DNA from: Strigamia acuminata
Lineage: Eukaryota; Arthropoda; Chilopoda; Geophilomorpha; Linotaeniidae
Direction: 5' to 3'
NCBI GenBank assembly: GCA_949358305.1
Contig: OX442319.1
Span: 11,904,001-11,968,000, forward strand
Length of the DNA: 64,000 nucleotides
Under the pieces are notes generated by a model, which saw nothing but the letters and a program-made list of their open reading frames with translations, had not been told where the DNA came from and did not search any database. Shown here piece after piece: positions 1 through 64,000 of the stretch. Position 1 is the stretch's first letter; the number at the start of each line of letters is the position of its first letter. Both the position numbers and the translations under genes were made by a program.

Positions 1-1096
1 TGATCACACACAGTCAAGCTTAGGATATGGTATTGACCATTCACAACCAAGTTATGAGGAACAATCATCGTCAACTTCTGGATACGAATCTAATTCCGGT
101 TACGGACACTCACATTCCGGACATGGAGAGTCAGTGTCAAATTCTGGTTATGGCCAATCCACCGAATCTAATTCCGGTTACGGGCACTCACATTCCGGAC
201 ATGGAGAGTCACAATCAAATTCTGGTTATGGCCAATCCACCGAATCTAATTCCGGTTACGGACACTCACAGTCCGGACATGAAGAGTCTCAATCAAATTC
301 TGGTTATGGCCATTCCGCCGAATCTAATTCCGGTTATGGACACTCACAGTCAAATTCCGATAACGGTCATTCCACTGATTCTAATTCCGGTTACGGACAC
401 TCACATTCCGGACATGGAGAGTCACCGTCAAGTTCTGGTTATGGCCATTCCGCCGAATCTAATTCCGGTTACGGACACTTACATTCCGGACATGGAGAGT
501 CACAGTCAAATTCTGGTTATGGTCATTCCACCGAATCTAATTCCGGTTACGGACACTCACAATCCCAATCAAATTCCGGCTATGGGCATTCACATTCCGG
601 TCATGGAGAATCACAATCAAATTCCGGTTACGGACACTCACATTCCGGTAACGGAGAATCACAATCACACTCAAATTCCGGATACGGCCAATCCCAATCG
701 AATTCCGGCCATTATTCCAAACCACCAAGACCGGTCTATCCAAACGAAGAGCAAGTAGAAAACTCCCAAAAACCTCCCTGCAAACACGCTGACAATATTT
801 ACATCGCTCGACCTCCCATTTCCGTCCCGGAAATGCTTCCCGAAGGTCCGAGACCCGTGAGCGCAGCGTACGACAAGTACCAAGGTGGCGTTCAAGTCGC
901 ACCACCGCCACCCGCATACCCCGGACCACCCGAATCAGGGCCTTCTTACAGGAACAAAGACGAACAAAACTACGGAAGCGCTCTGGAATCAGCGGCCAAC
1001 ACCGTTCAGGAAACGTACACGGAAAACAAAACGAACGGCAAACCATTTTACATCGTCATTTTCCAGAAACGAAAAATAGCGAAACCAACTTACTGA
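1..1096 (+). CDS. Ser/Gly/Tyr/His-rich repeat protein, 3' part
   Basis: The frame starting at base 2 is open from the window edge to a TGA at 1094-1096, giving 364 visible residues; the start lies outside the window. Residues up to about 240 are imperfect copies of a motif built from SNSGYGHS, SGHGES and (Q/H)STE, with almost no hydrophobic or charged residues except Glu and His. The last 120 residues are not repetitive: Pro-rich stretches (around VYPNEEQ and APPPPAYPGPP), one Cys, and a basic end (QKRKIAKPTY). No membrane segment is visible. An AATAAA lies at about 1190. The composition recalls secreted structural or silk-like proteins and also low-complexity phase-separating proteins, but I do not recognise the C-terminal part and assign no function. 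Coding in this frame is supported by the repeat staying in frame throughout. Confidence 0.75.
   Translation, partial: DHTQSSLGYGIDHSQPSYEEQSSSTSGYESNSGYGHSHSGHGESVSNSGYGQSTESNSGYGHSHSGHGESQSNSGYGQSTESNSGYGHSQSGHEESQSNSGYGHSAESNSGYGHSQSNSDNGHSTDSNSGYGHSHSGHGESPSSSGYGHSAESNSGYGHLHSGHGESQSNSGYGHSTESNSGYGHSQSQSNSGYGHSHSGHGESQSNSGYGHSHSGNGESQSHSNSGYGQSQSNSGHYSKPPRPVYPNEEQVENSQKPPCKHADNIYIARPPISVPEMLPEGPRPVSAAYDKYQGGVQVAPPPPAYPGPPESGPSYRNKDEQNYGSALESAANTVQETYTENKTNGKPFYIVIFQKRKIAKPTY
87..716 (+). repeat. In-frame coding tandem repeat, about 78 bp unit
   Basis: A unit of about 78 bp (26 codons, from one SNSGYGHS block through SGHGES and SNSGYG to the next) recurs with shortened variants. Most differences between copies are synonymous or swap Gln/His/Ser. 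Unit length and all indels are multiples of three, which points to selection for the reading frame. Confidence 0.8.
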
Positions 1097-2191
1097 CTTC
1101 TGACCTAATCAATTAATCGTGAATTTGTTGCCAATTTCTAAGATGGGTGTACATTTTGAGTGCAATTTTACATATTTTTTAAAAGGAAAAATAAATTTTT
1201 GTTGTACAATTTTTTTTTATAAAACGAGAAATGTAGTTTTATTTGTTATTAACGAATACATTGACATCGGCGCAATGAACTGGGCGAATCAAAGTGACAC
1301 CGGCGAGCGAATTTACTCGATAAACACCAAATGTGGTCAGTTTTGACCACGAATAAGCGAAAAATACATTTAAAAACAATAATTCGGTTGTTGTTTCACT
1401 CGTTTTTATTGTGTTTAATCCAGAAACACAAGTAATTTGCATACAAAAGGAATAAATGGTTAAAAATAAAACGATATTAAATGCGCGGCGAGTCGGCGAC
1501 GTAAACAAATTGTTGACCTTGTGTTGCGAAAGAGGATCTTGACCTCTCATCGCGCTTAAAGGCCAATTCTACAGATGCTAATACACCTGTGCGTGCGTGG
1601 AAAGGAAATGCTCGGTCAAGTGCGACTGATGAATATTTATGCTTATTGAAGCGAGCAGGATGGGTGTCAGATAAGATGTGAAGTTGTAAACAACGGTACA
1701 CGCAAAAGGCGGTAAATTATTTAAATTAAACGATTACGTCGGAATTTAAGACAAGAAATGCACTTTTTAATTTTAATTTAATTTTTTTTTTAGATGACAC
1801 ACGTCTTTTTGTAATTTAAGTTTTCTACAATATTTCTGAATAAAAATTTAATTTTTAATTTTTTTAAAATTATTTTTATTTATAAATGAAATTCAATAAT
1901 TTTTATTTTTCCACTAAAGAAAATTAATTTTTTGCAATTTATAACGAAATTTGCCAAAATATCGCAAAAATAATACCAAAAACACTAAATTTGCACTGTT
2001 CCAACGGCAATACCGTATTATCACATACCAGTAACGCCATCTACAAACCGTGAAACAAAGTAACACACACGTGGAAATTAATTTAATTTTGTCTATCAGG
2101 ATTTATTCATTTAATCCTGATATTTCTTTATTGAAAAATCGAAAAATAAACAATCCACAAACACATTTACGGTGAAATTAAACTTGACGTT
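1097..2191. other. Intergenic, no gene seen
   Basis: AT-rich DNA between the convergent repeat-protein gene and H2B gene 1. It holds the poly(A) signal of the upstream gene (about 1190) and, on the minus strand, an AATAAA for H2B near 2130. I see no coding exon, RNA gene or repeat. Confidence 0.5.
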
Positions 2192-2578
2192 TTAATTCTG
2201 TTGTTGCGTGTACTTGGTGACCGCTTTCGTTCCTTCGCTGATCGCGTGCTTCGCCAATTCGCCGGGCAGAACCAAACGAACCGCGGTTTGGATTTCCCGA
2301 CTGGAAATGGTCGAGCGCTTGCTGAGCGTCGTCAAACGCGACGCCTCGTTCGCAATCCTTTCGAAAATGTCGTTCATAAAACTATTCATGACTCCCATCG
2401 ATTTGGCGGAAATTCCAACGTCCGGATGGACTTGTTTCAACACCCTGTAGATGTATGTGCCGTAACTTTCCCTCTTTCGCCGCCTCGACTTCTTCTTCTG
2501 CGCAACGTGGCTGACGATCTTCGGCGCCGCTTCGGCTTTCTTCAACGTCTTGCCGCTAACTTTTGGTGGAGGAACCAT
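2192..2578 (-). CDS. Histone H2B, gene 1
   Basis: This is an intact single-exon core histone H2B of 128 residues. H2B pairs with H2A in the nucleosome. Diagnostic blocks are [22 protein letters not shown] (tail end and helix 1), [32 protein letters not shown] and [20 protein letters not shown]. The open frame extends upstream to 2710, but the start at 2578 is chosen because MVPPPK is shared with H2B gene 2 and the region upstream contains the TATA box. Odd substitutions against usual H2B are Met for Val in NSFMNDIF, Thr-Thr-Leu-Ser in the L1 region, and a QQQN end. Downstream there is AATAAA but no recognisable histone 3' stem-loop, so the mRNA is probably polyadenylated. It may be a variant rather than a bulk replication-dependent H2B. 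Confidence 0.93.
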
Positions 2579-2627
2579 GATTGAATAGAGATGACAAACT
2601 GACTGAACTGTGCGGTTCTCCAGAAGA

Positions 2628-2720
2628 TTATATAAAAGGGGAATATAGGGCCGACGTAAAAGAAGAATATAGGGCCGACGTAAAAGAGGAATTTTTCTCC
2701 AACCGATCACAAGCCCTCTA
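2628..2720 (-). promoter_or_regulatory. H2B gene 1 promoter: TATA box and duplicated 24-bp element
   Basis: Read on the minus strand, a TATA box (TTATATAATC, 2627-2636) lies about 50 bp before the start codon. Immediately upstream is a perfect-looking tandem duplication of 24 bp (2642-2665 and 2666-2689) containing TTTTACGTCGGCCC. A single related copy stands at the same place before H2B gene 2 (9183-9206), so this is a shared promoter element. A TTTCTCCAACC block follows in both genes. Confidence 0.65.
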
Positions 2721-2917
2721 AAATCTCGTTAAATCTCGTTAAATCTCGTTTTTAGTATATTAAATGTCACTTTTTTGTATTAAAAATAATTAAAATTCGA
2801 GTTTTAGATAAAAAATTGCATTATTTCGTGTGAAAAAAGAATACTTTTCGACAGAAAAAATGTTTTGCAGTGCACTGAAAATTCACAAGTCATCTTGCAC
2901 GGTCTCAACTGTTTCTT

Positions 2918-3470
2918 ATGTTGCGTTGGTCGTTGGTCACCGACAACGTGAGCGCGGTTAAGTATTTGTGGGCGATAATTTCGGATGAAGAAAAAGTGGC
3001 AGAAGTGGACTTCAGTTGGATTTATTTTGCCCACCGCGAAATAAGATTAGGAACCCCTTTACCCCTTTACTTTGTACTGTCTCAAATGGACGCGAGACAG
3101 TTCGACGTGGCTTTTATTTCAAAATACAGTACGGCGCAATTATTTTAAAACATCTAATTCTGGATTGGGTGTACGTAGATTTGTTTCCAACGGCGGCAAA
3201 GCATTTTTGTGCAAAGATGGGGGATTCGGAAGTTGGACTTTTATTGATTTTAACGACGAAACAGATGTTGGAATATCCTGGTGACGACAGGTATGGTATG
3301 TGTTTCAGACAATTATGGAGGAATGCTTCGTCCGCGTCGAAAAAGTATCTGTTTCAATACAGACACACATTTTTTTATATGGCTTTAAACGTCAAAACGT
3401 CAAAAGTCACATTTACAAAGAGAAATTGTACTAGTATTATACAACACTAATTTAAAATAAAGATGTATTA
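2918..3470 (+). other. Possible degenerate coding region
   Basis: Three overlapping open stretches (2918-3148, 3016-3450, 3072-3284) in different plus frames have protein-like composition, for example VKYLWAIISDEEKVAEVDF and LLLILTTKQMLEYPGDDRYG, and are followed by AATAAA at about 3457. No single frame covers the region and I find no convincing splice pair. It could be a decayed gene or short exons; I do not recognise a family. Confidence 0.25.
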
Positions 3471-4197
3471 AAAAAATATATTTGCATTTACATGAGTTTT
3501 TCGCAAACCAATTACTCGTTAGTAAGTTAGATGTCCTGCATTTACTGCAGTATTCTAACAAGTGATTACGTACTGACTAACAGAAGACAGAGTTGGTTCA
3601 AAAAATTCAGTTTGTGGGCACTTTACACAATCACTTAAATGTCTAAAACATGTTTTTGATCTAAAATTAATGTTTTTACTCAGTTAAAATCCATTTTTAG
3701 ACTGAAAAAGACTATTTTAGGCAAAAATACAATTGTAAAACCACATTTTTGTGGTCTAAAATTGAAAATTTAGTCTCAAATACAATTGTAAAACCACGTT
3801 TTGTGGTTGAAAATTGTTGCATGGTCGAGGATCCTGACAAAATCTTGCATGACAGATTATTGTTTATCGTATTGTTTATCCCGTGGTCATAGAATGCACA
3901 TCCACACACTCACGCACGATTAATTAATACCACAGTAGTCAGACATTTCAAATTTCTCATTTGTTTTTTAAATAGAGATTATTTTTTATTTTCTCAGAAT
4001 TTTCTAAAACCACTAAACGTAAATAAGTAATTTAACTAGCAATACAAATAATTAGTTCAGTAATGAAAATAAACAATTCTAAAAACATTATATTATCATT
4101 GTTTAAAATTTCACAATTATTTGCATCAACAGAATTTGAAAAAAAAAGTTATTTTGCAAAAAGTTTGAATATTTATTTTAAAGGTATTAAATACATT
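3471..4197. other. AT-rich intergenic, no gene seen
   Basis: Contains a short local duplication of a segment around TACAATTGTAAAACCAC (3729 and 3781). Otherwise I see nothing. Confidence 0.4.
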
Positions 4198-4357
4198 AGG
4201 TGCATTCAAAAACTCTAAAACGCCTCTAAAACTCGTTTAGTGTTTGTACGTGACGTCATTTCCATTGAATAACATTCCTATGTTTTGCAATGGAAATGAC
4301 GTCACGTACAAACACGAAACGAGTTTTGCATACGTTTTAGACTTTTTGAATGCACCT
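4198..4357. mobile_element. 160-bp foldback (MITE-like) element with CRE-type palindromes
   Basis: The ends are inverted copies (AGGTGCATTCAAAAA at 4198 and its complement ending at 4357). A second, nearly perfect inverted pair lies inside: TGTTTGTACGTGACGTCATT around 4240-4262 against its complement around 4289-4316. Only about 20 bp of loop remain, so the unit can fold into one hairpin. Each arm contains TGACGTCA, the full cAMP-response-element palindrome. No transposase is encoded. I could not identify a clear target duplication. Confidence 0.65.
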
Positions 4358-4380
4358 CCTGTTTTTTCATTCTTTTCGAT

Positions 4381-4582
4381 TCTGGTGCATCGGCAAAAAA
4401 TTCTACGAAGACGCCCGCAACAAACAGAAGAAGAAAATTGCATTGGGTTGTCCAGACGAGTGGGACGTAACATTACTCTGACAAATCTTACTCAAATTTG
4501 ATCAGTTTGATTTCGCCTTTGCTAATGAAGCTACCAGCCCAGCCACAGTAAAATCTGGTAATAGATTTCCTCGAAACTTTTC
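4381..4582 (+). repeat. Dispersed coding-like fragment, copy 1
   Basis: This segment aligns with 12245-12445. Both copies can be read as a C-terminal peptide of the pattern GKKFY(K/E)D, then KQKKK, then GCPDEWDV(S/T)LL, followed by a stop and a shared 3' tail containing CTACCAGCCCA. Upstream homology is lost. I read it as a decayed 3' end of a gene or retrocopy spread to two places; the parent is unknown. Confidence 0.45.
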
Positions 4583-4713
4583 AATTTTTTTAATACTACT
4601 CTTACATTTATTTTATATGATTTAGTAGTTAATTCCCACCCCAGAATTGTTTGCAAGTTACTAATAGACAAGGATTTCAGCTATTGTTCGTTTCTAATGT
4701 AGGCTGTATTTTG
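4583..4713. repeat. Dispersed repeat also found at 21590-21715
   Basis: The stretch with TTTAATACTACT, AATTGTTTGCAAGTT and AGACAAGGATT recurs near 21590-21700, in both places directly before a GGCTGTATTTTGT(A/C)AGCATTTCTAAG motif that is the seed of the adjoining minisatellite. Confidence 0.5.
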
Positions 4714-5425
4714 TAAGCATTTCTAAGAAAGGTTTTATTTTATAAGCCTTTCTCAGTATTTTGTAAGCATTTCTCAGTATTTTGTAAGCATTTCTCAGTA
4801 TTTTGTAAGCATTTCTCAGTATTTTGTAAGCATTTCTCTGTATTTTGTAAGCATTTCTCTGTATTTTGTAAGCATTTCTCTGTATTTTGTAAGCATTTCT
4901 CTGTATTTTGTAAGCATTTCTCTGTATTTTGTAAGCATTTCTCTGTATTTTGTAAGCATTTCTCTGTATTTTGTAAGCATTTCTCTGTATTTTGTAAGCA
5001 TTTCTCTGTATTTTGTAAGCATTTCTCTGTATTTTGTAAGCATTTCTCTGTATTTTGTAAGCATTTCTCTGTATTTTGTAAGCATTTCTCTGTATTTTGT
5101 AAGCATTTCTCTGTATTTTGTAAGCATTTCTCTGTATTTTGTAAGCATTTCTCTGTATTTTGTAAGCATTTCTCTGTATTTTGTAAGCATTTCTCTGTAT
5201 TTTGTAAGCATTTCTCTGTATTTTGTAAGCATTTCTCTGTATTTTGTAAGCATTTCTCTGTATTTTGTAAGCATTTCTCTGTATTTTGTAAGCATTTCTC
5301 TGTATATTGTAAGCATTTCTCTGTATTTTGTAAGCATTTCTCTGTATTTTGTAAGCATTTCTCTGTATTTTGTAAGCATTTCTCTGTATTTTGTAACATT
5401 TCTCTGTATTTTGTAAGCATTTCTA
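4714..5425. repeat. Minisatellite, 21-bp unit, about 33 copies
   Basis: A nearly perfect tandem array of the 21-bp unit GCATTTCTCTGTATTTTGTAA, with an older CTCAG variant on the left edge. Read on the minus strand it gives a long artificial open frame (a heptapeptide repeat) because 21 is a multiple of three. T-tracts within the unit are about 10 bp apart. Confidence 0.95.
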
Positions 5426-5784
5426 AGGAAGGCTAGAAAGGGCACCGTGCAGGAATACTCACAGGGGCCACCTACGTGTATCCCGCTTAGCGTGGAGTCT
5501 GACACACGAGTCCTAAGGACACCAATTAAGCTTATCAATCCAATAAATAAATACTCCGTATGATTTATTTTTTTATTTTTTAGACAACGGTAGAAGGAAA
5601 ATCTAAATCAAGCGCTACAAATGGCGAGCCTGGGTACGTCGAATGGTTTATAACGGGCTGTATAATGTGAGAAACAGTGATCTGGATATTCAGACTTATT
5701 TGGTTGGCTTTAGTGTCAGTTTGGTGTTTTTTAAGTTTGAAAGTAGATTTTTGTGAGTTTTTTGTCGTTTGGTTTTGTTAATTC
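5426..5784. other. Unidentified segment, possible LTR or element end
   Basis: Holds a GC-richer block (5434-5530, with GGGGCCACCTACGTG) that ends in a run of AATAAATAAATA, then AT-rich sequence. It sits between the 21-bp minisatellite and the dispersed repeat at 5785. It could be the terminal part of the same element. No coding potential seen. Confidence 0.3.
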
Positions 5785-6306
5785 CTAAAAGTGATTGAAC
5801 CAAAAATCAGCTCGTGCCTCACCAGTGAGGCACGCCCCACAGTTTCGGAAACGCTGGGTTAGAGTCACATTCGACTCCACGAGCCTGTCGTGCTTCACCA
5901 ACGGTTCATACCCAGCACGGATTGAACCAACTGAAATCCGCGAGCATCGAGAGATGGGTTTTGTGAATGATTTGAGCGCAAAACTCATCCAGCGAGTGTG
6001 GTTGGTTAGTTCCAGACCATGTATAGGCTTAGCCCTTTGTACGGTCAACAAGCGTAGCGACTCTCGGGATAATGCTACGGGCATGTTGCTTGGCGAGCAT
6101 CCTGATGTAGCTTATCCAAGGACTACTCCGAGAGAAATTATTTAGTTTTCTCCTTTTTGAACTCTTTGAAAAAGGGAGGAAGTGTGGTGATCTCAAGTGT
6201 ATTTTTATATATTTGTTGTCACCACTTAGATATATTTATAATTTTTTTTAGAAGTTAGATCTACAATTAACCAACCCAATAAAAGGAAAGGGGTATGTAA
6301 TTAAAT
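5785..6306 (+). mobile_element. Dispersed element copy 1, LTR/TRIM-like
   Basis: Bases from about 5865 onward align with 18890-19345. The shared part runs from a block with CACATTCGACTCCACGAGCC, through GGGTTTTGTGAATGATTTGAG and CGGTCAACAAGCGTAGCGA, to a segment starting GTGTGG(T/T)(G/T)ATCTCAAGTG and ending at AATTAACCAA(C/T)CCAAT. In both places it is directly followed by GGCTGTATTTTGTA, which expands into a minisatellite. The 116-codon open frame here is not kept in copy 2, so I do not call a protein. The junction TGTGGTGATC looks like an LTR start, but this is inference. Confidence 0.5.
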
Positions 6307-7046
6307 GAAGGCTGTATTTTGTATGCTATTTCTGTATTTTGTAAGCATTTTGTATGCTATTTCTGTATTTTGTAAGCATTTTGTATGCTATTTCTGTATT
6401 TTGTAAGCATTTTGTATGCTATTTCTGTATTTTGTAAGCATTTTGTATGCTATTTCTGTATTTTGTAAGCATTTTGTATGCTATTTCTGTATTTTGTAAG
6501 CATTTTGTATGCTATTTCTGTATTTTGTAAGCATTTTGTATGCTATTTCTGTATTTTGTAAGCATTTTGTATGCTATTTCTGTATTTTGTATGCTATTTC
6601 TGTATTTTGTATGCTATTTCTGTATTTTGTATGCTATTTCTGTATTTTGTATGCTATTTCTGTATTTTGTATGCTATTTCTGTATTTTGTATGCTATTTC
6701 TGTATTTTGTATGCTATTTCTGTATTTTGTATGCTATTTCTGTATTTTGTATGCTATTTCTGTATTTTGTAAGCATTTTGTATGCTATTTCTGTATTTTG
6801 TATGCTATTTCTGTATTTTGTAAGCATTTTGTATGCTATTTCTGTATTTTGTAAGCATTTTGTATGCTATTTCTGTATTTTTTACCTAAGCATTTTGTAC
6901 ACTATTTCTGTATTTTGTAAGCATTTCTCTGTACATTATAAGCCTTTCTCTGTATTTTGTAAGCATTTCTTTTTATTTTATAAGCCTTTCTCTGTATTTT
7001 GTAAGCATTACTAAGGAAGCCTATATTTTGTAAGCATTTCTAAGGA
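6307..7046. repeat. Minisatellite, 31-bp and 20-bp units
   Basis: The left half repeats a 31-bp unit (GCATTTTGTATGCTATTTCTG plus TATTTTGTAA). From about 6570 a shortened 20-bp unit (TATGCTATTTCTGTATTTTG) takes over, then both mix and decay to the 21-bp type by 6915-7046. The core TCTGTATTTTGTAAGCATT is the same as in the array at 4714-5425, so one seed has been expanded with different unit lengths. Confidence 0.93.
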
Positions 7047-7275
7047 AACAACCGAGATTCCCAACCTGTCACCCATTTACACCGAGTACCGACTAGCACC
7101 CAAATCTTAACTTGTGTACAATTTATTATTATTTTGCGTAACCTGGCTTTAATGTGTTTAAATCCCGTATAAGGGTCTCCACCGCCAGAGGGAGTTAATC
7201 TGTAATCTAACGACTTAAGACGTAACTTGGACACGATCGTAAATAACCAATGCCAATCTGTTCTAACTAAATACC

Positions 7276-7348
7276 GGGTGGCCCACATAAAAGCGGCCCG
7301 AAAATGTGTGTATGTAATATTATGGGGCCGCTTTTATGTGGGCCACCC
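7276..7348. mobile_element. 73-bp perfect foldback element (MITE-like)
   Basis: Two perfect 24-bp inverted arms (7276-7299 and 7325-7348; outer end GGGTGGCCCACATAAAAG) enclose a 25-bp AT-rich centre. TA dinucleotides flank it symmetrically (7272-7273 and 7351-7352), compatible with a TA target duplication as used by Tc1/mariner-type elements. No coding capacity. Confidence 0.7.
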
Positions 7349-8733
7349 TTTACAACACTAATGAAAACTGGTGGATCAATGTAGACCACCTGGAGAAAGC
7401 ACCGTACACAAATTGGACCAATAAAGAATGTTGCTTAGCAAAGAACATTTTTTAATTAATTGAAAAGATTAATTTTATCTTAGACCAAAAAAATAATCTC
7501 ATTTATGCATTTTTATCATTGGTCAACCTGAAATCTTACTGAAAACCCAACAGTAAAGGGAATCAGAAAAGGGGTTCTATAAGTGCTGACCGAAAGTAAA
7601 AGAATGGAATATTTCTATTTGGTCACTTAAAACCATTCCTACTTAAATGTTCTGTGTGTTTAAACGCATGTTTTTTTGACGTACCCACTGCTAAACAAAT
7701 GCCTTAAGTGTGATAAATCAAAAATTGATTGTGATTGATGTGTAAAGTTCTCGCCATGGAAATAAATAAATAAATAAATGGTGGCGGTGATTTAAATTTA
7801 GTACTGCATCTTAGTAGAATAGATGGTACAGCACATATGCAAATTTCTAAAATGGTTAAGTGCTAAAAAAAATTGAATTTCGAGCAGGAACTTTCTTTTA
7901 ACACTCAAGTAAAATATTTTGTCAAAATATCTGATTTAGTAAATGCTACACCTATATAGAAATTCAGATGCAGGCTTACAATACTAAAGTGAGTCATGGC
8001 TGAATTAGGAGAAAATAGATTTTCATGGCGGCCGCCATTTTAACCGAGCAGGAACAACGAGTCTGGACCAACTGAACAAAAGAAAAATCAATATACTCAA
8101 TGAATTGTTGGAATAATAATATCTCATTTACGGTATATTGCAAATATTGTGTCCAGTTTGCTTCTTAAAATGCATTCCATGGCTACATTACGTAGCAAAA
8201 TCGTGTGCAACCGTCTTCATCGCCTCGATAAGTTTAGTGCTGAGTCATCTACCGGAAATGAAGCCTCATTGGTGGTCACAGTTCACGTGACTTGTTGCAA
8301 TTTAACACGGGAGGACGCTGCTGGATTTTCAATAAAAAAAATGTGTAAATACCAAATAAGATATTTTTTTACACAAAAAAATCTTTGCAGTAATAAAATT
8401 TATACGTTATTTTAATTTTAATTTTAAAATAAGAACCGAGCCTATTTCCACGTCGTTCAGTGTTCCAGTTTTTCGTAAATAAATTCTAAGTTTGACACCG
8501 AAATATTGATTTCTTTATTACCGGTCTTAAAATTTTTCAAATTACACTTAAACAAAATCATGTTTTCTCTAGACAACAAACGGACGGATCTCGACACAAT
8601 AATAATAAATTTAATAATAAACAAGCGCGATAACGATTAAAATCTTTTATTTCTTTATTAAAATAACCAGGAAACGATCAACCGAAAAACACCAACGGTG
8701 AAATCAAATTCCCTTCGCCCTAAATCCAACGTT
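7349..8733. other. Intergenic, no gene seen
   Basis: AT-rich. A segment at 7351-7395 resembles 21775-21815 (ACACTAATG(A/G)AAAC and GGTGGATCAAT). The open frame at 8149-8415 has no homology I recognise. Minus-strand AATAAA for H2B gene 2 lies near 8660. Confidence 0.4.
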
Positions 8734-9117
8734 TTACTTCTGTTGCGTGTACTTGGACACCGCTTTCGTTCCTTCGCTGACCGCGTGCTTCGCCAATTCG
8801 CCGGGCAGAACCAAACGAACCGCGGTTTGGATTTCCCGACTGGAAATGGTCGAGCGCTTGTTGAGCGCCGCCAAACGCGACGCCTCGTTCGCAATCCTTT
8901 CGAAAATGTCGTTGACGAAACTGTTCATGACTACCATCGTCTTGGAGGAGACCCCAATGTCTGGATAGACTTGCTTCAACACCCTGTAGATGTAAATGGA
9001 ATAACTTTCCTTCTTTCGCCGCCTCGACATCTTCTTCGGCGCAACCTGACTGACGATCTTCGGCGCCGCTTCGGCTTTCTTCAACGTCTTGCCGCTACCT
9101 TTTGGTGGAGGAACCAT
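8734..9117 (-). CDS. Histone H2B, gene 2
   Basis: Intact single-exon H2B of 127 residues, a paralogue of the gene at 2192-2578. It reads [20 protein letters not shown], then the histone fold with [39 protein letters not shown] and [19 protein letters not shown]. It is closer to standard H2B than gene 1 (Val kept in NSFVNDIF, Asn-Lys-Arg kept in L1). The start at 9117 matches gene 1 and excludes an upstream in-frame extension that overlaps the promoter. There is no histone 3' stem-loop; AATAAA follows on the minus strand. It is divergent from the membrane-protein gene at 9345 with 227 bp between start codons. Confidence 0.94.
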
Positions 9118-9344
9118 GACTGACCACACCTGACAAAATGACAAACTGAATGAACTGTGCTGCAGTAAATCGGTAAATGGGGAATACAGGACCGACGTAG
9201 AAGAGGAGTTTTTCTCCAACCAATCACAAACACTCTGGAATCTCCTCCAAACGTTGCACTAACGTCTAGAATTGCTTAGATGTATATATAAATAAGGTGT
9301 GCAGCTTGAACTTTTAATTTAACAACTACGGTAGTCGTTTCGCA
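9118..9344. promoter_or_regulatory. Bidirectional promoter between H2B gene 2 and the small membrane-protein gene
   Basis: Only 227 bp separate the two start codons. For the plus gene a TATA box (TATATATAAATA) lies at 9283-9294, about 50 bp before its ATG. A CCAAT box (9220-9224, plus orientation) sits between the genes. The 24-bp ACGTCGG element shared with H2B gene 1 is at 9183-9206. The H2B-side TATA is weak (TTTACCG near 9165-9172). Confidence 0.6.
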
Positions 9345-9728
9345 ATGGACAGTCGACAGGAAATTCGCAAAAATTACCACGGAATGCGGAATTTACAAGC
9401 GCAAAGTAATGGACCGCGCTTTGACACACACAAAACTCAAATGTTGAGTCCAGCTGTTGATTTGAATCGGACCAAACGTCTCTCGACGGGAAATTCCTTC
9501 TCATTCCCGTCACCATACGACAATTTAAATGATCGTTCCCGTAGCAAACTAAACGTTTCAGGCAGTTTGAGCCAACTTGACACTTCAAAGCGTATTTCGA
9601 CGGCACCGCAGCCTCCAATACGTTGTAAGACGATTTGGAACTTTATGCTTCGGGATTATCTTATTGCATTGCTGATTATGGGTTTGTTGCTTCTAGCGCT
9701 CAGTTATTCTATTGGTAGTTGGCAATAA
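9345..9728 (+). CDS. Small C-terminally anchored membrane protein, unknown function
   Basis: An intact 127-residue frame begins with the first ATG after a TATA box and a short leader. Residues 1-100 are hydrophilic, rich in Ser, Arg, Asn and Gln, with no folded domain I recognise. Residues about 103-122 form one hydrophobic segment (YLIALLIMGLLLLALSYSI) ending five residues from the C-terminus, as in tail-anchored proteins. AATAAA follows at about 9775. Two broken copies exist at 19651-19992 and 21805-22035, so this is the only intact member here. Sharing a promoter with a histone gene hints at co-expression in dividing or germ cells, which is inference. Confidence 0.65.
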   Translation: MDSRQEIRKNYHGMRNLQAQSNGPRFDTHKTQMLSPAVDLNRTKRLSTGNSFSFPSPYDNLNDRSRSKLNVSGSLSQLDTSKRISTAPQPPIRCKTIWNFMLRDYLIALLIMGLLLLALSYSIGSWQ

Positions 9729-12080
9729 TTGTTTGTTTGGTACTAGTATATTCTCTTTTAGTATTTGCTAAAAAATAAAATTGAATTAAACGTGTTGAAC
9801 TATTGTCTGTATTTAATTCTTTTGGTTTCTATTTTAATTTTTTGTATCATTTTATGCAGTTATGTCTCATCTAGTTACACAATTGAAAATGTCGCCAACA
9901 CAGGTGGAAATTTGGGTTCTGATATATCACTGTAACGATATAATTCTATACAATTACTGTAAATTCAAATAAAATCGTTTCTGTTGATGAGTTAATGTAA
10001 ATTGAAATTAATAAATGACAATATATTTACGCGAAATTTTATGGAATAGAACGTAAAGTGGTGACATTTAACTGCAAAAATTACTGCATATACAGTTTAT
10101 CCAAAACGATTGTAAAAATTCAAATCTAAGAAATTAATGTAAAGTTTTTGTTTGGTTTGCCTTACCGTTGTCTAAAATGGATGTCTATATCACTTGCAGC
10201 TTTCTTCATCCTCGATTCATCAATAATCTTTCGGTCATGTACAACGGAGAGAGAAAAATAATCCGGTCCAGTAATTAAAATTAGCACGTCGTTCATTCTC
10301 ATTCTCATTCTATCGTTTCGATTAGATTTTAACTCGCATAGGAGGACTACTAAACATTGTTGCCGCCATTACTGGTCTGGTCGACTGGTTCCGACCGGTC
10401 TCGGCCAAGTAATCTAAAATTAACCTGGCAACAAAATAAAAAAAAAATAAATAAATAAAATCATCGCGCTCACGTCCTTACGCCATTACTCGGATCTCAC
10501 AAAAACCTGATGTGTGCGCAAAATAGTTAAATAGTGATTTGATATGAAACGAAATTAAAAGAGCTAATTTTTTTTAAAAGTATTTCTATATTAATACCGG
10601 TATTATATTATTGCATTATTGGTATGTTTATGCAGTGCATTGTGCGCACCTCTGCATCTCTTTAGCTCACCTTACAATTCATAATTTTGTTTCCCAACCA
10701 GATTTCACTCCATCACTTGCCATCATCCTTTTAAAAATATAAACATTTTGTAAATGTCTGACTGATTGATGTTTTTCATTTTTAAACGCATATTTCATAA
10801 AAATTTAAATAAGAAATGTGTATTGCATATTAATTATCACATAATGAAAATAAATTGAAAGCCATTAGAACGACTGAAACGTTACCGCACGTTTTACAAA
10901 ACATATTGTGGTACGTTACGTACAGTAAACGTTCACACCTATTTCAATATACGTATTCATGGATTCATGGACGCTACTGGTGCAATTTCGGTTGTAAATG
11001 CAACGAAAATAAAGCTCAAAGCATCCAGAATAGTGACCAATGAGAAGAAAGGTGCAAAAATTCAAAAATAATTACAATTCTGTACTTTCTCCACCAAAAG
11101 ACAAAATTTGGTTTGAGACATTTCCTGCTATCTTTGCTAAGTTTGCAAACCGTGTATTTCTCGCGTGTATTAGCCACAGTTGATACGTGCATTTCAACCG
11201 TAATTCAGTGATCTCTGCTAACGAGCAGTGCTCTCACTCGCCGCCGGCATAGAGCACCACCTTGAGTGTCTCCGGAGTCAGCCATCGCAGCCCCCAAGTA
11301 AGTTTTTTGGAGGGAAACAACGTTCCTGTCATTTTCGCATACAACAACCGCTGTACTCATTTCATTATCCATCTCTTTGTTTCATATTACATTATTAATT
11401 TAGCTTACCATTATTCTTATTTTATTGTAACTTAGTATTTTATTTCATTATTTTATTTATTTTATTTTTTTTTTACAGCATCTCAACGGTGAAATAACCC
11501 GGATCACTGCATGTATTTAAATATTTTTTTGCTGTTAATTTCAGGGAATTTTGCTTTGGCCGCATCAAAGGATGATTTGAGCAGACTTTACTCTTTGTCT
11601 TTAAATTGACTACTTACCACGGTGCTACTGTGAGTCTATTACGATCCGACTAAGGTTAAAGCAAAGGTAAGACTGAACTTTATTCTCAAATACAAAATGG
11701 CGTACAATGGGATTTACGGTAGCCAATCCGTAAACCCCTTACAAGACCGGGACGCCCCCTTACGGTAGAGGGTGGACTCGGGACAAGGGATGGGATCCGG
11801 TGTCCGGTAGTCACAGCTACTGACTCATATTCATGCTCCATACACTGCTGCTTGTTATGATACTTGAAGATCTAAACCAGTCTCTACTGCAACACAATGT
11901 TTGGTGCAACAGCAAAGCGGCTGATCACTAGACTTGAAAATCTCCACTATGAAATGGAAATCTCCAAACTTAGGTAGATTGAATGAGTCAAATTTTTTTT
12001 ATATATTTATCTGCAACTTATAGATTGAATATAAAACCATCTTTGATTGTGTTGGTTTAAATCAAATTTCTAAATTATTT
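9729..12080. other. Intergenic repeat-derived DNA, no gene seen
   Basis: Up to about 10090 the sequence is shared with 22090-22290 (3' flank of the membrane-protein gene and of its copy). A block at 10455-10560 (CTCACGTCC, TACGCCAT, CGGATCTC) recurs in diverged form at 36825-36945. A mildly GC-rich stretch at 11225-11300 ends in a donor-like AAG/GTAAGT-type site, but no coding frame follows. I see nothing else. Confidence 0.4.
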
Positions 12081-12445
12081 TCATTGGCAATTTTTATTTC
12101 CTGCAAATGGATGATTTAGACAATGAAGAGATGACAAACGTCGCGAGACTTTACTTGATTCTGAAGCTGCGTGCGTGCCAAGTTCTACGGGAATTTTGAG
12201 AGAGTTTTGGAGAACTCGGCAGGGCAAGGTAAGGAATTTGCCCAAGGGTTCGGAAAAAAATTCTACAAAGACGTGCCCGATAAACAAAAGAAGAAATTTA
12301 CAGTGGGTTGTCCGGATGAGTGGGACGTGTCGTTGCTTTGACATATCTTATTGAAGTGCGATCAGTTTCATTTCGCCTTAGCTGATGACTAAGCTACCAG
12401 CCCAACCAAAACTAAAATCTGGTAATAGATTTTCTCAAACCTTTT
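12081..12445 (+). pseudogene. Dispersed coding-like fragment, copy 2 (decayed)
   Basis: Homologous to 4381-4582 in its last 200 bp and longer upstream. In one plus frame it reads KFYGNFERVLENSAGQGKE, then FAQGFGKKFYKDVPDKQKKK and GCPDEWDVSLL before a TGA at 12340-12342. A different frame carries MDDLDNEEMTN upstream, so at least one frameshift has occurred. The parent protein is not recognised. Confidence 0.45.
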
Positions 12446-12639
12446 CCGGATGGGTTTTAGTGCTTATTGATGAATATTCAAGATTTCCTTTGATATACGT
12501 AATTTTGTCAACTGCAGCCAGAGTGTATAGATTGGCGATTTCTTTTTAGAGATTTGAGATTGGAAAATCCAACCACATCTAAGTATACAACCGCCGCAAC
12601 AGTTACCTGTAAAGAAAGGTGTATTCCCTGCACTCAAAA

Positions 12640-13035
12640 TCTTATCACTTTATCTGCCAATATTTTTTATTTGTTTTTTATACTGGATGCAGCACGAATC
12701 CTGCACACTCATTGGGTCCGCTTGTGGTTGTGGACATTTGGGCTGACCACTGGGTACAAATATGAATTTTCCTAATGTTTTTGAATAAATTATTAATTTT
12801 TTTTTAATTTAAAGGTTTACTGGACTGGACCAGACAACATGTCAGGCCAGACTGTCCGTGCTGCTAAAGAAGATAAGGACTATTTTAAGAACTTCGTAAG
12901 CTCTATTTAGAGGCACTTCTAGAAAACTTTTATAATAATTAGTGCACTCCTTGTCAAGATGAACTCAGCCAAAGGTTCAGGACCTGACTATCTGCACGGC
13001 AGAAAAGTTGACTCAAGCAGACAATCAACCCATAT
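12640..13035. repeat. Dispersed repeat B, copy 1
   Basis: About 400 bp that aligns over its whole length with 33685-34085, with a partial copy at 34470-34640. Landmarks are TATACTGGATGCAGCA, TTTACTGGACTGGACCAGAC, CACTCCTTGTCAAGATGAACTC and ACTCAAGCAGACAATCAACC. No intact frame is kept between copies. Class unknown; it may be part of a longer element together with repeat C. Confidence 0.65.
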
Positions 13036-16000
13036 CTGGTTGGTCAGACTGACCAGTTCTGGGTTGACGTATGAAAGATATTTTAGACTCGAGCTACAGC
13101 CCTAACCACATAAAACGTGGAAATTTATGTATCAATGAAAAGGAAAACACTGAATTGAAAAAGGAAAAACCACACCACGCTAGCTGCAAGCGGAGTTTTT
13201 TTTTAAGATACTCAGAGTCTCAACAGTAAAAAGAATTCTAAGAATGCCATAAGAGAATTTCTATTAGCCTACAGGAGTACACCACACATGGTTACTGGAG
13301 CAGTCATCATACGTATTAGTGATAGGTCTTAGGACTTGTTTTGGTCTCAAAGTGTTGATTGCACTTTGAAGTGTTTTAGAGACATCAGATGATTTTTTTT
13401 ACATATTACATTAAGTTTTCCTGACCTAGAATATTTATTTGTTTGTTTGATGTGCTAATTTGATGTACCGGTAAATATATTTTTTTACCAAAAATATTTT
13501 TAAGTTCTGTGTGCTAGACATTCTATCCTACAGGCAACATTTCCCAATTGGAAGTGCAGTTCAGCTTTGACCTCCTTACATGCAATCCCAATACAGAAAA
13601 GATTTAATGGGTATTGCTCCACAAGGTCAGTGTTAGACCAATACATAATACTGTACCATGATACTTAGGCATTCATTGCAAAAGTGCCACTTTCCAAAGA
13701 AAGGTGAATAGATTGGTCAATTCTTGTTGTTTGAGAGGCGCCAGTACATTCTAATGACTGCCATTGATAAGAAAGCCAGGTGAGCTTATAATTCTTTATC
13801 AACACTGTTGATCATGCTGCACTCTTTCGTTGGAATGCAGTCTTACAAAACCAACATTAACACATTTAACATAAATATATAAAATCTAACAAAAATAAAA
13901 TAAAACAAACTCAAATTATAAATTAACATATAAATTAACAAATTTTGACCACAAAGAAGTAGCGAGAGATGGATTTAACACATACAAATTATTATTTTCC
14001 ATAAACTAAAGTTGGAATGATTTTCGTTGTACTTCCCGGCGCCATTATCATCGGGAACAAGCCTCTTCGCCATTTTCGACCGACGGGGCCTAGCGCTAGT
14101 GAACGACAAACTATCAAATATCAGGAAAATTAAATAACGAACGTCAAAGAACAGTAAACAATTCAGAATCCATGCATCAGAATGTTGAATAGAGTTGAAA
14201 ATCGAATGGAAACCAGTACTGAAGCGAGGACGAACCGACCGCGACCAAACCTCCAAATGACAAAAAAAGGAAGAAACACGTAATCGAATAACCGATGAAT
14301 GCCGCAATTTGATTGGACTGCGGAATTTAGCGTGTAAATCGGCCAAGAGATTTTTCCAGCCATTTTAAAATTAAACATTTAAACATAAAAATTCAAACAA
14401 ATAAAAAGCAGTAACCTACCCTCAGCAATCAAAGTTAATTTTCTCGAATGACTGCAGTGGAATACACAACAAATTCATTCGGGAGTGACCTCGTGCGGCA
14501 AAATGCAACCTCTGTTTTTCTGTATTTACGCGTGGATTTCTAAAAAAAAAAATACATAAATAAATTAATTAATTAATTAATTAATTAATTAAGACATTGG
14601 ATTAATCGTAAGCACGTGCTTATTGCCGTTTTTAAAATGAGGACAGAGATACGCAGTTAACTATCTTTGCTTCTTTGCCACTTGACAACGAAAATTGATA
14701 AGACTGACGTGCAAATGCAAAGGCGCAGTAGAGATAACATTTCACGTGACAATTACACCATCGAAAGAAACACCCATTTCTCATTTCTCGTCAGCAGAAA
14801 GTTGAATTTTGCTGCAAAATCTAATTCCTGAAAACTAGGTAAGTAGCATTAGAAATAAACAACACAGCTAAAAACTGTCCAATCTACCTAGGAATATCTC
14901 TGTAAACTTCTTCAATATTAACTATAAATGCAAAGAGATTTAAACCTGCTTTGTGCATTTGTTATGAATTTTATTCACAAATTTGTCATTTGTGATTTCA
15001 CTTCTCAAATGCCCTGTGTATGGCTAATTATTCGCCCTTTGGCTCACCTTGTTGTAACCAGGTTTGATCCGCTGTTTAAACCAACTCCAGTTACAACTGG
15101 TTGCACATAATGAGTTGAAATTTAATTGAAATGAGGATTCAGTATTTTTCAAAGAGTTGCATTTATTGAAAAACTAATTTTTCTTCCTTTTTCACTAAAA
15201 ATAAATTAAATCTGCATTACTTTTTTCCACATTCATTTTATTTTTTTTTCACACTAAAAATTACTAAATTCTGCACTGGCAACAGTGCATTTTTGGCCTT
15301 AGATGGCCAGATGTAGTGCCTAAGCTTTGCATTTACACTTTAATCAAGTTGTTGGAAGACTCCATTTCATTATTTGTGCAACGGAACCAAGGCAATGGAG
15401 AACACGCCACTTAACGAAACGATTTAGTTTAAATAATGTGGGAAAAAAAGTGTGGAATTAAATGTACTAGTACTTTAGTTGAAAAGTTAAAATAATTACA
15501 GTGTGCAAAGAATTTATGGCTTTTCTGAAAACAAACATTAATGGTGACTACCTGATATTTGACAGAATTTTAGATAAGATAAATAAGCAGAAAGGGCGTT
15601 GGTAACATGTTATCAAAAGAAAACTCCCATTTTCCATTAGTGCACAAGCAAATTTTCTGAAAATATTATTAAAATATTCTAATTATCATTTGCAACTGCT
15701 AACTATTCTGCTTAAAATTTGCCCATTTCATTCCACATTTTGACTAAAATAAATGTACGAGAAATTAGAAACGTTCAATTTCATTTAAAAAATTCTTTAA
15801 TTTCCCTAAATTCTAAATTCTCTAATTTAAATTTGACTCTGTGTTATACAACAATGTGGGATTCCATTTTTGTATTTTATTCTGGGCACTCACATAAAAG
15901 ACTTGCACAATTCCTTATCTACAATTCAAAATGGAGATGGATACTGTAAATGAGCAGATACAATAAGTTTGAATATACCACAATTCTCTTTAAAACTCAA

Positions 16001-16078
16001 TGAATATAGGCTTATCCCCATAAAAACTTGTATTCTATAATAATAAAATGAACATTCACAGACGTTATTTCGTAAACA
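13036..16078. other. Intergenic, repeats only
   Basis: Repeat C at 13367-13510 (GTGTTTTAGAGACATCA to ACCAAAAATATTTTTA) recurs at 36008-36145. A TTAA microsatellite lies at about 14563-14595. The minus-strand frame at 13975-14346 ends with a short peptide beginning MAKRLVPDDNGAGK that might be a first exon, but nothing supports it further. No other gene seen. Confidence 0.4.
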
Positions 16079-17321
16079 ATGGACATCAGTCCGACTGCTA
16101 ACATCACAAATGGATGCCAAGATGTGCACGGTGGCGGTGGAAATGCGACGCAACACATCGAAGCTAGACAAGTTACTGCACCGGTAACAATTCATCTTAC
16201 AAAGACCTATCTAAGTCGTGACCCCGAAGGTTTGCATTACCATTTTAAATATTCAAAACAAAAATACATAATTTGTAACAAATACATGGAATTATTTTAC
16301 TGTATGTACAGTTGCTGCTAACAAACCGAAACATGAAGTCAGATCCTGCTGCGAAACAACTGATGGTGATAGCAACAAACGGTGCGATGTTTTTCAAACA
16401 AATCTGAAAACGTTTTACAGCAAATTAGCTTTACCAAAAGTTGCTTGGATGAAGGAAGGGAAACAGTTGTTGATTGACGAACATTTCATCCAACTGGAAC
16501 TAAATGAATCGAAGAAACAAATCAAAATACAAAACGTTTTCAGTCGGGTGAAGAAGAAACGACCGCTCCGAATCCTCATTGAAGGACAGCCGAGCTTCGG
16601 CAAAACAACGCTGGCGATCAAACTCGCCCACGACTGGGCCACGACTCGGAATTACAACGACTTCAAATTTGCTTTTCTGGTGCATTTACGAGACCTAGGA
16701 CAACGCAGCCTCGAAGCAGTGATTGAAGAAATAGGAAAACGGTGCGACTCACACGACATCGTGTCCATTATAAATAACCACAGAAGAGAAACCCTTTTTC
16801 TACTCGACGGTTTAGATGAATTGACGCCAGAAGAACGAGGAGAAATCGTGAAAATTTTATACCGCCAAATGTACAGCGAAGTAACGGTGGTTGCATTCTG
16901 TCGAACGGGTCTGTTCAGATTGAGTGGCGATGAAAGGTCGGAATTGTTCGGATCGCACGAAATGCTGAACGATTTTTCCAACAAGAGAATTTACACAATG
17001 GGCATTACGAGCACGGATAAGAAAATGGAATTTTTGGAGAAATTATTTGTACCAAAATATACTATCGAAGTCGTAATGGAAACTTTATCGTCAGAATGGG
17101 AATTATTCAATTCGCCGTTACTTCTCATGCTCCTGTCAATTATAATTCGCGGAGGTGAAACCGTTCCCATTGGGACCACCAAAACTCATTTATTCAAAAA
17201 AATATTTAACTTCAGTTTGAAGCAAAGTTTTACCAAACCTAGTCAAATTAATTTCGCTGCTAAAAATTTGCTTATTAATTTCATGTTTGAAAGCTTTTTT
17301 CCAACAGTTATCGTGTTCTAA
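16079..17321 (+). CDS. NACHT-domain NTPase (NLR-like), two exons
   Basis: Exon 1 is 16079-16229 and exon 2 is 16312-17321; the intron is GT...AG and splits a codon (phase 1). The product is 386 residues. Residues 142-150 (GQPSFGKTT) are a Walker A loop after the hydrophobic strand RILIE. Residues 212-221 (LFLLDGLDEL) are the Walker B of NACHT proteins, and a sensor-like FCRTGLF follows. NACHT ATPases oligomerise as innate immune sensors. No DEATH, CARD or TIR domain is seen in the first 100 residues, and no LRR follows: the frame ends at TAA shortly after the helical region. It is shorter than usual NLRs (often over 800 residues). Either further exons exist that I cannot see or this is a truncated member. 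Confidence 0.7.
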
Positions 17322-17599
17322 TATTTTTTTCCCTCCTAGGTCGGACAGAAAATTTTTTTCTGGACAAACGGTTTGACCTTTTTATTTGAATTTTTGGCCA
17401 CAAACTATCAATACATGAAGGAATAAAGTATATATTCTGAATTGTCAATATTGTCTCTTATTTAAGAGTAAAACAGGTCCAAACTCAAAGTTAAAGAAAT
17501 CGTACCTCATGTTTGAATACTTTTTGCCAGGGGTTGTAGAGCTGGATGAACCCGGCAAACCGTATATCATAAACACTCTTATTGGTTTATTTCAGATTG
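17322..17599. other. 3' flank of the NACHT gene
   Basis: AT-rich; an AATAAA-like GGAATAAAG lies near 17421. No LRR-type or other coding sequence recognised. Confidence 0.35.
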
Positions 17600-18179
17600 A
17601 CAGCCTGTTTTTATGACATTCCCTTCACCCTAGATAGTTTCCAGAAAGCCATGGAACAATTATTATTCAATCCAAGATTGGTTTTTAATTTGTTACTGTA
17701 CTATTTGGTTTGACTGGTTTTTCATTTGTTATTGTACTATTTATTTTGACTACTATTTTTCATTGTTATTGAACTATTTATTTTCATTTCCACCAGATCT
17801 GTTAATAAAAGGAGATGTTTAATGTGTTGATAGTAATGTGATGAGGCCATGGGAAGGCATGGCCGTCATAGAATGTTTGGTGTCAGGCCTAACTGGCCAG
17901 AGAGGAAGAAACACGAACTGAACTACATGATTTTAAAGAGTCGACTGATTTAATGTATTACAATAATTGGTTGGGTTGCTAGGCAATTACGTCCTAGCAA
18001 CCCAAGATACAATGGTGATACAGTATCTCGATTGTTAATGACTCACAAGTTAATGGCGGGAGTGGATACACGACAATGTTGTCTCCATCTGGTTGCATTC
18101 TAACTGGAATGAAGATTCAGTAAGCCAATTGAGTACCATACTTCTTATCTTCGTTAATTAATTTTTTTTAAAAACATTT

Positions 18180-18350
18180 TAGATGCGGCCTTTGCAGAGC
18201 AATCATTCCAGCTAATGTACAACACCAGTACGATTTTTTTATAGACAATAAGCCAATCGAAATCATCAATGAACTGCAGTGTACAAGCAGTAGCTTCAAT
18301 TACCTCAGGCATGTTATTGTTAAACTAGTTACTAAGTTACGTTATCAGTA
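18180..18350 (+). pseudogene. Exon-like block inside the duplication, left copy
   Basis: After an acceptor-like TTTTAG the plus strand is open as CGLCRAIIPANVQHQYDFF, then IDNKPIEIINELQCTSSSFNYL. The right copy at 20885-20990 keeps the DNA similarity but lost the frame. It may be a decayed exon of an unknown gene. Confidence 0.3.
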
Positions 18351-18579
18351 GTTGCTAAGCATTTCATTGTTCAAAAATTGTTGCCACGACTACCATGTGT
18401 CTTTCTTCACTTCACATGTATACTTCAAAGAGTAAACATTACTGTTTTTGTTTCCGTTAAACATTAGTCTTTATTTACGCGCAACGCTCTCGGTTGTTCG
18501 GGTTTTTATAATCGGTTTTTCACTATTTGAAATTGAACGCGCCAACTGTTTTTTCAATTGATTTTGCATTTGGTGTTTA

Positions 18580-18715
18580 GTTTAGTTTAGTTTATTATTT
18601 CAGCACTCCCAGGGAGTAAAACAACAAGATACATGGTGACAGCGAGTAATTAATTGTTACATTGAGTGAACAACAGGAAGTTTTTTAAGCGGCGGTGGAA
18701 GTGGCGGCAGTGGAA
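18580..18715 (-). mobile_element. LINE 3'-end fragment, copy 1
   Basis: This aligns with 60515-60640: TACATTGAGTGA(A/G)CAACAGGAA followed by TTTTTTA(A/G)GCGGCG. The longer copy at 60.5 kb reads on the minus strand as the C-terminal end of a non-LTR retrotransposon reverse transcriptase, so this is a short 3' fragment of the same family. Confidence 0.45.
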
Positions 18716-18879
18716 GCTTTGCATTTGATTTTCAATTTACTTTTAAGTTTAATTTATCAATTGCTGCAATCAATTTTATATTGTTTGACTACAGTCGTAG
18801 CTGTACTTGTGTTTAAATTGCTGTCTTGTCGGGCTTTGGATTTTGTTTTAACTTTACTACCAAAATCAATCAGTTGGTT

Positions 18880-19345
18880 TCAATCAGTCACATTCGACTC
18901 CACGAGCCTGTGGTGCTTTTCCAACGGCTCATCCCAGCACGGATTAAACCCAGCGAACCCCGGAGATGGATGGGTTTTGTGAATGATTTGAGCGCAAAAC
19001 TCATCCACCAAGCGTGGTTGCTGAGTTCCAGACCATGTGTAGGCTTAGCTCTTTGTACGGTCAACAAGCGTAGCGACCCTCGGGATAACACTAACGGACA
19101 TGTTGCTTGGTGAGCATCATGATGTAGCCCAGTCCAAGAACTACTCCTACAGAGAAATTTCTTTTCTCCATTTAGAAGGATTAGAACTCGTTAAAAAAGG
19201 GAGTAAGTGTGGTTATCTCAAGTGTATTTTTATATATTTGTTGTCACCACTTAGAAATATTTATAATCTGTTTTAGAAGTTAGATCTACAATTAACCAAT
19301 CCAATTAAAAGGAAAGGGAGGTATACAATTAAATAAAGGCTGTAT
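18880..19345 (+). mobile_element. Dispersed element copy 2, LTR/TRIM-like
   Basis: Aligned with 5865-6306 throughout (see that entry). Indels and substitutions disrupt the open frame seen in copy 1, so the sequence is probably non-coding element DNA. It is again directly followed by the GGCTGTATTTTGTAAGCATT seed and a minisatellite. Confidence 0.5.
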
Positions 19346-19580
19346 TTTGTAAGCATTTCTAACGAAGGCCGTATTTTGTATGCCATTTCCCTATATTTTC
19401 TAAGCATTTCCCTATATTTTCTAAGCATTTCCCTATATTTTCTAAGCATTTCCCTATATTTTCTAAGCATTTCCCTATATTTTCTAAGCATTTCCCTATA
19501 TTTTCTAAGCATTTCCCTATATTTTCTAAGCATTTCCCTATATTTTGTAAGCATTTCTAAGAAAGGCTGTATCAAAACAG
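19346..19580. repeat. Minisatellite, 21-bp unit, about 9 copies
   Basis: The unit is AAGCATTTCCCTATATTTTCT. It differs from the 4.7-kb and 6.3-kb arrays by a few bases but has the same phase and the same flanking seed, so the expansion happened separately at this locus. Confidence 0.92.
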
Positions 19581-19650
19581 TATGTAAGTTATTCCTCTGT
19601 GACTGTGATCTTATCGGTGTTTCAGCATATGATGGAATTATTGTGCTGTA

Positions 19651-19992
19651 GGGAGTCCAGCTGTTGCTTTGAAATCAGACCAAACATCTCTCGACGGGAA
19701 ATTCCTTCTCATTCAGTGCCAGGTCACCATACGACAATTTAAATGATCTTTCCCGCAGCGAACTAAACGCAGTTTGAGCCAACTCGGTCTCACTTCAAAG
19801 GCGCATTTCGACGGCACCGCAGCCTCCAGACGGTTTGGAACTTTATGCTTCGGGAAACGCTTATTTTATTTCTGTTTATGGGTTTGTTGCTACTAGCGCT
19901 TTGCTATTCTAATTGGTGTTTGGCAATAATTGTTTGTTTGGTACTAGTATATTCTGTTTTTGTATTTGTCAGAAAATAAAATTGAATTAAAC
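19651..19992 (+). pseudogene. Decayed copy of the small membrane-protein gene (1)
   Basis: Aligns with 9452-9780: AGTCCAGCTGTTG, the CTCTCGACGGGAAATTCCTTCTC block, GGCACCGCAGCCTCCA and the membrane-segment region (TTTATGGGTTTGTTGCTACTAG). Indels near 19716, 19770 and 19830 and a stop in the membrane segment break the frame. The poly(A)-signal region is conserved as well, so the genomic gene was copied. Confidence 0.75.
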
Positions 19993-20290
19993 GTATAATT
20001 TATACAAGTGTTCATCTACAGGGTTTTCCGTGCAAACCAAGCTTAGAATTTTTTCAGTGAAGTTAAGGGGAGCATTCATTGGTGGTTTGGAGTTCTGTGC
20101 AGATTTTTGGTAAAATTTACCTTATTCAAACTTTCTGTAGCAGTAATTGATTAATTCAGATTATATTTTCTGTATTTAATTCTTTTCTACCTCTTTTGGG
20201 TTCTATTTTAATTTCACGTTTCATTTCATGTATTTACGTCTCATCTATTGTATGTTCTAAGCCATTTTTGTCAATTATTTACTCATTAGT

Positions 20291-20649
20291 AGGCTACATT
20301 AGTATGCTTGCTTTATTATATTTTGGTGCGTCACCAATGTAATTATTATTTTGGAACATCGATGAGATCAGTTTGATCTTGATTGAAGTTTTGCAGTTTC
20401 ATATTGAATAGGGTAACAAATAGACCCAATAAAAATTATTAAAATCAAAATTCAATGAGGGGTAACAATAAATTTTGCAAATCCTTTTAAAGTGGAATTT
20501 TGCCCATTATGGCTAACAACATTCATCCACTTATAATAGATCCCGAAATTGGTCCTAGCACAGTTTGTCCCCGTTGTCACTATACAATGTGGGCTATGTA
20601 AGTTTTTTTTTTTTTTTCTTAGTGGGATTTTGCCAATGAAATAGTTTGT
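20291..20649. other. Spacer between duplicated blocks
   Basis: Has a short open stretch starting ATGGCTAACAACATTCATCC (20507), readable as MANNIHPLIIDPEIGPS with a C-x2-C (CPRC), ending at a donor-like ATGTAAG. It might be an exon; nothing supports it beyond this. Otherwise AT-rich. Confidence 0.25.
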
Positions 20650-22290
20650 TTTCCATCAGAATTTTTATGACATTTCCTTCACCCTAGTTAGTTTCCAGAG
20701 AGCCATGAAACAATTATTATTCATTCTAAGATTGGTTTTTCATTTGTTATTGTACTATTTGGTTTGATTGGTTTTTTTTATGTGTTATTGTACTATTTTG
20801 GTTTGATTAGTTTTTCATTTGTTATTGTACTATTTATTTAGACTATTTATTTGCTTTTCCACCTGATCTGTTAAAAATACGATATGTCTTCATCAGGCGC
20901 GATTTTTTATAAATCTCGAGCCGGCGAAACCACAAATGGACTGCAGTTTACACGAAGTAGCAGCACAAATTACCTCACAATCACAGTAAGAATAAATGTT
21001 CAGTTGTTCGGCCGCATTTCACTCGTTCAAAGTTAAAAACCGATTTTATAATCAAGTTTTTATAATCAAGTTTTTATAATCGGTTTTTCACAATTTGAAA
21101 TTGAATGCGCCTACTATTTTGTCAACTGATTTTGCATTTGATGTTGCTTTGCATTTGGTTTTCAATTAACTTTTAAGTTTTATTTAGCAATTGCTGCAAT
21201 CAATCTTATATTGTTTCTCTGACTACACTCACAGCTGTACTTGTGTTTAAATTGCTGTCTTGTCTGGCTTTGGATTTGGTTTTACATTTAGTACCAAAAA
21301 CAATCAAATATTTAGAAAATGATCTAAATAATCTGGTTATAATATATACAAAAAAGTAGAGTTATTTGAATTTACACATTCTCCAACATACTCTTCCGCA
21401 AGATCCGCGGAAGATAGGGGAGGGGTGGGAGAAGTCAAAAAATTCGGCTCTTCTTTATGTTTAATGTTTAAACGTTTAAATGTTTGAATGTTCTGCAGCC
21501 AGTTGGAGGACACAAATCCTTCGACAAAGGATGGATACCTTCAAAAGTTAAAAAAAATTAACCCTAAAATTATGTCTACAGTTTCATTTTTTTAATACTA
21601 CTTTTACATTTATTTTATATGATTTATAAGTTAATTCCCACTCCAGAATTGTTTGCAAGTTGCTAATAGACAAGGATTACAGCTATTGTTCGTAAAGGCT
21701 GTATTTTGTCAGCATTTCTAAGGAAGGCTGTGTGTCAAAACAATATGTGATATAGGGAGATTTCTAACTAATCACAACACTAATGGAAACAGGTGGATCA
21801 ATTTAGAAGAGCTGCAGAACTCAAGTCACTTCAAGGCGCATTTCAACGGCACCGCAGCCTCCAATACGTTGTAAGACGATTTGGAACTTTATGCTTTTGG
21901 AATCGCTTATTTTATTGCTGATTATGGGTTTGTTGCTACTAGCGCTTCGCTATTCTAGTTGGTGTTGGCAATAATTGTTTGTTTGGTACTAGTATATTCT
22001 CTTTTAGTATTTGCTAGAAAATAAAATTAAACGTGTTGAACTATTGTCTGTGTTTAATTCTTTTGGTTTCTATTTTAATTTCCTGTTTCATTTTATGCAG
22101 TCATGTCTCATCTACCATTTTTCCCAATTATTTACTCATTCTATACAATTATCATACTATAAATTCAAATAAAATCGTTTCTGTTGATGAATTAATGTAG
22201 ATTGAAATTAATAAATGACAATATATTTACGCGAAATTTTATAGAATAGAACGTAAAGTAACTTAAAGTAATGAAAAGGTGCAAAAATTA
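20650..22290. repeat. Segmental duplication, right copy
   Basis: Carries the blocks listed for the left copy in the same order. Its end (22090-22290) also matches the 3' flank of the intact membrane-protein gene up to about 10090 and stops at the stop codon of the CDT1 pseudogene. A partial minisatellite seed (GGCTGTATTTTGTCAGC) without expansion is present at 21695-21730. Confidence 0.6.
21805..22035 (+). pseudogene. Decayed copy of the small membrane-protein gene (2)
   Basis: Only the 3' part of the gene remains, from the TCACTTCAA(A/G)GCG block through the membrane-segment codons and the 3' flank. A TAG replaces a residue in the membrane segment. It is closer to the intact gene at 9345 than the copy at 19651 is in the stretch ATACGTTGTAAGACGATTTG. 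Confidence 0.75.
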
Positions 22291-22927
22291 CACTTTAGCC
22301 TCCAGTTTAGCTATAACATCATTAAAATTAAAATCTTTTTGTATTTGTCTGGTTTGTCTTTTGCACATATTGAGGAACACATTAAATGACTTGTGAAAGT
22401 GGTTCCTGAATGGAGAAAGCTGGTTGTTGACAGCTCCTCCATATGTGCAAAAGACAAACCTGTCACAAGACTACGTAACACATTCGCCATAACTTTCTCA
22501 AGCGGCATTGAACGTTTCTACTCCACATTAAAAAAAGATTTTATAATGCCAGCCACTTCTGGCAATTTTTCAAGAATGTTTTTTTCCAGGCATTCTTCGC
22601 GTGACATTGCTAATTGCAATTTCTTAGCTTCCTTCGCCCTAATCCTATCGATCAGTTCTTGCGGGATCCCCTTTAACGCCGGATTCTGCTTCCGAGACAA
22701 TCTCACATTTTCACCGACAACTTCAACCTTTTTCCCAAACCTTCCTCTGCCTCTTTCAATAACTTCCTCCGCCGTTTGATACTTCGCTACAATGGGCGGT
22801 TGTGGCAATTCCGCCAACAGAACATCCGGTATTTCGTCCAACGTGCCAACAAATCATTTGGTTCTCGTCTATCGTCACCGGGGATTCATCGTTTGAAGAA
22901 ATGCCCGGTGATGATCTTTGACCATAT
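22288..22927 (-). pseudogene. CDT1 (replication licensing factor) retro-pseudogene, C-terminal part
   Basis: Read on the minus strand it gives DEIPDVLLAELPQPP, then PALKGIPQELIDRIRAKEA, LEKLPEVAGIIKSFF and, after stops, FNFNDVIAKLEAKV. This is the C-terminal MCM-binding winged-helix region of CDT1, which loads MCM2-7 at origins. A TAG at 22518-22520 interrupts the frame where the protein should continue (MPLEKVMANVLRSL). More stops and frameshifts lie at 22845-22890, and a 100-bp piece is inverted (22340-22465). No introns are seen, so I infer a retrocopy. The rest of the copy is at 32420-32706, beyond the LTR retrotransposon. Confidence 0.85.
22340..22465. other. Inverted segment inside the CDT1 pseudogene
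   Basis: About 25-bp inverted arms (GTTTGTCTTTTGCACATAT near 22345 and its complement near 22440) flank a piece whose CDT1-like reading is on the plus strand (IEEHIK, stop, LVKVVPEWRKLVV), opposite to the rest of the pseudogene. The minus strand reads into the same GLSFAH motif and then loses homology. This is a local inversion with duplicated arms. Confidence 0.6.
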
Positions 22928-23445
22928 TGTTACGAGGTTGACGAGCACACTGTGAACCAGTTGTCGCCACCTCGCTTCCGTAACTAAACGATTCGAATTA
23001 ATGCTGTAAACCCTCACTAGAGTTCGCCTTAAGCGAATGATCTCACTAATTTACCCATTAAGTAATAGTAGAATCACCCAAGTTTACTTGGCTGATGAGG
23101 AGAACTGAAACGTCAGTTCATTCCGAGCTTTCATACCGAGAGGTTGTCGGGCAGTTACTGCCACGGCATCTTGAGGTTCTTCACCCACCAAAGTTATTCA
23201 TGCTTACCAGATTTAAGATAGTTTTATAAGATTTAGTTTTAAGTTAATCTTTGGTTCATTTCAGATTGTATTTATGATTTAATAAACATACTGTTATATT
23301 TTAATAATAATACAATGAGTCCTCTTTATTTCCTTCTTATTAGCAACACAGTTAAATGCTAGTTTAACTTAATGCAATTACAAACCCCCAGTTTAATAGT
23401 AAAGTATTTACGTGGTCAAACAGTAGTCAGTCTGGCCACGTAACA
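22928..23445 (+). repeat. 5' LTR
   Basis: 518 bp with TGTTACG...CGTAACA terminal inverted repeats. A TATA-like TTTTATAAG lies at 23222-23230 and AATAAA at 23281-23286, in the order expected for promoter and poly(A) signal within an LTR. It is identical by eye to the 3' LTR. Confidence 0.95.
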
Positions 23446-23448
23446 AAG

Positions 23449-23466
23449 TGGTGGAGATTGCGGTTC
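23449..23466 (+). promoter_or_regulatory. Primer-binding site (probable)
   Basis: Three bases after the LTR a TGG (complement of the tRNA CCA end) starts TGGTGGAGATTGCGGTTC. The spacing fits a tRNA-primed element. I cannot name the tRNA without a search. Confidence 0.5.
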
Positions 23467-24104
23467 TTTCTATTTGAGACCCATTAATTGGCTAAAAGTA
23501 GTGAAAAGTAGTAAAAGTAAAGTGAAATTGGCCAGTTATTTGCTAAAATTAGAAGATCCATTTGAAATCCGTACAAATTTGCATTAAAATTCAGTAAAAT
23601 TCAAATAAAAGTCATATAAAATTTTGAAAAGTTGCAAACTCATTTGCATGAGTGATAAGATTGAAAGGTGACTCATTGTGAAAACTTTCTTTTAGGGTCA
23701 ATTGCAGTTGAATATTTAATTATAGTGCACTAATAAGATTTACATATTTGAATTTATTAAAGATATTTACTCAAGTTGAATTTATAATAAAATGAGGTTG
23801 TTTTGGAGGTTAAGAGTGGTGAATATTCAATGTTTGTTTAATGATAAAACTTATATTAATAATGATTCAATTATAGGAAATGTTTTCTTTTTGGTTTATG
23901 TAGAAGTTTATGTTGATTTTGATGATTAATTTTGATTATTTTTCAGGAAATAATAATAATTTTTTTTTGTTATTGAAATTTATTTTGAATTAGTGACTAA
24001 TTGTGATAATTAATTGTGCATAAGTTTATTTCAGGGTTAGTAAAAGTTGTGAGTTGTTAAGAGCGTTCTGTGAATAAAGTGAAGGTATAATTAAAGGCTT
24101 AACA
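23467..24104 (+). other. Retrotransposon leader
   Basis: AT-rich, without a long frame. It contains a donor-like AAG/GTATAA at 24084-24090, just before gag. Together with an acceptor-like TTTTTGCACATATTAG ending at 30050 (16 bp before the third ORF) it could make a spliced subgenomic RNA; this is inference. Confidence 0.35.
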
Positions 24105-25451
24105 GTGGATCAGCCAGTTAAGTTATCACAGGCGCAAGTGGATAATCTACTGGACTTAAAGAATCAAGAATTAGAAAGAGAATTAGTAAGCACAGTGGAT
24201 GATTCCAAAGTAGCGGTTAGAAAAAGAAAAACAACTTCACAGTCGGAACCTGGAATAAAGGAGGTTGAGCAAAATACTTCCACATTGGATGATAAACTTG
24301 TTTTTGCAACCCCATTAAAATTTGCGCAATCAAAGTCTTTTCAATCAGTATTTGAATTGTTAACGCCAGTAAAATTAAAGGAATCCACATCAAAAGGAAC
24401 TGTATCCAAGATGGTGGATCCAACAACAGTTTTAACTGATCTTCTCAAGGGTATTTTGATACAAAAGCGCGAAGTTGTTTGTTATGATACGGAAAAAGGT
24501 AACATTGACCAATGGCTTGTGGCTTATGAAGCTACAATAGCATCAGATGATGAACGAGTGAAACAATTGCCGTTAGCCCTTAAGACTGACGGACTGGCAT
24601 GGTTTGTGGAACAATATAAAACGAATCCAACCTGGACTTGGACAGAATGGAAGCCACAAATCGAAAAGAAGTTCAGGAAAAGCCAGGAAAATGTATTGAA
24701 CACTCTTCATTTTATGAGGCATTCAGATGGTAAAGCCGATGCATTTATGAAGAAGGTCTTGGCCGAATGTGCTTATGCGCGACCAGAATTACCTGAGAAT
24801 TTGAAGATTAATTATATTTTTCAAGGATTGAAGCCGGAAATGCAAAAGATGTTGATTACTGTATTCCCGAAGACTTTGGCGGATATGGAAGAGAGAATTA
24901 AGTTATTCGAAAGTCATAAAGTAAAAGACCCAGCAGATGTTCTACTTGCAGCGTTTAAAAAAATCGTGGATGAGAAGGTGATCCCGGTAACAGCAGGTAA
25001 ACTGAGTGGAACCGTGGGGACCCAACCAACCCACGCTGAGTTAATAGCTGAAGTCGCTGATTTAAAGCGGCGATTGTTAGAGGCAGAGTCAGTGGATTTG
25101 CTGGATGAAGAGTCGATACTGATACAAAATCAGTGGTATGCGCCAATAAGGAATAGGGGACAGTATAATCAAGGAGGTAGAAGTAGAGGCAGTAGACAAG
25201 GCTTTAACCCTAATTACAATAATTATAATACTAACAATAGTAATAATTCTAATAACCGTTCATGCGGATGTTATCATCATTTCAGCTGTGAGTTTTACAA
25301 TCCACCCAGGCAACAACAACAGCAACAACAGCAACAGGAAAGAGGTGGAAGTAACAGCTGGAAGTGGAATAAAAAGAGGAGAAGAGGTGAACAGCAAGAT
25401 GGAAACCCTAATCCTCAGGCACAAACGAAGGCCCAAAATTCGAAAAACTAG
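24105..25451 (+). CDS. gag: gag polyprotein of the LTR retrotransposon
   Basis: The frame is open from 24078 to a TAG at 25449-25451. No ATG lies before codon 103 (24411, MVDPTTVL), yet the upstream codons look protein-like (VDNLLDLKNQELEREL), so the start is unresolved: non-AUG, spliced leader, or 24411. I give the longest frame from 24105 (448 residues). The capsid-like core is at residues about 135-275: IDQWLVAYEATIASDDERV, LKTDGLAWFVEQY, FRKSQENVLNTLHFMRHSDG. The C-terminus is Asn/Gln-rich and basic. The zinc knuckle is not standard: instead of C-x2-C-x4-H-x4-C there is CGCYHHFSC. It overlaps the open pol frame by 40 bp. Confidence 0.88.
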   Translation: MDQPVKLSQAQVDNLLDLKNQELERELVSTVDDSKVAVRKRKTTSQSEPGIKEVEQNTSTLDDKLVFATPLKFAQSKSFQSVFELLTPVKLKESTSKGTVSKMVDPTTVLTDLLKGILIQKREVVCYDTEKGNIDQWLVAYEATIASDDERVKQLPLALKTDGLAWFVEQYKTNPTWTWTEWKPQIEKKFRKSQENVLNTLHFMRHSDGKADAFMKKVLAECAYARPELPENLKINYIFQGLKPEMQKMLITVFPKTLADMEERIKLFESHKVKDPADVLLAAFKKIVDEKVIPVTAGKLSGTVGTQPTHAELIAEVADLKRRLLEAESVDLLDEESILIQNQWYAPIRNRGQYNQGGRSRGSRQGFNPNYNNYNTNNSNNSNNRSCGCYHHFSCEFYNPPRQQQQQQQQQERGGSNSWKWNKKRRRGEQQDGNPNPQAQTKAQNSKN

Positions 25452-28400
25452 TTGAACGGCCACAGAGAAATTGTTGCCACCCAAAGAAAAGGAAAAGACA
25501 AAAGAAGAAGAGTAAGATAATTATAATTGACGTTCAGGTATCGGAATCATTGTTGGAGATCCCAGTAATTGTAAAAGAAAGGGAAATAAAAGCGGTAATG
25601 GACACTGGAGCCAAACGAAACCTGCTAAGCGAAGAAGTTGCAATAGCTCTTCAATTGGATTATTCACCCAGCCCTAACATTAGGCTACGTGGGATAGGAA
25701 AGGATTTGGTAGTTCCAGTGGGTAAAACAAAAATGAACATTGCAATTGGAAAACTGACCTATAGAGTGGAAGTGTTAATAGTGTCAGGATTTCATCATCA
25801 GCTTTTATTGGGGGATCCATTCATGAGGTCAACGAGAACTGTCGTCGATTATGATTTACAAAAAATCTTTGTGGGCCGGAACAATGATAGTGGAGTAGAA
25901 GAAGCAGTTTTTCCAATAAATAGATCATTTTCGGACCAGAGTTATGTTGCCAGAGTAATGAAGAATATCTCAATTCCACCAATGCATGAATGCGTTATAC
26001 CAGTTTATTTAAATACAAAATTAACCACAGAAATGTTTATGGAACCTCTAGGAAATGTAATAGATAGGTTTGGAATTTTGTGTTGTAAAACATTAACAAA
26101 TTTTGAGTATGGTAAAGGAGTTCTGCGTGTGGCTAATCCAACAAACAAATCAGTCTTTCTGAAGGAGAAATCTGCAATTGGTAAGGCGTACTACATTATT
26201 GAGATTGGGTTGTTGGATGAGAAGCAAGTGTATTGCACTGACTCCTCAACCAAAGCGGTTGAGTTGACAGATGAAAAGCAAGTACATTGCTTTGACTTTG
26301 ACTCCTCGATTGCTAAAGATAAGATGAACAAAAGCCAACAAGAGCAGATGAAGCAGTTACTTCAAAGGAATCAGGATAGATTTGCAGCCACAGACAAAGA
26401 CTTAGGTAGAGTAACAACATTTAAACACAAAATTGATACGGGGGACCATGATCCAATACATTTGCAGCCTTATAGACGTTCAATCGCAGAAAAAGAAGTA
26501 GAGGCAGAAGAGACCAGAAAGTTGCTTGAGATGGGAGTCATTAGGGAATCAGAAAGTCCATGGAGTGCACCAGTACTTCTCATCAAGAAAAGAGACGGTA
26601 AATGGAGATTTTGTGTCGATTGGAGGAGGTTAAACGCGATCACAAAGAAAATGGTATACCCACTGCCCAGGATTGACGATACATTGGACCAACTGGCAGG
26701 GGCCCAGTATTTTTCGATGATGGATCTTATTCAAGGATATTATCAAGTCGAAATAGATGAACAAGATCGTGAAAAAACAGCGTTTACCACTTCAAGCGGA
26801 CATTTTGAGTTTAACGTCCTAGGAATGGGATTATGTAATAGCCCAGCTGCGTTTCAGAAATTGATGAACAAGGTGCTTGGTAATCTTCTTGGCAAGGTCT
26901 GTATAGCTTATATTGACGACCTTATAATCTTCTCGAAGACTTTTGACCAGCATCTTCAGGATCTCGATGCTGTCTTCAGTAAGCTGCGGTTGGCAAACTT
27001 AAAGGTTAAACTTAGCAAATGTACGTTTGGTACTAATACCATCAAATATTTAGGCCACATAGTTGATTCTGATGGAGTGTCACCTGATCCACGTAATTTG
27101 GAAAGTGTAGCTAAATTTCCAAAACCAACAAATTTGAAGCAGTTGAGAGGGTTTTTGGGTTTATGTTCGTATTATCGAAAGTTTATTCCAGGATTTGCGG
27201 ACGTATCTAAGCCCTTAGCCAACTTAACTCGCAAAGATGAAGCTTTTGATTGGGGACCACCACAGGAAACAGCGTTTAAGGCCTTACGGACAGCTTTAGT
27301 TACGGTACCAGTATTGGCACATCCAAATTTTGCAGAGCCATTCATTGTATCTACGGATGCAAGTGCTTATGGGCTTGGTGCAATTTTGAAGCAGCGTATT
27401 AACAAGCAAGAACATGTGATTTGTTACGCCAGTCGATTGTTAAGTACAGCGGAACAAAATTACACAGCTACGGAAAGAGAATGTTTAGCCATAATATTCG
27501 GCATTAACAAGTACAGACCATATCTTTACGGTAGGAAATTTACAATTGTGACAGACCATTCTGCGTTACAATGGCTGAATAAGGTGAAAAATCCCAACGG
27601 TAGATTGGCCAGGTGGAGTTTACAACTGGTAGATTACGACTACGATGTGATGCATAAGTCAGGCAAGAAGCACACGGATGCAGATGCTCTTAGCCGAATC
27701 CAAGAAGAGATTGGTGAGGAAGAAAAAGAAATTATTCCCTTACTACTTCTCGAAAAACTCAACTTACCTGTAGAACAGCGTAAGGATGAGAAAATTTTGG
27801 AGATCATCACCGCAATGGAGAACATTGAGCAACTTCCAAGAAACAGGAAACGTCCTTTAAAACAGTTCGTTCTCCTGGATAACACGTTGTTTAGAAAGAA
27901 AAGTTACAATTCTCTAAACATGGAAGGAAACCTTTTAGTAGTACCGCAGCATTTACGTAAGCAAGTGTTAGAAGAAATGCATGACGGGCTCGTAGGTGCT
28001 CATCTCGGCCTAAATAAGACGTGGAAAAGAATTAGAGTAAGATTCTTTTGGCCGAGGATATACAGGGACGTAAGGAATTACGTTCTCAGTTGTCCACATT
28101 GCGCAGGAAGTAAGTCAATGACCACTCCACAAAAAGGTTTATTACAACCTTGGTCGACGATTTCAAGACCGTTTGAGAGGATTGGTATAGACACGTTAGG
28201 AAGCTTTCCAGTTTCAAATAGTGGAAATAAATATGTTTTTGTTATCACTGATTACTTGTCGCGTGCAGTCATCGCCAGAGCGGCTCCAGCATGTACAGCG
28301 TTGGAAGCAGCGAAAACTCTTGTATTCGAGGTGATGCTCAAAGAGGGAAGTCCACGCGAGATACTCAGCGATAAGGGGACAGAGTACAGGAACGAAATGA

Positions 28401-29494
28401 TCAATGAAGTATCAGCACTGTTTAAATCCCAGCACAAATCTACTTCCGGGTACCATCCAAGGACCAACGGATTAACGGAAAGATTTAATGCAACATTTGC
28501 CAAAATGTTGACATGTTATACTAATAAAGATCACACAGATTGGGATGAATTTTTACCATTTGTCATTTTCTCCTATAATTCAGCAGTCCATGAAACAACT
28601 GGATATACCCCATATTATTTGTTGAAAGGTTATGAAGTTGATTTGAGTGTGGATGTGAACTTGAATCTTCCTCGAAAGGAATTCACTCTTCGCACTTCTA
28701 GATTTATGCGGGAGATGCGGAAAATTGCCAACGAAAGACTAGAATGGCAGAGTGAGAAAAGCAAGAGAAGATTTGATTTGGACAGAATTGTGGTGGAATT
28801 CGAACCAGGGGAATTAGTTTACTTGAAAACTCCGAATAGGAAAGTAGGGTTAAGCGAAAAACTCCTGCCACCATTTTCTGGACCATATGAAATAGTTCGA
28901 CGCACAGCGCCAAACGATTATGAAGTGAGGAATTCATCAGGAAAGAAAACTAGTATTGTCAATGTTGAGCGTTTAAAACCATACAAGCCGAGAGAGGAAA
29001 TTCCAGAAACTATTCTGCAGGATTTACCACCAAAGAAAGTAACATTTTCTGATGAAGTGCAAGGAAGTTCGCAAAAAGACGATCAAAATGCGGAAATTGT
29101 GAAGAAGGACGATGATTCGCGAGATAGGCCTAAAGTAGGAGCGAAGGAAAGGTTTATTGATGATGATGATCAAATTTCGTTGAGGAATTTCTTTGAATCC
29201 GGAGATAAAACGTCGGATTCGCCGGTTCTAACTGAAAGAGAGCGATTGAAGGCAATTTACGGGCCGAAAGAAATTGAGGCACGTCGAGTGAAAAAGGAAG
29301 TTGAGTTAGAACAGCGAAATCAGTTGCTAAAATCGTCGCCAGACGAAAGCAAGAAGAATCGGTTGCAGAAACCATCACCAGGTGTCGCAAATGCTGTTGG
29401 CGCCGATACGCATGCGCGACGTCCTGCTGAAAGTGATTTCCGGTCACGACGACTTAGATCGCAACCACGCCAAGATTACACTGCATTTTACTAG
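25412..29494 (+). CDS. pol: pol polyprotein: protease, reverse transcriptase, RNase H, integrase
   Basis: The pol frame is open from 25412 and is -1 relative to gag; the overlap 25412-25451 contains GAAAAAC before the gag stop, a possible but non-canonical slip site. There is no ATG near the start, so expression as Gag-Pol is likely. Counting from 25550: aspartic protease motif DTGA at about 18-21; RT with KWRFCVDWRRLNA, FSMMDLIQGYYQ and catalytic YIDD at about 454; RNase H with STDASAYGLGA at about 601 and TDHSALQWL; integrase zinc finger (H-H...C-x2-C, CPHCAGSK) at about 815-855; DD35E core with D in GIDTLG, D in SDKGTEY and E in LTERFN; then a GPY-type module (FSGPYEIV...VNVERLKPY). The acidic/basic tail of about 150 residues has no known domain. 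No frame break is seen. Confidence 0.95.
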   Translation, partial: SSGTNEGPKFEKLVERPQRNCCHPKKRKRQKKKSKIIIIDVQVSESLLEIPVIVKEREIKAVMDTGAKRNLLSEEVAIALQLDYSPSPNIRLRGIGKDLVVPVGKTKMNIAIGKLTYRVEVLIVSGFHHQLLLGDPFMRSTRTVVDYDLQKIFVGRNNDSGVEEAVFPINRSFSDQSYVARVMKNISIPPMHECVIPVYLNTKLTTEMFMEPLGNVIDRFGILCCKTLTNFEYGKGVLRVANPTNKSVFLKEKSAIGKAYYIIEIGLLDEKQVYCTDSSTKAVELTDEKQVHCFDFDSSIAKDKMNKSQQEQMKQLLQRNQDRFAATDKDLGRVTTFKHKIDTGDHDPIHLQPYRRSIAEKEVEAEETRKLLEMGVIRESESPWSAPVLLIKKRDGKWRFCVDWRRLNAITKKMVYPLPRIDDTLDQLAGAQYFSMMDLIQGYYQVEIDEQDREKTAFTTSSGHFEFNVLGMGLCNSPAAFQKLMNKVLGNLLGKVCIAYIDDLIIFSKTFDQHLQDLDAVFSKLRLANLKVKLSKCTFGTNTIKYLGHIVDSDGVSPDPRNLESVAKFPKPTNLKQLRGFLGLCSYYRKFIPGFADVSKPLANLTRKDEAFDWGPPQETAFKALRTALVTVPVLAHPNFAEPFIVSTDASAYGLGAILKQRINKQEHVICYASRLLSTAEQNYTATERECLAIIFGINKYRPYLYGRKFTIVTDHSALQWLNKVKNPNGRLARWSLQLVDYDYDVMHKSGKKHTDADALSRIQEEIGEEEKEIIPLLLLEKLNLPVEQRKDEKILEIITAMENIEQLPRNRKRPLKQFVLLDNTLFRKKSYNSLNMEGNLLVVPQHLRKQVLEEMHDGLVGAHLGLNKTWKRIRVRFFWPRIYRDVRNYVLSCPHCAGSKSMTTPQKGLLQPWSTISRPFERIGIDTLGSFPVSNSGNKYVFVITDYLSRAVIARAAPACTALEAAKTLVFEVMLKEGSPREILSDKGTEYRNEMINEVSALFKSQHKSTSGYHPRTNGLTERFNATFAKMLTCYTNKDHTDWDEFLPFVIFSYNSAVHETTGYTPYYLLKGYEVDLSVDVNLNLPRKEFTLRTSRFMREMRKIANERLEWQSEKSKRRFDLDRIVVEFEPGELVYLKTPNRKVGLSEKLLPPFSGPYEIVRRTAPNDYEVRNSSGKKTSIVNVERLKPYKPREEIPETILQDLPPKKVTFSDEVQGSSQKDDQNAEIVKKDDDSRDRPKVGAKERFIDDDDQISLRNFFESGDKTSDSPVLTERERLKAIYGPKEIEARRVKKEVELEQRNQLLKSSPDESKKNRLQKPSPGVANAVGADTHARRPAESDFRSRRLRSQPRQDYTAFY

Positions 29495-30065
29495 CTTTTC
29501 TTTAAGTGAACGCAAGTTATTTGCAGTGAGCGAAGGGAATTGTTATTCTCCGAGTGTGATTGACGAGGATTTCGCATATTTTCTGTGAAAGTAGGTACTT
29601 TTAATTGACGAAAGTTAATATGAACGCAGACGAGACGTGACACGATTTTGAAGTTGTATTTTCTTGTTTTTTGAGGCGAACGCAAGTTATTTGCAGTGAA
29701 CCAAGAATAACTCGAATTTACTAGTTGATTTGAACAATTTTGAGACATTTTTCTCCAGTTTTGGATAATATTAATAAAAGTGCCGAAAGTGAACAAAACG
29801 AAACGAATCTATCGCCATTTTTCCAGCGAATAAAGAGAACTTCGCACATTTTTGAAATGTTAACTTGACATTTAATTTTAAAATTTAATAGAAATAGCTA
29901 TGAATATTTAATTGGTTTAGATGAAATAATTTGAATATTGTATAAAGTTAAAAGTTTAACGAAATTTAGACAAATTGATTGTGAACATGAATTGTATTGG
30001 CCATTAATCAATTGTAATTAATGAATTTAATTTATTTTTGCACATATTAGACTTGAATAGACGAT
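29495..30065 (+). other. Spacer between pol and the third ORF
   Basis: No frame of note. A 22-bp direct repeat (core ACGCAAGTTATTTGCAGTGA) occurs at about 29508 and 29680. A splice-acceptor-like tract ends at 30050. Confidence 0.45.
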
Positions 30066-31418
30066 ATGACGGGAAAATTTAGTCGGATGGACGTAAAAGA
30101 CAGCTCAGACGAAGACGACAATATTTCCGTGTGTTCGGGAGTTTCGACCCAGATGTTTGACTTATATGACAGGCAGTCGGAGTTGGAACACTTGGATGTC
30201 TTGGCTGAGGAGGAAGACATTGCAACTGTTCCCATTAAACCGTTGTCCGAACTGGTAACATTTAAGCGACCATTCTCCGAACGTAAAGAACTCGGTGCGC
30301 GGCCGAAAGTTTATGACAAGCCCTTGACGCCGAAACAACTTAGCAAGATTGAGCGCCGAAAACGCTGTGAGCAAAGGAGAAGAATGGCGGATACAGCGGA
30401 AAAGCGCGCATTCACGAAAAAGGGACTTCAAGTCATCAAGAAGCAGGCTGAGAAGACAGTAACCCGAAATGAGAAGCGTCTTGGAGAACTTAGAGTCGAG
30501 CAGCGCTGTATGACCGAGGAAGTGAGGAAAAAAGGTCTGAAAGGCCTTGATGGACGGTTGGTTTTTGAAGCATGGTTTCGTGCGGCAGATAAATTGCTTC
30601 AGTATGAGGCCAAGATCAGACGCAATATCCAGCGTGCGAAAGCGCTCGGGCGGCGCGAGTATAAAGAAGACCCTTGTGTAATTTTGCCAAAACAACTGAT
30701 ACTCTATCGCGTTCGTTTACAAGGAGATCAACAGATGGAGGCGTTGGAAGCAACGGTAGCTTTTAGTTATCGACCAAAGCATGAAACAGCGATTACTATG
30801 TCAGATGACCCGTCCATAATTATAACCAATAGGGAAATGGCGTCTCTTGGACACCTTGCGCCAGGTGAAAGGGCTTGGGTTCATCCAAGTGTGATTGATC
30901 ATTATTTGCGAATGCTCGCAAAATTTAATGAACGAGTATGGGCAGTCAGAGTCGACTTTGTCGAAATGATACTAGACGCCGAGCGGTTTCCAGAAGCATG
31001 GAGATGGATGAAGAAAACCCATGACCATTATGGGAAGTCAATTTGGATTTTTCCTATACCGGAAATCGATCACTGGCAATTGTTTGTGGTCGATTGGACC
31101 AAATTTCCAACACAGGTAACGCTCTACGATCCGAGTGGGGTTCTGACTTTCAGTTGCCCTGCTTGGGAGCGAGTGCATAATTGTATTGTCGGGGCTGGAA
31201 TGGTTTTTCCACGGGGCTATGAGAAGTGGGACCCGCCCCGTATGCAACAGCTTGACGGCGACAGCTGCGGGCCCACTATCTTATATTTTGCCCGCCGATA
31301 TATTGAAGACAGGGACAACATGCGCCATGGCCATCCGATCGATTTGCGCCAGCGAATAGTGTACGAGATCTTACACGAGAAGTTGATCCCATTCGAAAAG
31401 GAGGAAAACCAGCCTTAA
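30066..31418 (+). CDS. Third ORF of the retrotransposon: Ulp1/C48-like cysteine protease
   Basis: The 450-residue frame starts at an ATG. Residues 1-60 are acidic, 85-165 form a very basic, probably coiled-coil region (ERRKRCEQRRRMADTAEKR). The last third has the layout of C48 (Ulp1/SENP, adenain) proteases: IDHWQLFVVDW with His336, LYDPSG with Asp355, then QQLDGDSCGPTIL with Gln395 and Cys401, followed by FARRYIE. Order His-Asp-Gln-Cys and the (D/N)G-x-(D/S)CG context fit the family; these enzymes cut SUMO-like or precursor proteins. Position between pol and the 3' LTR is where env or accessory ORFs sit. There is no signal peptide or membrane segment, so it is not an envelope gene. The assignment rests on motifs read by eye. 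Confidence 0.75.
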   Translation: MTGKFSRMDVKDSSDEDDNISVCSGVSTQMFDLYDRQSELEHLDVLAEEEDIATVPIKPLSELVTFKRPFSERKELGARPKVYDKPLTPKQLSKIERRKRCEQRRRMADTAEKRAFTKKGLQVIKKQAEKTVTRNEKRLGELRVEQRCMTEEVRKKGLKGLDGRLVFEAWFRAADKLLQYEAKIRRNIQRAKALGRREYKEDPCVILPKQLILYRVRLQGDQQMEALEATVAFSYRPKHETAITMSDDPSIIITNREMASLGHLAPGERAWVHPSVIDHYLRMLAKFNERVWAVRVDFVEMILDAERFPEAWRWMKKTHDHYGKSIWIFPIPEIDHWQLFVVDWTKFPTQVTLYDPSGVLTFSCPAWERVHNCIVGAGMVFPRGYEKWDPPRMQQLDGDSCGPTILYFARRYIEDRDNMRHGHPIDLRQRIVYEILHEKLIPFEKEENQP

Positions 31419-31889
31419 TCGGACATTAAGAGTTGTGTGAAATTATTTTTTTTGTGTATTATTTATTTTGTATTATTCGTCAATGATGTGAGCCCAGGTG
31501 TACTGGAGCGAGCAGAGACATTATTTTTTTTATTATTTGAAGTTGATATTGTTTTTCTTAATTTTGTTATTGTTTTCATTTTCATTCACATTGAATGTAG
31601 TGTATATTATTTTTTTTGAATTTTTAGGTTGTATAGAAAATAGGAAAACTGAAAAAAAAGTAATATAAGTGTAAAAATATCAAAAAGTGTTAATCTTGAA
31701 AGTGTATTTGTGTAATAATTGACATATGATTTTGAATTTTTGTAATTTGAAATTGTTTTTAGTAAATATTGTTTAAAGTATAAGTTTTGTGAAAGTAAGC
31801 ATGAATAACAGGGAATGAACTCATATATAAGCATGAACAACAAGGGAGTTTGTTTAGTTAAATAACTTGTTTTTGGGGTCCAAAAATCT
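31419..31889 (+). other. Retrotransposon 3' untranslated region
   Basis: AT-rich with poly-T and poly-A runs and no convincing frame. Confidence 0.45.
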
Positions 31890-31900
31890 AAAGGAGGGGG
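31890..31900 (+). promoter_or_regulatory. Polypurine tract
   Basis: AAAGGAGGGGG ends one base before the 3' LTR, as required for priming plus-strand DNA synthesis. Confidence 0.85.
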
Positions 31901-31901
31901 C

Positions 31902-32419
31902 TGTTACGAGGTTGACGAGCACACTGTGAACCAGTTGTCGCCACCTCGCTTCCGTAACTAAACGATTCGAATTAATGCTGTAAACCCTCACTAGAGTTCG
32001 CCTTAAGCGAATGATCTCACTAATTTACCCATTAAGTAATAGTAGAATCACCCAAGTTTACTTGGCTGATGAGGAGAACTGAAACGTCAGTTCATTCCGA
32101 GCTTTCATACCGAGAGGTTGTCGGGCAGTTACTGCCACGGCATCTTGAGGTTCTTCACCCACCAAAGTTATTCATGCTTACCAGATTTAAGATAGTTTTA
32201 TAAGATTTAGTTTTAAGTTAATCTTTGGTTCATTTCAGATTGTATTTATGATTTAATAAACATACTGTTATATTTTAATAATAATACAATGAGTCCTCTT
32301 TATTTCCTTCTTATTAGCAACACAGTTAAATGCTAGTTTAACTTAATGCAATTACAAACCCCCAGTTTAATAGTAAAGTATTTACGTGGTCAAACAGTAG
32401 TCAGTCTGGCCACGTAACA
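31902..32419 (+). repeat. 3' LTR
   Basis: 518 bp, identical by eye to the 5' LTR, followed by the ATAT target duplication (32420-32423). Confidence 0.95.
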
Positions 32420-32706
32420 ATATCCACAAGTCATTCTTGGAATTTCTTTTTCCTTTCTATTAATAACGCAGAATTCAGTTTGTTTTCTGACGGAGGCAAA
32501 GCGGGCGAAATGACTAAGTATTATTCTCCGAATTCCGCACTTTCGTACATAAAACCAGTGCTTTTCTCTTGGATGAAATTGTAGCTTTCCGGGCAAAGCG
32601 TCGCAATTTGTACGAGTCGTGAAGTCGTGAAATTCCTCTTTGTTATTTGTTCTACGGCTTTCTTAATTTTAGAAAACGTACACGTTTCTTTGCGGTTGTG
32701 TAACAT
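32420..32706 (-). pseudogene. CDT1 retro-pseudogene, middle (geminin-binding domain) part
   Basis: On the minus strand it reads TCTFSKIKKAVEQITKRNF, then LVQIATLCPESYNFIQEKS, the start of the CDT1 winged-helix region bound by geminin. A TAA (after SAEFGE) and a TGA (before LVD) interrupt the same frame. The frame continues across the retrotransposon insertion as LVDMVKDHHRAFL, a typical CDT1 block. Homology begins at about 32706 with no upstream exon, so the copy is 5'-truncated. The stops in flanking CDT1 sequence suggest, but do not prove, that it was already dead before the element inserted. Confidence 0.85.
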
Positions 32707-32964
32707 ATGTTACCGCAAGCCGCGATTACTATTCGAGAGCGGCTCTTATTTCAAGTCGCCTCTCTTAGTCGCGGCTCTTATTCGAGGGCGGCTACAATAA
32801 GAGGGCGACTCTTATTCGGTAAAATACGGTATATATTTTTTAGGTAAAAACCATTCAATAGCAATTTACAGAACATCCAATCTTAGGATTTTGTTGTCAG
32901 TTACATGGGGTTACACCAAACGCCAACCGAAACCTTTTTACTATTGCAAGATGGAGAAGCCAGT
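32707..32964. other. GC-containing local repeats, no gene
   Basis: Short direct repeats of CGCGGCTCTTATTCGAG-like units (32720-32815) are followed by CGGTAAAATACGGTATAT, which resembles the end of the foldback element at 32965. Confidence 0.35.
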
Positions 32965-33402
32965 TACCGTATATCTTTGATTTGTACGCGGGCCTTTAAT
33001 AGCTCGCGGACCTTATTTAACTCGCGGGGCCGAACTTTTTTTACAAATAAGGCGCGGGCCTTGTTTAGCGCGCGGGGCCAATTGTTACGTTTCCGAAACG
33101 TACCATAATTGTTGTTATGTCTCGGAAACGTTCCAATTGTAGGCCGAAAATTTTTAAAATGTCCCGAAAAAGGATGATAAATGGAATGTTTTGCATATGT
33201 TTCAGTAGAAATTACCGAAACACATGCAAAACGTTTCATTTATCACACTGTTTTGGTGATTTTCGTCGTAAATTGACTGATGCTTTTTTCCAATTCGGAA
33301 TAAACCGCGGGCCTTAAATAGCGCACGGACCTCAAATAGCGCGCGAATCAGAATATTTTTTTGCAAATAGCGCACGGGTGCGCTATTTGCAGATATACGG
33401 TA
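32965..33402. mobile_element. 438-bp foldback element with TACCGTATATCT ends
   Basis: TACCGTATATCT at 32965 is matched by its exact complement ending at 33402. Inside each arm are GC-rich tandem pieces of the type GCGCGGGCCTT(A/G)(A/T)(T/A)TAG. The centre holds a further imperfect palindrome (GTTTTGCATATGTTTC and GAAACACATGCAAAAC). No transposase frame. Confidence 0.5.
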
Positions 33403-33514
33403 TTCAAATTAATAGCAAAAAAAATTGCTTCAACGTGATTCTATTTCAATTGAAGGAAAACAACTGCCCACTTAAGTTGCCAGTGCTGAGTGTTATACTG
33501 TATAGCACCTATCC

Positions 33515-33690
33515 AAATTAAGAGAGGTCATATGATCAGCAACCAAGATGGGTTGGTAATCAGCACTGAACGCAAACACTCACCATGGTGCACTAGGTAG
33601 CATCCAGTAAAACCCCCGTCGCCTTTTTTGTGTTGAGTTTAAATATTTTTTTGAAAGAATGGCAAATTACACCAGTCTGGACCACATCAC
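33515..33690. repeat. Dispersed repeat A, copy 1
   Basis: Aligns with 35378-35560: AATTAAGAGAGGTCAT, AAGATGGGTTGGTAATCAGC, CATCCAGTAAAACCCCCGT and GAAAGAATGGCAAATTACAC. Class unknown. Confidence 0.6.
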
Positions 33691-34085
33691 TTTATCTGCC
33701 AATATTTTTTTGTTTGTATGTTATACTGGATGCAGCATGAATCCTGCACCCTCATTGGGTCAGGCTGTGGTTATAGACATTTAGGCTGATCACGGGGTAT
33801 AATTATGAATTTTCCTAATATATTTGAATAAATTATTAATACTTTTTGTTTAGCTTTACTGGACTGGACCAGACAACATATCAGGCCAGACTGTCCATGC
33901 TGCTAAAGAATATCAGGATTTACAGGACTATGTTAAGACCTTTCCTAGGCTCTATCTAGAGGCACTTTGAATTCTAGGAAACTTTTATGAAGATTATTGC
34001 ACTCCTTGTCAAGATGAACTCAATCAAAGGGAGAGGACCTGACTATCTGCATGGCAGAACAGTTGACTCAAGCAGACAATCAACC
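33685..34085. repeat. Dispersed repeat B, copy 2
   Basis: Full-length match to 12640-13035. It follows directly on repeat A here, so A and B may be one element. A third, partial copy is at 34470-34640. Confidence 0.6.
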
Positions 34086-34326
34086 CTGACTTTTTGTGGT
34101 TTTGACTTTGGATTGCCAAGACGCGAGAGGTATTGTACACCACGAGTTGCAAAGGCGGCAACATCATTTTTCATGACGGCAGAAAAATTTTGCGCAATTG
34201 ACCGCCCAGGGGTGGCTAGGGTTCATCGAATGGTCACATTGGGCAGTTTAAAGTCAGAAACAATGGTTTGGATCCTCAGACTTATTAGGTTGGTTTTAGT
34301 TTTAGTTTAGTTTTGGCACAGAAGTT

Positions 34327-34465
34327 GTGATGGCAATATCAACCTTTTCCCCATCGGGACAAAATTTTACGCAATTAAGCCCCCAGGGCAGCCTTACAAT
34401 GTGGGCAATTGAGAAGGGCACCAAGCGGGAATACACGCCCCAGTCCTGTTTGATGTGTATATTCT
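34327..34465 (+). pseudogene. WD40-protein N-terminal fragment, copy 1
   Basis: The plus strand reads MAISTFSPSGQNFTQLSPQG, then SLTMWAIEKGTKREYTP. The FSP(S/D)G...SP(D/Q)G(S/T)L..W pattern is the first blade of a WD40 propeller and resembles the N-terminus of WDR43/Utp5-type ribosome-biogenesis factors; this is a tentative identification. A similar fragment lies at 34735. It runs directly into a repeat B piece, so it is probably a gene fragment and not a working gene. Confidence 0.4.
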
Positions 34466-34734
34466 GCGTATATCTGCCAATATATTTTTGTTTGTTTTTA
34501 TACTGGATGCAGCATAAATCCTGCACCCTCAATGGGTCAGGCTGTGGCTGTGGACATTTGGGCTGACCATTGGGTATAAATATGAATTTTCCTAATGTTT
34601 TTTATAAATTATTAATTTTTTTTAATTTATAGGTTAACTGGAGTGTTTAAAGTCATAAATAACAATTTGGATTATTCCAAATTTTTTGTAATGGAAGAAA
34701 TACGGTACGTCACTACGTTATTTTTTTTTCGAGA

Positions 34735-34925
34735 TTGGCAACCGCAATGACAACAATCTTTTCTCCATCGGGAAAACATTTCACTCAGTTGAGCGCCGAG
34801 GGCACAAAGGGCACAAAGGGCACAAAAGGCACAATGGGCACAAAGCAGGACTTCACCTTGCCCCGTTTGAAATGTATAACCAGCCTGTCGTGGAGGCCTG
34901 CACTCCAGTACGTAATTGCACCAAT
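34735..34925 (+). pseudogene. WD40-protein N-terminal fragment, copy 2
   Basis: Reads FSPSGKHFTQLSAEG, then a 9-bp tandem expansion coding GTKGTKGTKGT that replaces the strand with the Trp, then QDFTLPRLKCITSLSWRPALQ, where the last part matches the next blade. The expansion (34802-34835) marks it as decayed. Same family as 34327. Confidence 0.4.
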
Positions 34926-35377
34926 TAAGGTTACCTGAACAATAAAAAGAAAATTGCCAACATTCATTAATTTACTTGTATGTTTTAGATGACAGTAGGA
35001 GAATCCGAGCCTGAATTAATTGGGATCGGTTCATTGTGTGACATTGGTTGGTTTTGGTTTTAGTTTAGTTTAGGTGTTTACTTTTTGACGATCCGAGATT
35101 TTGTTCTCGAGACATTTGCGATTTTAATCAATTTGTGTCCGAATTCGCCAAGTTTGATTGCACTAGTCATTCCTGAATTATGTGCTACTATTTAAATCGC
35201 TTCAGCGGTACTTTTGTGGATTTCTTCAGATGTACCAGTATGAGATTTTGCTTGATTTTGTGAGATTTTGCTATAGTAAAGTCGTATGGTACCAAAAAAG
35301 CCTTAGAAGTACCGTACCAGTCCCGGGGCAAAGTCAACATTGAGCGTGCAGAACTATTTAAAAGACAACAAAAGAAT

Positions 35378-36200
35378 TAAGAGAGGTCATGTGATCAGCA
35401 CCAAGATGGGTTGGTAATCAGCACTGAACACAAGCACTCAGAACATGGTGCACTACATAGCATCCAGTAAAACCCCCGTTGCCTATTGTGTCAAGAGTTT
35501 GAAATTTTTGTGAAAGAATGGCAAATTACACCAGCCTGAACCACATCCCCGGTCCTCCAACCAGGGAAGAACATGGCAAATCCAAGTAGTGGGAATCTAG
35601 TTTCAACTCTAAAATTAACTCAGCAAGAGTTGGCACTTGACAGACAGCATGTCAGGCCAGACTGTCTAAAAATTAGTAGATGTACTCAATCTGTGTTGGC
35701 AGTCAAAGTTGGAGCAACAAAATATTAAAGATTAAAGACAAGATAGGCCTGACCTATCTGTGTCCATTAAAGGACTCAGTTTAGATGATGTTAAAATAAT
35801 TCCATCAGGTTTACCAAATCCTACTGAATGCATGCAAGATGATTTTGAGATAATTATAGCTATTTATACTTTGCAAATAAATGGATGTTTTGATAATTTA
35901 TTCTACACTTTCAAATACTGTACTAGCTCTTTGATACATATAACTCATATTATTTCTTGTTTCTGAGTTTAAGGCATTTTCGTTGCCTGATCACAGATTT
36001 TAAGTGTTTTAGAGACATCAAATGATTTTTATTATTATTGCATTACTGATTTTTCAGTTTTTCCTGACCTAGAATATTTATTTATTTGTTTGATGTGCTA
36101 ATTTGATGCAAATATATTTTTTTTACCAAATATATTTTTACAATAAATTTTGTAAATCCTTTAAAAGTGAGATTTTGCCAATGAAATAGTTTGTTTTCCA
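35378..36200. repeat. Dispersed repeats A (copy 2) and C (copy 2)
   Basis: Repeat A occupies 35378-35560 and repeat C 36008-36145 (compare 13367-13510). A short repeat B piece (GACAGCATGTCAGGCCAGACTGTC) is near 35645. The frame at 35760-35966 has no recognisable homology. The order A, B, C in two places suggests one longer element of unknown class. Confidence 0.5.
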
Positions 36201-36450
36201 GAATTTTGTAAATGCCACAAGTATTCATAGATGTGGTCTTACAATATTAAATTCTTGTCCCTGGCTATTTTGTAGAAAAAAAATTCTTTTCCATGAGAAT
36301 TTTGTAAATGCCACATGCATTCGAGCATGTGGGCTTACAATACTGAATTCATGTCACTGGTAATTTTTGGAGAAAGAAATAAAAATACTTTTCCACGAGA
36401 ATTTTGTACATGCCACATGCATACAGCATCAACTTACACAATACTAAATT
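36201..36450. repeat. Three tandem copies of a unit of about 100 bp
   Basis: GAATTTTGTAAATGCCACA recurs at 36201, 36297 and 36399, each followed by an ACAATA(T/C)T(A/G)AATTC block. Spacing is 96 and 102 bp. Confidence 0.7.
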
Positions 36451-37362
36451 CACTCGGGAAACCAAATGGGAAACAAATCATCAAAACGGCATGACGAAAG
36501 AGCGACCGCCAATTTTCTTATGGAAGAATAAAAACCATGACAAAATATTAGAAAGCCTAGAAAAGAATACAAAGAAGTTTTCTTTTTTACTCTTGCAACT
36601 TAAGAGTCTTTCTCGCCTCGAAAATGCTCGTTGAAGACAAATATGGCGACGTAGAAAAAAAGAATAAAAAATTAAAAATAATATTATACCAGGAAAATTT
36701 CAGCTCTCGTGTGTGGCAATGGCATCTTATCCACACATATTCTACACGATTTTCACCTTAAAATTTTCGGATGGCCATAAATTCAAAAGATTCAAACGTA
36801 TTCTCAGCAGGTGAGAAAAACCTTCACCCTCACGTCCCGACGCCATGTATGCTGTATTGCGTCATACCCATGATGCTTTGCCGGATCTCCCGAAAACCCG
36901 ATGTACCCAAAAGGTGATTTTAGGTTTGAAACGAAACAAAAAGAATTTTTTAAAAGAAATATAAAACAGATAAAAATTTATAAATAAAATCAATTTAAGA
37001 AAATTGACGATAATTAATTTAGAATTGAAAAAAATTGAAACTTATAAATTTAACAAAAATTATTAGGTTTCTGCTAAGTTTAGGCTAAAAAAATAAATTG
37101 TTAAACTCAAAATGCTGTTTCATACGCCAGTTTCCAAAGCGGCGGCCATTAAGCCCATGGACCTCCCATTTCTTAGACCAAAAATGCATTTCTTTGTCAA
37201 CAGAGGTCGCTCTCATCACCTCTGATGTCATGTTTTTCTTAAGTTGACCTTGTGGGCTTTTTCACGTGTATAAATCTCACTCTTATCCAGCGCAACATTA
37301 AAAATTGTTATTTACCACCACCAACCCTCTTATTTACAACAATTTCTACACAGTCTTAAAAA
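36451..37362. other. Intergenic, no gene seen
   Basis: Contains the second copy of the 10.45-kb dispersed block (36825-36945). The frame 36404-36634 has no homology I recognise. The 3' end of the K2P gene begins at 37363. Confidence 0.4.
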
Positions 37363-39332
37363 CTAGATATTCTCGCTGTAATCGTCCCTTTCTTCGTCGT
37401 CTTCGTCGTCGATTATCCCAATCCTACGGGCGATCCGTTTGATGTGATTAGTCACTTGTTCTTGCAGCAAATTGAAAGACATTGCCAGCAAAGCCATTCC
37501 GAACAACAAATAGACAGCACACATAGCCAGGATCTTCTTGGAGCTCGAGGTCTGTTCGTCACTGCCCACTTTACCGGGGACATAATCTCCAAATCCAATT
37601 GTGGTCAATGTTATGAAGCAAAAGTAGAAAGATTCAAAGAATGTCCAGTCGTCTTCCCATTGTTTGAACAGCAATGCCCCGCCGCAGAGATATGTGGAAA
37701 CCAGAGCCACACAAAGCCAAATGGGGACGTTGCGGTGTTCTTCGGCGACAGCGGCTTTGCTTCGGCGACTGCTGGTTCTTTGGGAAGACAGGGGTGATCT
37801 GGTCTCTACAAAGGATGGACATTCAACCATGAGGTCCTTGTTGTCGCTGATGGCGTATCTGTTGAGTATAACTGCTGGTAATGGTCCACGTCTGAAGTAG
37901 GCTTCCGTAAATTTGTATTCGTCGGAGCGAAAACTGCCGTTGTGGCTGTGGTCGTCGCTGAAGAATTCCTCCTCGAAGAGATGTCGGCGACGCTTGTTTT
38001 GCATCCATTGGAGTCTTTGGGTGTTGGTCTTTTGGTTGGAGCACTTAAAACAGCAGACTTTCCAGTAGAGGAATTTAAATGAGCGGGCCATCGCATCGCC
38101 AACGTTTGACATGCAGAGAAGCATGAGAGGAATGCCAACTATTGCGTATAAGATTGTGATGATTTTGCCCCATTTGGTTTTAGGTGCCACGTTGCCGTAT
38201 CCTGAAATTTAAAATGAAATAAAACATTATCTGTAATCAAAGACTTTTATGTCTCTATAGGAAAGATTATTCATTGCTTCATTTCAGAGGCTTAATTGCT
38301 AAGCTAAAACACTTATTTGTTTAATTTAACAGACTTATTTGCTATGATTAAAAGTCTTATTTGCTATGGTTAAAAGTCTTATTTGCTATGGTTAAAGATC
38401 TTATTTGCTAAAGTTAACAGACTTATTTGCTAAATTTAACAGACTTTTTTGCAAAATTGCTGCAATTAAGACACTTATTTGCAAAATTGTTGCAATTAAT
38501 AGACTTATTTGCTAAATTTAACACAATTTAACAAAATTGTTGCAATTAATAGACTTATTTTCTAAATTTAACAGACTAATTTTCTACATTTAACACTTAT
38601 TTGCGAAATTTAACAGACTCATTTGCGAAATTGCTGCAATCAAGACACTTATTTGCGAAATTGCTGCAATCAAGACACTTATTTGCGAAATTGTTGCAAT
38701 TAAGACACTTATTTGCGAAATTGTTGCAATTAAGACACTTATTTGCGAAATTGTTGCAATTAAGACACTTATTTGCGAAATTGTTGCAATTAAGACACTT
38801 ATCGGCGAAATTGTTGCAATTAAGACACTTATCGGCTTACTGCTAAATTAAACAGAAAATTATTAGCCTAATCATTTATTTTTTTGATTACTGGTAAATC
38901 AATATAGTTATGCAACATACCAATCGTTGTAATGACAATGATGGCATACAGTATCGCTTCTGCAGTAGACCACTGTGACACCTCTTGGCCCTTGTACCCT
39001 TTACATCGCACATAATCAGTAATATTATTCTGATACTGCTGCAATATTTCGCCAGCTCCAGTCTTCCACTCTTCTTTCTGAAGAAAAGTGAGATTTTCCG
39101 TGTAGAAACGCAACTCTTGAACGAACTCGTCCACCAACACGGTCACATTGTCTTTAACCAACTGCTCTCGCTCCTTTTCCAGCGCTTGGAACATAAAACC
39201 ACCGCCAATGGAATACCCAGCCACGAGTCCACACAATCCGATATGCGACAAGCAAAACGATACAACATCGCGAACAAAACGAACAAATCTTTGGCAACGT
39301 GTTTCCACTGCTGTTGTTTGTAATTCATCCAT
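37363..39332 (-). CDS. Two-pore-domain potassium channel (K2P/KCNK-like), two exons
   Basis: Exon 1 is 39332-38921 and exon 2 is 38201-37363 (minus strand); joined they give 416 residues with a phase-1 intron inside the first selectivity-filter glycine codon, a known intron position in KCNK genes. TM1 is at 24-49; the outer cap loop carries three N-glycosylation motifs (NVT, NLT, NIT). P1 has TIGYGN (136-141), TM2 149-171, TM3 296-317, P2 TIGFGD (338-343), TM4 361-385. The cytosolic loop between TM2 and TM3 is long (about 125 residues) with basic RRSK and KRRRH patches. The C-terminus ends in an acidic run (DDEDDEERDD). Such channels carry background K+ current as dimers in the plasma membrane. 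The ATG at 39332 is the first in frame. A 30-bp minisatellite fills the intron. Confidence 0.92.
38330..38840. repeat. Minisatellite in the K2P intron, 30-bp unit
   Basis: The best copies (38600-38835) follow a 30-bp unit GCGAAATTGTTGCAATTAAG plus ACACTTATTT. Looser relatives (GACTTATTTGCTAAATTTAAC) extend left to about 38330. Confidence 0.9.
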
Positions 39333-39763
39333 GTTGAGAGTGAAGAATGGTTATTTTAAGACTTAAATAAAGATATTTTTAGCTCTATTGACGTCATGTA
39401 CACAGAGAAATACACTAAAGTTTGGATAATAAGTTAACAACGCGCTTTAATCTCCGACTAAACACTAATTTAGAGAGTAACAGAATGGTTTTACGTGACA
39501 AAAACAGTTAGATACAATGAAATTAACGTTTAGGGTTATATTTTTTAACTTTGGATGGATATTACAAGAGGATAATCGATCATTAAATCGTAGCTAAATT
39601 TAGTTTCAGCAGCTGGTGGACTCAAGTGCAGTTCAGTAGCAGTTGTTTGTGTCAAGAGGTTCTATTTAAAGATTGGATAAACACATCATAAGTCGGCCAT
39701 TTAAATATAGAAAATTGTATTGTGAATATTGAAAGTGATAAAAATTAATAACATTTTTATTTT
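39333..39763. other. Short intergenic region, no gene seen
   Basis: AT-rich region upstream of the K2P gene and downstream of the CoREST-like gene (both minus). Poly(A)-type AATAAA for the latter overlaps its end (about 39752-39760). Confidence 0.4.
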
Positions 39764-40192
39764 TTACACGTTACGCTTTTTCCAGGTGTAAAAGTACTTA
39801 ATTATACACCCGGTTGATTTGTTTGGGAAATACAATTCTTTAATTTTTTGAAAGTTTTTACCGTGAGCGCCGTAAGCTTCGGTGAACGTTGCTTTTTCCT
39901 CTTGGGTCCAGTCTTCCGGTAGCGGGGCGAACTTGTTTAAATCGTCCGTTGCGTCTTGAAAATTGTGCTCGTGGATTTGTAGCAAGGCTAAAGCTTGCTC
40001 CGACGTGTACCGAAACTTCGTTTGGGCTAATTCGAGATATTCGGCGAGATTCGGGTCGTCTTTTTCGTCGCACGGCTTCCATAGAAGCGACATTCTTTCT
40101 TTAGTTGATGTTTTTGGTTTAGGCGGTGTTGGATCAAAACTTGGAATTTCGGCCTGGTGGTCCGGTCCAATTTGAACACGTTTTCTTCCCAT
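39764..40192 (-). CDS. Minimal CoREST (RCOR)-like protein: ELM2 region plus one SANT domain
   Basis: An intact single-exon frame of 142 residues. VQIGPDHQAEIPSFDP is the conserved start of the RCOR ELM2 region; SLLWKPC, AEYLELAQTKFRYTSEQALALL and HEHNFQDATDDLNKFAPLPEDW continue it; residues 94-140 are a SANT domain (WTQEEKATFTEAYGAHGKNF to YFYTWKKR). In CoREST this part binds HDAC1/2, while the LSD1-binding linker and second SANT follow; both are missing because a TAA comes right after KKRNV. A TATA box on the minus strand at 40261-40270 lies 70 bp before the ATG at 40192, which favours that start over an in-frame codon at 40279 and suggests the gene is expressed. It may be a truncated retrogene or a dominant-negative-type paralogue. 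Confidence 0.8.
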   Translation of the reverse strand: MGRKRVQIGPDHQAEIPSFDPTPPKPKTSTKERMSLLWKPCDEKDDPNLAEYLELAQTKFRYTSEQALALLQIHEHNFQDATDDLNKFAPLPEDWTQEEKATFTEAYGAHGKNFQKIKELYFPNKSTGCIIKYFYTWKKRNV

Positions 40193-40258
40193 TGCAATTA
40201 GCTGAAGACGCGAATGTGGAGAACTGGAAGAAGTAATTGTATTCAATGCACTTTGCGG

Positions 40259-40270
40259 GGTTATATACCC
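40259..40270 (-). promoter_or_regulatory. TATA box of the CoREST-like gene
   Basis: GGGTATATAACCCC on the minus strand, 70-80 bp before the start codon, in a GC-flanked setting that stands out from the AT-rich surroundings. Confidence 0.6.
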
Positions 40271-40439
40271 AAAATACACTCGAACGTCGTATAGACGTTT
40301 TTGTATACACGTAATCGTACTAGGTTAGGATTGTTTATCGTGCATATACCGGTATGAGTATCATTTTTACACGATCAAATGTAGTTTTCATTAAAAAAAA
40401 TCACGTAAATGTGTACTTTTTTGTCTCAACGGTCATATT

Positions 40440-40620
40440 TGAACATAAAAAATGTATTTTTCTTCTTAAAAATGCATTTTTCTTCTTAAAAATGCATTTT
40501 TCTTCTTAAAAATGCATTTTTCTTCTTAAAAATGCATTTTTCTTCTTAAAAATGCATTTTTCTTCTTAAAAATGCATTTTTCTTCTTAAAAAAGTATTTT
40601 CCCACTTAAAAAGTATTTTT
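40440..40620. repeat. Minisatellite, 20-bp unit, about 8 copies
   Basis: Unit AAAAATGCATTTTTCTTCTT, decaying on the right to CCACTTAAAAAGTATTTT. It shares the AAAATGCATTTT core with the arrays at 46.1 kb and 56.5 kb. Confidence 0.92.
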
Positions 40621-42479
40621 CCACTTACTAAAAACAACATTTTCCTACATTAAAAACTGTATTTCTGCATTTCCACCCTAAAAATGCATTTTTGCGCATA
40701 AAATTCCAGTTTTTATGTGAAAATGGACCATTTTTACACACTCAAGATGTAAAAAGAAATGCTATCAGTACCCATAATTCCCACGCAATGGTGTACAATA
40801 CTTTCTTATTGTTTGCCTCATAGTTCAAACTTTCACCACTGGGTGACATCTGCCTTCACTACCTGCAATCCCGTTTGCAAAAGTAAATATTTCTATCCCC
40901 GAGCGAACCGACAAAACTCTGACATTCGTGCACACACAATCAAACTAAACACGTGAAAGTGGATACGCAATTCTCACTACACAAGTGCAACCAGAAAGAA
41001 ACAATCCAACACTACAACAGAGTATGTTAATTTGATTTTACAATTTGGCCAGTGGATGGTGAAAACGTTTAAATAATTATTACAACTCCCCCGCACCAAT
41101 AAAATGATTTCTCGTCACAAATCCACTTTAAAAAAAATCCAAAAAATCGACAAAATCGATTCGTTACGTGTAAACAATGACTCCAATCGAAATAAATGCT
41201 AGAAAACTGAGTTTTATAATTTCTTGTATGCTTTTCAAAGGTTGTAAAAGACAAAAGACCTCCCGCTGCGATGCACCCAGCACACAAAGAAGGACCCCAC
41301 CACTTGTCTATGGGCATACGTGTCCCCCCACTTCATTAGGCCTATTTCTCTGTGTCAATTGGCACCGAAGTTCAACAGGTGCGTGGTAAGATAACCGAGC
41401 GTGTGAAGCATTTCAGGCATTTGTGCGCATGATTCAAACCTTTTTAACTGGTTCTCGCCGGATATGTAAACAAACAACAGAGGTCAGTGTCCAAATAACC
41501 TCAATTTTGTGCATTTGTGTTTGCAATGCGTCGAGAAAAAGGTTTCAAGGTTAAAAAGGGTTAATTTGGTGATTAAATTGATGGGTTTGTGCAGGTTTTG
41601 ATGCCGGAATGAGTGAAATTTGGGTGGGAAAAATTGTTTTTGTGTGTGGGGAGTTGGGGGAGTTGGGGGGGTGTGAAGGGGCATTGTAAAACGTGAGTTT
41701 TCTCACGCCTTTTGGTGGTTAATGGCGGAGTGGAGCGAATTTGGCAAATAGTCACTGGTTTGTTTACAACGTTAAACATATGCGTGCAATTAGGATGGGA
41801 GGTTTGGATGATTGGATTATTGAATTGTTTTCACTTTTCGGTTTTGTTTTGGTTTTGTTTTTTTTTGTTTTTTTGTTGTGTTTGATCAAAAGAAGCCGCC
41901 AGCCACGAGCCGGGGATCGCGGAATTGGTACGTGATGGGATTGAGAAATTGTTTTGCTCGCCGAGGTTGTTTTTAGAGATCGTTTTTATTGTGCGGTTGT
42001 AAAAATTGTTGAGTGTTCCGTATTGTCGAGGAAAATGATGAGAAATTCCGTTTTTGTTGTTGGGAATTAGTGTGTGTTTGTAGGTAAAGTGGAATAATAT
42101 GAAAAGAGGTTGGTTTGGTTGGTGGGTTGTGGGGAATTGTGTTGGAATATGTTTTGGTTGGGTTTTTGAATTGGGTTTTGATGGTTCGAAAAAGTTGTCG
42201 TTTTGTTGTTTTTTAATTGAATTGGATTTGATGTGTGTATTTTAAGTTAGTTATATTTTTAAAAACTTGGTTAAACTCATTTTTTTTTAGAAAATTTGGA
42301 AAATTAGATTTTTTTAGAAAAGTTGATAAATTAGATTTTATGATAAAACTTGAAAAATTAAATTTTTTGAGAAAACTTAAAAAATTAAATTTTTTGAGAA
42401 AACTTGAAAAATTAGATTTTTAAAGGTTAGAAAGTTACAGTTTGGAATTCTTCGAAAGTTACATAATCACTATTTTAAC
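40621..42479. other. Intergenic between the CoREST-like and Brachyury genes
   Basis: No gene recognised. Strand composition is strongly skewed: 41500-42230 is rich in G and T on the plus strand, and an 18-25-bp local repeat coding-like FFRKLEKLDF run (42280-42420) is an AT-rich tandem repeat (GAAAACTTGAAAAATTA). A regulatory role for the T-box gene is possible but not shown. Confidence 0.4.
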
Positions 42480-42940
42480 ATATATTTTTATTACTTTGAG
42501 AAGTTACATTTTTGTACAAACTTCTAAAAATTTACATTTTTTTACAAACACCTAAAAATTTACCATTTTTTTGCAAATTCCTGAAAAGTTACATTTTTTA
42601 AATCGCCCTGAAAAGTTACATTTTACATAAAAACTCTTAAAAAGTTATATTTTACACACAAAAACGCCTAAAAAGTTAAATTTTACACACAAAAACTCCT
42701 AAAAAGTAACATTTTACATACAAAAACCCCTAAAAAGTAACATTTTACACACAAAAACTCCTAAAAAGTTAAATTTTACACACTAAAACTCCTAAAAAAT
42801 AACATTTTACATACAAAAACTCCTAAAAAGTTACATTTTACACACAAAAACGCCTAAAAAGTTAAATTTTACACACAAAAACTCCTAAAAAATTACATTT
42901 TACACACAAAAACTCCTAAAAAGTTACATTTCCACGAAAA
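42480..42940. repeat. Minisatellite, 31-bp unit
   Basis: Unit CCTAAAAAGTTACATTTTAC plus ACACAAAAACT, about 12 readable copies with shorter early ones at the left. Confidence 0.9.
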
Positions 42941-43356
42941 CCACTGAAACTTCACCATTAAATCCACAAAACAAAAACCTATTTAAACCAAACCAAAAAA
43001 ATCCAATCCCAACAAACCAAAACAAAAAACCCCCAAAACCCCTCAAAAAACCCCTCAAAACCCACCCAAACAAAAACAACAACCACAACCCCCAAAAAAC
43101 CCACCCACAACCACCCCCAAAAAACTCTCCTCCAACTAACTTCCCAAACCAACAGCCCCAAACCAAGCGCTCACGGCTCTGCCCATCACCCAACACACTT
43201 CCTTTTATTGGTCGCCTCTTTGACCGTCGCCGCCTCTCGTCTCCCATTGGCGCGGCGCTCCCTTTGACCACCACACACCGTGCCCGAACACCCACCAAAC
43301 ACCTCACACTCACCTCACAACAACACACAAACACAAACCCCGAATCGCGACCAGCA
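42941..43356 (+). promoter_or_regulatory. Brachyury 5' region
   Basis: A C/A-rich, almost G-free plus strand (42960-43160) gives way to a GC-rich stretch (43160-43265) with an inverted CCAAT box (CCCATTGGCG, 43241-43250) and two TTTGACC motifs (43218 and 43263). No TATA box. The leader before the ATG at 43357 is C/A-rich. Long minus-strand frames here reflect this skewed composition. Confidence 0.4.
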
Positions 43357-46300
43357 ATGCATCAAGCGCCCTGCGCCCCACCGGCCTCCAAAAAGCCCCA
43401 CCACCTCCTCTCAGTGGTCGAGAGTGTGGTCAAAGCCAACAACTCCGAACGCTGCAAACACGAGGCCAAAAGTCCGTTCCAAGTGACGCTCCTGGACACG
43501 CTTTTGTGGCGGCAATTCCACTCGCTCACCAACGAGATGATCGTCACCAAAGGCGGCCGGTAAGCGAGGAAATTTGCGGGGTTTGGTTTTGGTTTTGATT
43601 TTTTAGGAATTGGAATTTCAGGCGGATGTTTCCGGTGGTTAAGATCGACGTTTCCGGTTTGGAGCCGAGCGCCATGTATTGTATTTTGTTGGAGTTCGTG
43701 CAGATGGATTTGCATCGATGGAAATACGTGAACGGGGAGTGGATTCCGGGCGGGAAGGCGGAGGCGCATCCGTCGACGTCCGACACGATTTATATTCATC
43801 CGGACTCGCCGAATTTCGGGGCGCATTGGATGAAGGAAGCGGTGTCGTTCGAGAAGATCAAGTTGACGAATAAACCAAGCGGAGGAGGACAAGTAAGTTT
43901 GGGGAATTGTTTTGGTCTGAAGGGCATAAAATTATTTTTTGTTTGGTCTAAAATTCTAATTTTCTGCCTAAAAAGTGCGTTTTTTTCGTCTGAAATTCAA
44001 AGATTATGGGTTTTTGAGCATAAAAAAGGTCTAAAATGATAATAACACGCCTATGAAGTATAGTTTTGAGCATAAAAAGGTCTAAAATGATAATAACACG
44101 CTTATAAAGCAGAGGTTTGAGCATAAAAAGGTCTAAAATGATAATTTTCTGTCTAAAATGTGAATTTTTTTTAATTTGAAATTTAAAGATTAAGGTTTTT
44201 GGAGCTTAAAAATGGTCTAAAATGATAATAACACGCCTATGAAGTATAGTTTTGAGCATAAAAAGGTCTAAAATGATAATAACACGCTTATAAAGCAGAG
44301 GTTTGAGCATAAAAAGGTCTAAAATGATAATTTTCTGCCTAAAAAGTGCATTTTTGTCATCTGAAATTTAAAGATTAAGGTTTTTGGAGCTTAAAAATAG
44401 TCTAAAATGATAATAACACGCCTATGAAGTATAGTTTTGAGCATAAAAAGATCTAAAATGATAATAAACGCCTATAAAGTATAGTTTTGAGTATCAAATG
44501 GTCTAAAATGCTAATAACATGCATAAAAATTACAATTTTGAGCAAAAATACATATTCTTGTCTCGAGTTTTTATATTCGGCCTTAAAATTTTATTTTATC
44601 TAAAAATCTAATATTCTAATACTTTGTGCATAAAGATTTTAAAATACTAAATTTATGCCTAACAATTGTGCTCTGATTCACGCAGGGGTCGGCTAATCTC
44701 GGGCACCTCGTCGCCTTGGCGTGAGAAAATTTATACCTGGCGCCTAAAAATCTTAGCTGGCATTTGCAAAATAGATACTCAGACTCCTAAGGGAAAAGGG
44801 GCTGGCTCCTGCATCCTTTTTAGGTTTGTCGACCCCTGGTTTTGAGCTTAAAAAAAATTTAAAAAATGTCTAAAATTCTAATATCCACACTAAAAGCAAA
44901 TCTTCGAATTAAATTGCACTTTTCACCATTAAAAAAATTCAGTTTTGTGCATAAAATCGCATTTTTGTGCATAAAATCGCATTATTTTCTGACAAATTCG
45001 CGTTTTTGCGCTTAACATCGCATTTTTGTGCATAAAATCGCATTATTTGCACATAAAATCGCATTTTTGTGCATAAATCGCATTATTTGCACATAAAATC
45101 GCATTTTTGTGCATAAAATCGCATTATTTGCACATAAAATCGCATTTTTTGCGCATAAAATCTAAGTTTTGCGCTTAACATCGCATTTTTGTGCATAAAA
45201 TCGCATTATTTGCACATAAAATCGCATTTTTTGCGCATAAAATCGCATTTTTGCGCATAAAATCGCATTTTTTGCGCATAAAATCGCATTTTTGCGCATA
45301 AAATCGCATTTTTTGCGCATAAAATCGCATTATTTGCGCATAAAATCGATTTTTTGCGCATTTCTGCGTATTTCTCCGCATTTTCTGCGCAATCCATATT
45401 TATCCAACTTTTATTTTTATTTCAAGATAATCCTCAATTCACTTCATAAATACGAACCGCGAATCCACATCATCAAAGTCGAAATTCCGTCGCCTAAGAA
45501 ATGGTGCAGCGGATCGTTCACGTTCCCCGAGACGCAATTCATCGCCGTCACGGCGTACCAAAACGAAGAAGTATTAGAATTAAACTCCCAAACAACCAAA
45601 AGACACTAAAACGATACATTTTTAATATTCGGTGTAGGTTACAGCTCTGAAAATACGAAACAACCCTTTCGCCAAAGCGTTTTTAGATGCCAAAGAGCGG
45701 CCGGACCCAATGATGCAAAGCCATGCCGGGATGCCTGACTATTCGACGGGGACGGGCGCGTCGCCGCAAATGACGCAATGTATGTGACAAAATGCGTTGG
45801 AAACGTTTGGGGAAATAATTTGAGATGTGTTTTGTGTAGTTGGGTCGTGGTATGTTTCACCTGAAAGGGTTTATCCACCGCCGGCACATCTAAGCAGCAA
45901 TTTCAACCCGCATTGCAGCGACAGAGGATTCCGGAGTCAGAAAAGAAGTGTGCCGTACTTGCAACCGATTTACCGGCGGCAGTCAACGAATCACGGTAGG
46001 AGAAATATGTTAATAGGATGGGGATAGTGTTCTGATGCGGAAGTTTAAGCGGAATTTTTTTTTTGTTCCGTGCATAAAAATGCATTTTTTGGTTTAAAGT
46101 TTCATTTTTTTAGTGAAAAATTGAACATTTGAGCGTAAAAAATGCATTTTTTGGTCTAAGATTTATAGTTCTGTGAATAAAAATGCATTTTTTGGTTTAA
46201 AATTTATAGTTCTGTGCATAAAAATGCATTTTTTGGTTTAAAGTTTCATTTATTTAGTGAAAAATTGAACATTTGTGCGTAAAATATGCATTTTTTGGTC

Positions 46301-47680
46301 TAAAATTGATAGTTCTGTGCATAAAAATGCATTTGTTGGTTTAAAGTTTCATTTATTTAGTGACAAATTGAACATTTGTGCGTAAAAAATGCATTTTTTG
46401 ATCTAAAATTTCATTTATTTAGTGACAAATTGAACATTTGTGCGTAAAAAATGCATTTTTTAGTCTAAAATTTATAGTTATGTGCATAAAAATGCATATT
46501 TTGGTCAAAAATTTATAGTTCTGTGCATAAAAATGCATTTTTTGGTTTAAAATACCATTTATCTACTACAAAATTGCAATTTTGTGGTCTAAAGTTTCAT
46601 TTATTTAATGAAAAATTGAATTTTTGTGCGTAAAAAATGCATTTTTTGGTCTAAAATTCCATTTAACAACTAAAAAATTGCATTTTAGTGCACAAAAAAT
46701 TCATTTTTCGGTTAAAAATTGCACTTTAGTGCAAAAAAAATGCATTTTTCGATCAAAAATTGCAGATTTATGCGAAAAATTTCAATTTTCTGCACAAAAT
46801 TACACGATTGTGCATAAATAACAGACTTTATAGCCCAAAAAAATTAATTATTAGTGTGCAAATTCCTCCATCTCCTCCCAAAAGTACTCACGAAAAATAC
46901 CCCAACATAGCAAACCCAGCTTCACTCACTCCCACAACCCAACTATCCAAACCCAACACTGGAAAAATCATTGGTTGCAGCATCTGTTTTGCTTAAAAAT
47001 GGACATAAAGGAGGACCCCCAACACCAACCTCCAAAAGAGAAAGAAAAGAACTCATTTCCCCCCCAATTCAACGCAGGTGGCCTCTCGGGATTGCAGCAA
47101 TTTGAAACAGCTTCTTTTACAACCTTGAGTACTACACCGCCTACCACAGACAGGGACCGCCAAATATGCGGTTGCCATCCACACCCCCACCCCCACCGAC
47201 CCCCAATGACCCCCACTTTATTTTTTTAATTAATCAAACGAGTTTTAATTCACAGGTAACTCGACACCCACAATTCAGAACGGTCAGTCGGGTCTGTATT
47301 TAGTTCCTGGTGGCTCGACGTCTTCGGACAATTGGGAGTCGGCATTCGGCTCGCATCCGCATGCGCATCCGCACGCGCACCCGACGTCGTCGCCCGCGTA
47401 CCCGTTTAACGCCTGCATGATGCCGGCGTCGAGTTCGGCGCAAGAACAGCAGCATGGGGTGTTTCCCAGTGTTTGGACGCAGTGTCCGGCCGTTTCTGTG
47501 AGTGATGAGATGGGGCTGAGTTATAATGAGGCTCGGAATTCACCGTCGGTCAGTATGGGAAGCGCGAGATCGTATTCGACACCGGAAGCGGCGGATATTT
47601 TGAACGAGGAGTATGATTCGCCGGCGTCGCATAGAAGCGGCGATTGGAGTCCGTTGGCTCCGTCTCCGACTTGTATGTGA
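43357..47680 (+). CDS. Brachyury-type T-box transcription factor, six exons
   Basis: Exons: 43357-43559, 43622-43892, 45427-45570, 45638-45779, 45840-45995, 47256-47680; all junctions are GT/AG and in frame, giving 446 residues (Brachyury proteins are usually about 430-450). The N-terminus has [11 protein letters not shown]; the T-box covers about 42-228: [88 protein letters not shown] and [15 protein letters not shown]. After it come the Brachyury-specific [12 protein letters not shown]...Y block and a C-terminus ending [11 protein letters not shown]. Unusual: a 3-residue longer loop after RIHIIKVE (PSPKKWCSG) and His-Pro repeats at about 345. Brachyury specifies mesoderm, notochord or blastopore fates. 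Long introns 2 and 5 are packed with minisatellites. Confidence 0.95.
43955..44540. repeat. Higher-order repeat in Brachyury intron 2, about 51-bp unit
   Basis: GGTCTAAAATGATAATAACACG with GAAGTATAGTTTTGAGCATAA recurs about every 51 bp, arranged in larger blocks of about 180 bp (AAGATTAAGGTTTTTGGAGC appears twice). Confidence 0.8.
44683..44838. mobile_element. 156-bp MITE in Brachyury intron 2, hAT-like ends
   Basis: Begins CAGGGGTCGGC and ends with the complement (GTCGACCCCTG). CAGGGG-type ends are typical of hAT elements. It is more GC-rich than the intron around it. No clear 8-bp target duplication remains, so it is probably old. Confidence 0.55.
44930..45385. repeat. Minisatellite in Brachyury intron 2, about 20-bp unit
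   Basis: Unit GCGCATAAAATCGCATTTTT (20-21 bp). It runs to within 40 bp of exon 3. Confidence 0.9.
46060..46850. repeat. Minisatellite in Brachyury intron 5, about 41-bp unit
   Basis: GTGCATAAAAATGCATTTTT followed by TGGTTTAAAATTTATAGTTCT, about 41 bp, with variants. The AAAATGCATTTT core is shared with the 40.4-kb and 56.5-kb arrays. Confidence 0.85.
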
Positions 47681-47984
47681 TTTTTGGAGAGTTTTATTTT
47701 TGTTTTTTTTGGTTTTTGTTTTTTTTGGTTTTTGTTTTTGGAAAATTTCTGTTTTGAGTGTAAAATATTTTTATTATTTTTTGGTTTTTTTTTTTTTTTT
47801 TTTTTTTTATGTATACGATTTTTTTTTTGAGATATTTATAATGAATTGACTGATGACTTGATATATGATGAAAAGTTTTTAAATTAAAGTTTGGAGTTGA
47901 TGTTGAGTTGATTTTTTTTTTTGTTATTTTATACATTTTATTTTTCAAGTTCTTTGATTTTTTGAATATTTTAGCGATATTTTC

Positions 47985-48560
47985 GTGCGTTTACATCGCT
48001 ATTTATCCATTTTAGGCCGTATTTCTTTCATTTTAGGCCGTATTTCTTTCATTTTAGGCCGTATTTCTTTTATTTAGGCCGTATTTCTTTCATTTCAGGC
48101 CGTATTTCTTTTATTTAGGCCGTATTTCTTTCATTTTAGGCCGTATTTCTTTCATTTTAGGCCGTATTTCTTTCATTTTAGGCCGTATTTCTTTTATTTA
48201 GGCCGTATTTCTTTCATTTTAGGCCGTATTTCTTTCATTTTAGGCCGTATTTCTTTCATTTTAGGCCGTATTTCTTTTATTTAGGCCGTATTTCTTTCAT
48301 TTCAGGCCGTATTTCTTTTATTTAGGCCGTATTTCTTTCATTTTAGGCCGTATTTCTTTTATTTAGGCCGTATTTCTTTCATTTTAGGCTGTATTTCTTT
48401 TATTTAGGACTATTTCTTTTAGTTTAGGCCGTCTTTCTTTTATTTAGAGGACTATATCATTCATTTTAGGCCGTATTTCTTTTATTTAAAGATTATATCA
48501 TTCATTTTAGCTTTTATTTCTTTCATTTTAGGCACAATACTAGTCAATTATTTCATATTA
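47985..48560. repeat. Minisatellite downstream of Brachyury, 20/21-bp units
   Basis: Units GGCCGTATTTCTTTCATTTTA (21) and GGCCGTATTTCTTTTATTTA (20) alternate, about 25 copies, then decay to 48850. Confidence 0.93.
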
Positions 48561-51139
48561 ACAAATTTCTTAAGTTTAGATCCTAATTTCTTACATTTTA
48601 GGCTTTATTCCATTAATTTTATGCAGAATTTCTTTTCTCTTAACCCCTATTTCTTTTCTTTAGACCCTCTTCCATTCATTTCCTTCATTTTAGGATCAAT
48701 TCCATCCATTCACTCTATTTTAGGCCCTAATTTCTTGCATTTGAAACCAAATTTCTTTGAGTTTTGTCTAATTGTTTACAATTCTAGACCAAATTTCATA
48801 CACATTGGAATTTTATTTTTAATTTAAGCCCAATAGATTCATATTTTAGACCTAAACAATTTCTGTTTACTACGATATGCTCAATTTCTTTTCACATTTT
48901 GTTCAATTTCGCCATATTGTATCTATAATTTTAATTCCCTGCGCAATTTTGACTTAAAAAACAATTGTCTACCCGCTTTTCTGTCAATTTATTTAATTTT
49001 TTCCCAATATATGTCATTTTCTGCCACATTTCGTCTCTCTGCAATCAAACTCCCACTGCTCTCCATTCATTTAACGTCCAAATCCTTCAATTTCCCCCCC
49101 ATTTCGTTAGCCACTGTTAATAGTTTGATGGCCAAATTCATCAAGAAATAAAATTCTTTATGCATTGTGAATGCAATCACAACTGTTGTCGCTCGCTGTG
49201 TTGACTCAGTTGTTTCAATAGCAATAAAACTGATTCCATTTTGGCCAAGGGAACAACACACTGTGGCAACACACAACTCAACTTCCTGCCAACTCACAAA
49301 ACTACACCCACTGAATCACAAAAAAAAAACCAAAAAATTAAAAAATATAAAAAAAAAATCACACATCGACACATCTTAAACTCGGATGCAAATTCGACGA
49401 AAACTTCAAATTCCAAGACAATTGTCGGCGTCCAAAAACGACTCGAACGCAATAAAAAATGATTACTCCCATTTTCCCATAACATGACTCATTCAGTCGT
49501 GGCAAACAAACTATTTGCACATCTAAAACCACTAAAAAACAACCAAATGCAGAGAGAAAAAAAATATAATAAATATTGTGTCAATGTTGAACTTAGAATT
49601 ATCACTTACACATTAACAACAACATTGAAACCAAATAATGCGATCTCATAAAATAAATAATTTTTTATTTATTTATTTTTTTTATTTTTTTTATTTTATT
49701 ATTTTTTATTTTTTCTAGTCTAATTTTGTGACACCTGGACCGGAAACACATTCAAGAGCAGTAAGGAAATCCTCTGTAGTGACTGGGTCATAAAAGAAAA
49801 TTGATGTGTCACAACAAAAACATGACGACACTTAAATTATCTTCAAAGAAAATATAAAAATGTCCAACCTTGCTATTAACATTAAGCAAAGCCTTCAATT
49901 TCGAAAGAGGACCGCGCATTTGTCAATATTTTAACGTCTTGTACGTCACACTCAAAAAAAATATCCAAAATGTGGTATTTTGTGTCTCAAGATGTCTCTG
50001 GTGATCAGAATGGGAAATAAATCTTGAAAATGTAATATACTGTAATATAATAAAGCATTAATGACATATTTTTCAGATTATTACAACATCAGTTCAACAA
50101 ATACTTGTTTTTCAGGGTTTTACTGCATCACTTTCCACTTGTTTTCACATAATGAGGATATAATCAGTGGGAAATGGTGAAGTGAACTTCTCACATTGGT
50201 TAGAATGAAGACTGAAAGTCAGTTAAATACATCACACATCAGGAGATGTGTGAACAGGATTGTGTGCAACCAAATAGCAAATATAGTAACATCAAGCCAA
50301 GTGGTTATAAATGCCTTATTCAACACTTAAATAAGTCTATATTGTAAAATTAACACTGTTTCACTTTTTTTTTTGCACTACAGATTGATTTTTTCAACCA
50401 TAACTTTGTTTTTGTACCGTAATTGTAATTAAATAGATATTTTTTTACAAATGGTGCCACGCGGTTACCGTACTTGCTTTGTTTACAGCCATAGCTTCGA
50501 TCGTGGGAACGAAATAAAAGCGCATTCTCTTAAATTCGTTCACCCAGAACATAAAACTGAAGATAAAATAAATAAAAGGAGTTATTAATCGATGTAAACT
50601 TAACCCACATTCAGCAAATTCTACGTTTTATTAAACCACGGATGGGAAACGTCATTTATGCTCGAGAGGTGACTCCATCTGTTTAGCCATAATTCCCTGA
50701 TCCGCTCATGGTGCGCGCGCTGTCCTTTTATCGGCTTTGGTTTGTTTGAATTATGCGAACATAACATTGTTGAAGACAGAAGAGACACTAATCTATGCTA
50801 TAAATAAATAAATAAAATGTTTACATTTTATTATTTAATCCCCCAATCGGTATCGTAACTCATCAAATCCACCGAGCGAGTCCTAGTTCCACAAAAACAG
50901 AACTACGGAGGCCCAGAAGCGGCATCTATTCATAAAAATCCCTAAAATCAGTCCAATTTCAATTTCCACTAAAATAAATACAAAAAAATAAAAAACAAAT
51001 TTCAATTCTAGCCCAGAACAACAAATACAATTTATTTCTCGAACAAATAAAAAAAAACAACCAATCGAACAAAACCACAAAACAATGCACTTCAATCAAA
51101 TTCCTCAAAAAACATCTCAACAAATTTCGACCAAACCGT
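48561..51139. other. Intergenic, one possible exon remnant
   Basis: Mostly AT-rich. On the minus strand, 49783-49720, an acceptor-like GACCCAG precedes TTEDFLTALECVSGPGVTKLD and a stop; the pattern is like a short terminal exon, but I cannot place it. A minus-strand poly(A)-type AATAAA for the linker-histone gene lies near 50810. No other gene seen. Confidence 0.35.
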
Positions 51140-51919
51140 CTACGACTTGTGACTACTACTCCCACGACTCACATGGTTATTACTCGCAACATTATGCTGC
51201 TTATTAGTACTCCCGCACTTGGCCACCGGGTTCGGCGGCCTGTGTCCGCTCCTCGACCGGGTCCGCGACGGCGTGTGGAACGGTCTCGACGGCCTCAACG
51301 CTCGCGACGGCCGGCTCACGGGACACGCGTGCGGCCGCGTTCGCTCCACGGCTGACGGCCGACTCAGATACATATTCGTCTGGATTTGCCGATTCTGCTG
51401 CTGCTGCGGCGCCGCTTGCTGCAGATGATTCGGGCGCGCGCACGCATTCTCCCGGTGGTGATGCGCATGGTGGCCCGTCTTCGGCCTCGCTTTCGACCCC
51501 AACCGCTTCCTGCGCAGAGCCGAGCGGTTTTCGCGCTTGTTCGTGGCCTGTCCGGGCGGCAGCAAGGTGGGTATTTTGAGCCATAGTTTGCCCTTGGTGT
51601 CGGCCACGACCCCGGCACGTCGGGTGAGCTTGAAGTGACCCCTCTTGAGCGTGACGAGCCCGTTCTCCATGGCCCGTTGCAGGGCGCGGCCCACGCGGGT
51701 GCGCAGGCCCTTGTCGTTGACGCTGCGCTGGGTCATCCGAGACATGTATTTCATGATGAGGGCGGGGGGCGCCATGCCGTCATCGTTCTTCAGGCCGATG
51801 CGCACGAGGGCCGTGAGCACGCGGGTGAAGAAGTCCTGTGTGGCGTTGCGGCCCATGACTAGAACTACGCGGTGATATCGTTTCTTTTTGTCCTGATTGT
51901 TTTGGTCATTGGTGGCCAT
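51140..51919 (-). CDS. Linker-histone-like (H1/H5 winged helix) protein with long basic tail
   Basis: A single-exon frame of 259 residues. Residues 26-100 (TQDFFTRVLTALVRIG, APPALIMKYMSRMT, LRTRVGRALQRAMENGLVTL, FKLTR) follow the helix-helix-helix-wing order of the H15 domain of linker histones. The tail of about 150 residues is rich in Arg, Ser, Pro, His and Gln and poor in Lys (HHAHHHREN, QQQQNRQIQ, RALRPSRPFHTPSRTRSRSG), which is unlike the Lys/Ala/Pro tail of somatic H1 and more like sperm protamine-type proteins. The first ATG is at 51919. The region is strongly GC-rich, so long frames appear on both strands, but only this one has a recognisable domain. A germline chromatin role is inference. 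Confidence 0.7.
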   Translation of the reverse strand: MATNDQNNQDKKKRYHRVVLVMGRNATQDFFTRVLTALVRIGLKNDDGMAPPALIMKYMSRMTQRSVNDKGLRTRVGRALQRAMENGLVTLKRGHFKLTRRAGVVADTKGKLWLKIPTLLPPGQATNKRENRSALRRKRLGSKARPKTGHHAHHHRENACARPNHLQQAAPQQQQNRQIQTNMYLSRPSAVERTRPHACPVSRPSRALRPSRPFHTPSRTRSRSGHRPPNPVAKCGSTNKQHNVASNNHVSRGSSSHKS

Positions 51920-52369
51920 TGGTGCGAGAGGCTCGGGTTGTTTTACTGGTTACGCCAGGACGTGCAGATCATTCTCTGGGATTTTTTTGGTGGGGGTTTG
52001 TTTGTAGTTTGGGTTGAGTAGGCTTATTGGTTCGTTTCCGAAGTCCATGTTTCTATCCGGCACGTCATTGCCAACAAATGGAAGTGGCGAGGCGATTGTG
52101 GGCGCGTGGTGGTGCGGGTGCGCATTGTTTTGTTGTTGTTGTTGGTTGTGGTGAGGGTGAGTTGTTTATTTTGGGTTGGTTGGTTGGTTGAGGGGGAATT
52201 AGCGGGTTGTTAAGTTGTTGAGATGTTAAGGTGTTTTTTGTTTTTTGTTTTTAGTGATTTTATTTTGTCGGTTTATTGTAGTTGGATTTGATGACATTGC
52301 TGATTTGTTTTGTGTAGATTTGCTGGAGTTGCTGCAGATTGATGGATTTGCTGTAAATGTGAGGTAATT
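51920..52369. other. Upstream region of the linker-histone-like gene
   Basis: G/T-rich on the plus strand; TTGGTTGGTTGG run near 52177. A TTATTGGTTCG (inverted CCAAT) lies at 52024. No gene. Confidence 0.35.
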
Positions 52370-52940
52370 AATAGAGATTTAATAAATTTTCAGAGGGTTT
52401 TGTCTTAGATTTATATAATAAGCCTTAAATTTAATGAATTTGCTTTAAATTTAATGAATTTGTTTTAAATTTAATGAATTTGCTTTAAATTTAATGATTT
52501 TTGCCTTAAATTTAATGATTTTTGCCTTAAATTTAATGAATTTGCTTTAAATTTAATAAATAAGCCTTAAATTTAATAAATTTGCTTTAAATTTAATGTT
52601 TTTTGCCTTAAATGTAATGATTTTTGCCTTAAATTTAATGATTTTTGCCTGAAATTTAATGAATTTGCTTTAAATTTAATAAATAAGCTTTAAATTTAAT
52701 GAATTTGCTTTAAATTTAATGATTTTTGCCTGAAATTTAATGAATTTGCTTTAAATTTAATGATTTTTGCCTGAAATTTAATGAATTTGCTTGAAGTTTA
52801 ATGAATTTGCCTGAAAGTTAATGAATTTGCCTGAAATTAATGAATTTGCCTAAAATTTAATGAATTTGCCTGAAATTTAATGAATTTGCCTGAAATTTCA
52901 AGACTTTAACTGAAATTTCATAAATTTTCCGTAGATTTGA
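52370..52940. repeat. Minisatellite, 20/21-bp units
   Basis: Units AATTTGCTTTAAATTTAATG (20) and ATTTTTGCCTTAAATTTAATG (21), about 26 copies, AT-rich throughout. Confidence 0.93.
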
Positions 52941-54024
52941 TGGATTTTCTGAATCACCGTTTATTATCTGCACACTACCGTCACCTAACGAGCGTAACTA
53001 GAATGACTGCTGCACAAGACAGACACAACAGGAAGTGTGATAAGCTGAAACAGCAAAATTAAATCTAAAATTAAACGACTTGAAAATAAGGAAACAACAA
53101 TTTCACGAATTTCACCTGACGCCTCCAAAATTAAACACACTAAAACTATCACGTATCATAAATAAATTCAGCTATTGTATATAATGCCATTTAAGTGAGT
53201 TAATTAAATGAACATACCGGTATCTCAAATTCCAATTAATAAATTCCAATAATAACAATAATAAATTAATTAATTAATTAATTAATTAATAATACTGTAA
53301 CAGTTACAATTCAAATTCAAGTTCCAACACCGGTTTTCACTCACAGTTGACCCTTGGCTACGCAACAATTAAATACATCAATTTCCATTAACAAATCATC
53401 CCCTTCACAGATGCAATTGCTCTGCAGAGAAGCCAACCATACTCCGTGCGGAGCTTTGCATCGACCAGGTAAAATATACATAACAAGACTTTAACTTCCA
53501 GTTGTAGCTTTAGAAAAAAAAAAAATAAAATAAATAAATAATTAAAAAAAAACCTAAAAAAAAAAAAAATGTAATTATTGATTTCAATTCCCAAAAAAAA
53601 AAAATTAAAACCAAACAAAAAAAAAATAATTCAATTTTTCTCCAAAAATTAAAAAACCCGGAAATTTCCAAAAAAAAAAAAAAAATTTTAATAAACTTCA
53701 ACTAAAAACTCCAAAGCACCACAATAAAAAACCATAATTCAATTATCCCCATGCGAAGTGCAAAGATACCAACCTACGTCACCACCCGTCGCCTAGCAAC
53801 CCCGTGCAACACAACCAACAGACCCATAACAACCCAACAACGACAAAAAAACCATCAAACCCGAACAAATCTCCACCTAATTACACCCCCAAAACCCCTC
53901 CCCCAACCCAACGACCCACTAATACATCCAACCATCACTTAACCCCAACAACCAAACACCTTCCCGACTTCCAAAAGCCAGCGAGAGAGGGCCAAACGCC
54001 ATCGACTGCTCACAAATCGATCGG
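52941..54024. other. Upstream of the MYND gene, no exon seen
   Basis: Contains a TTAA microsatellite (53262-53292), long A-runs (53510-53690) and a C/A-rich, nearly G-free stretch (53750-53960) like the one before Brachyury. An upstream non-coding exon is possible. Confidence 0.35.
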
Positions 54025-57000
54025 ATGACATCACCAACTGCAGTTTCTTGCTCGCCACGGCACCGTCGCTCTCCCGGCTACCTAGAGACACATCTCGACG
54101 CCCAATTCGGCCAGCTCGCACCCCCGGAGGATGCTCATAGCCACACCGTCGATCATCCAGCATCCAGCATGTTAAGCCTCCGTCGCCCGCACGAGGAACG
54201 TGGCAACGACGATGCAGAGCGCGCGCGCAGCATGGAGTTCCTCCTCGACGCCGACAACAAGATTGCGGCACAACCGCCGGAGAACCAACTCATGCACGGA
54301 GAAGGGAAAACGCTGTCGGAGCACGAGCTGCGCGTCCGGCGCTCCCTGCAACGGCTGGACGTGCCCGAATGGTTCAAGAACTCGCCGTACAGCCAGGCCA
54401 GTAGTAGTTTTCTGCTCAAGAGGAAGGAGGACGATCAGGAGAAGTGGCAGGGTCTGTCTTCGAGGACCCCGTCCGCGTCGAGCGTGTCGTCGTATCGGTA
54501 CGCGCCGTACACGGCGTCCAGCGTGGGGGTGTCGGGAACGTCGACGCCGTCGTCGGCGAGTGCTATGATTAGAATTATGCCGCCGTATTGCTGGAGGTAC
54601 CCGAGTAGGTGGTCGAAGGAGAGTCTGCAGAGTCCCGGCTCGCCGTCGCCGATGCAGGAACGAGGGCAGGCGTTTGCGAGGTGGGGAAGCGTCTCGACTT
54701 CTCCATCACCGACAGGTTTGTAGATCGATAATGTGGTGTTGCACGAAGGAATTTCATTGAGGGGTCTAAGTGGATTTTGTTGGGTTTTTGTTGGGAATAA
54801 ATTGGATGTAGTTTGTGTTTTGGGTGTTTTTGATGGGATTTGGTCGTTTGATTGGATTTTTGGTTTGTAGGCGATTGAGGGATAATGTTTTTCGAGTTTG
54901 GTTAATTTTGGAATTATTTATTGAGGGATTAGTGTTTGGGAATTTAAATTTTAAAGTTGTTGGACGTGTTTGGAGGTTATTGGGTTGTAAGGAGATTTTC
55001 TATAAATATTTAGGTGTTTTTTGGAAAATTAGTCGGAGTTTTAGATTTTGGGTGTTAGTTTGTAATGGGTTTTGAAATTGAACGGTGTTTTGGTTGGAAT
55101 AACGAGCTGAAATGTCGAAAATGTTGGTTATTATGACACGCAGTTTTCGCCTTTAAATTCATCACGTTTATTTACAACGTTCAAAATGTGTAGTTTTAGA
55201 TTAAATCATAAAACCTTTAAAATCACATTTCATAAATATTCCGACAAATAATAATTAAATAAATAAATTCCAGAATAAATTAAAAAAAAAAAAACACGAT
55301 GAAATTTTAATAAGTGCAGGCAATGCAGTAAAGAAAATCTTTAAAGAACAAACTAAAATAATCAATAACAATTTTTAAATCAAAAAATAAATAAAACCCC
55401 ACAAAACTATCCGAATAATTCAAAAACACATTGAAATTAAATTGCAATAAATTTATTTGAACATTTTGTACACTTTACATCAATTCTACAACAATAATTA
55501 ATCCAATTTTATCCGTAGGATCACTCCAGAGACCAACACAACCTCTTCTAACCCGGCAACCATATCTAGGATGGCGATCATCCGAAAGACTAACCCGAGA
55601 AGTGACGAGCGCGCAAAGCACTCCCACGCACACATCGTCGAATTTCTACAGATCGGCTACGGAAAGACTTTCCGCAGGTCCCGGCTACTACGCAATGCGT
55701 TACGGAGGTTATTCGAGCAAACCGAGCAGCGAAGGCAGTCTACTCTCCGTTCGAAGAGCAGTTTCGGCCGGTCAATCGCCGACCGAACCACCCGCGCCGA
55801 TCAACAAGAAACCGCCGAGTAAACCGCCGGTCCCGCCGAAGCCGCATCTGTCGCCGACGAGCGGACTGTACAGACCCGCAGTCGTGCAGCAAAACGGGGA
55901 AGACGAAAACACCGTGAAAGGAGAAGAAGGAAGTCCTAAGTCTCCTAGACAGAGAATTTGGATGGAATCGTCTTTCGTTGGCTTGAAACCGATGGTTTTT
56001 GACGAGAAAGTCGTTCAGGATCAGGACGACAGGAAAGAACTGGATTTGTCTCAGGATTTGTCGCGAGGCACGACTCCGTCTCCGGTTCGAAGTGGGGGCA
56101 CGTCGGACGAAGAGGAGGTTAAATTGAGCACGGCGAAACGCTCGTTTGGCCTTCTGCGTTATGAAGAAGGTAATGTTAGATGGATTTTTGTTTATGGGAG
56201 AGATTTTTGTGGTTTTGGTTTGAAGGTGTTTTGATTTTTGGAAGTTTTTAAGCGGATGTTTGTATTGGGTTTCAAACGGATATGCTCGAGAGTGTAGAAT
56301 GAAGCAAATTGGCAAAACGGTTTCAAGTTTCCTTGTGTGATTAGTGTCACACACTTGTCACGTTTACATTGCGAAATAGCATGGAGATGAATAAATTGAT
56401 AGAAGTAACAAATGTATCGGGTCTCAGACACTAAAGGAAGAGCCATCGTTTGAACTTTGAACTATACATGCATAAAATGCATTTTTTGTAGATAAAAATA
56501 AATTTTTTTTTTTTTAGAAATGCATTTTTTTGCCTAAAAATACTTTTTTTGCCTAAAAATACTTTTTTTTAACATGAAAATGCTTTTTTTACACATGAAG
56601 ATGCATTCTATGCACATGAAGATGCATTCTATGCACATGAAAATGCATTCTATGCACATGAAAATGCATCATCTCGCCTGAAAATGCATCATTTTGCCTG
56701 AAAATGCATCATTTTGCCTGAAAATGCATCATTTTGCCTGAAAATGCATCATTTTGCCTGAAAATGCATCATTTTGCCTGAAAATGCATCATTTTGTGTG
56801 GAAATGCATCATTTTGTCTGAAAATGCATTATTTTGCCTGAATATGCATCATTTTGTCTGAAAATGCATCAATTTGCCTGAAAATGCATCATTTTGCCTA
56901 AAAATGCATCATTTCGCCTGAAAATGCATCATTTTGCCATAAAATGCAATTTTTTCCAGCTTAAACTAAATTTCTTTCCCATCAAAATGCATTTCCCTGC

Positions 57001-58564
57001 CTTCAGAAATCATTTCTGAATACTCACAGCAGAAACAAAACTTAAATCCTAAATAAATTAAATTAATTTCCGCATTTCCATTTCAGAAAACGAATCCAAA
57101 GACTCCGGCTCATCCCTCGCCGGCCTCGACGAAGTCCTCGACTCACTCCTCGCCATCCCAACAAGCTCGCACTCCGTCAGTCCATCCTCCCGCTCCCACC
57201 TCTACCTCGAAGACGAAAGCGACACCGACGTGCACAGAAACCTAACCCCCGTCGACGGCATCACCTACAAACCCCCAAAGCTCCACCACGCCACAATCTC
57301 CGACCACCTCCTCGCTTCAACCGTCGGCCAATCCTCGACCGACGACGACACCTCCTTCTCCCTCCTCGACAAAGAACACTACCAATCCCAACGCTCCCTC
57401 GGCCTCGCGACACCTTCCCCGAAACAACAAAAACCAGACGACAGTCACGACACCGACGTCCAAGAACACCACGTCCACTGGGGCCCCGAACAGAGATCCT
57501 CATCGCTCCTCGACACAACGATCAACACCGACGACGGCAACGGCAGCGCCGCCAACAACTCGACCGACGTCGCAATCGATGCGACAGTTAAGGATTTAAA
57601 AGCCAACGATTCATCCAACGCCGTCAAACTACGGCGCGGTTCCGAGCAACTGCGCAACCTTCTTCCAGACGATTTACTCGTGCGATGCAGCTACCCAAAC
57701 TGTGCCAAAACCGTCGAGTGGGTCGAAGCCAGGCGCTCGTTCAAGACGTGCCACAACTGCTACACGTATTACTGCAACCGGGAATGTCGTCGCATCCACT
57801 GGGAAAAGCACCGGCGCACGTGCATGTACAGTCGCATTCGCAGTTTGTGCAAACATGTGATTCTCCGCTCACGGGACGACCCGACCGTGCAGGCGCACCT
57901 CACGAAGCTGGCGCGCACGGGAATGATCTCGCAAGGGCGCGGGTTCGTCAAGTTGGCTTTTCGAAATCCTGAACTCGTCGAGCGGTTCCTGCAGCAGGGA
58001 TGGGCGGCTTTGGAAGACAACCCGATCTATGTGGCGTGGCGGGATCTGCTGCCGCAAGAGCTGGGCGGGGAAATCACGCACCAGGTGACGGAGTTGTGCA
58101 AACAGTACAACCCGGAGAGCAAGTTGGTGTTGCTGGCCGCGGTGTATTTGACGCGGGAGATCCCGGAACAACCAGTGCCTCGGTGGGAGCGGGAGGTGAT
58201 CGCTAAAGTTGCGAAAGTAACGTTGAGGAAGTTCGGGTCGGACGACTACAGTGACTCGCTGTTCGAGCCGGATACGCTCATCCTGACGGCCGTGCCGCAG
58301 CCGTCGGACGTGTCGCCGGACAAAGCGCGGGAGCGGTGTTTGCATAATATTTTGCGGCATTTGCGACAGCGCGGCGTGAGTTTGCGACACCAGTTTCCGG
58401 ACGTGTTTGAGTTGCTCACTGCGTATGTTGAGCAGAATCAGATTTTCCCGGCGATTACGATTTATCCAAAGGACGGGCGGACGGGGAAGACGTTCATGTG
58501 TCTAATTATGCCTAACACGGAGCCGGAAATAGAGGAAATGATAAATGACTTTTCTCGGAAGTAG
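54025..58564 (+). CDS. MYND-finger protein, three exons, possibly AJM1-like
   Basis: Exons 54025-54715, 55519-56169 and 57087-58564 join with GT/AG introns, both phase 1, into 939 residues. Residues 1-600 are mostly disordered (Ser/Pro) with islands: LRVRRSLQRLDVPEWFKNSP in exon 1, QPYLGWRSSERL at the start of exon 2, PPVPPKPHLSPTSGLYRP (SH3-ligand type) and RIWMESSFVGLKP. A MYND zinc finger lies at about 647-695 (C-x4-C, CHNC, YYCNREC, HWEKHRRTC). The C-terminal 240 residues are helical then alpha/beta (FPAITIYPKDGRTGKTFMCLIMP). Length, motif order and the C-terminal domain recall apical-junction component AJM1/C9orf172; I hold that as tentative. Coding DNA is strikingly GC-rich compared with its introns. 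The ATG chosen is the first in the open frame; an upstream exon cannot be excluded. Confidence 0.8.
56515..56955. repeat. Minisatellite in the MYND-gene intron 2, 20-bp unit
   Basis: Unit AAAATGCATCATTTTGCCTG, about 18 clear copies, with older variants to the left. Confidence 0.93.
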
Positions 58565-59548
58565 AATTGTATAGAATGACGAAGAACAAAAAGCTCATAT
58601 GTCAAATTTCAAGAGTTTTACAGCATTTTTATTGTTACAGTTATTGTTGAGTCGAATTTTGAAACATTTTATATATGATCGATATATTGAGTATTTGCAA
58701 GAAAATATATAATTATTTAGTTGATAATCATTTGGTTCTTTAGCTGCCATTGTTTTTTTTTTTATTGTGAAGAATTAATTAATTTGTGTGTACAAAAGTT
58801 AACTTTTCTGACATTCTGTGTCAAATAATCTTTGTTACTAAATTGTTGTTTAAAATCTTTTTTGTTTTGTTTTCCATTATTTATTTGTTTGGATTTTCAA
58901 ATGTTTTTATGTAGTGAAAGTAACAAATTTTAATCAAACTAACAAATTCAGGATCAATTTAATCATCCATTCAATTCTGGATAAACAAATAGTGGAAAAT
59001 CTAATCTGCCAAACCTGAATCCATTTACATTTAAAAAAAACTATTAAGGACAATAATTCTAAAAAAAAAAAAATACTTTGCAAATGGCAATAATTTTTCT
59101 CTTTCTTTTGTGCTGAGAATGATTCTGGTCTATTTTGCTAAAGGTGAATGATATTGAATGTAGTATTACGAGTCCATTTCTGATGTATTTACAAGACATT
59201 GATGGTTTCATTCCATATTGGTGATAAACTGATAATTGCTAGTCAGAAAATAAGGAAAAGAAAGTGATTTTAGAAATGTCGATGAGTTGAATTGATTTTT
59301 TAGTTTTGTGTAACTTTCTATTAGATGGAAATTGATCAAGAAGTTTGTGATGAAAAGAGACTGTTTATTTTTCAAATAGATTGATTATTGATTGGTTGAT
59401 TAGAAAGGCAATATAACTTTTTTTAAATGTAATAAAAAAAAATTTCCTTCTCGCTAAACATTAAGAAATAAAAGAACAATTGACTTGTTGGTAATTAAAT
59501 ATTTTTTAAAAAAAAAACACTGACTATACTCCAAACCGATACAACGAT
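58565..59548. other. 3' flank of the MYND gene, no other gene
   Basis: AT-rich; no repeat array or frame of interest. Confidence 0.4.
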
Positions 59549-59869
59549 GTCCTAACTCCGATTGGTTGAGCCGTATCACTGGTGTAGTGGCACAAAAAAG
59601 TAGCCCAAACACCAGAATTGTCATCTAACTAGGCAAAACGACCAATAAAAAACTAAACCTTTGTTTACCTGCCAAAAGAAACCAACAAACTATGCTAACA
59701 TTGTTTGATTGATTAAAAAAGGAAAAAGCTTTTTTTAGCAAATGAAATAAATATTTTATTACCAAATAAATAAAATCCATCATTTTTCACACTGAAATTC
59801 ATTGAAAATAAACAGAACTACTTTTCCTCACAGTTGGCGTAATCCGGCTCAACCGATTGGAGTTAGGAC
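59549..59869. mobile_element. Foldback element of about 320 bp
   Basis: GTCCTAACTCCGATTGGTTGAGCC at 59549 is matched by its near-complement ending at 59869 (28-bp arms with two mismatches). The arms contain ATTGG/CCAAT. No coding capacity and no clear target duplication. Confidence 0.5.
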
Positions 59870-60499
59870 AGTTTTGTTTATCGGCAAATAATTAGTTCGG
59901 TGAACGATAAACACTCCACCACTGATTTTCCTTATTATTGTCTGCTATATATCTGCACAAACCAAAACAAGCCTTACTTGTCTCTAACCGACAATAAATG
60001 CCATACTGTTTATTTCCTGTTACCCGGCCAACCGTTGCCAGAGAAAAATGTGGAAGTTCTGTTGCCACATAAACTGAATTCTCATTAAAGCGCACTCCCA
60101 TTGCCTTGCTTTCATGTGTTATTTTCCTTGTGGTGTCAATACACCACATTATGATAATTTAGATTTAATTTAATGTTTCTTAGAGTCGTATTCTAAAGCC
60201 AAATTTTCACAAGTTTGGTCACCAGGCACTAAGAAATCTTTCCTCCACAGAAAGGCCAGCTGTGGTGAATGAACATTTAGCACCAGTCAATTACCTCTCA
60301 AAATGTCACCAGTATTGTCCAGTATTGATCCAGAAAAAGAGAGCGACTGTGGGTTTCCAAGCACATAAAAACTACTACAGTAAGACCATCTGTGCCTTAT
60401 TCTGACTTTTTCTAAAGTTTATACAACAAAATCGACAAATGAATGAGTATATAAGCTTACTGTAAGAGCACATCTAAAAATCTGCTGGTATAAATCATT
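59870..60499. other. Intergenic, no gene seen
   Basis: Short frames at 59892-60149 have no homology I recognise. Confidence 0.35.
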
Positions 60500-60925
60500 G
60501 CCATATTATTATTTTATTTCAAGCACGCCTGAGGAGTAGATACAGTGTGGTGCTGAGTGGCAGCGGGTGATTAAATGTACATTGAGTGAGCAACAGGAAA
60601 TTTTTTAGGCGGCGATGAAAGTAGCGACAGTGGAAGCGACATTTAAAGGCTGCGCAGTCGAGGTCGGCGGCACAGATGTCCATCGGGAGATAATTCCACA
60701 TCTTAGTACAGCGCTAAGGGAATGATCTAGATCGGTACGTGGAGACGCAAATGTTGATTTCGAACGAGTGGCGGCGTCCATACAGATTAATATAGCACAA
60801 TATGCATAGAACAGTCTTAAAATGACACCCAGAATGTTATATTCTTGTGTAGATGTAAGCGATATAGAGTATGTGACTCCGGTAGAGAGGCAATTCCTGA
60901 GTGGTCTTTCGATCTTTGTCAAATG
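60500..60925 (-). mobile_element. LINE fragment: C-terminal end of a non-LTR reverse transcriptase
   Basis: Minus-strand frames read SFEINICVSTYRSRSFP, a stop, then MWNYLPMDICAADLDCAAFK and FHRRLKNFLL. The order R.....RS.S..(F/L)P then (L/M)WN.LP then F(K)..L is the usual C-terminal end of reverse transcriptases of CR1/L2/RTE-like LINEs. Stops and a frame change show it is dead. A shorter copy lies at 18580-18715. Confidence 0.6.
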
Positions 60926-61326
60926 TAACTAGTTAGCACTATTGTATTGCTAAACATAAAAGAAAATTACCTTTGTGTGGTCACATGCATGAATTGTTTT
61001 GTTACCAAAATGCACATGCAATATCTTACCAACTTGTGGTCAAGTCAAGGCCAGCTTAAGGCATAGTCGAGCGGTGCAACCGCACAGAGTGCTAAGACTT
61101 ACAGGACACATTAATGTGCTCAATATTCAATACTTGGATGGGTGAGTGACTGAGGCTCTCTTTTCTCATCCTTGTCTGACTAAGGTACTGTTTCTACAGC
61201 AATATCATCTGCTACCTGCCTTCAACTGGATTTTCTGTGATTTTCCAAGTTCTCGGTAGAAATGCAAGGTTGGGTCCTTAGGAAAGTCGTCCCACAGATC
61301 GTGGCTTACATGGTCTATTACCCTGC
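60926..61326. other. Intergenic, possible 5S-derived SINE trace
   Basis: TACTTGGATGGGTGA (61131-61145) equals a conserved piece of the 5S rRNA internal promoter region. The rest of 5S is not recognisable. No gene seen. Confidence 0.25.
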
Positions 61327-61560
61327 CCAGATTTCTCCGGTTTGTCAAAGATTTCTCCAATTTGTCAAAGATTTCTCCAATTTGTCAAAAATTTCTCCGA
61401 TTTGTCAAAGATTTCTCTGATTTGTCAAAGATTTCTCCGATTTGTCAAAGATTTCTCCGATTTGTCAAAGATTTCGCCAATTTGTCAAAGATTTCTCCGA
61501 TTTGTCAAAGATTTCTCCAATTTGTCAAAGACTTCTCCAATTTGTCAAAGATTTCAGTAC
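61327..61560. repeat. Minisatellite, 20-bp unit, about 12 copies
   Basis: Unit TTTCTCCGATTTGTCAAAGA with G/A alternation (CCGATT / CCAATT) between copies. Open frames here are products of the repeat. Confidence 0.93.
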
Positions 61561-62379
61561 TTAACCTTGTCCACAACGGCGGCCCTGCCTTCACTCAGGC
61601 TTGTGTTTGGACATTGGACCCTGATTGCAGGGCGTGCGTGTAAAAATGCTCAACAAGTTTGTAATTGAAAATTTTTCCATATCTCAAGTGGTTTAAAAGC
61701 TACCAGATGGTTGATCATGATTCCAAGATCTCAGGTCAATTTTATCGGTTACGGTACATTGAAATGAGTGGAAATTAGAAACTATTTGGCTCAATCTATC
61801 TCAATCCACCACGGAGAATGCCATCGATGAACAATCACATTCTAAAACATTACTTCATTATCTAATCCACTAAAATTTCTAAATATTAGAAATGAAAAAC
61901 GAAAGATTTTCAGAGAATAACCTAACGCCATTTTGCTTGATACCACGATACAGGAAGAGACGATGTCTTTTCCGGAAGAATCAATTGCGCATGCGCGCAC
62001 ATTCGTCGACTTTGCAGCATGTTAGAAGCGTCGCATAATAATATAAAATGTTTGCGAGCTAAAAATCGAGTAAAAATGTCGAGGCATGCATTTCTCATAA
62101 CTTTTTTTTTTATTGAAATGGAAATAAAATATGAAAGAGAAAATGAAGAAGCAAAGAATGGGTTAAAGAAATCAACATTGTAAATCGAAACAGTCATTAA
62201 AGGTTATGTACAAACATACACCAAACATTGAAAATTGCACAAAATACTGATACGAACAAAATTAACTTTGATTTTTGTATTTTTTGACTAGTATTTTTTT
62301 TTTTTTCTTATAACTTTTGATATGCACAAAAAATGTTTTAAGCAATAAGCATATATACCAATTCTTGTTCATGGAGATC
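61561..62379. other. 3' flank of the last gene, no other gene
   Basis: AT-rich; the minus-strand 3' untranslated region of the gene at 62380 probably lies here. Confidence 0.35.
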
Positions 62380-64000
62380 TCAATTCTGCTGAAGTAAAAG
62401 TTGTTCTAGTTCATCTGCCGAACGGATGAGAAACGCTGCGGATTCTCGGTAACCGGCAATGAGTTGTTTGACGGCTAAAACTTCACTAGGATTAAGATTA
62501 CATTTGGTTGCTCCTCCATTTGACTTCTTAACAGTCAAATCAGTAGGTCCTAAAAATATTTCAACAAAAACACAATAAATTCAACAATAGAAAACAGGAA
62601 TTTTGAAACAATAGAGAGTTAAATTTCAGCTGGATTTCAGGATAATGCTAGTTAGTATACACAGCAAACCAATTATATTGGGCAAATTGAACAACTTCAA
62701 ACGTTTTGATTAGTTTAATAAGATTATATAAGTTATAACTTATATCTCAATGATAAAATATAGTATAAATATATTTATTGTTAATATTTACGTCAATGTT
62801 AAATTCTATATTTAGCATTCACTTTTGCGGTTATAAAACAAAACAACCACTTTATAATTAATTTAACCAATTAAATTTTATGCTCAAAGTTTAAATTTTG
62901 TTAAAAATGTATTGTTTATATATGTAAAATTAATTTATTTACAAATTTCAAATTTATTTCAAATTTATCATAAATATACATGAAGAGTAAATATTTGTAT
63001 ATAAATTTAATATTTAGCAATAAAATTATAAGACTTTTATGACCATGCTAAAGTTATGTCTTTTACAGTTTGCAACTCAATAGAGAGTTAGCGGGATGCA
63101 TTTTTCCCTTACAGTTAAAGACTATACAGTATGAAAATAGTGTAAGGGAAAAATGATAAATTAAGTTTTTGCGGGCTGCACTTTTCCCTTATCACTACAC
63201 TATTTCAGCCCACTACTGACAGTTAGTAATTTTGGGCCTAAAAATTCAATTTGGGGGCGTAAATGTGCAAATTTCTGCATAAAATTCCATTATTATGCCT
63301 ATAAAGTATGGTTTTGGGCCTAAAATTCAATTTTGGGCCTCACTTATCATTCAATCTACGTACATATGACTGTGATGTGTTTGATCGGTACAACAAAATA
63401 ATCGCCATTTGCAATGGGCGGAGCTAACAATATACTGTTCTCAATTCTGATTGGCTGCGCTATATTTTAATTTAGTGTTGAAAACGATACACTAAAGATT
63501 TTTCCCTTACGATATGGCACTAAAATAGTGTAACGTAGAGAAAAATAAGGGAAAAATGCATCCCGCAAACTCTCTAATGTTTATTTGTAGTAATTTTAAA
63601 AATCCCAACAGGGCAACACTTTATTAGCTTAATCAAAACGTTTGAATGCCTTTTTTCGTTATTCTTAAGAATAACCCTGAGACGTGCTAATTGAATGTGA
63701 CAGACAATTTAACAAAGCAAGCATAGCACTGCTAATTGAATGTGATTCTTATGGTGCTGATACAAACATGTATACTGTAAATCCACTAAGTGTATTGGAA
63801 AATGAACAAGTAGCCATTTACCAGACACACTTTTATTCCCAGAAGCATTAAACAGAAACAGATTGATAAAATCTCAAAAACTACCTGATAGTGAGAATAA
63901 TTCAAAAGGATCATGCAACGGAAGCATGCCAGTTGCAAAGTTAAGCAAAGGAACCCCCACAGTTAATACGAACTTTGCAGGTAGCTTCGGAGAATCTGCG
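62380..64000 (-). CDS. Unrecognised gene, last two exons
   Basis: On the minus strand, exon 64000-63885 (open to the window edge) and exon 62549-62380 join through a phase-1 GT/AG intron. The first reads [19 protein letters not shown] then [13 protein letters not shown]; the second reads [18 protein letters not shown], then [20 protein letters not shown] and [15 protein letters not shown] before TGA. The last 35 residues look like an amphipathic helix pair and the codon pattern is clearly coding, but I do not recognise the family. The intron carries a 493-bp MITE. Confidence 0.7.
63082..63574. mobile_element. 493-bp MITE in the last gene's intron
   Basis: 30-bp terminal inverted repeats with one mismatch (AGAGAGTT(A/T)GCGGGATGCAT at the outer end, continuing TTTTCCCTTA), flanked on both sides by AAT. 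The TAAGGGAAAAATG motif of the end recurs inside (about 63152, 63183 and 63500), so the element has nested sub-terminal copies of its own tip. No transposase frame. Confidence 0.7.

Follow-up and report, generated by a model that had tools for sequence, protein, structure and literature searches.

Open reading frame 3 (ORF3; positions 30066..31418, plus strand) of an LTR retrotransposon in the window, by which we mean the whole 64,000-nucleotide stretch of Strigamia acuminata DNA analysed, has long been carried as a third gene by a Ty3/Gypsy lineage, and its product is predicted to be a SUMO isopeptidase of the SENP1/SENP2 type preceded by a basic helical region on the N-terminal side. The computations show the element itself, the predicted fold, a conserved active site together with two conserved tryptophans, numerous copies under purifying selection, and ORF3-deleted derivatives that have been amplified. 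The best explanation of these results as a whole, to which we would give an even chance, is that this SENP-type third gene is expressed from a spliced mRNA and yields a nuclear deSUMOylase acting in trans against silencing. If this is true, the element encodes a candidate antagonist of SUMO-dependent silencing that is intact and under selection, and a single genome offers a ready comparison between ORF3-bearing and ORF3-deleted lineages whose reverse transcriptases (RT) are nearly identical.

The element is complete and spans window positions 22928-32419, its assignment being based on the order of the pol domains together with LTRs, target site duplication and polypurine tract. The 5' LTR (22928..23445, plus strand; TGTTACG...CGTAACA) and the 3' LTR (31902..32419, plus strand) are identical and measure 518 bp between their TG and CA ends, the match extending over 519/519 bp with one trailing A, and the ATAT after the 3' LTR pairs with the one before position 22928 as a target site duplication. 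A putative primer binding site, TGGTGGAGATTGCGG (23449..23463, plus strand), starts with TGG directly after the 5' LTR, while the polypurine tract, AAAGGAGGGGGC (31890..31901, plus strand), adjoins the 3' LTR. In pol (25550..29494, plus strand), Pfam matches identify aspartic protease, RT, RNase H and the zinc-binding, core and C-terminal domains of integrase, and their positions give the order protease-RT-RNase H-integrase that defines Ty3/Gypsy. All of these domains pass their cut-offs (the aspartic protease, PF13650, with an E-value of 3.3e-8) except the integrase core, PF00665, which scores 29.6 bits against 32.6. These features bear out the original prediction of a Ty3/Gypsy element with identical LTRs. 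Among the 120 pol relatives listed out of 985, most of the named ones are from arachnids; the best-scoring one among those listed is 42% identical over 72% of the query, and one from Daphnia is 36% identical. As for a nematode host, searches for SL1 RNA with Rfam and with an exact 22-mer gave no match, though the Rfam result does not demonstrate absence.

The open frame of pol runs, in the -1 frame, into the end of the preceding ORF (from about 25412). This ORF of 448 codons (24105..25451, plus strand) gave no Pfam match above the cut-off and is called gag-like by position. It starts with a conserved GTG and no in-frame ATG there, the GTG being found at the same place in 9/9 other copies read. 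An acceptor-like TTAACAG or a similar stretch precedes this GTG in 10/10 copies (window 24085-24125; loci L063-L071), and gag may either use a non-AUG start codon or start after splicing.

Between pol and the 3' LTR lies, just as had been claimed, an intact frame of 450 codons with His336, Asp355, Gln395 and Cys401 in the order of C48 proteases. The structure model of ORF3 consists of a disordered N-terminus, followed by helices and a SENP1/2-like C48 protease domain (residues 214-441; 30705..31388, plus strand) that carries W271, H336, W337, D355, Q395 and C401. The first 60 residues are acidic (-5 to -13) and residues 61-215 are basic (+13 to +24) in 5/5 family representatives. Both the His-Asp-Gln-Cys order and a CE-clan fold were found, and the catalytic tetrad is invariant in 19/19 copies from five families. 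Equally invariant (19/19) are W271 and W337, which align with W465 and W534 of SENP1, presumably the tryptophans that line and flank the diglycine tunnel. The enzyme is predicted to be active, with SUMO as its putative substrate. In three further copies of the E-side families (L094, L095, L096) the catalytic His is replaced by Ser or Arg and the frame remains open.

The C48 identity proposed in the original prediction is upheld by sequence and by structure, and weakly by Pfam, where the signal stays below the cut-off: PF02902 gives the window ORF3 protein 14.4 bits against a gathering score of 20.7, and ORF3 is not among the places listed in a genome-wide search with this profile. From SENP1 and SENP2 (Ulp1 branch, MEROPS C48) ORF3 differs in its identity of 20-27% in the aligned rows, in being encoded by an LTR retrotransposon, and in its N-terminal helical part, for which no clear match was obtained in the PDB. 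The fold list includes relatives that bind SUMO or NEDD8. The maturation proteases of African swine fever virus (ASFV) and poxviruses have the CE-clan cysteine fold in common with ORF3, and those of adenoviruses and Mavericks belong to the same group; however, the fold match is weaker for the viral enzymes (ASFV 12.6, poxvirus I7L 10.6) than for the SENPs, and the ORF3 element has an aspartic protease of its own. Adenain is not among the 50 fold matches listed, which is no evidence of its absence.

A six-frame search of the genome (237.5 Mb) with ORF3 gave at least 96 matches, the window copy included, down to about 39% identity, a lower bound given that 94 of 456 candidates were scored. Seventy-six of these at least 96 matches are longer than 1250 bp, and no in-frame stop is listed in 66 of the 76. 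By identity to the window ORF3 we distinguish families A (92-100%), B (49-50%), C (47-49%), D (42%) and E (40%), and further families, found with an E member as query, are 61-66% and 51-54% identical to that member; the RTs checked in other families are 81-90% identical to that of the window. Nine family A copies have 3' flanks that all differ over the 40 nt compared (starting with ATAT in seven, ATAC in one and CTAT in one) and are therefore separate insertions. The claim that ORF3 is part of the element is thus sustained by at least 96 genome matches that carry the ORF. A one-off host insertion, the outcome that would have spoken against it, is ruled out by these matches together with the deletion-derived ORF3-less copies described below. 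Within family A, some LTRs (3' ends of some of L001-L016 and L024) diverge from the window LTR by as much as about 33%, the compared RTs being at least 96% identical, which suggests mosaic elements.

ORF3 is under purifying selection within families, in agreement with what had been anticipated. We estimated dN/dS by NG86 in 38 unsaturated within-family pairs and obtained 0.03-0.17 in family A (28 pairs of eight copies; largest p 2.8e-5), 0.15, 0.15 and 0.39 in family B (the last one not significant, p 0.10), 0.14 in the three unsaturated pairs out of ten in family C, 0.07 in the single pair of family D and 0.08-0.12 in three pairs of family E. Taken by halves, the C48 part is significant in 38/38 pairs, once merely at p 0.046, and the N-terminal part by itself is not significant in 2/38. 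For the RT of family A, dN/dS is 0.02-0.08 (ten pairs). In these ten pairs dS of ORF3 is about 1.9 to 4.5 times that of RT, and pol and the 3' part therefore have partly different histories, probably as a result of template switching. Comparisons between families show saturated synonymous sites, with the single exception of RT in B versus C (dS about 0.5). dN among A, B/C and D is 0.47-0.64 for ORF3 versus 0.07-0.10 for RT, indicating that on long timescales ORF3 evolves far more rapidly than RT, although in the order of divergence among families ORF3 follows RT.

As to whether the ORF is always present, many copies carry it but others do not. A genome search with the RT, in which 91 of 3998 candidates were scored, gave among those scored 38 matches at 96% identity or more, with ORF3 at the expected distance in 14 and no listed ORF3 in 24, and 53 matches at 88-90% identity, with ORF3 at the expected distance in at least 21. 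The ORF3 slot was read in every one of the 24 close ORF3-less copies, plus two that are more distant. Of the 24, nineteen (loci L031-L036, L074-L087) are deletion derivatives that fall into four recurrent internal-deletion classes: class i (junction 29945/31438, six copies), class ii (30058/31195, four copies), class iii (about 30062/31299, five copies) and class iv (30013/31285, four copies). Because a 3' piece of ORF3 is kept in 13/19 deletion copies, namely those of classes ii-iv, these classes descend from ORF3-bearing elements and are not pre-insertion forms. Among the remaining five close copies, one has a C-terminal remnant alone and four have no match to ORF3; of the two distant copies, one has a remnant and the other no match.

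The deletion junctions lie in short shared stretches (microhomology) with no GT-AG ends, and an intron was therefore rejected as the cause of the missing ORF3. Beyond the LTR end, 17 of the 19 class copies have flanks that differ (12 starting with ATAT, two with ATAC and three with GTAT; L035 and L075 are unreadable), so that each class spread by separate insertions, and segmental duplication as the origin of the common junctions is ruled out for these 17. Identity to the window in the 3' region is 95.6-98.5% in classes i and ii and 72.8-97.1% in classes iii and iv, and the latter two may be older. An open RT frame of 1360 aa is listed in 17/19 class copies. Since ORF3-deleted copies were amplified, ORF3 is dispensable in cis; this, together with its conservation in the copies that bear it, fits a product able to act in trans, though its function may also be merely helpful.

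The ORF3 start lies about 7 kb from the 5' end of the element. A putative 3' splice acceptor (30030..30050, plus strand), consisting of a T-rich stretch ending in AG, is located 6 nt upstream of position 30057, where ORF3 ancestrally started. Across families A-D, the AG closest to the ORF3 ATG on its upstream side stands 5-7 nt away, after a T-rich stretch, in 6/6 lineages (one representative each; related lineages, whose AG sites are not independent), the frequency of AG upstream of ORF3 in these representatives being 1-4 per 100 nt. Family E has its nearest AG at a distance of 12 nt and no T-rich stretch there, a stronger acceptor-like stretch being found further upstream, likewise in L096. 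This arrangement suggests a spliced subgenomic mRNA for ORF3.

We propose that ORF3 is most likely translated from such an mRNA, and that its product would be diffusible, would act in trans, is probably nuclear and would deSUMOylate proteins of the host (or of the element). The benefit to the element would most probably lie in a release from transcriptional repression that depends on SUMO. Such a trans-acting enzyme, weakening repression by deSUMOylation, is favoured by the element's own aspartic protease, the SENP1/2-like fold, the charge pattern and precedents for SUMO in silencing in yeast, flies and worms. According to the excerpted text of PMC8585004, yeast deltaN-ulp1, in which pore tethering is lost, raises Ty1 RNA 3.5-fold and retrotransposition 89-fold, and SUMO conjugation mutants also raise Ty1, SUMO conjugation restraining this element; however, a ulp1 allele with impaired catalysis raises Ty1 RNA too, which keeps the yeast case from being a clear-cut example of increased deSUMOylation (PMC8585004). 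Small-RNA silencing requires SUMOylation of Panx in flies (PMC13195609, in excerpt) and of HDA-1 in worms (PMC8131101, in excerpt). Against this explanation stand the occurrence of a C48-type fold in NEDD8, ubiquitin and viral polyprotein proteases as well, the spread of the element without its own ORF3 (24/38 close-RT copies among those scored), the lost catalytic His in three E-side copies and the dN/dS of 0.39 in one family B pair. We put forward as possible, in a tentative way, that a nuclear SENP-type deSUMOylase, encoded in the env slot, translated from a spliced mRNA and long carried as a counter-defence, would strip SUMO off silencing factors and thereby license ORF3-deleted freeloader lineages in trans.

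It seems rather unlikely that ORF3 serves integration, taking SUMO, ubiquitin or NEDD8 off the element's own Gag or integrase or off repair or nuclear-import factors, and not transcription. An integration-type role has been proposed for the C48/OTU domains of Ginger and MULE transposases, and C48 recurs in the DNA transposases of Ginger1 and Mutator (PMC2836005, in excerpt). The present genome likewise encodes a C48 protein that matches Mutator and PHD weakly, and the SUMO or NEDD8 bound by relatives in the fold list would suit such a role; nevertheless, ORF3 stands as a separate ORF with no fusion to integrase, and ORF3-less copies have integrated at separate sites. That ORF3 is a second maturation protease, cutting Gag or Gag-Pol of its own element, we regard as improbable, since pol provides an aspartic protease (PF13650, E 3.3e-8) and the predicted fold resembles SENP1/2. 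The C48-like enzymes of adenoviruses and Mavericks do process capsid proteins, but ORF3 is nearer to SENP1/2 in fold and sequence than to the listed viral enzymes, and ORF3-less copies that have a 1360-aa RT frame are frequent and have multiplied. Very little speaks for a non-functional passenger, a captured host gene carried by recent amplification: deletion derivatives amplify without ORF3 and the catalytic His is gone in three copies, but dN/dS is 0.12 or less in 31/38 unsaturated pairs, with dS up to 0.68, and the active site is invariant in 19/19 copies across five families with saturated ORF3 synonymous sites. An env-like or particle-structural protein using the protease fold for binding only, as the env slot and a possibly env-like spliced mRNA might suggest, is scarcely credible in view of a model made up of disordered N-terminus, helices and C48 domain and of a tetrad invariant in 19/19 copies.

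The env of errantiviruses is a third ORF of LTR elements, and it shares its slot between pol and 3' LTR with ORF3, as do the additional ORFs of rotifer and plant elements, whereas here the ORF is a C48 protease. Word searches of three papers that deal with additional LTR-element ORFs (PMC5408684, PMC7264820 and PMC11963269) found neither 'Ulp1' nor 'SUMO' in the main text. The nearest retrotransposon precedent, which the original prediction had left out, is the Ulp1-like cysteine protease domain of nematode NeSL and of Utopia-1_TSP from Trichinella spiralis (PMC4640811, in excerpt). Compared by description only, these are non-LTR elements with the domain N-terminal in the RT protein, whereas ORF3 is separate and follows pol in a Ty3/Gypsy element. 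Ulp1 or OTU domains also occur in Ginger1 and Mutator-like transposases, mobile elements that resemble ours in having C48 domains and, in Ginger1, a Gypsy-like integrase, but are DNA transposons, the domain of Ginger1 being fused to the transposase (PMC2836005, in excerpt). The statement that no such enzyme is known to be standard in Ty3/Gypsy elements stood up to our literature search, in which none of the listed titles and abstract openings mentions a Ty3/Gypsy element with a C48 third ORF. C48 in mobile elements is already known (MULE, Ginger, NeSL/Utopia); as the third ORF of a Ty3/Gypsy element it appears, as far as searched, to be new. In a collection of 5.8 billion proteins, which includes arthropod proteins and whose E-value scale hides distant C48 relatives, no relative of ORF3 came up at an E-value of 1e-3, either among 5773 candidates from sequence comparison or among the 7993 scored by alignment. 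In IMG/VR contigs searched with two peptide patterns, 0/34 pattern matches were confirmed as ORF3 relatives.

The genome search with PF02902 gave 29 places, including a SENP1-like locus, and none of them overlaps an ORF3 match obtained with the window query or the E-member query. The ORF3 profile matches the other C48 frames of the genome weakly (best 20.2 bits, L062), and on the pieces of the best host SENP-like locus, which is split (L051), it reaches 9.3 bits, no better than on L062. A repeated frame (L056-L061) carries C48, with weak, below-cut-off Mutator and PHD matches (L056), and two large frames, L062 and L099, carry C48 and no other Pfam domain. On C1, positions 47990089-48098941 contain six ORF3-like matches in about 109 kb, three of which have identical listed scores and lie 31-32 kb apart; L092, a candidate domesticated gene in this cluster, is truncated and has two residues missing after the Cys. 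The window itself further contains two frames on the minus strand that we take to be histone H2B-like (2192-2710 and 8734-9219), a long repeated frame on the same strand (about 4740-5538), arrays in which a 21-nt unit is repeated in tandem (19342-19593) and an open frame with a NACHT NTPase domain (16449-17321; Pfam E 1.4e-14).
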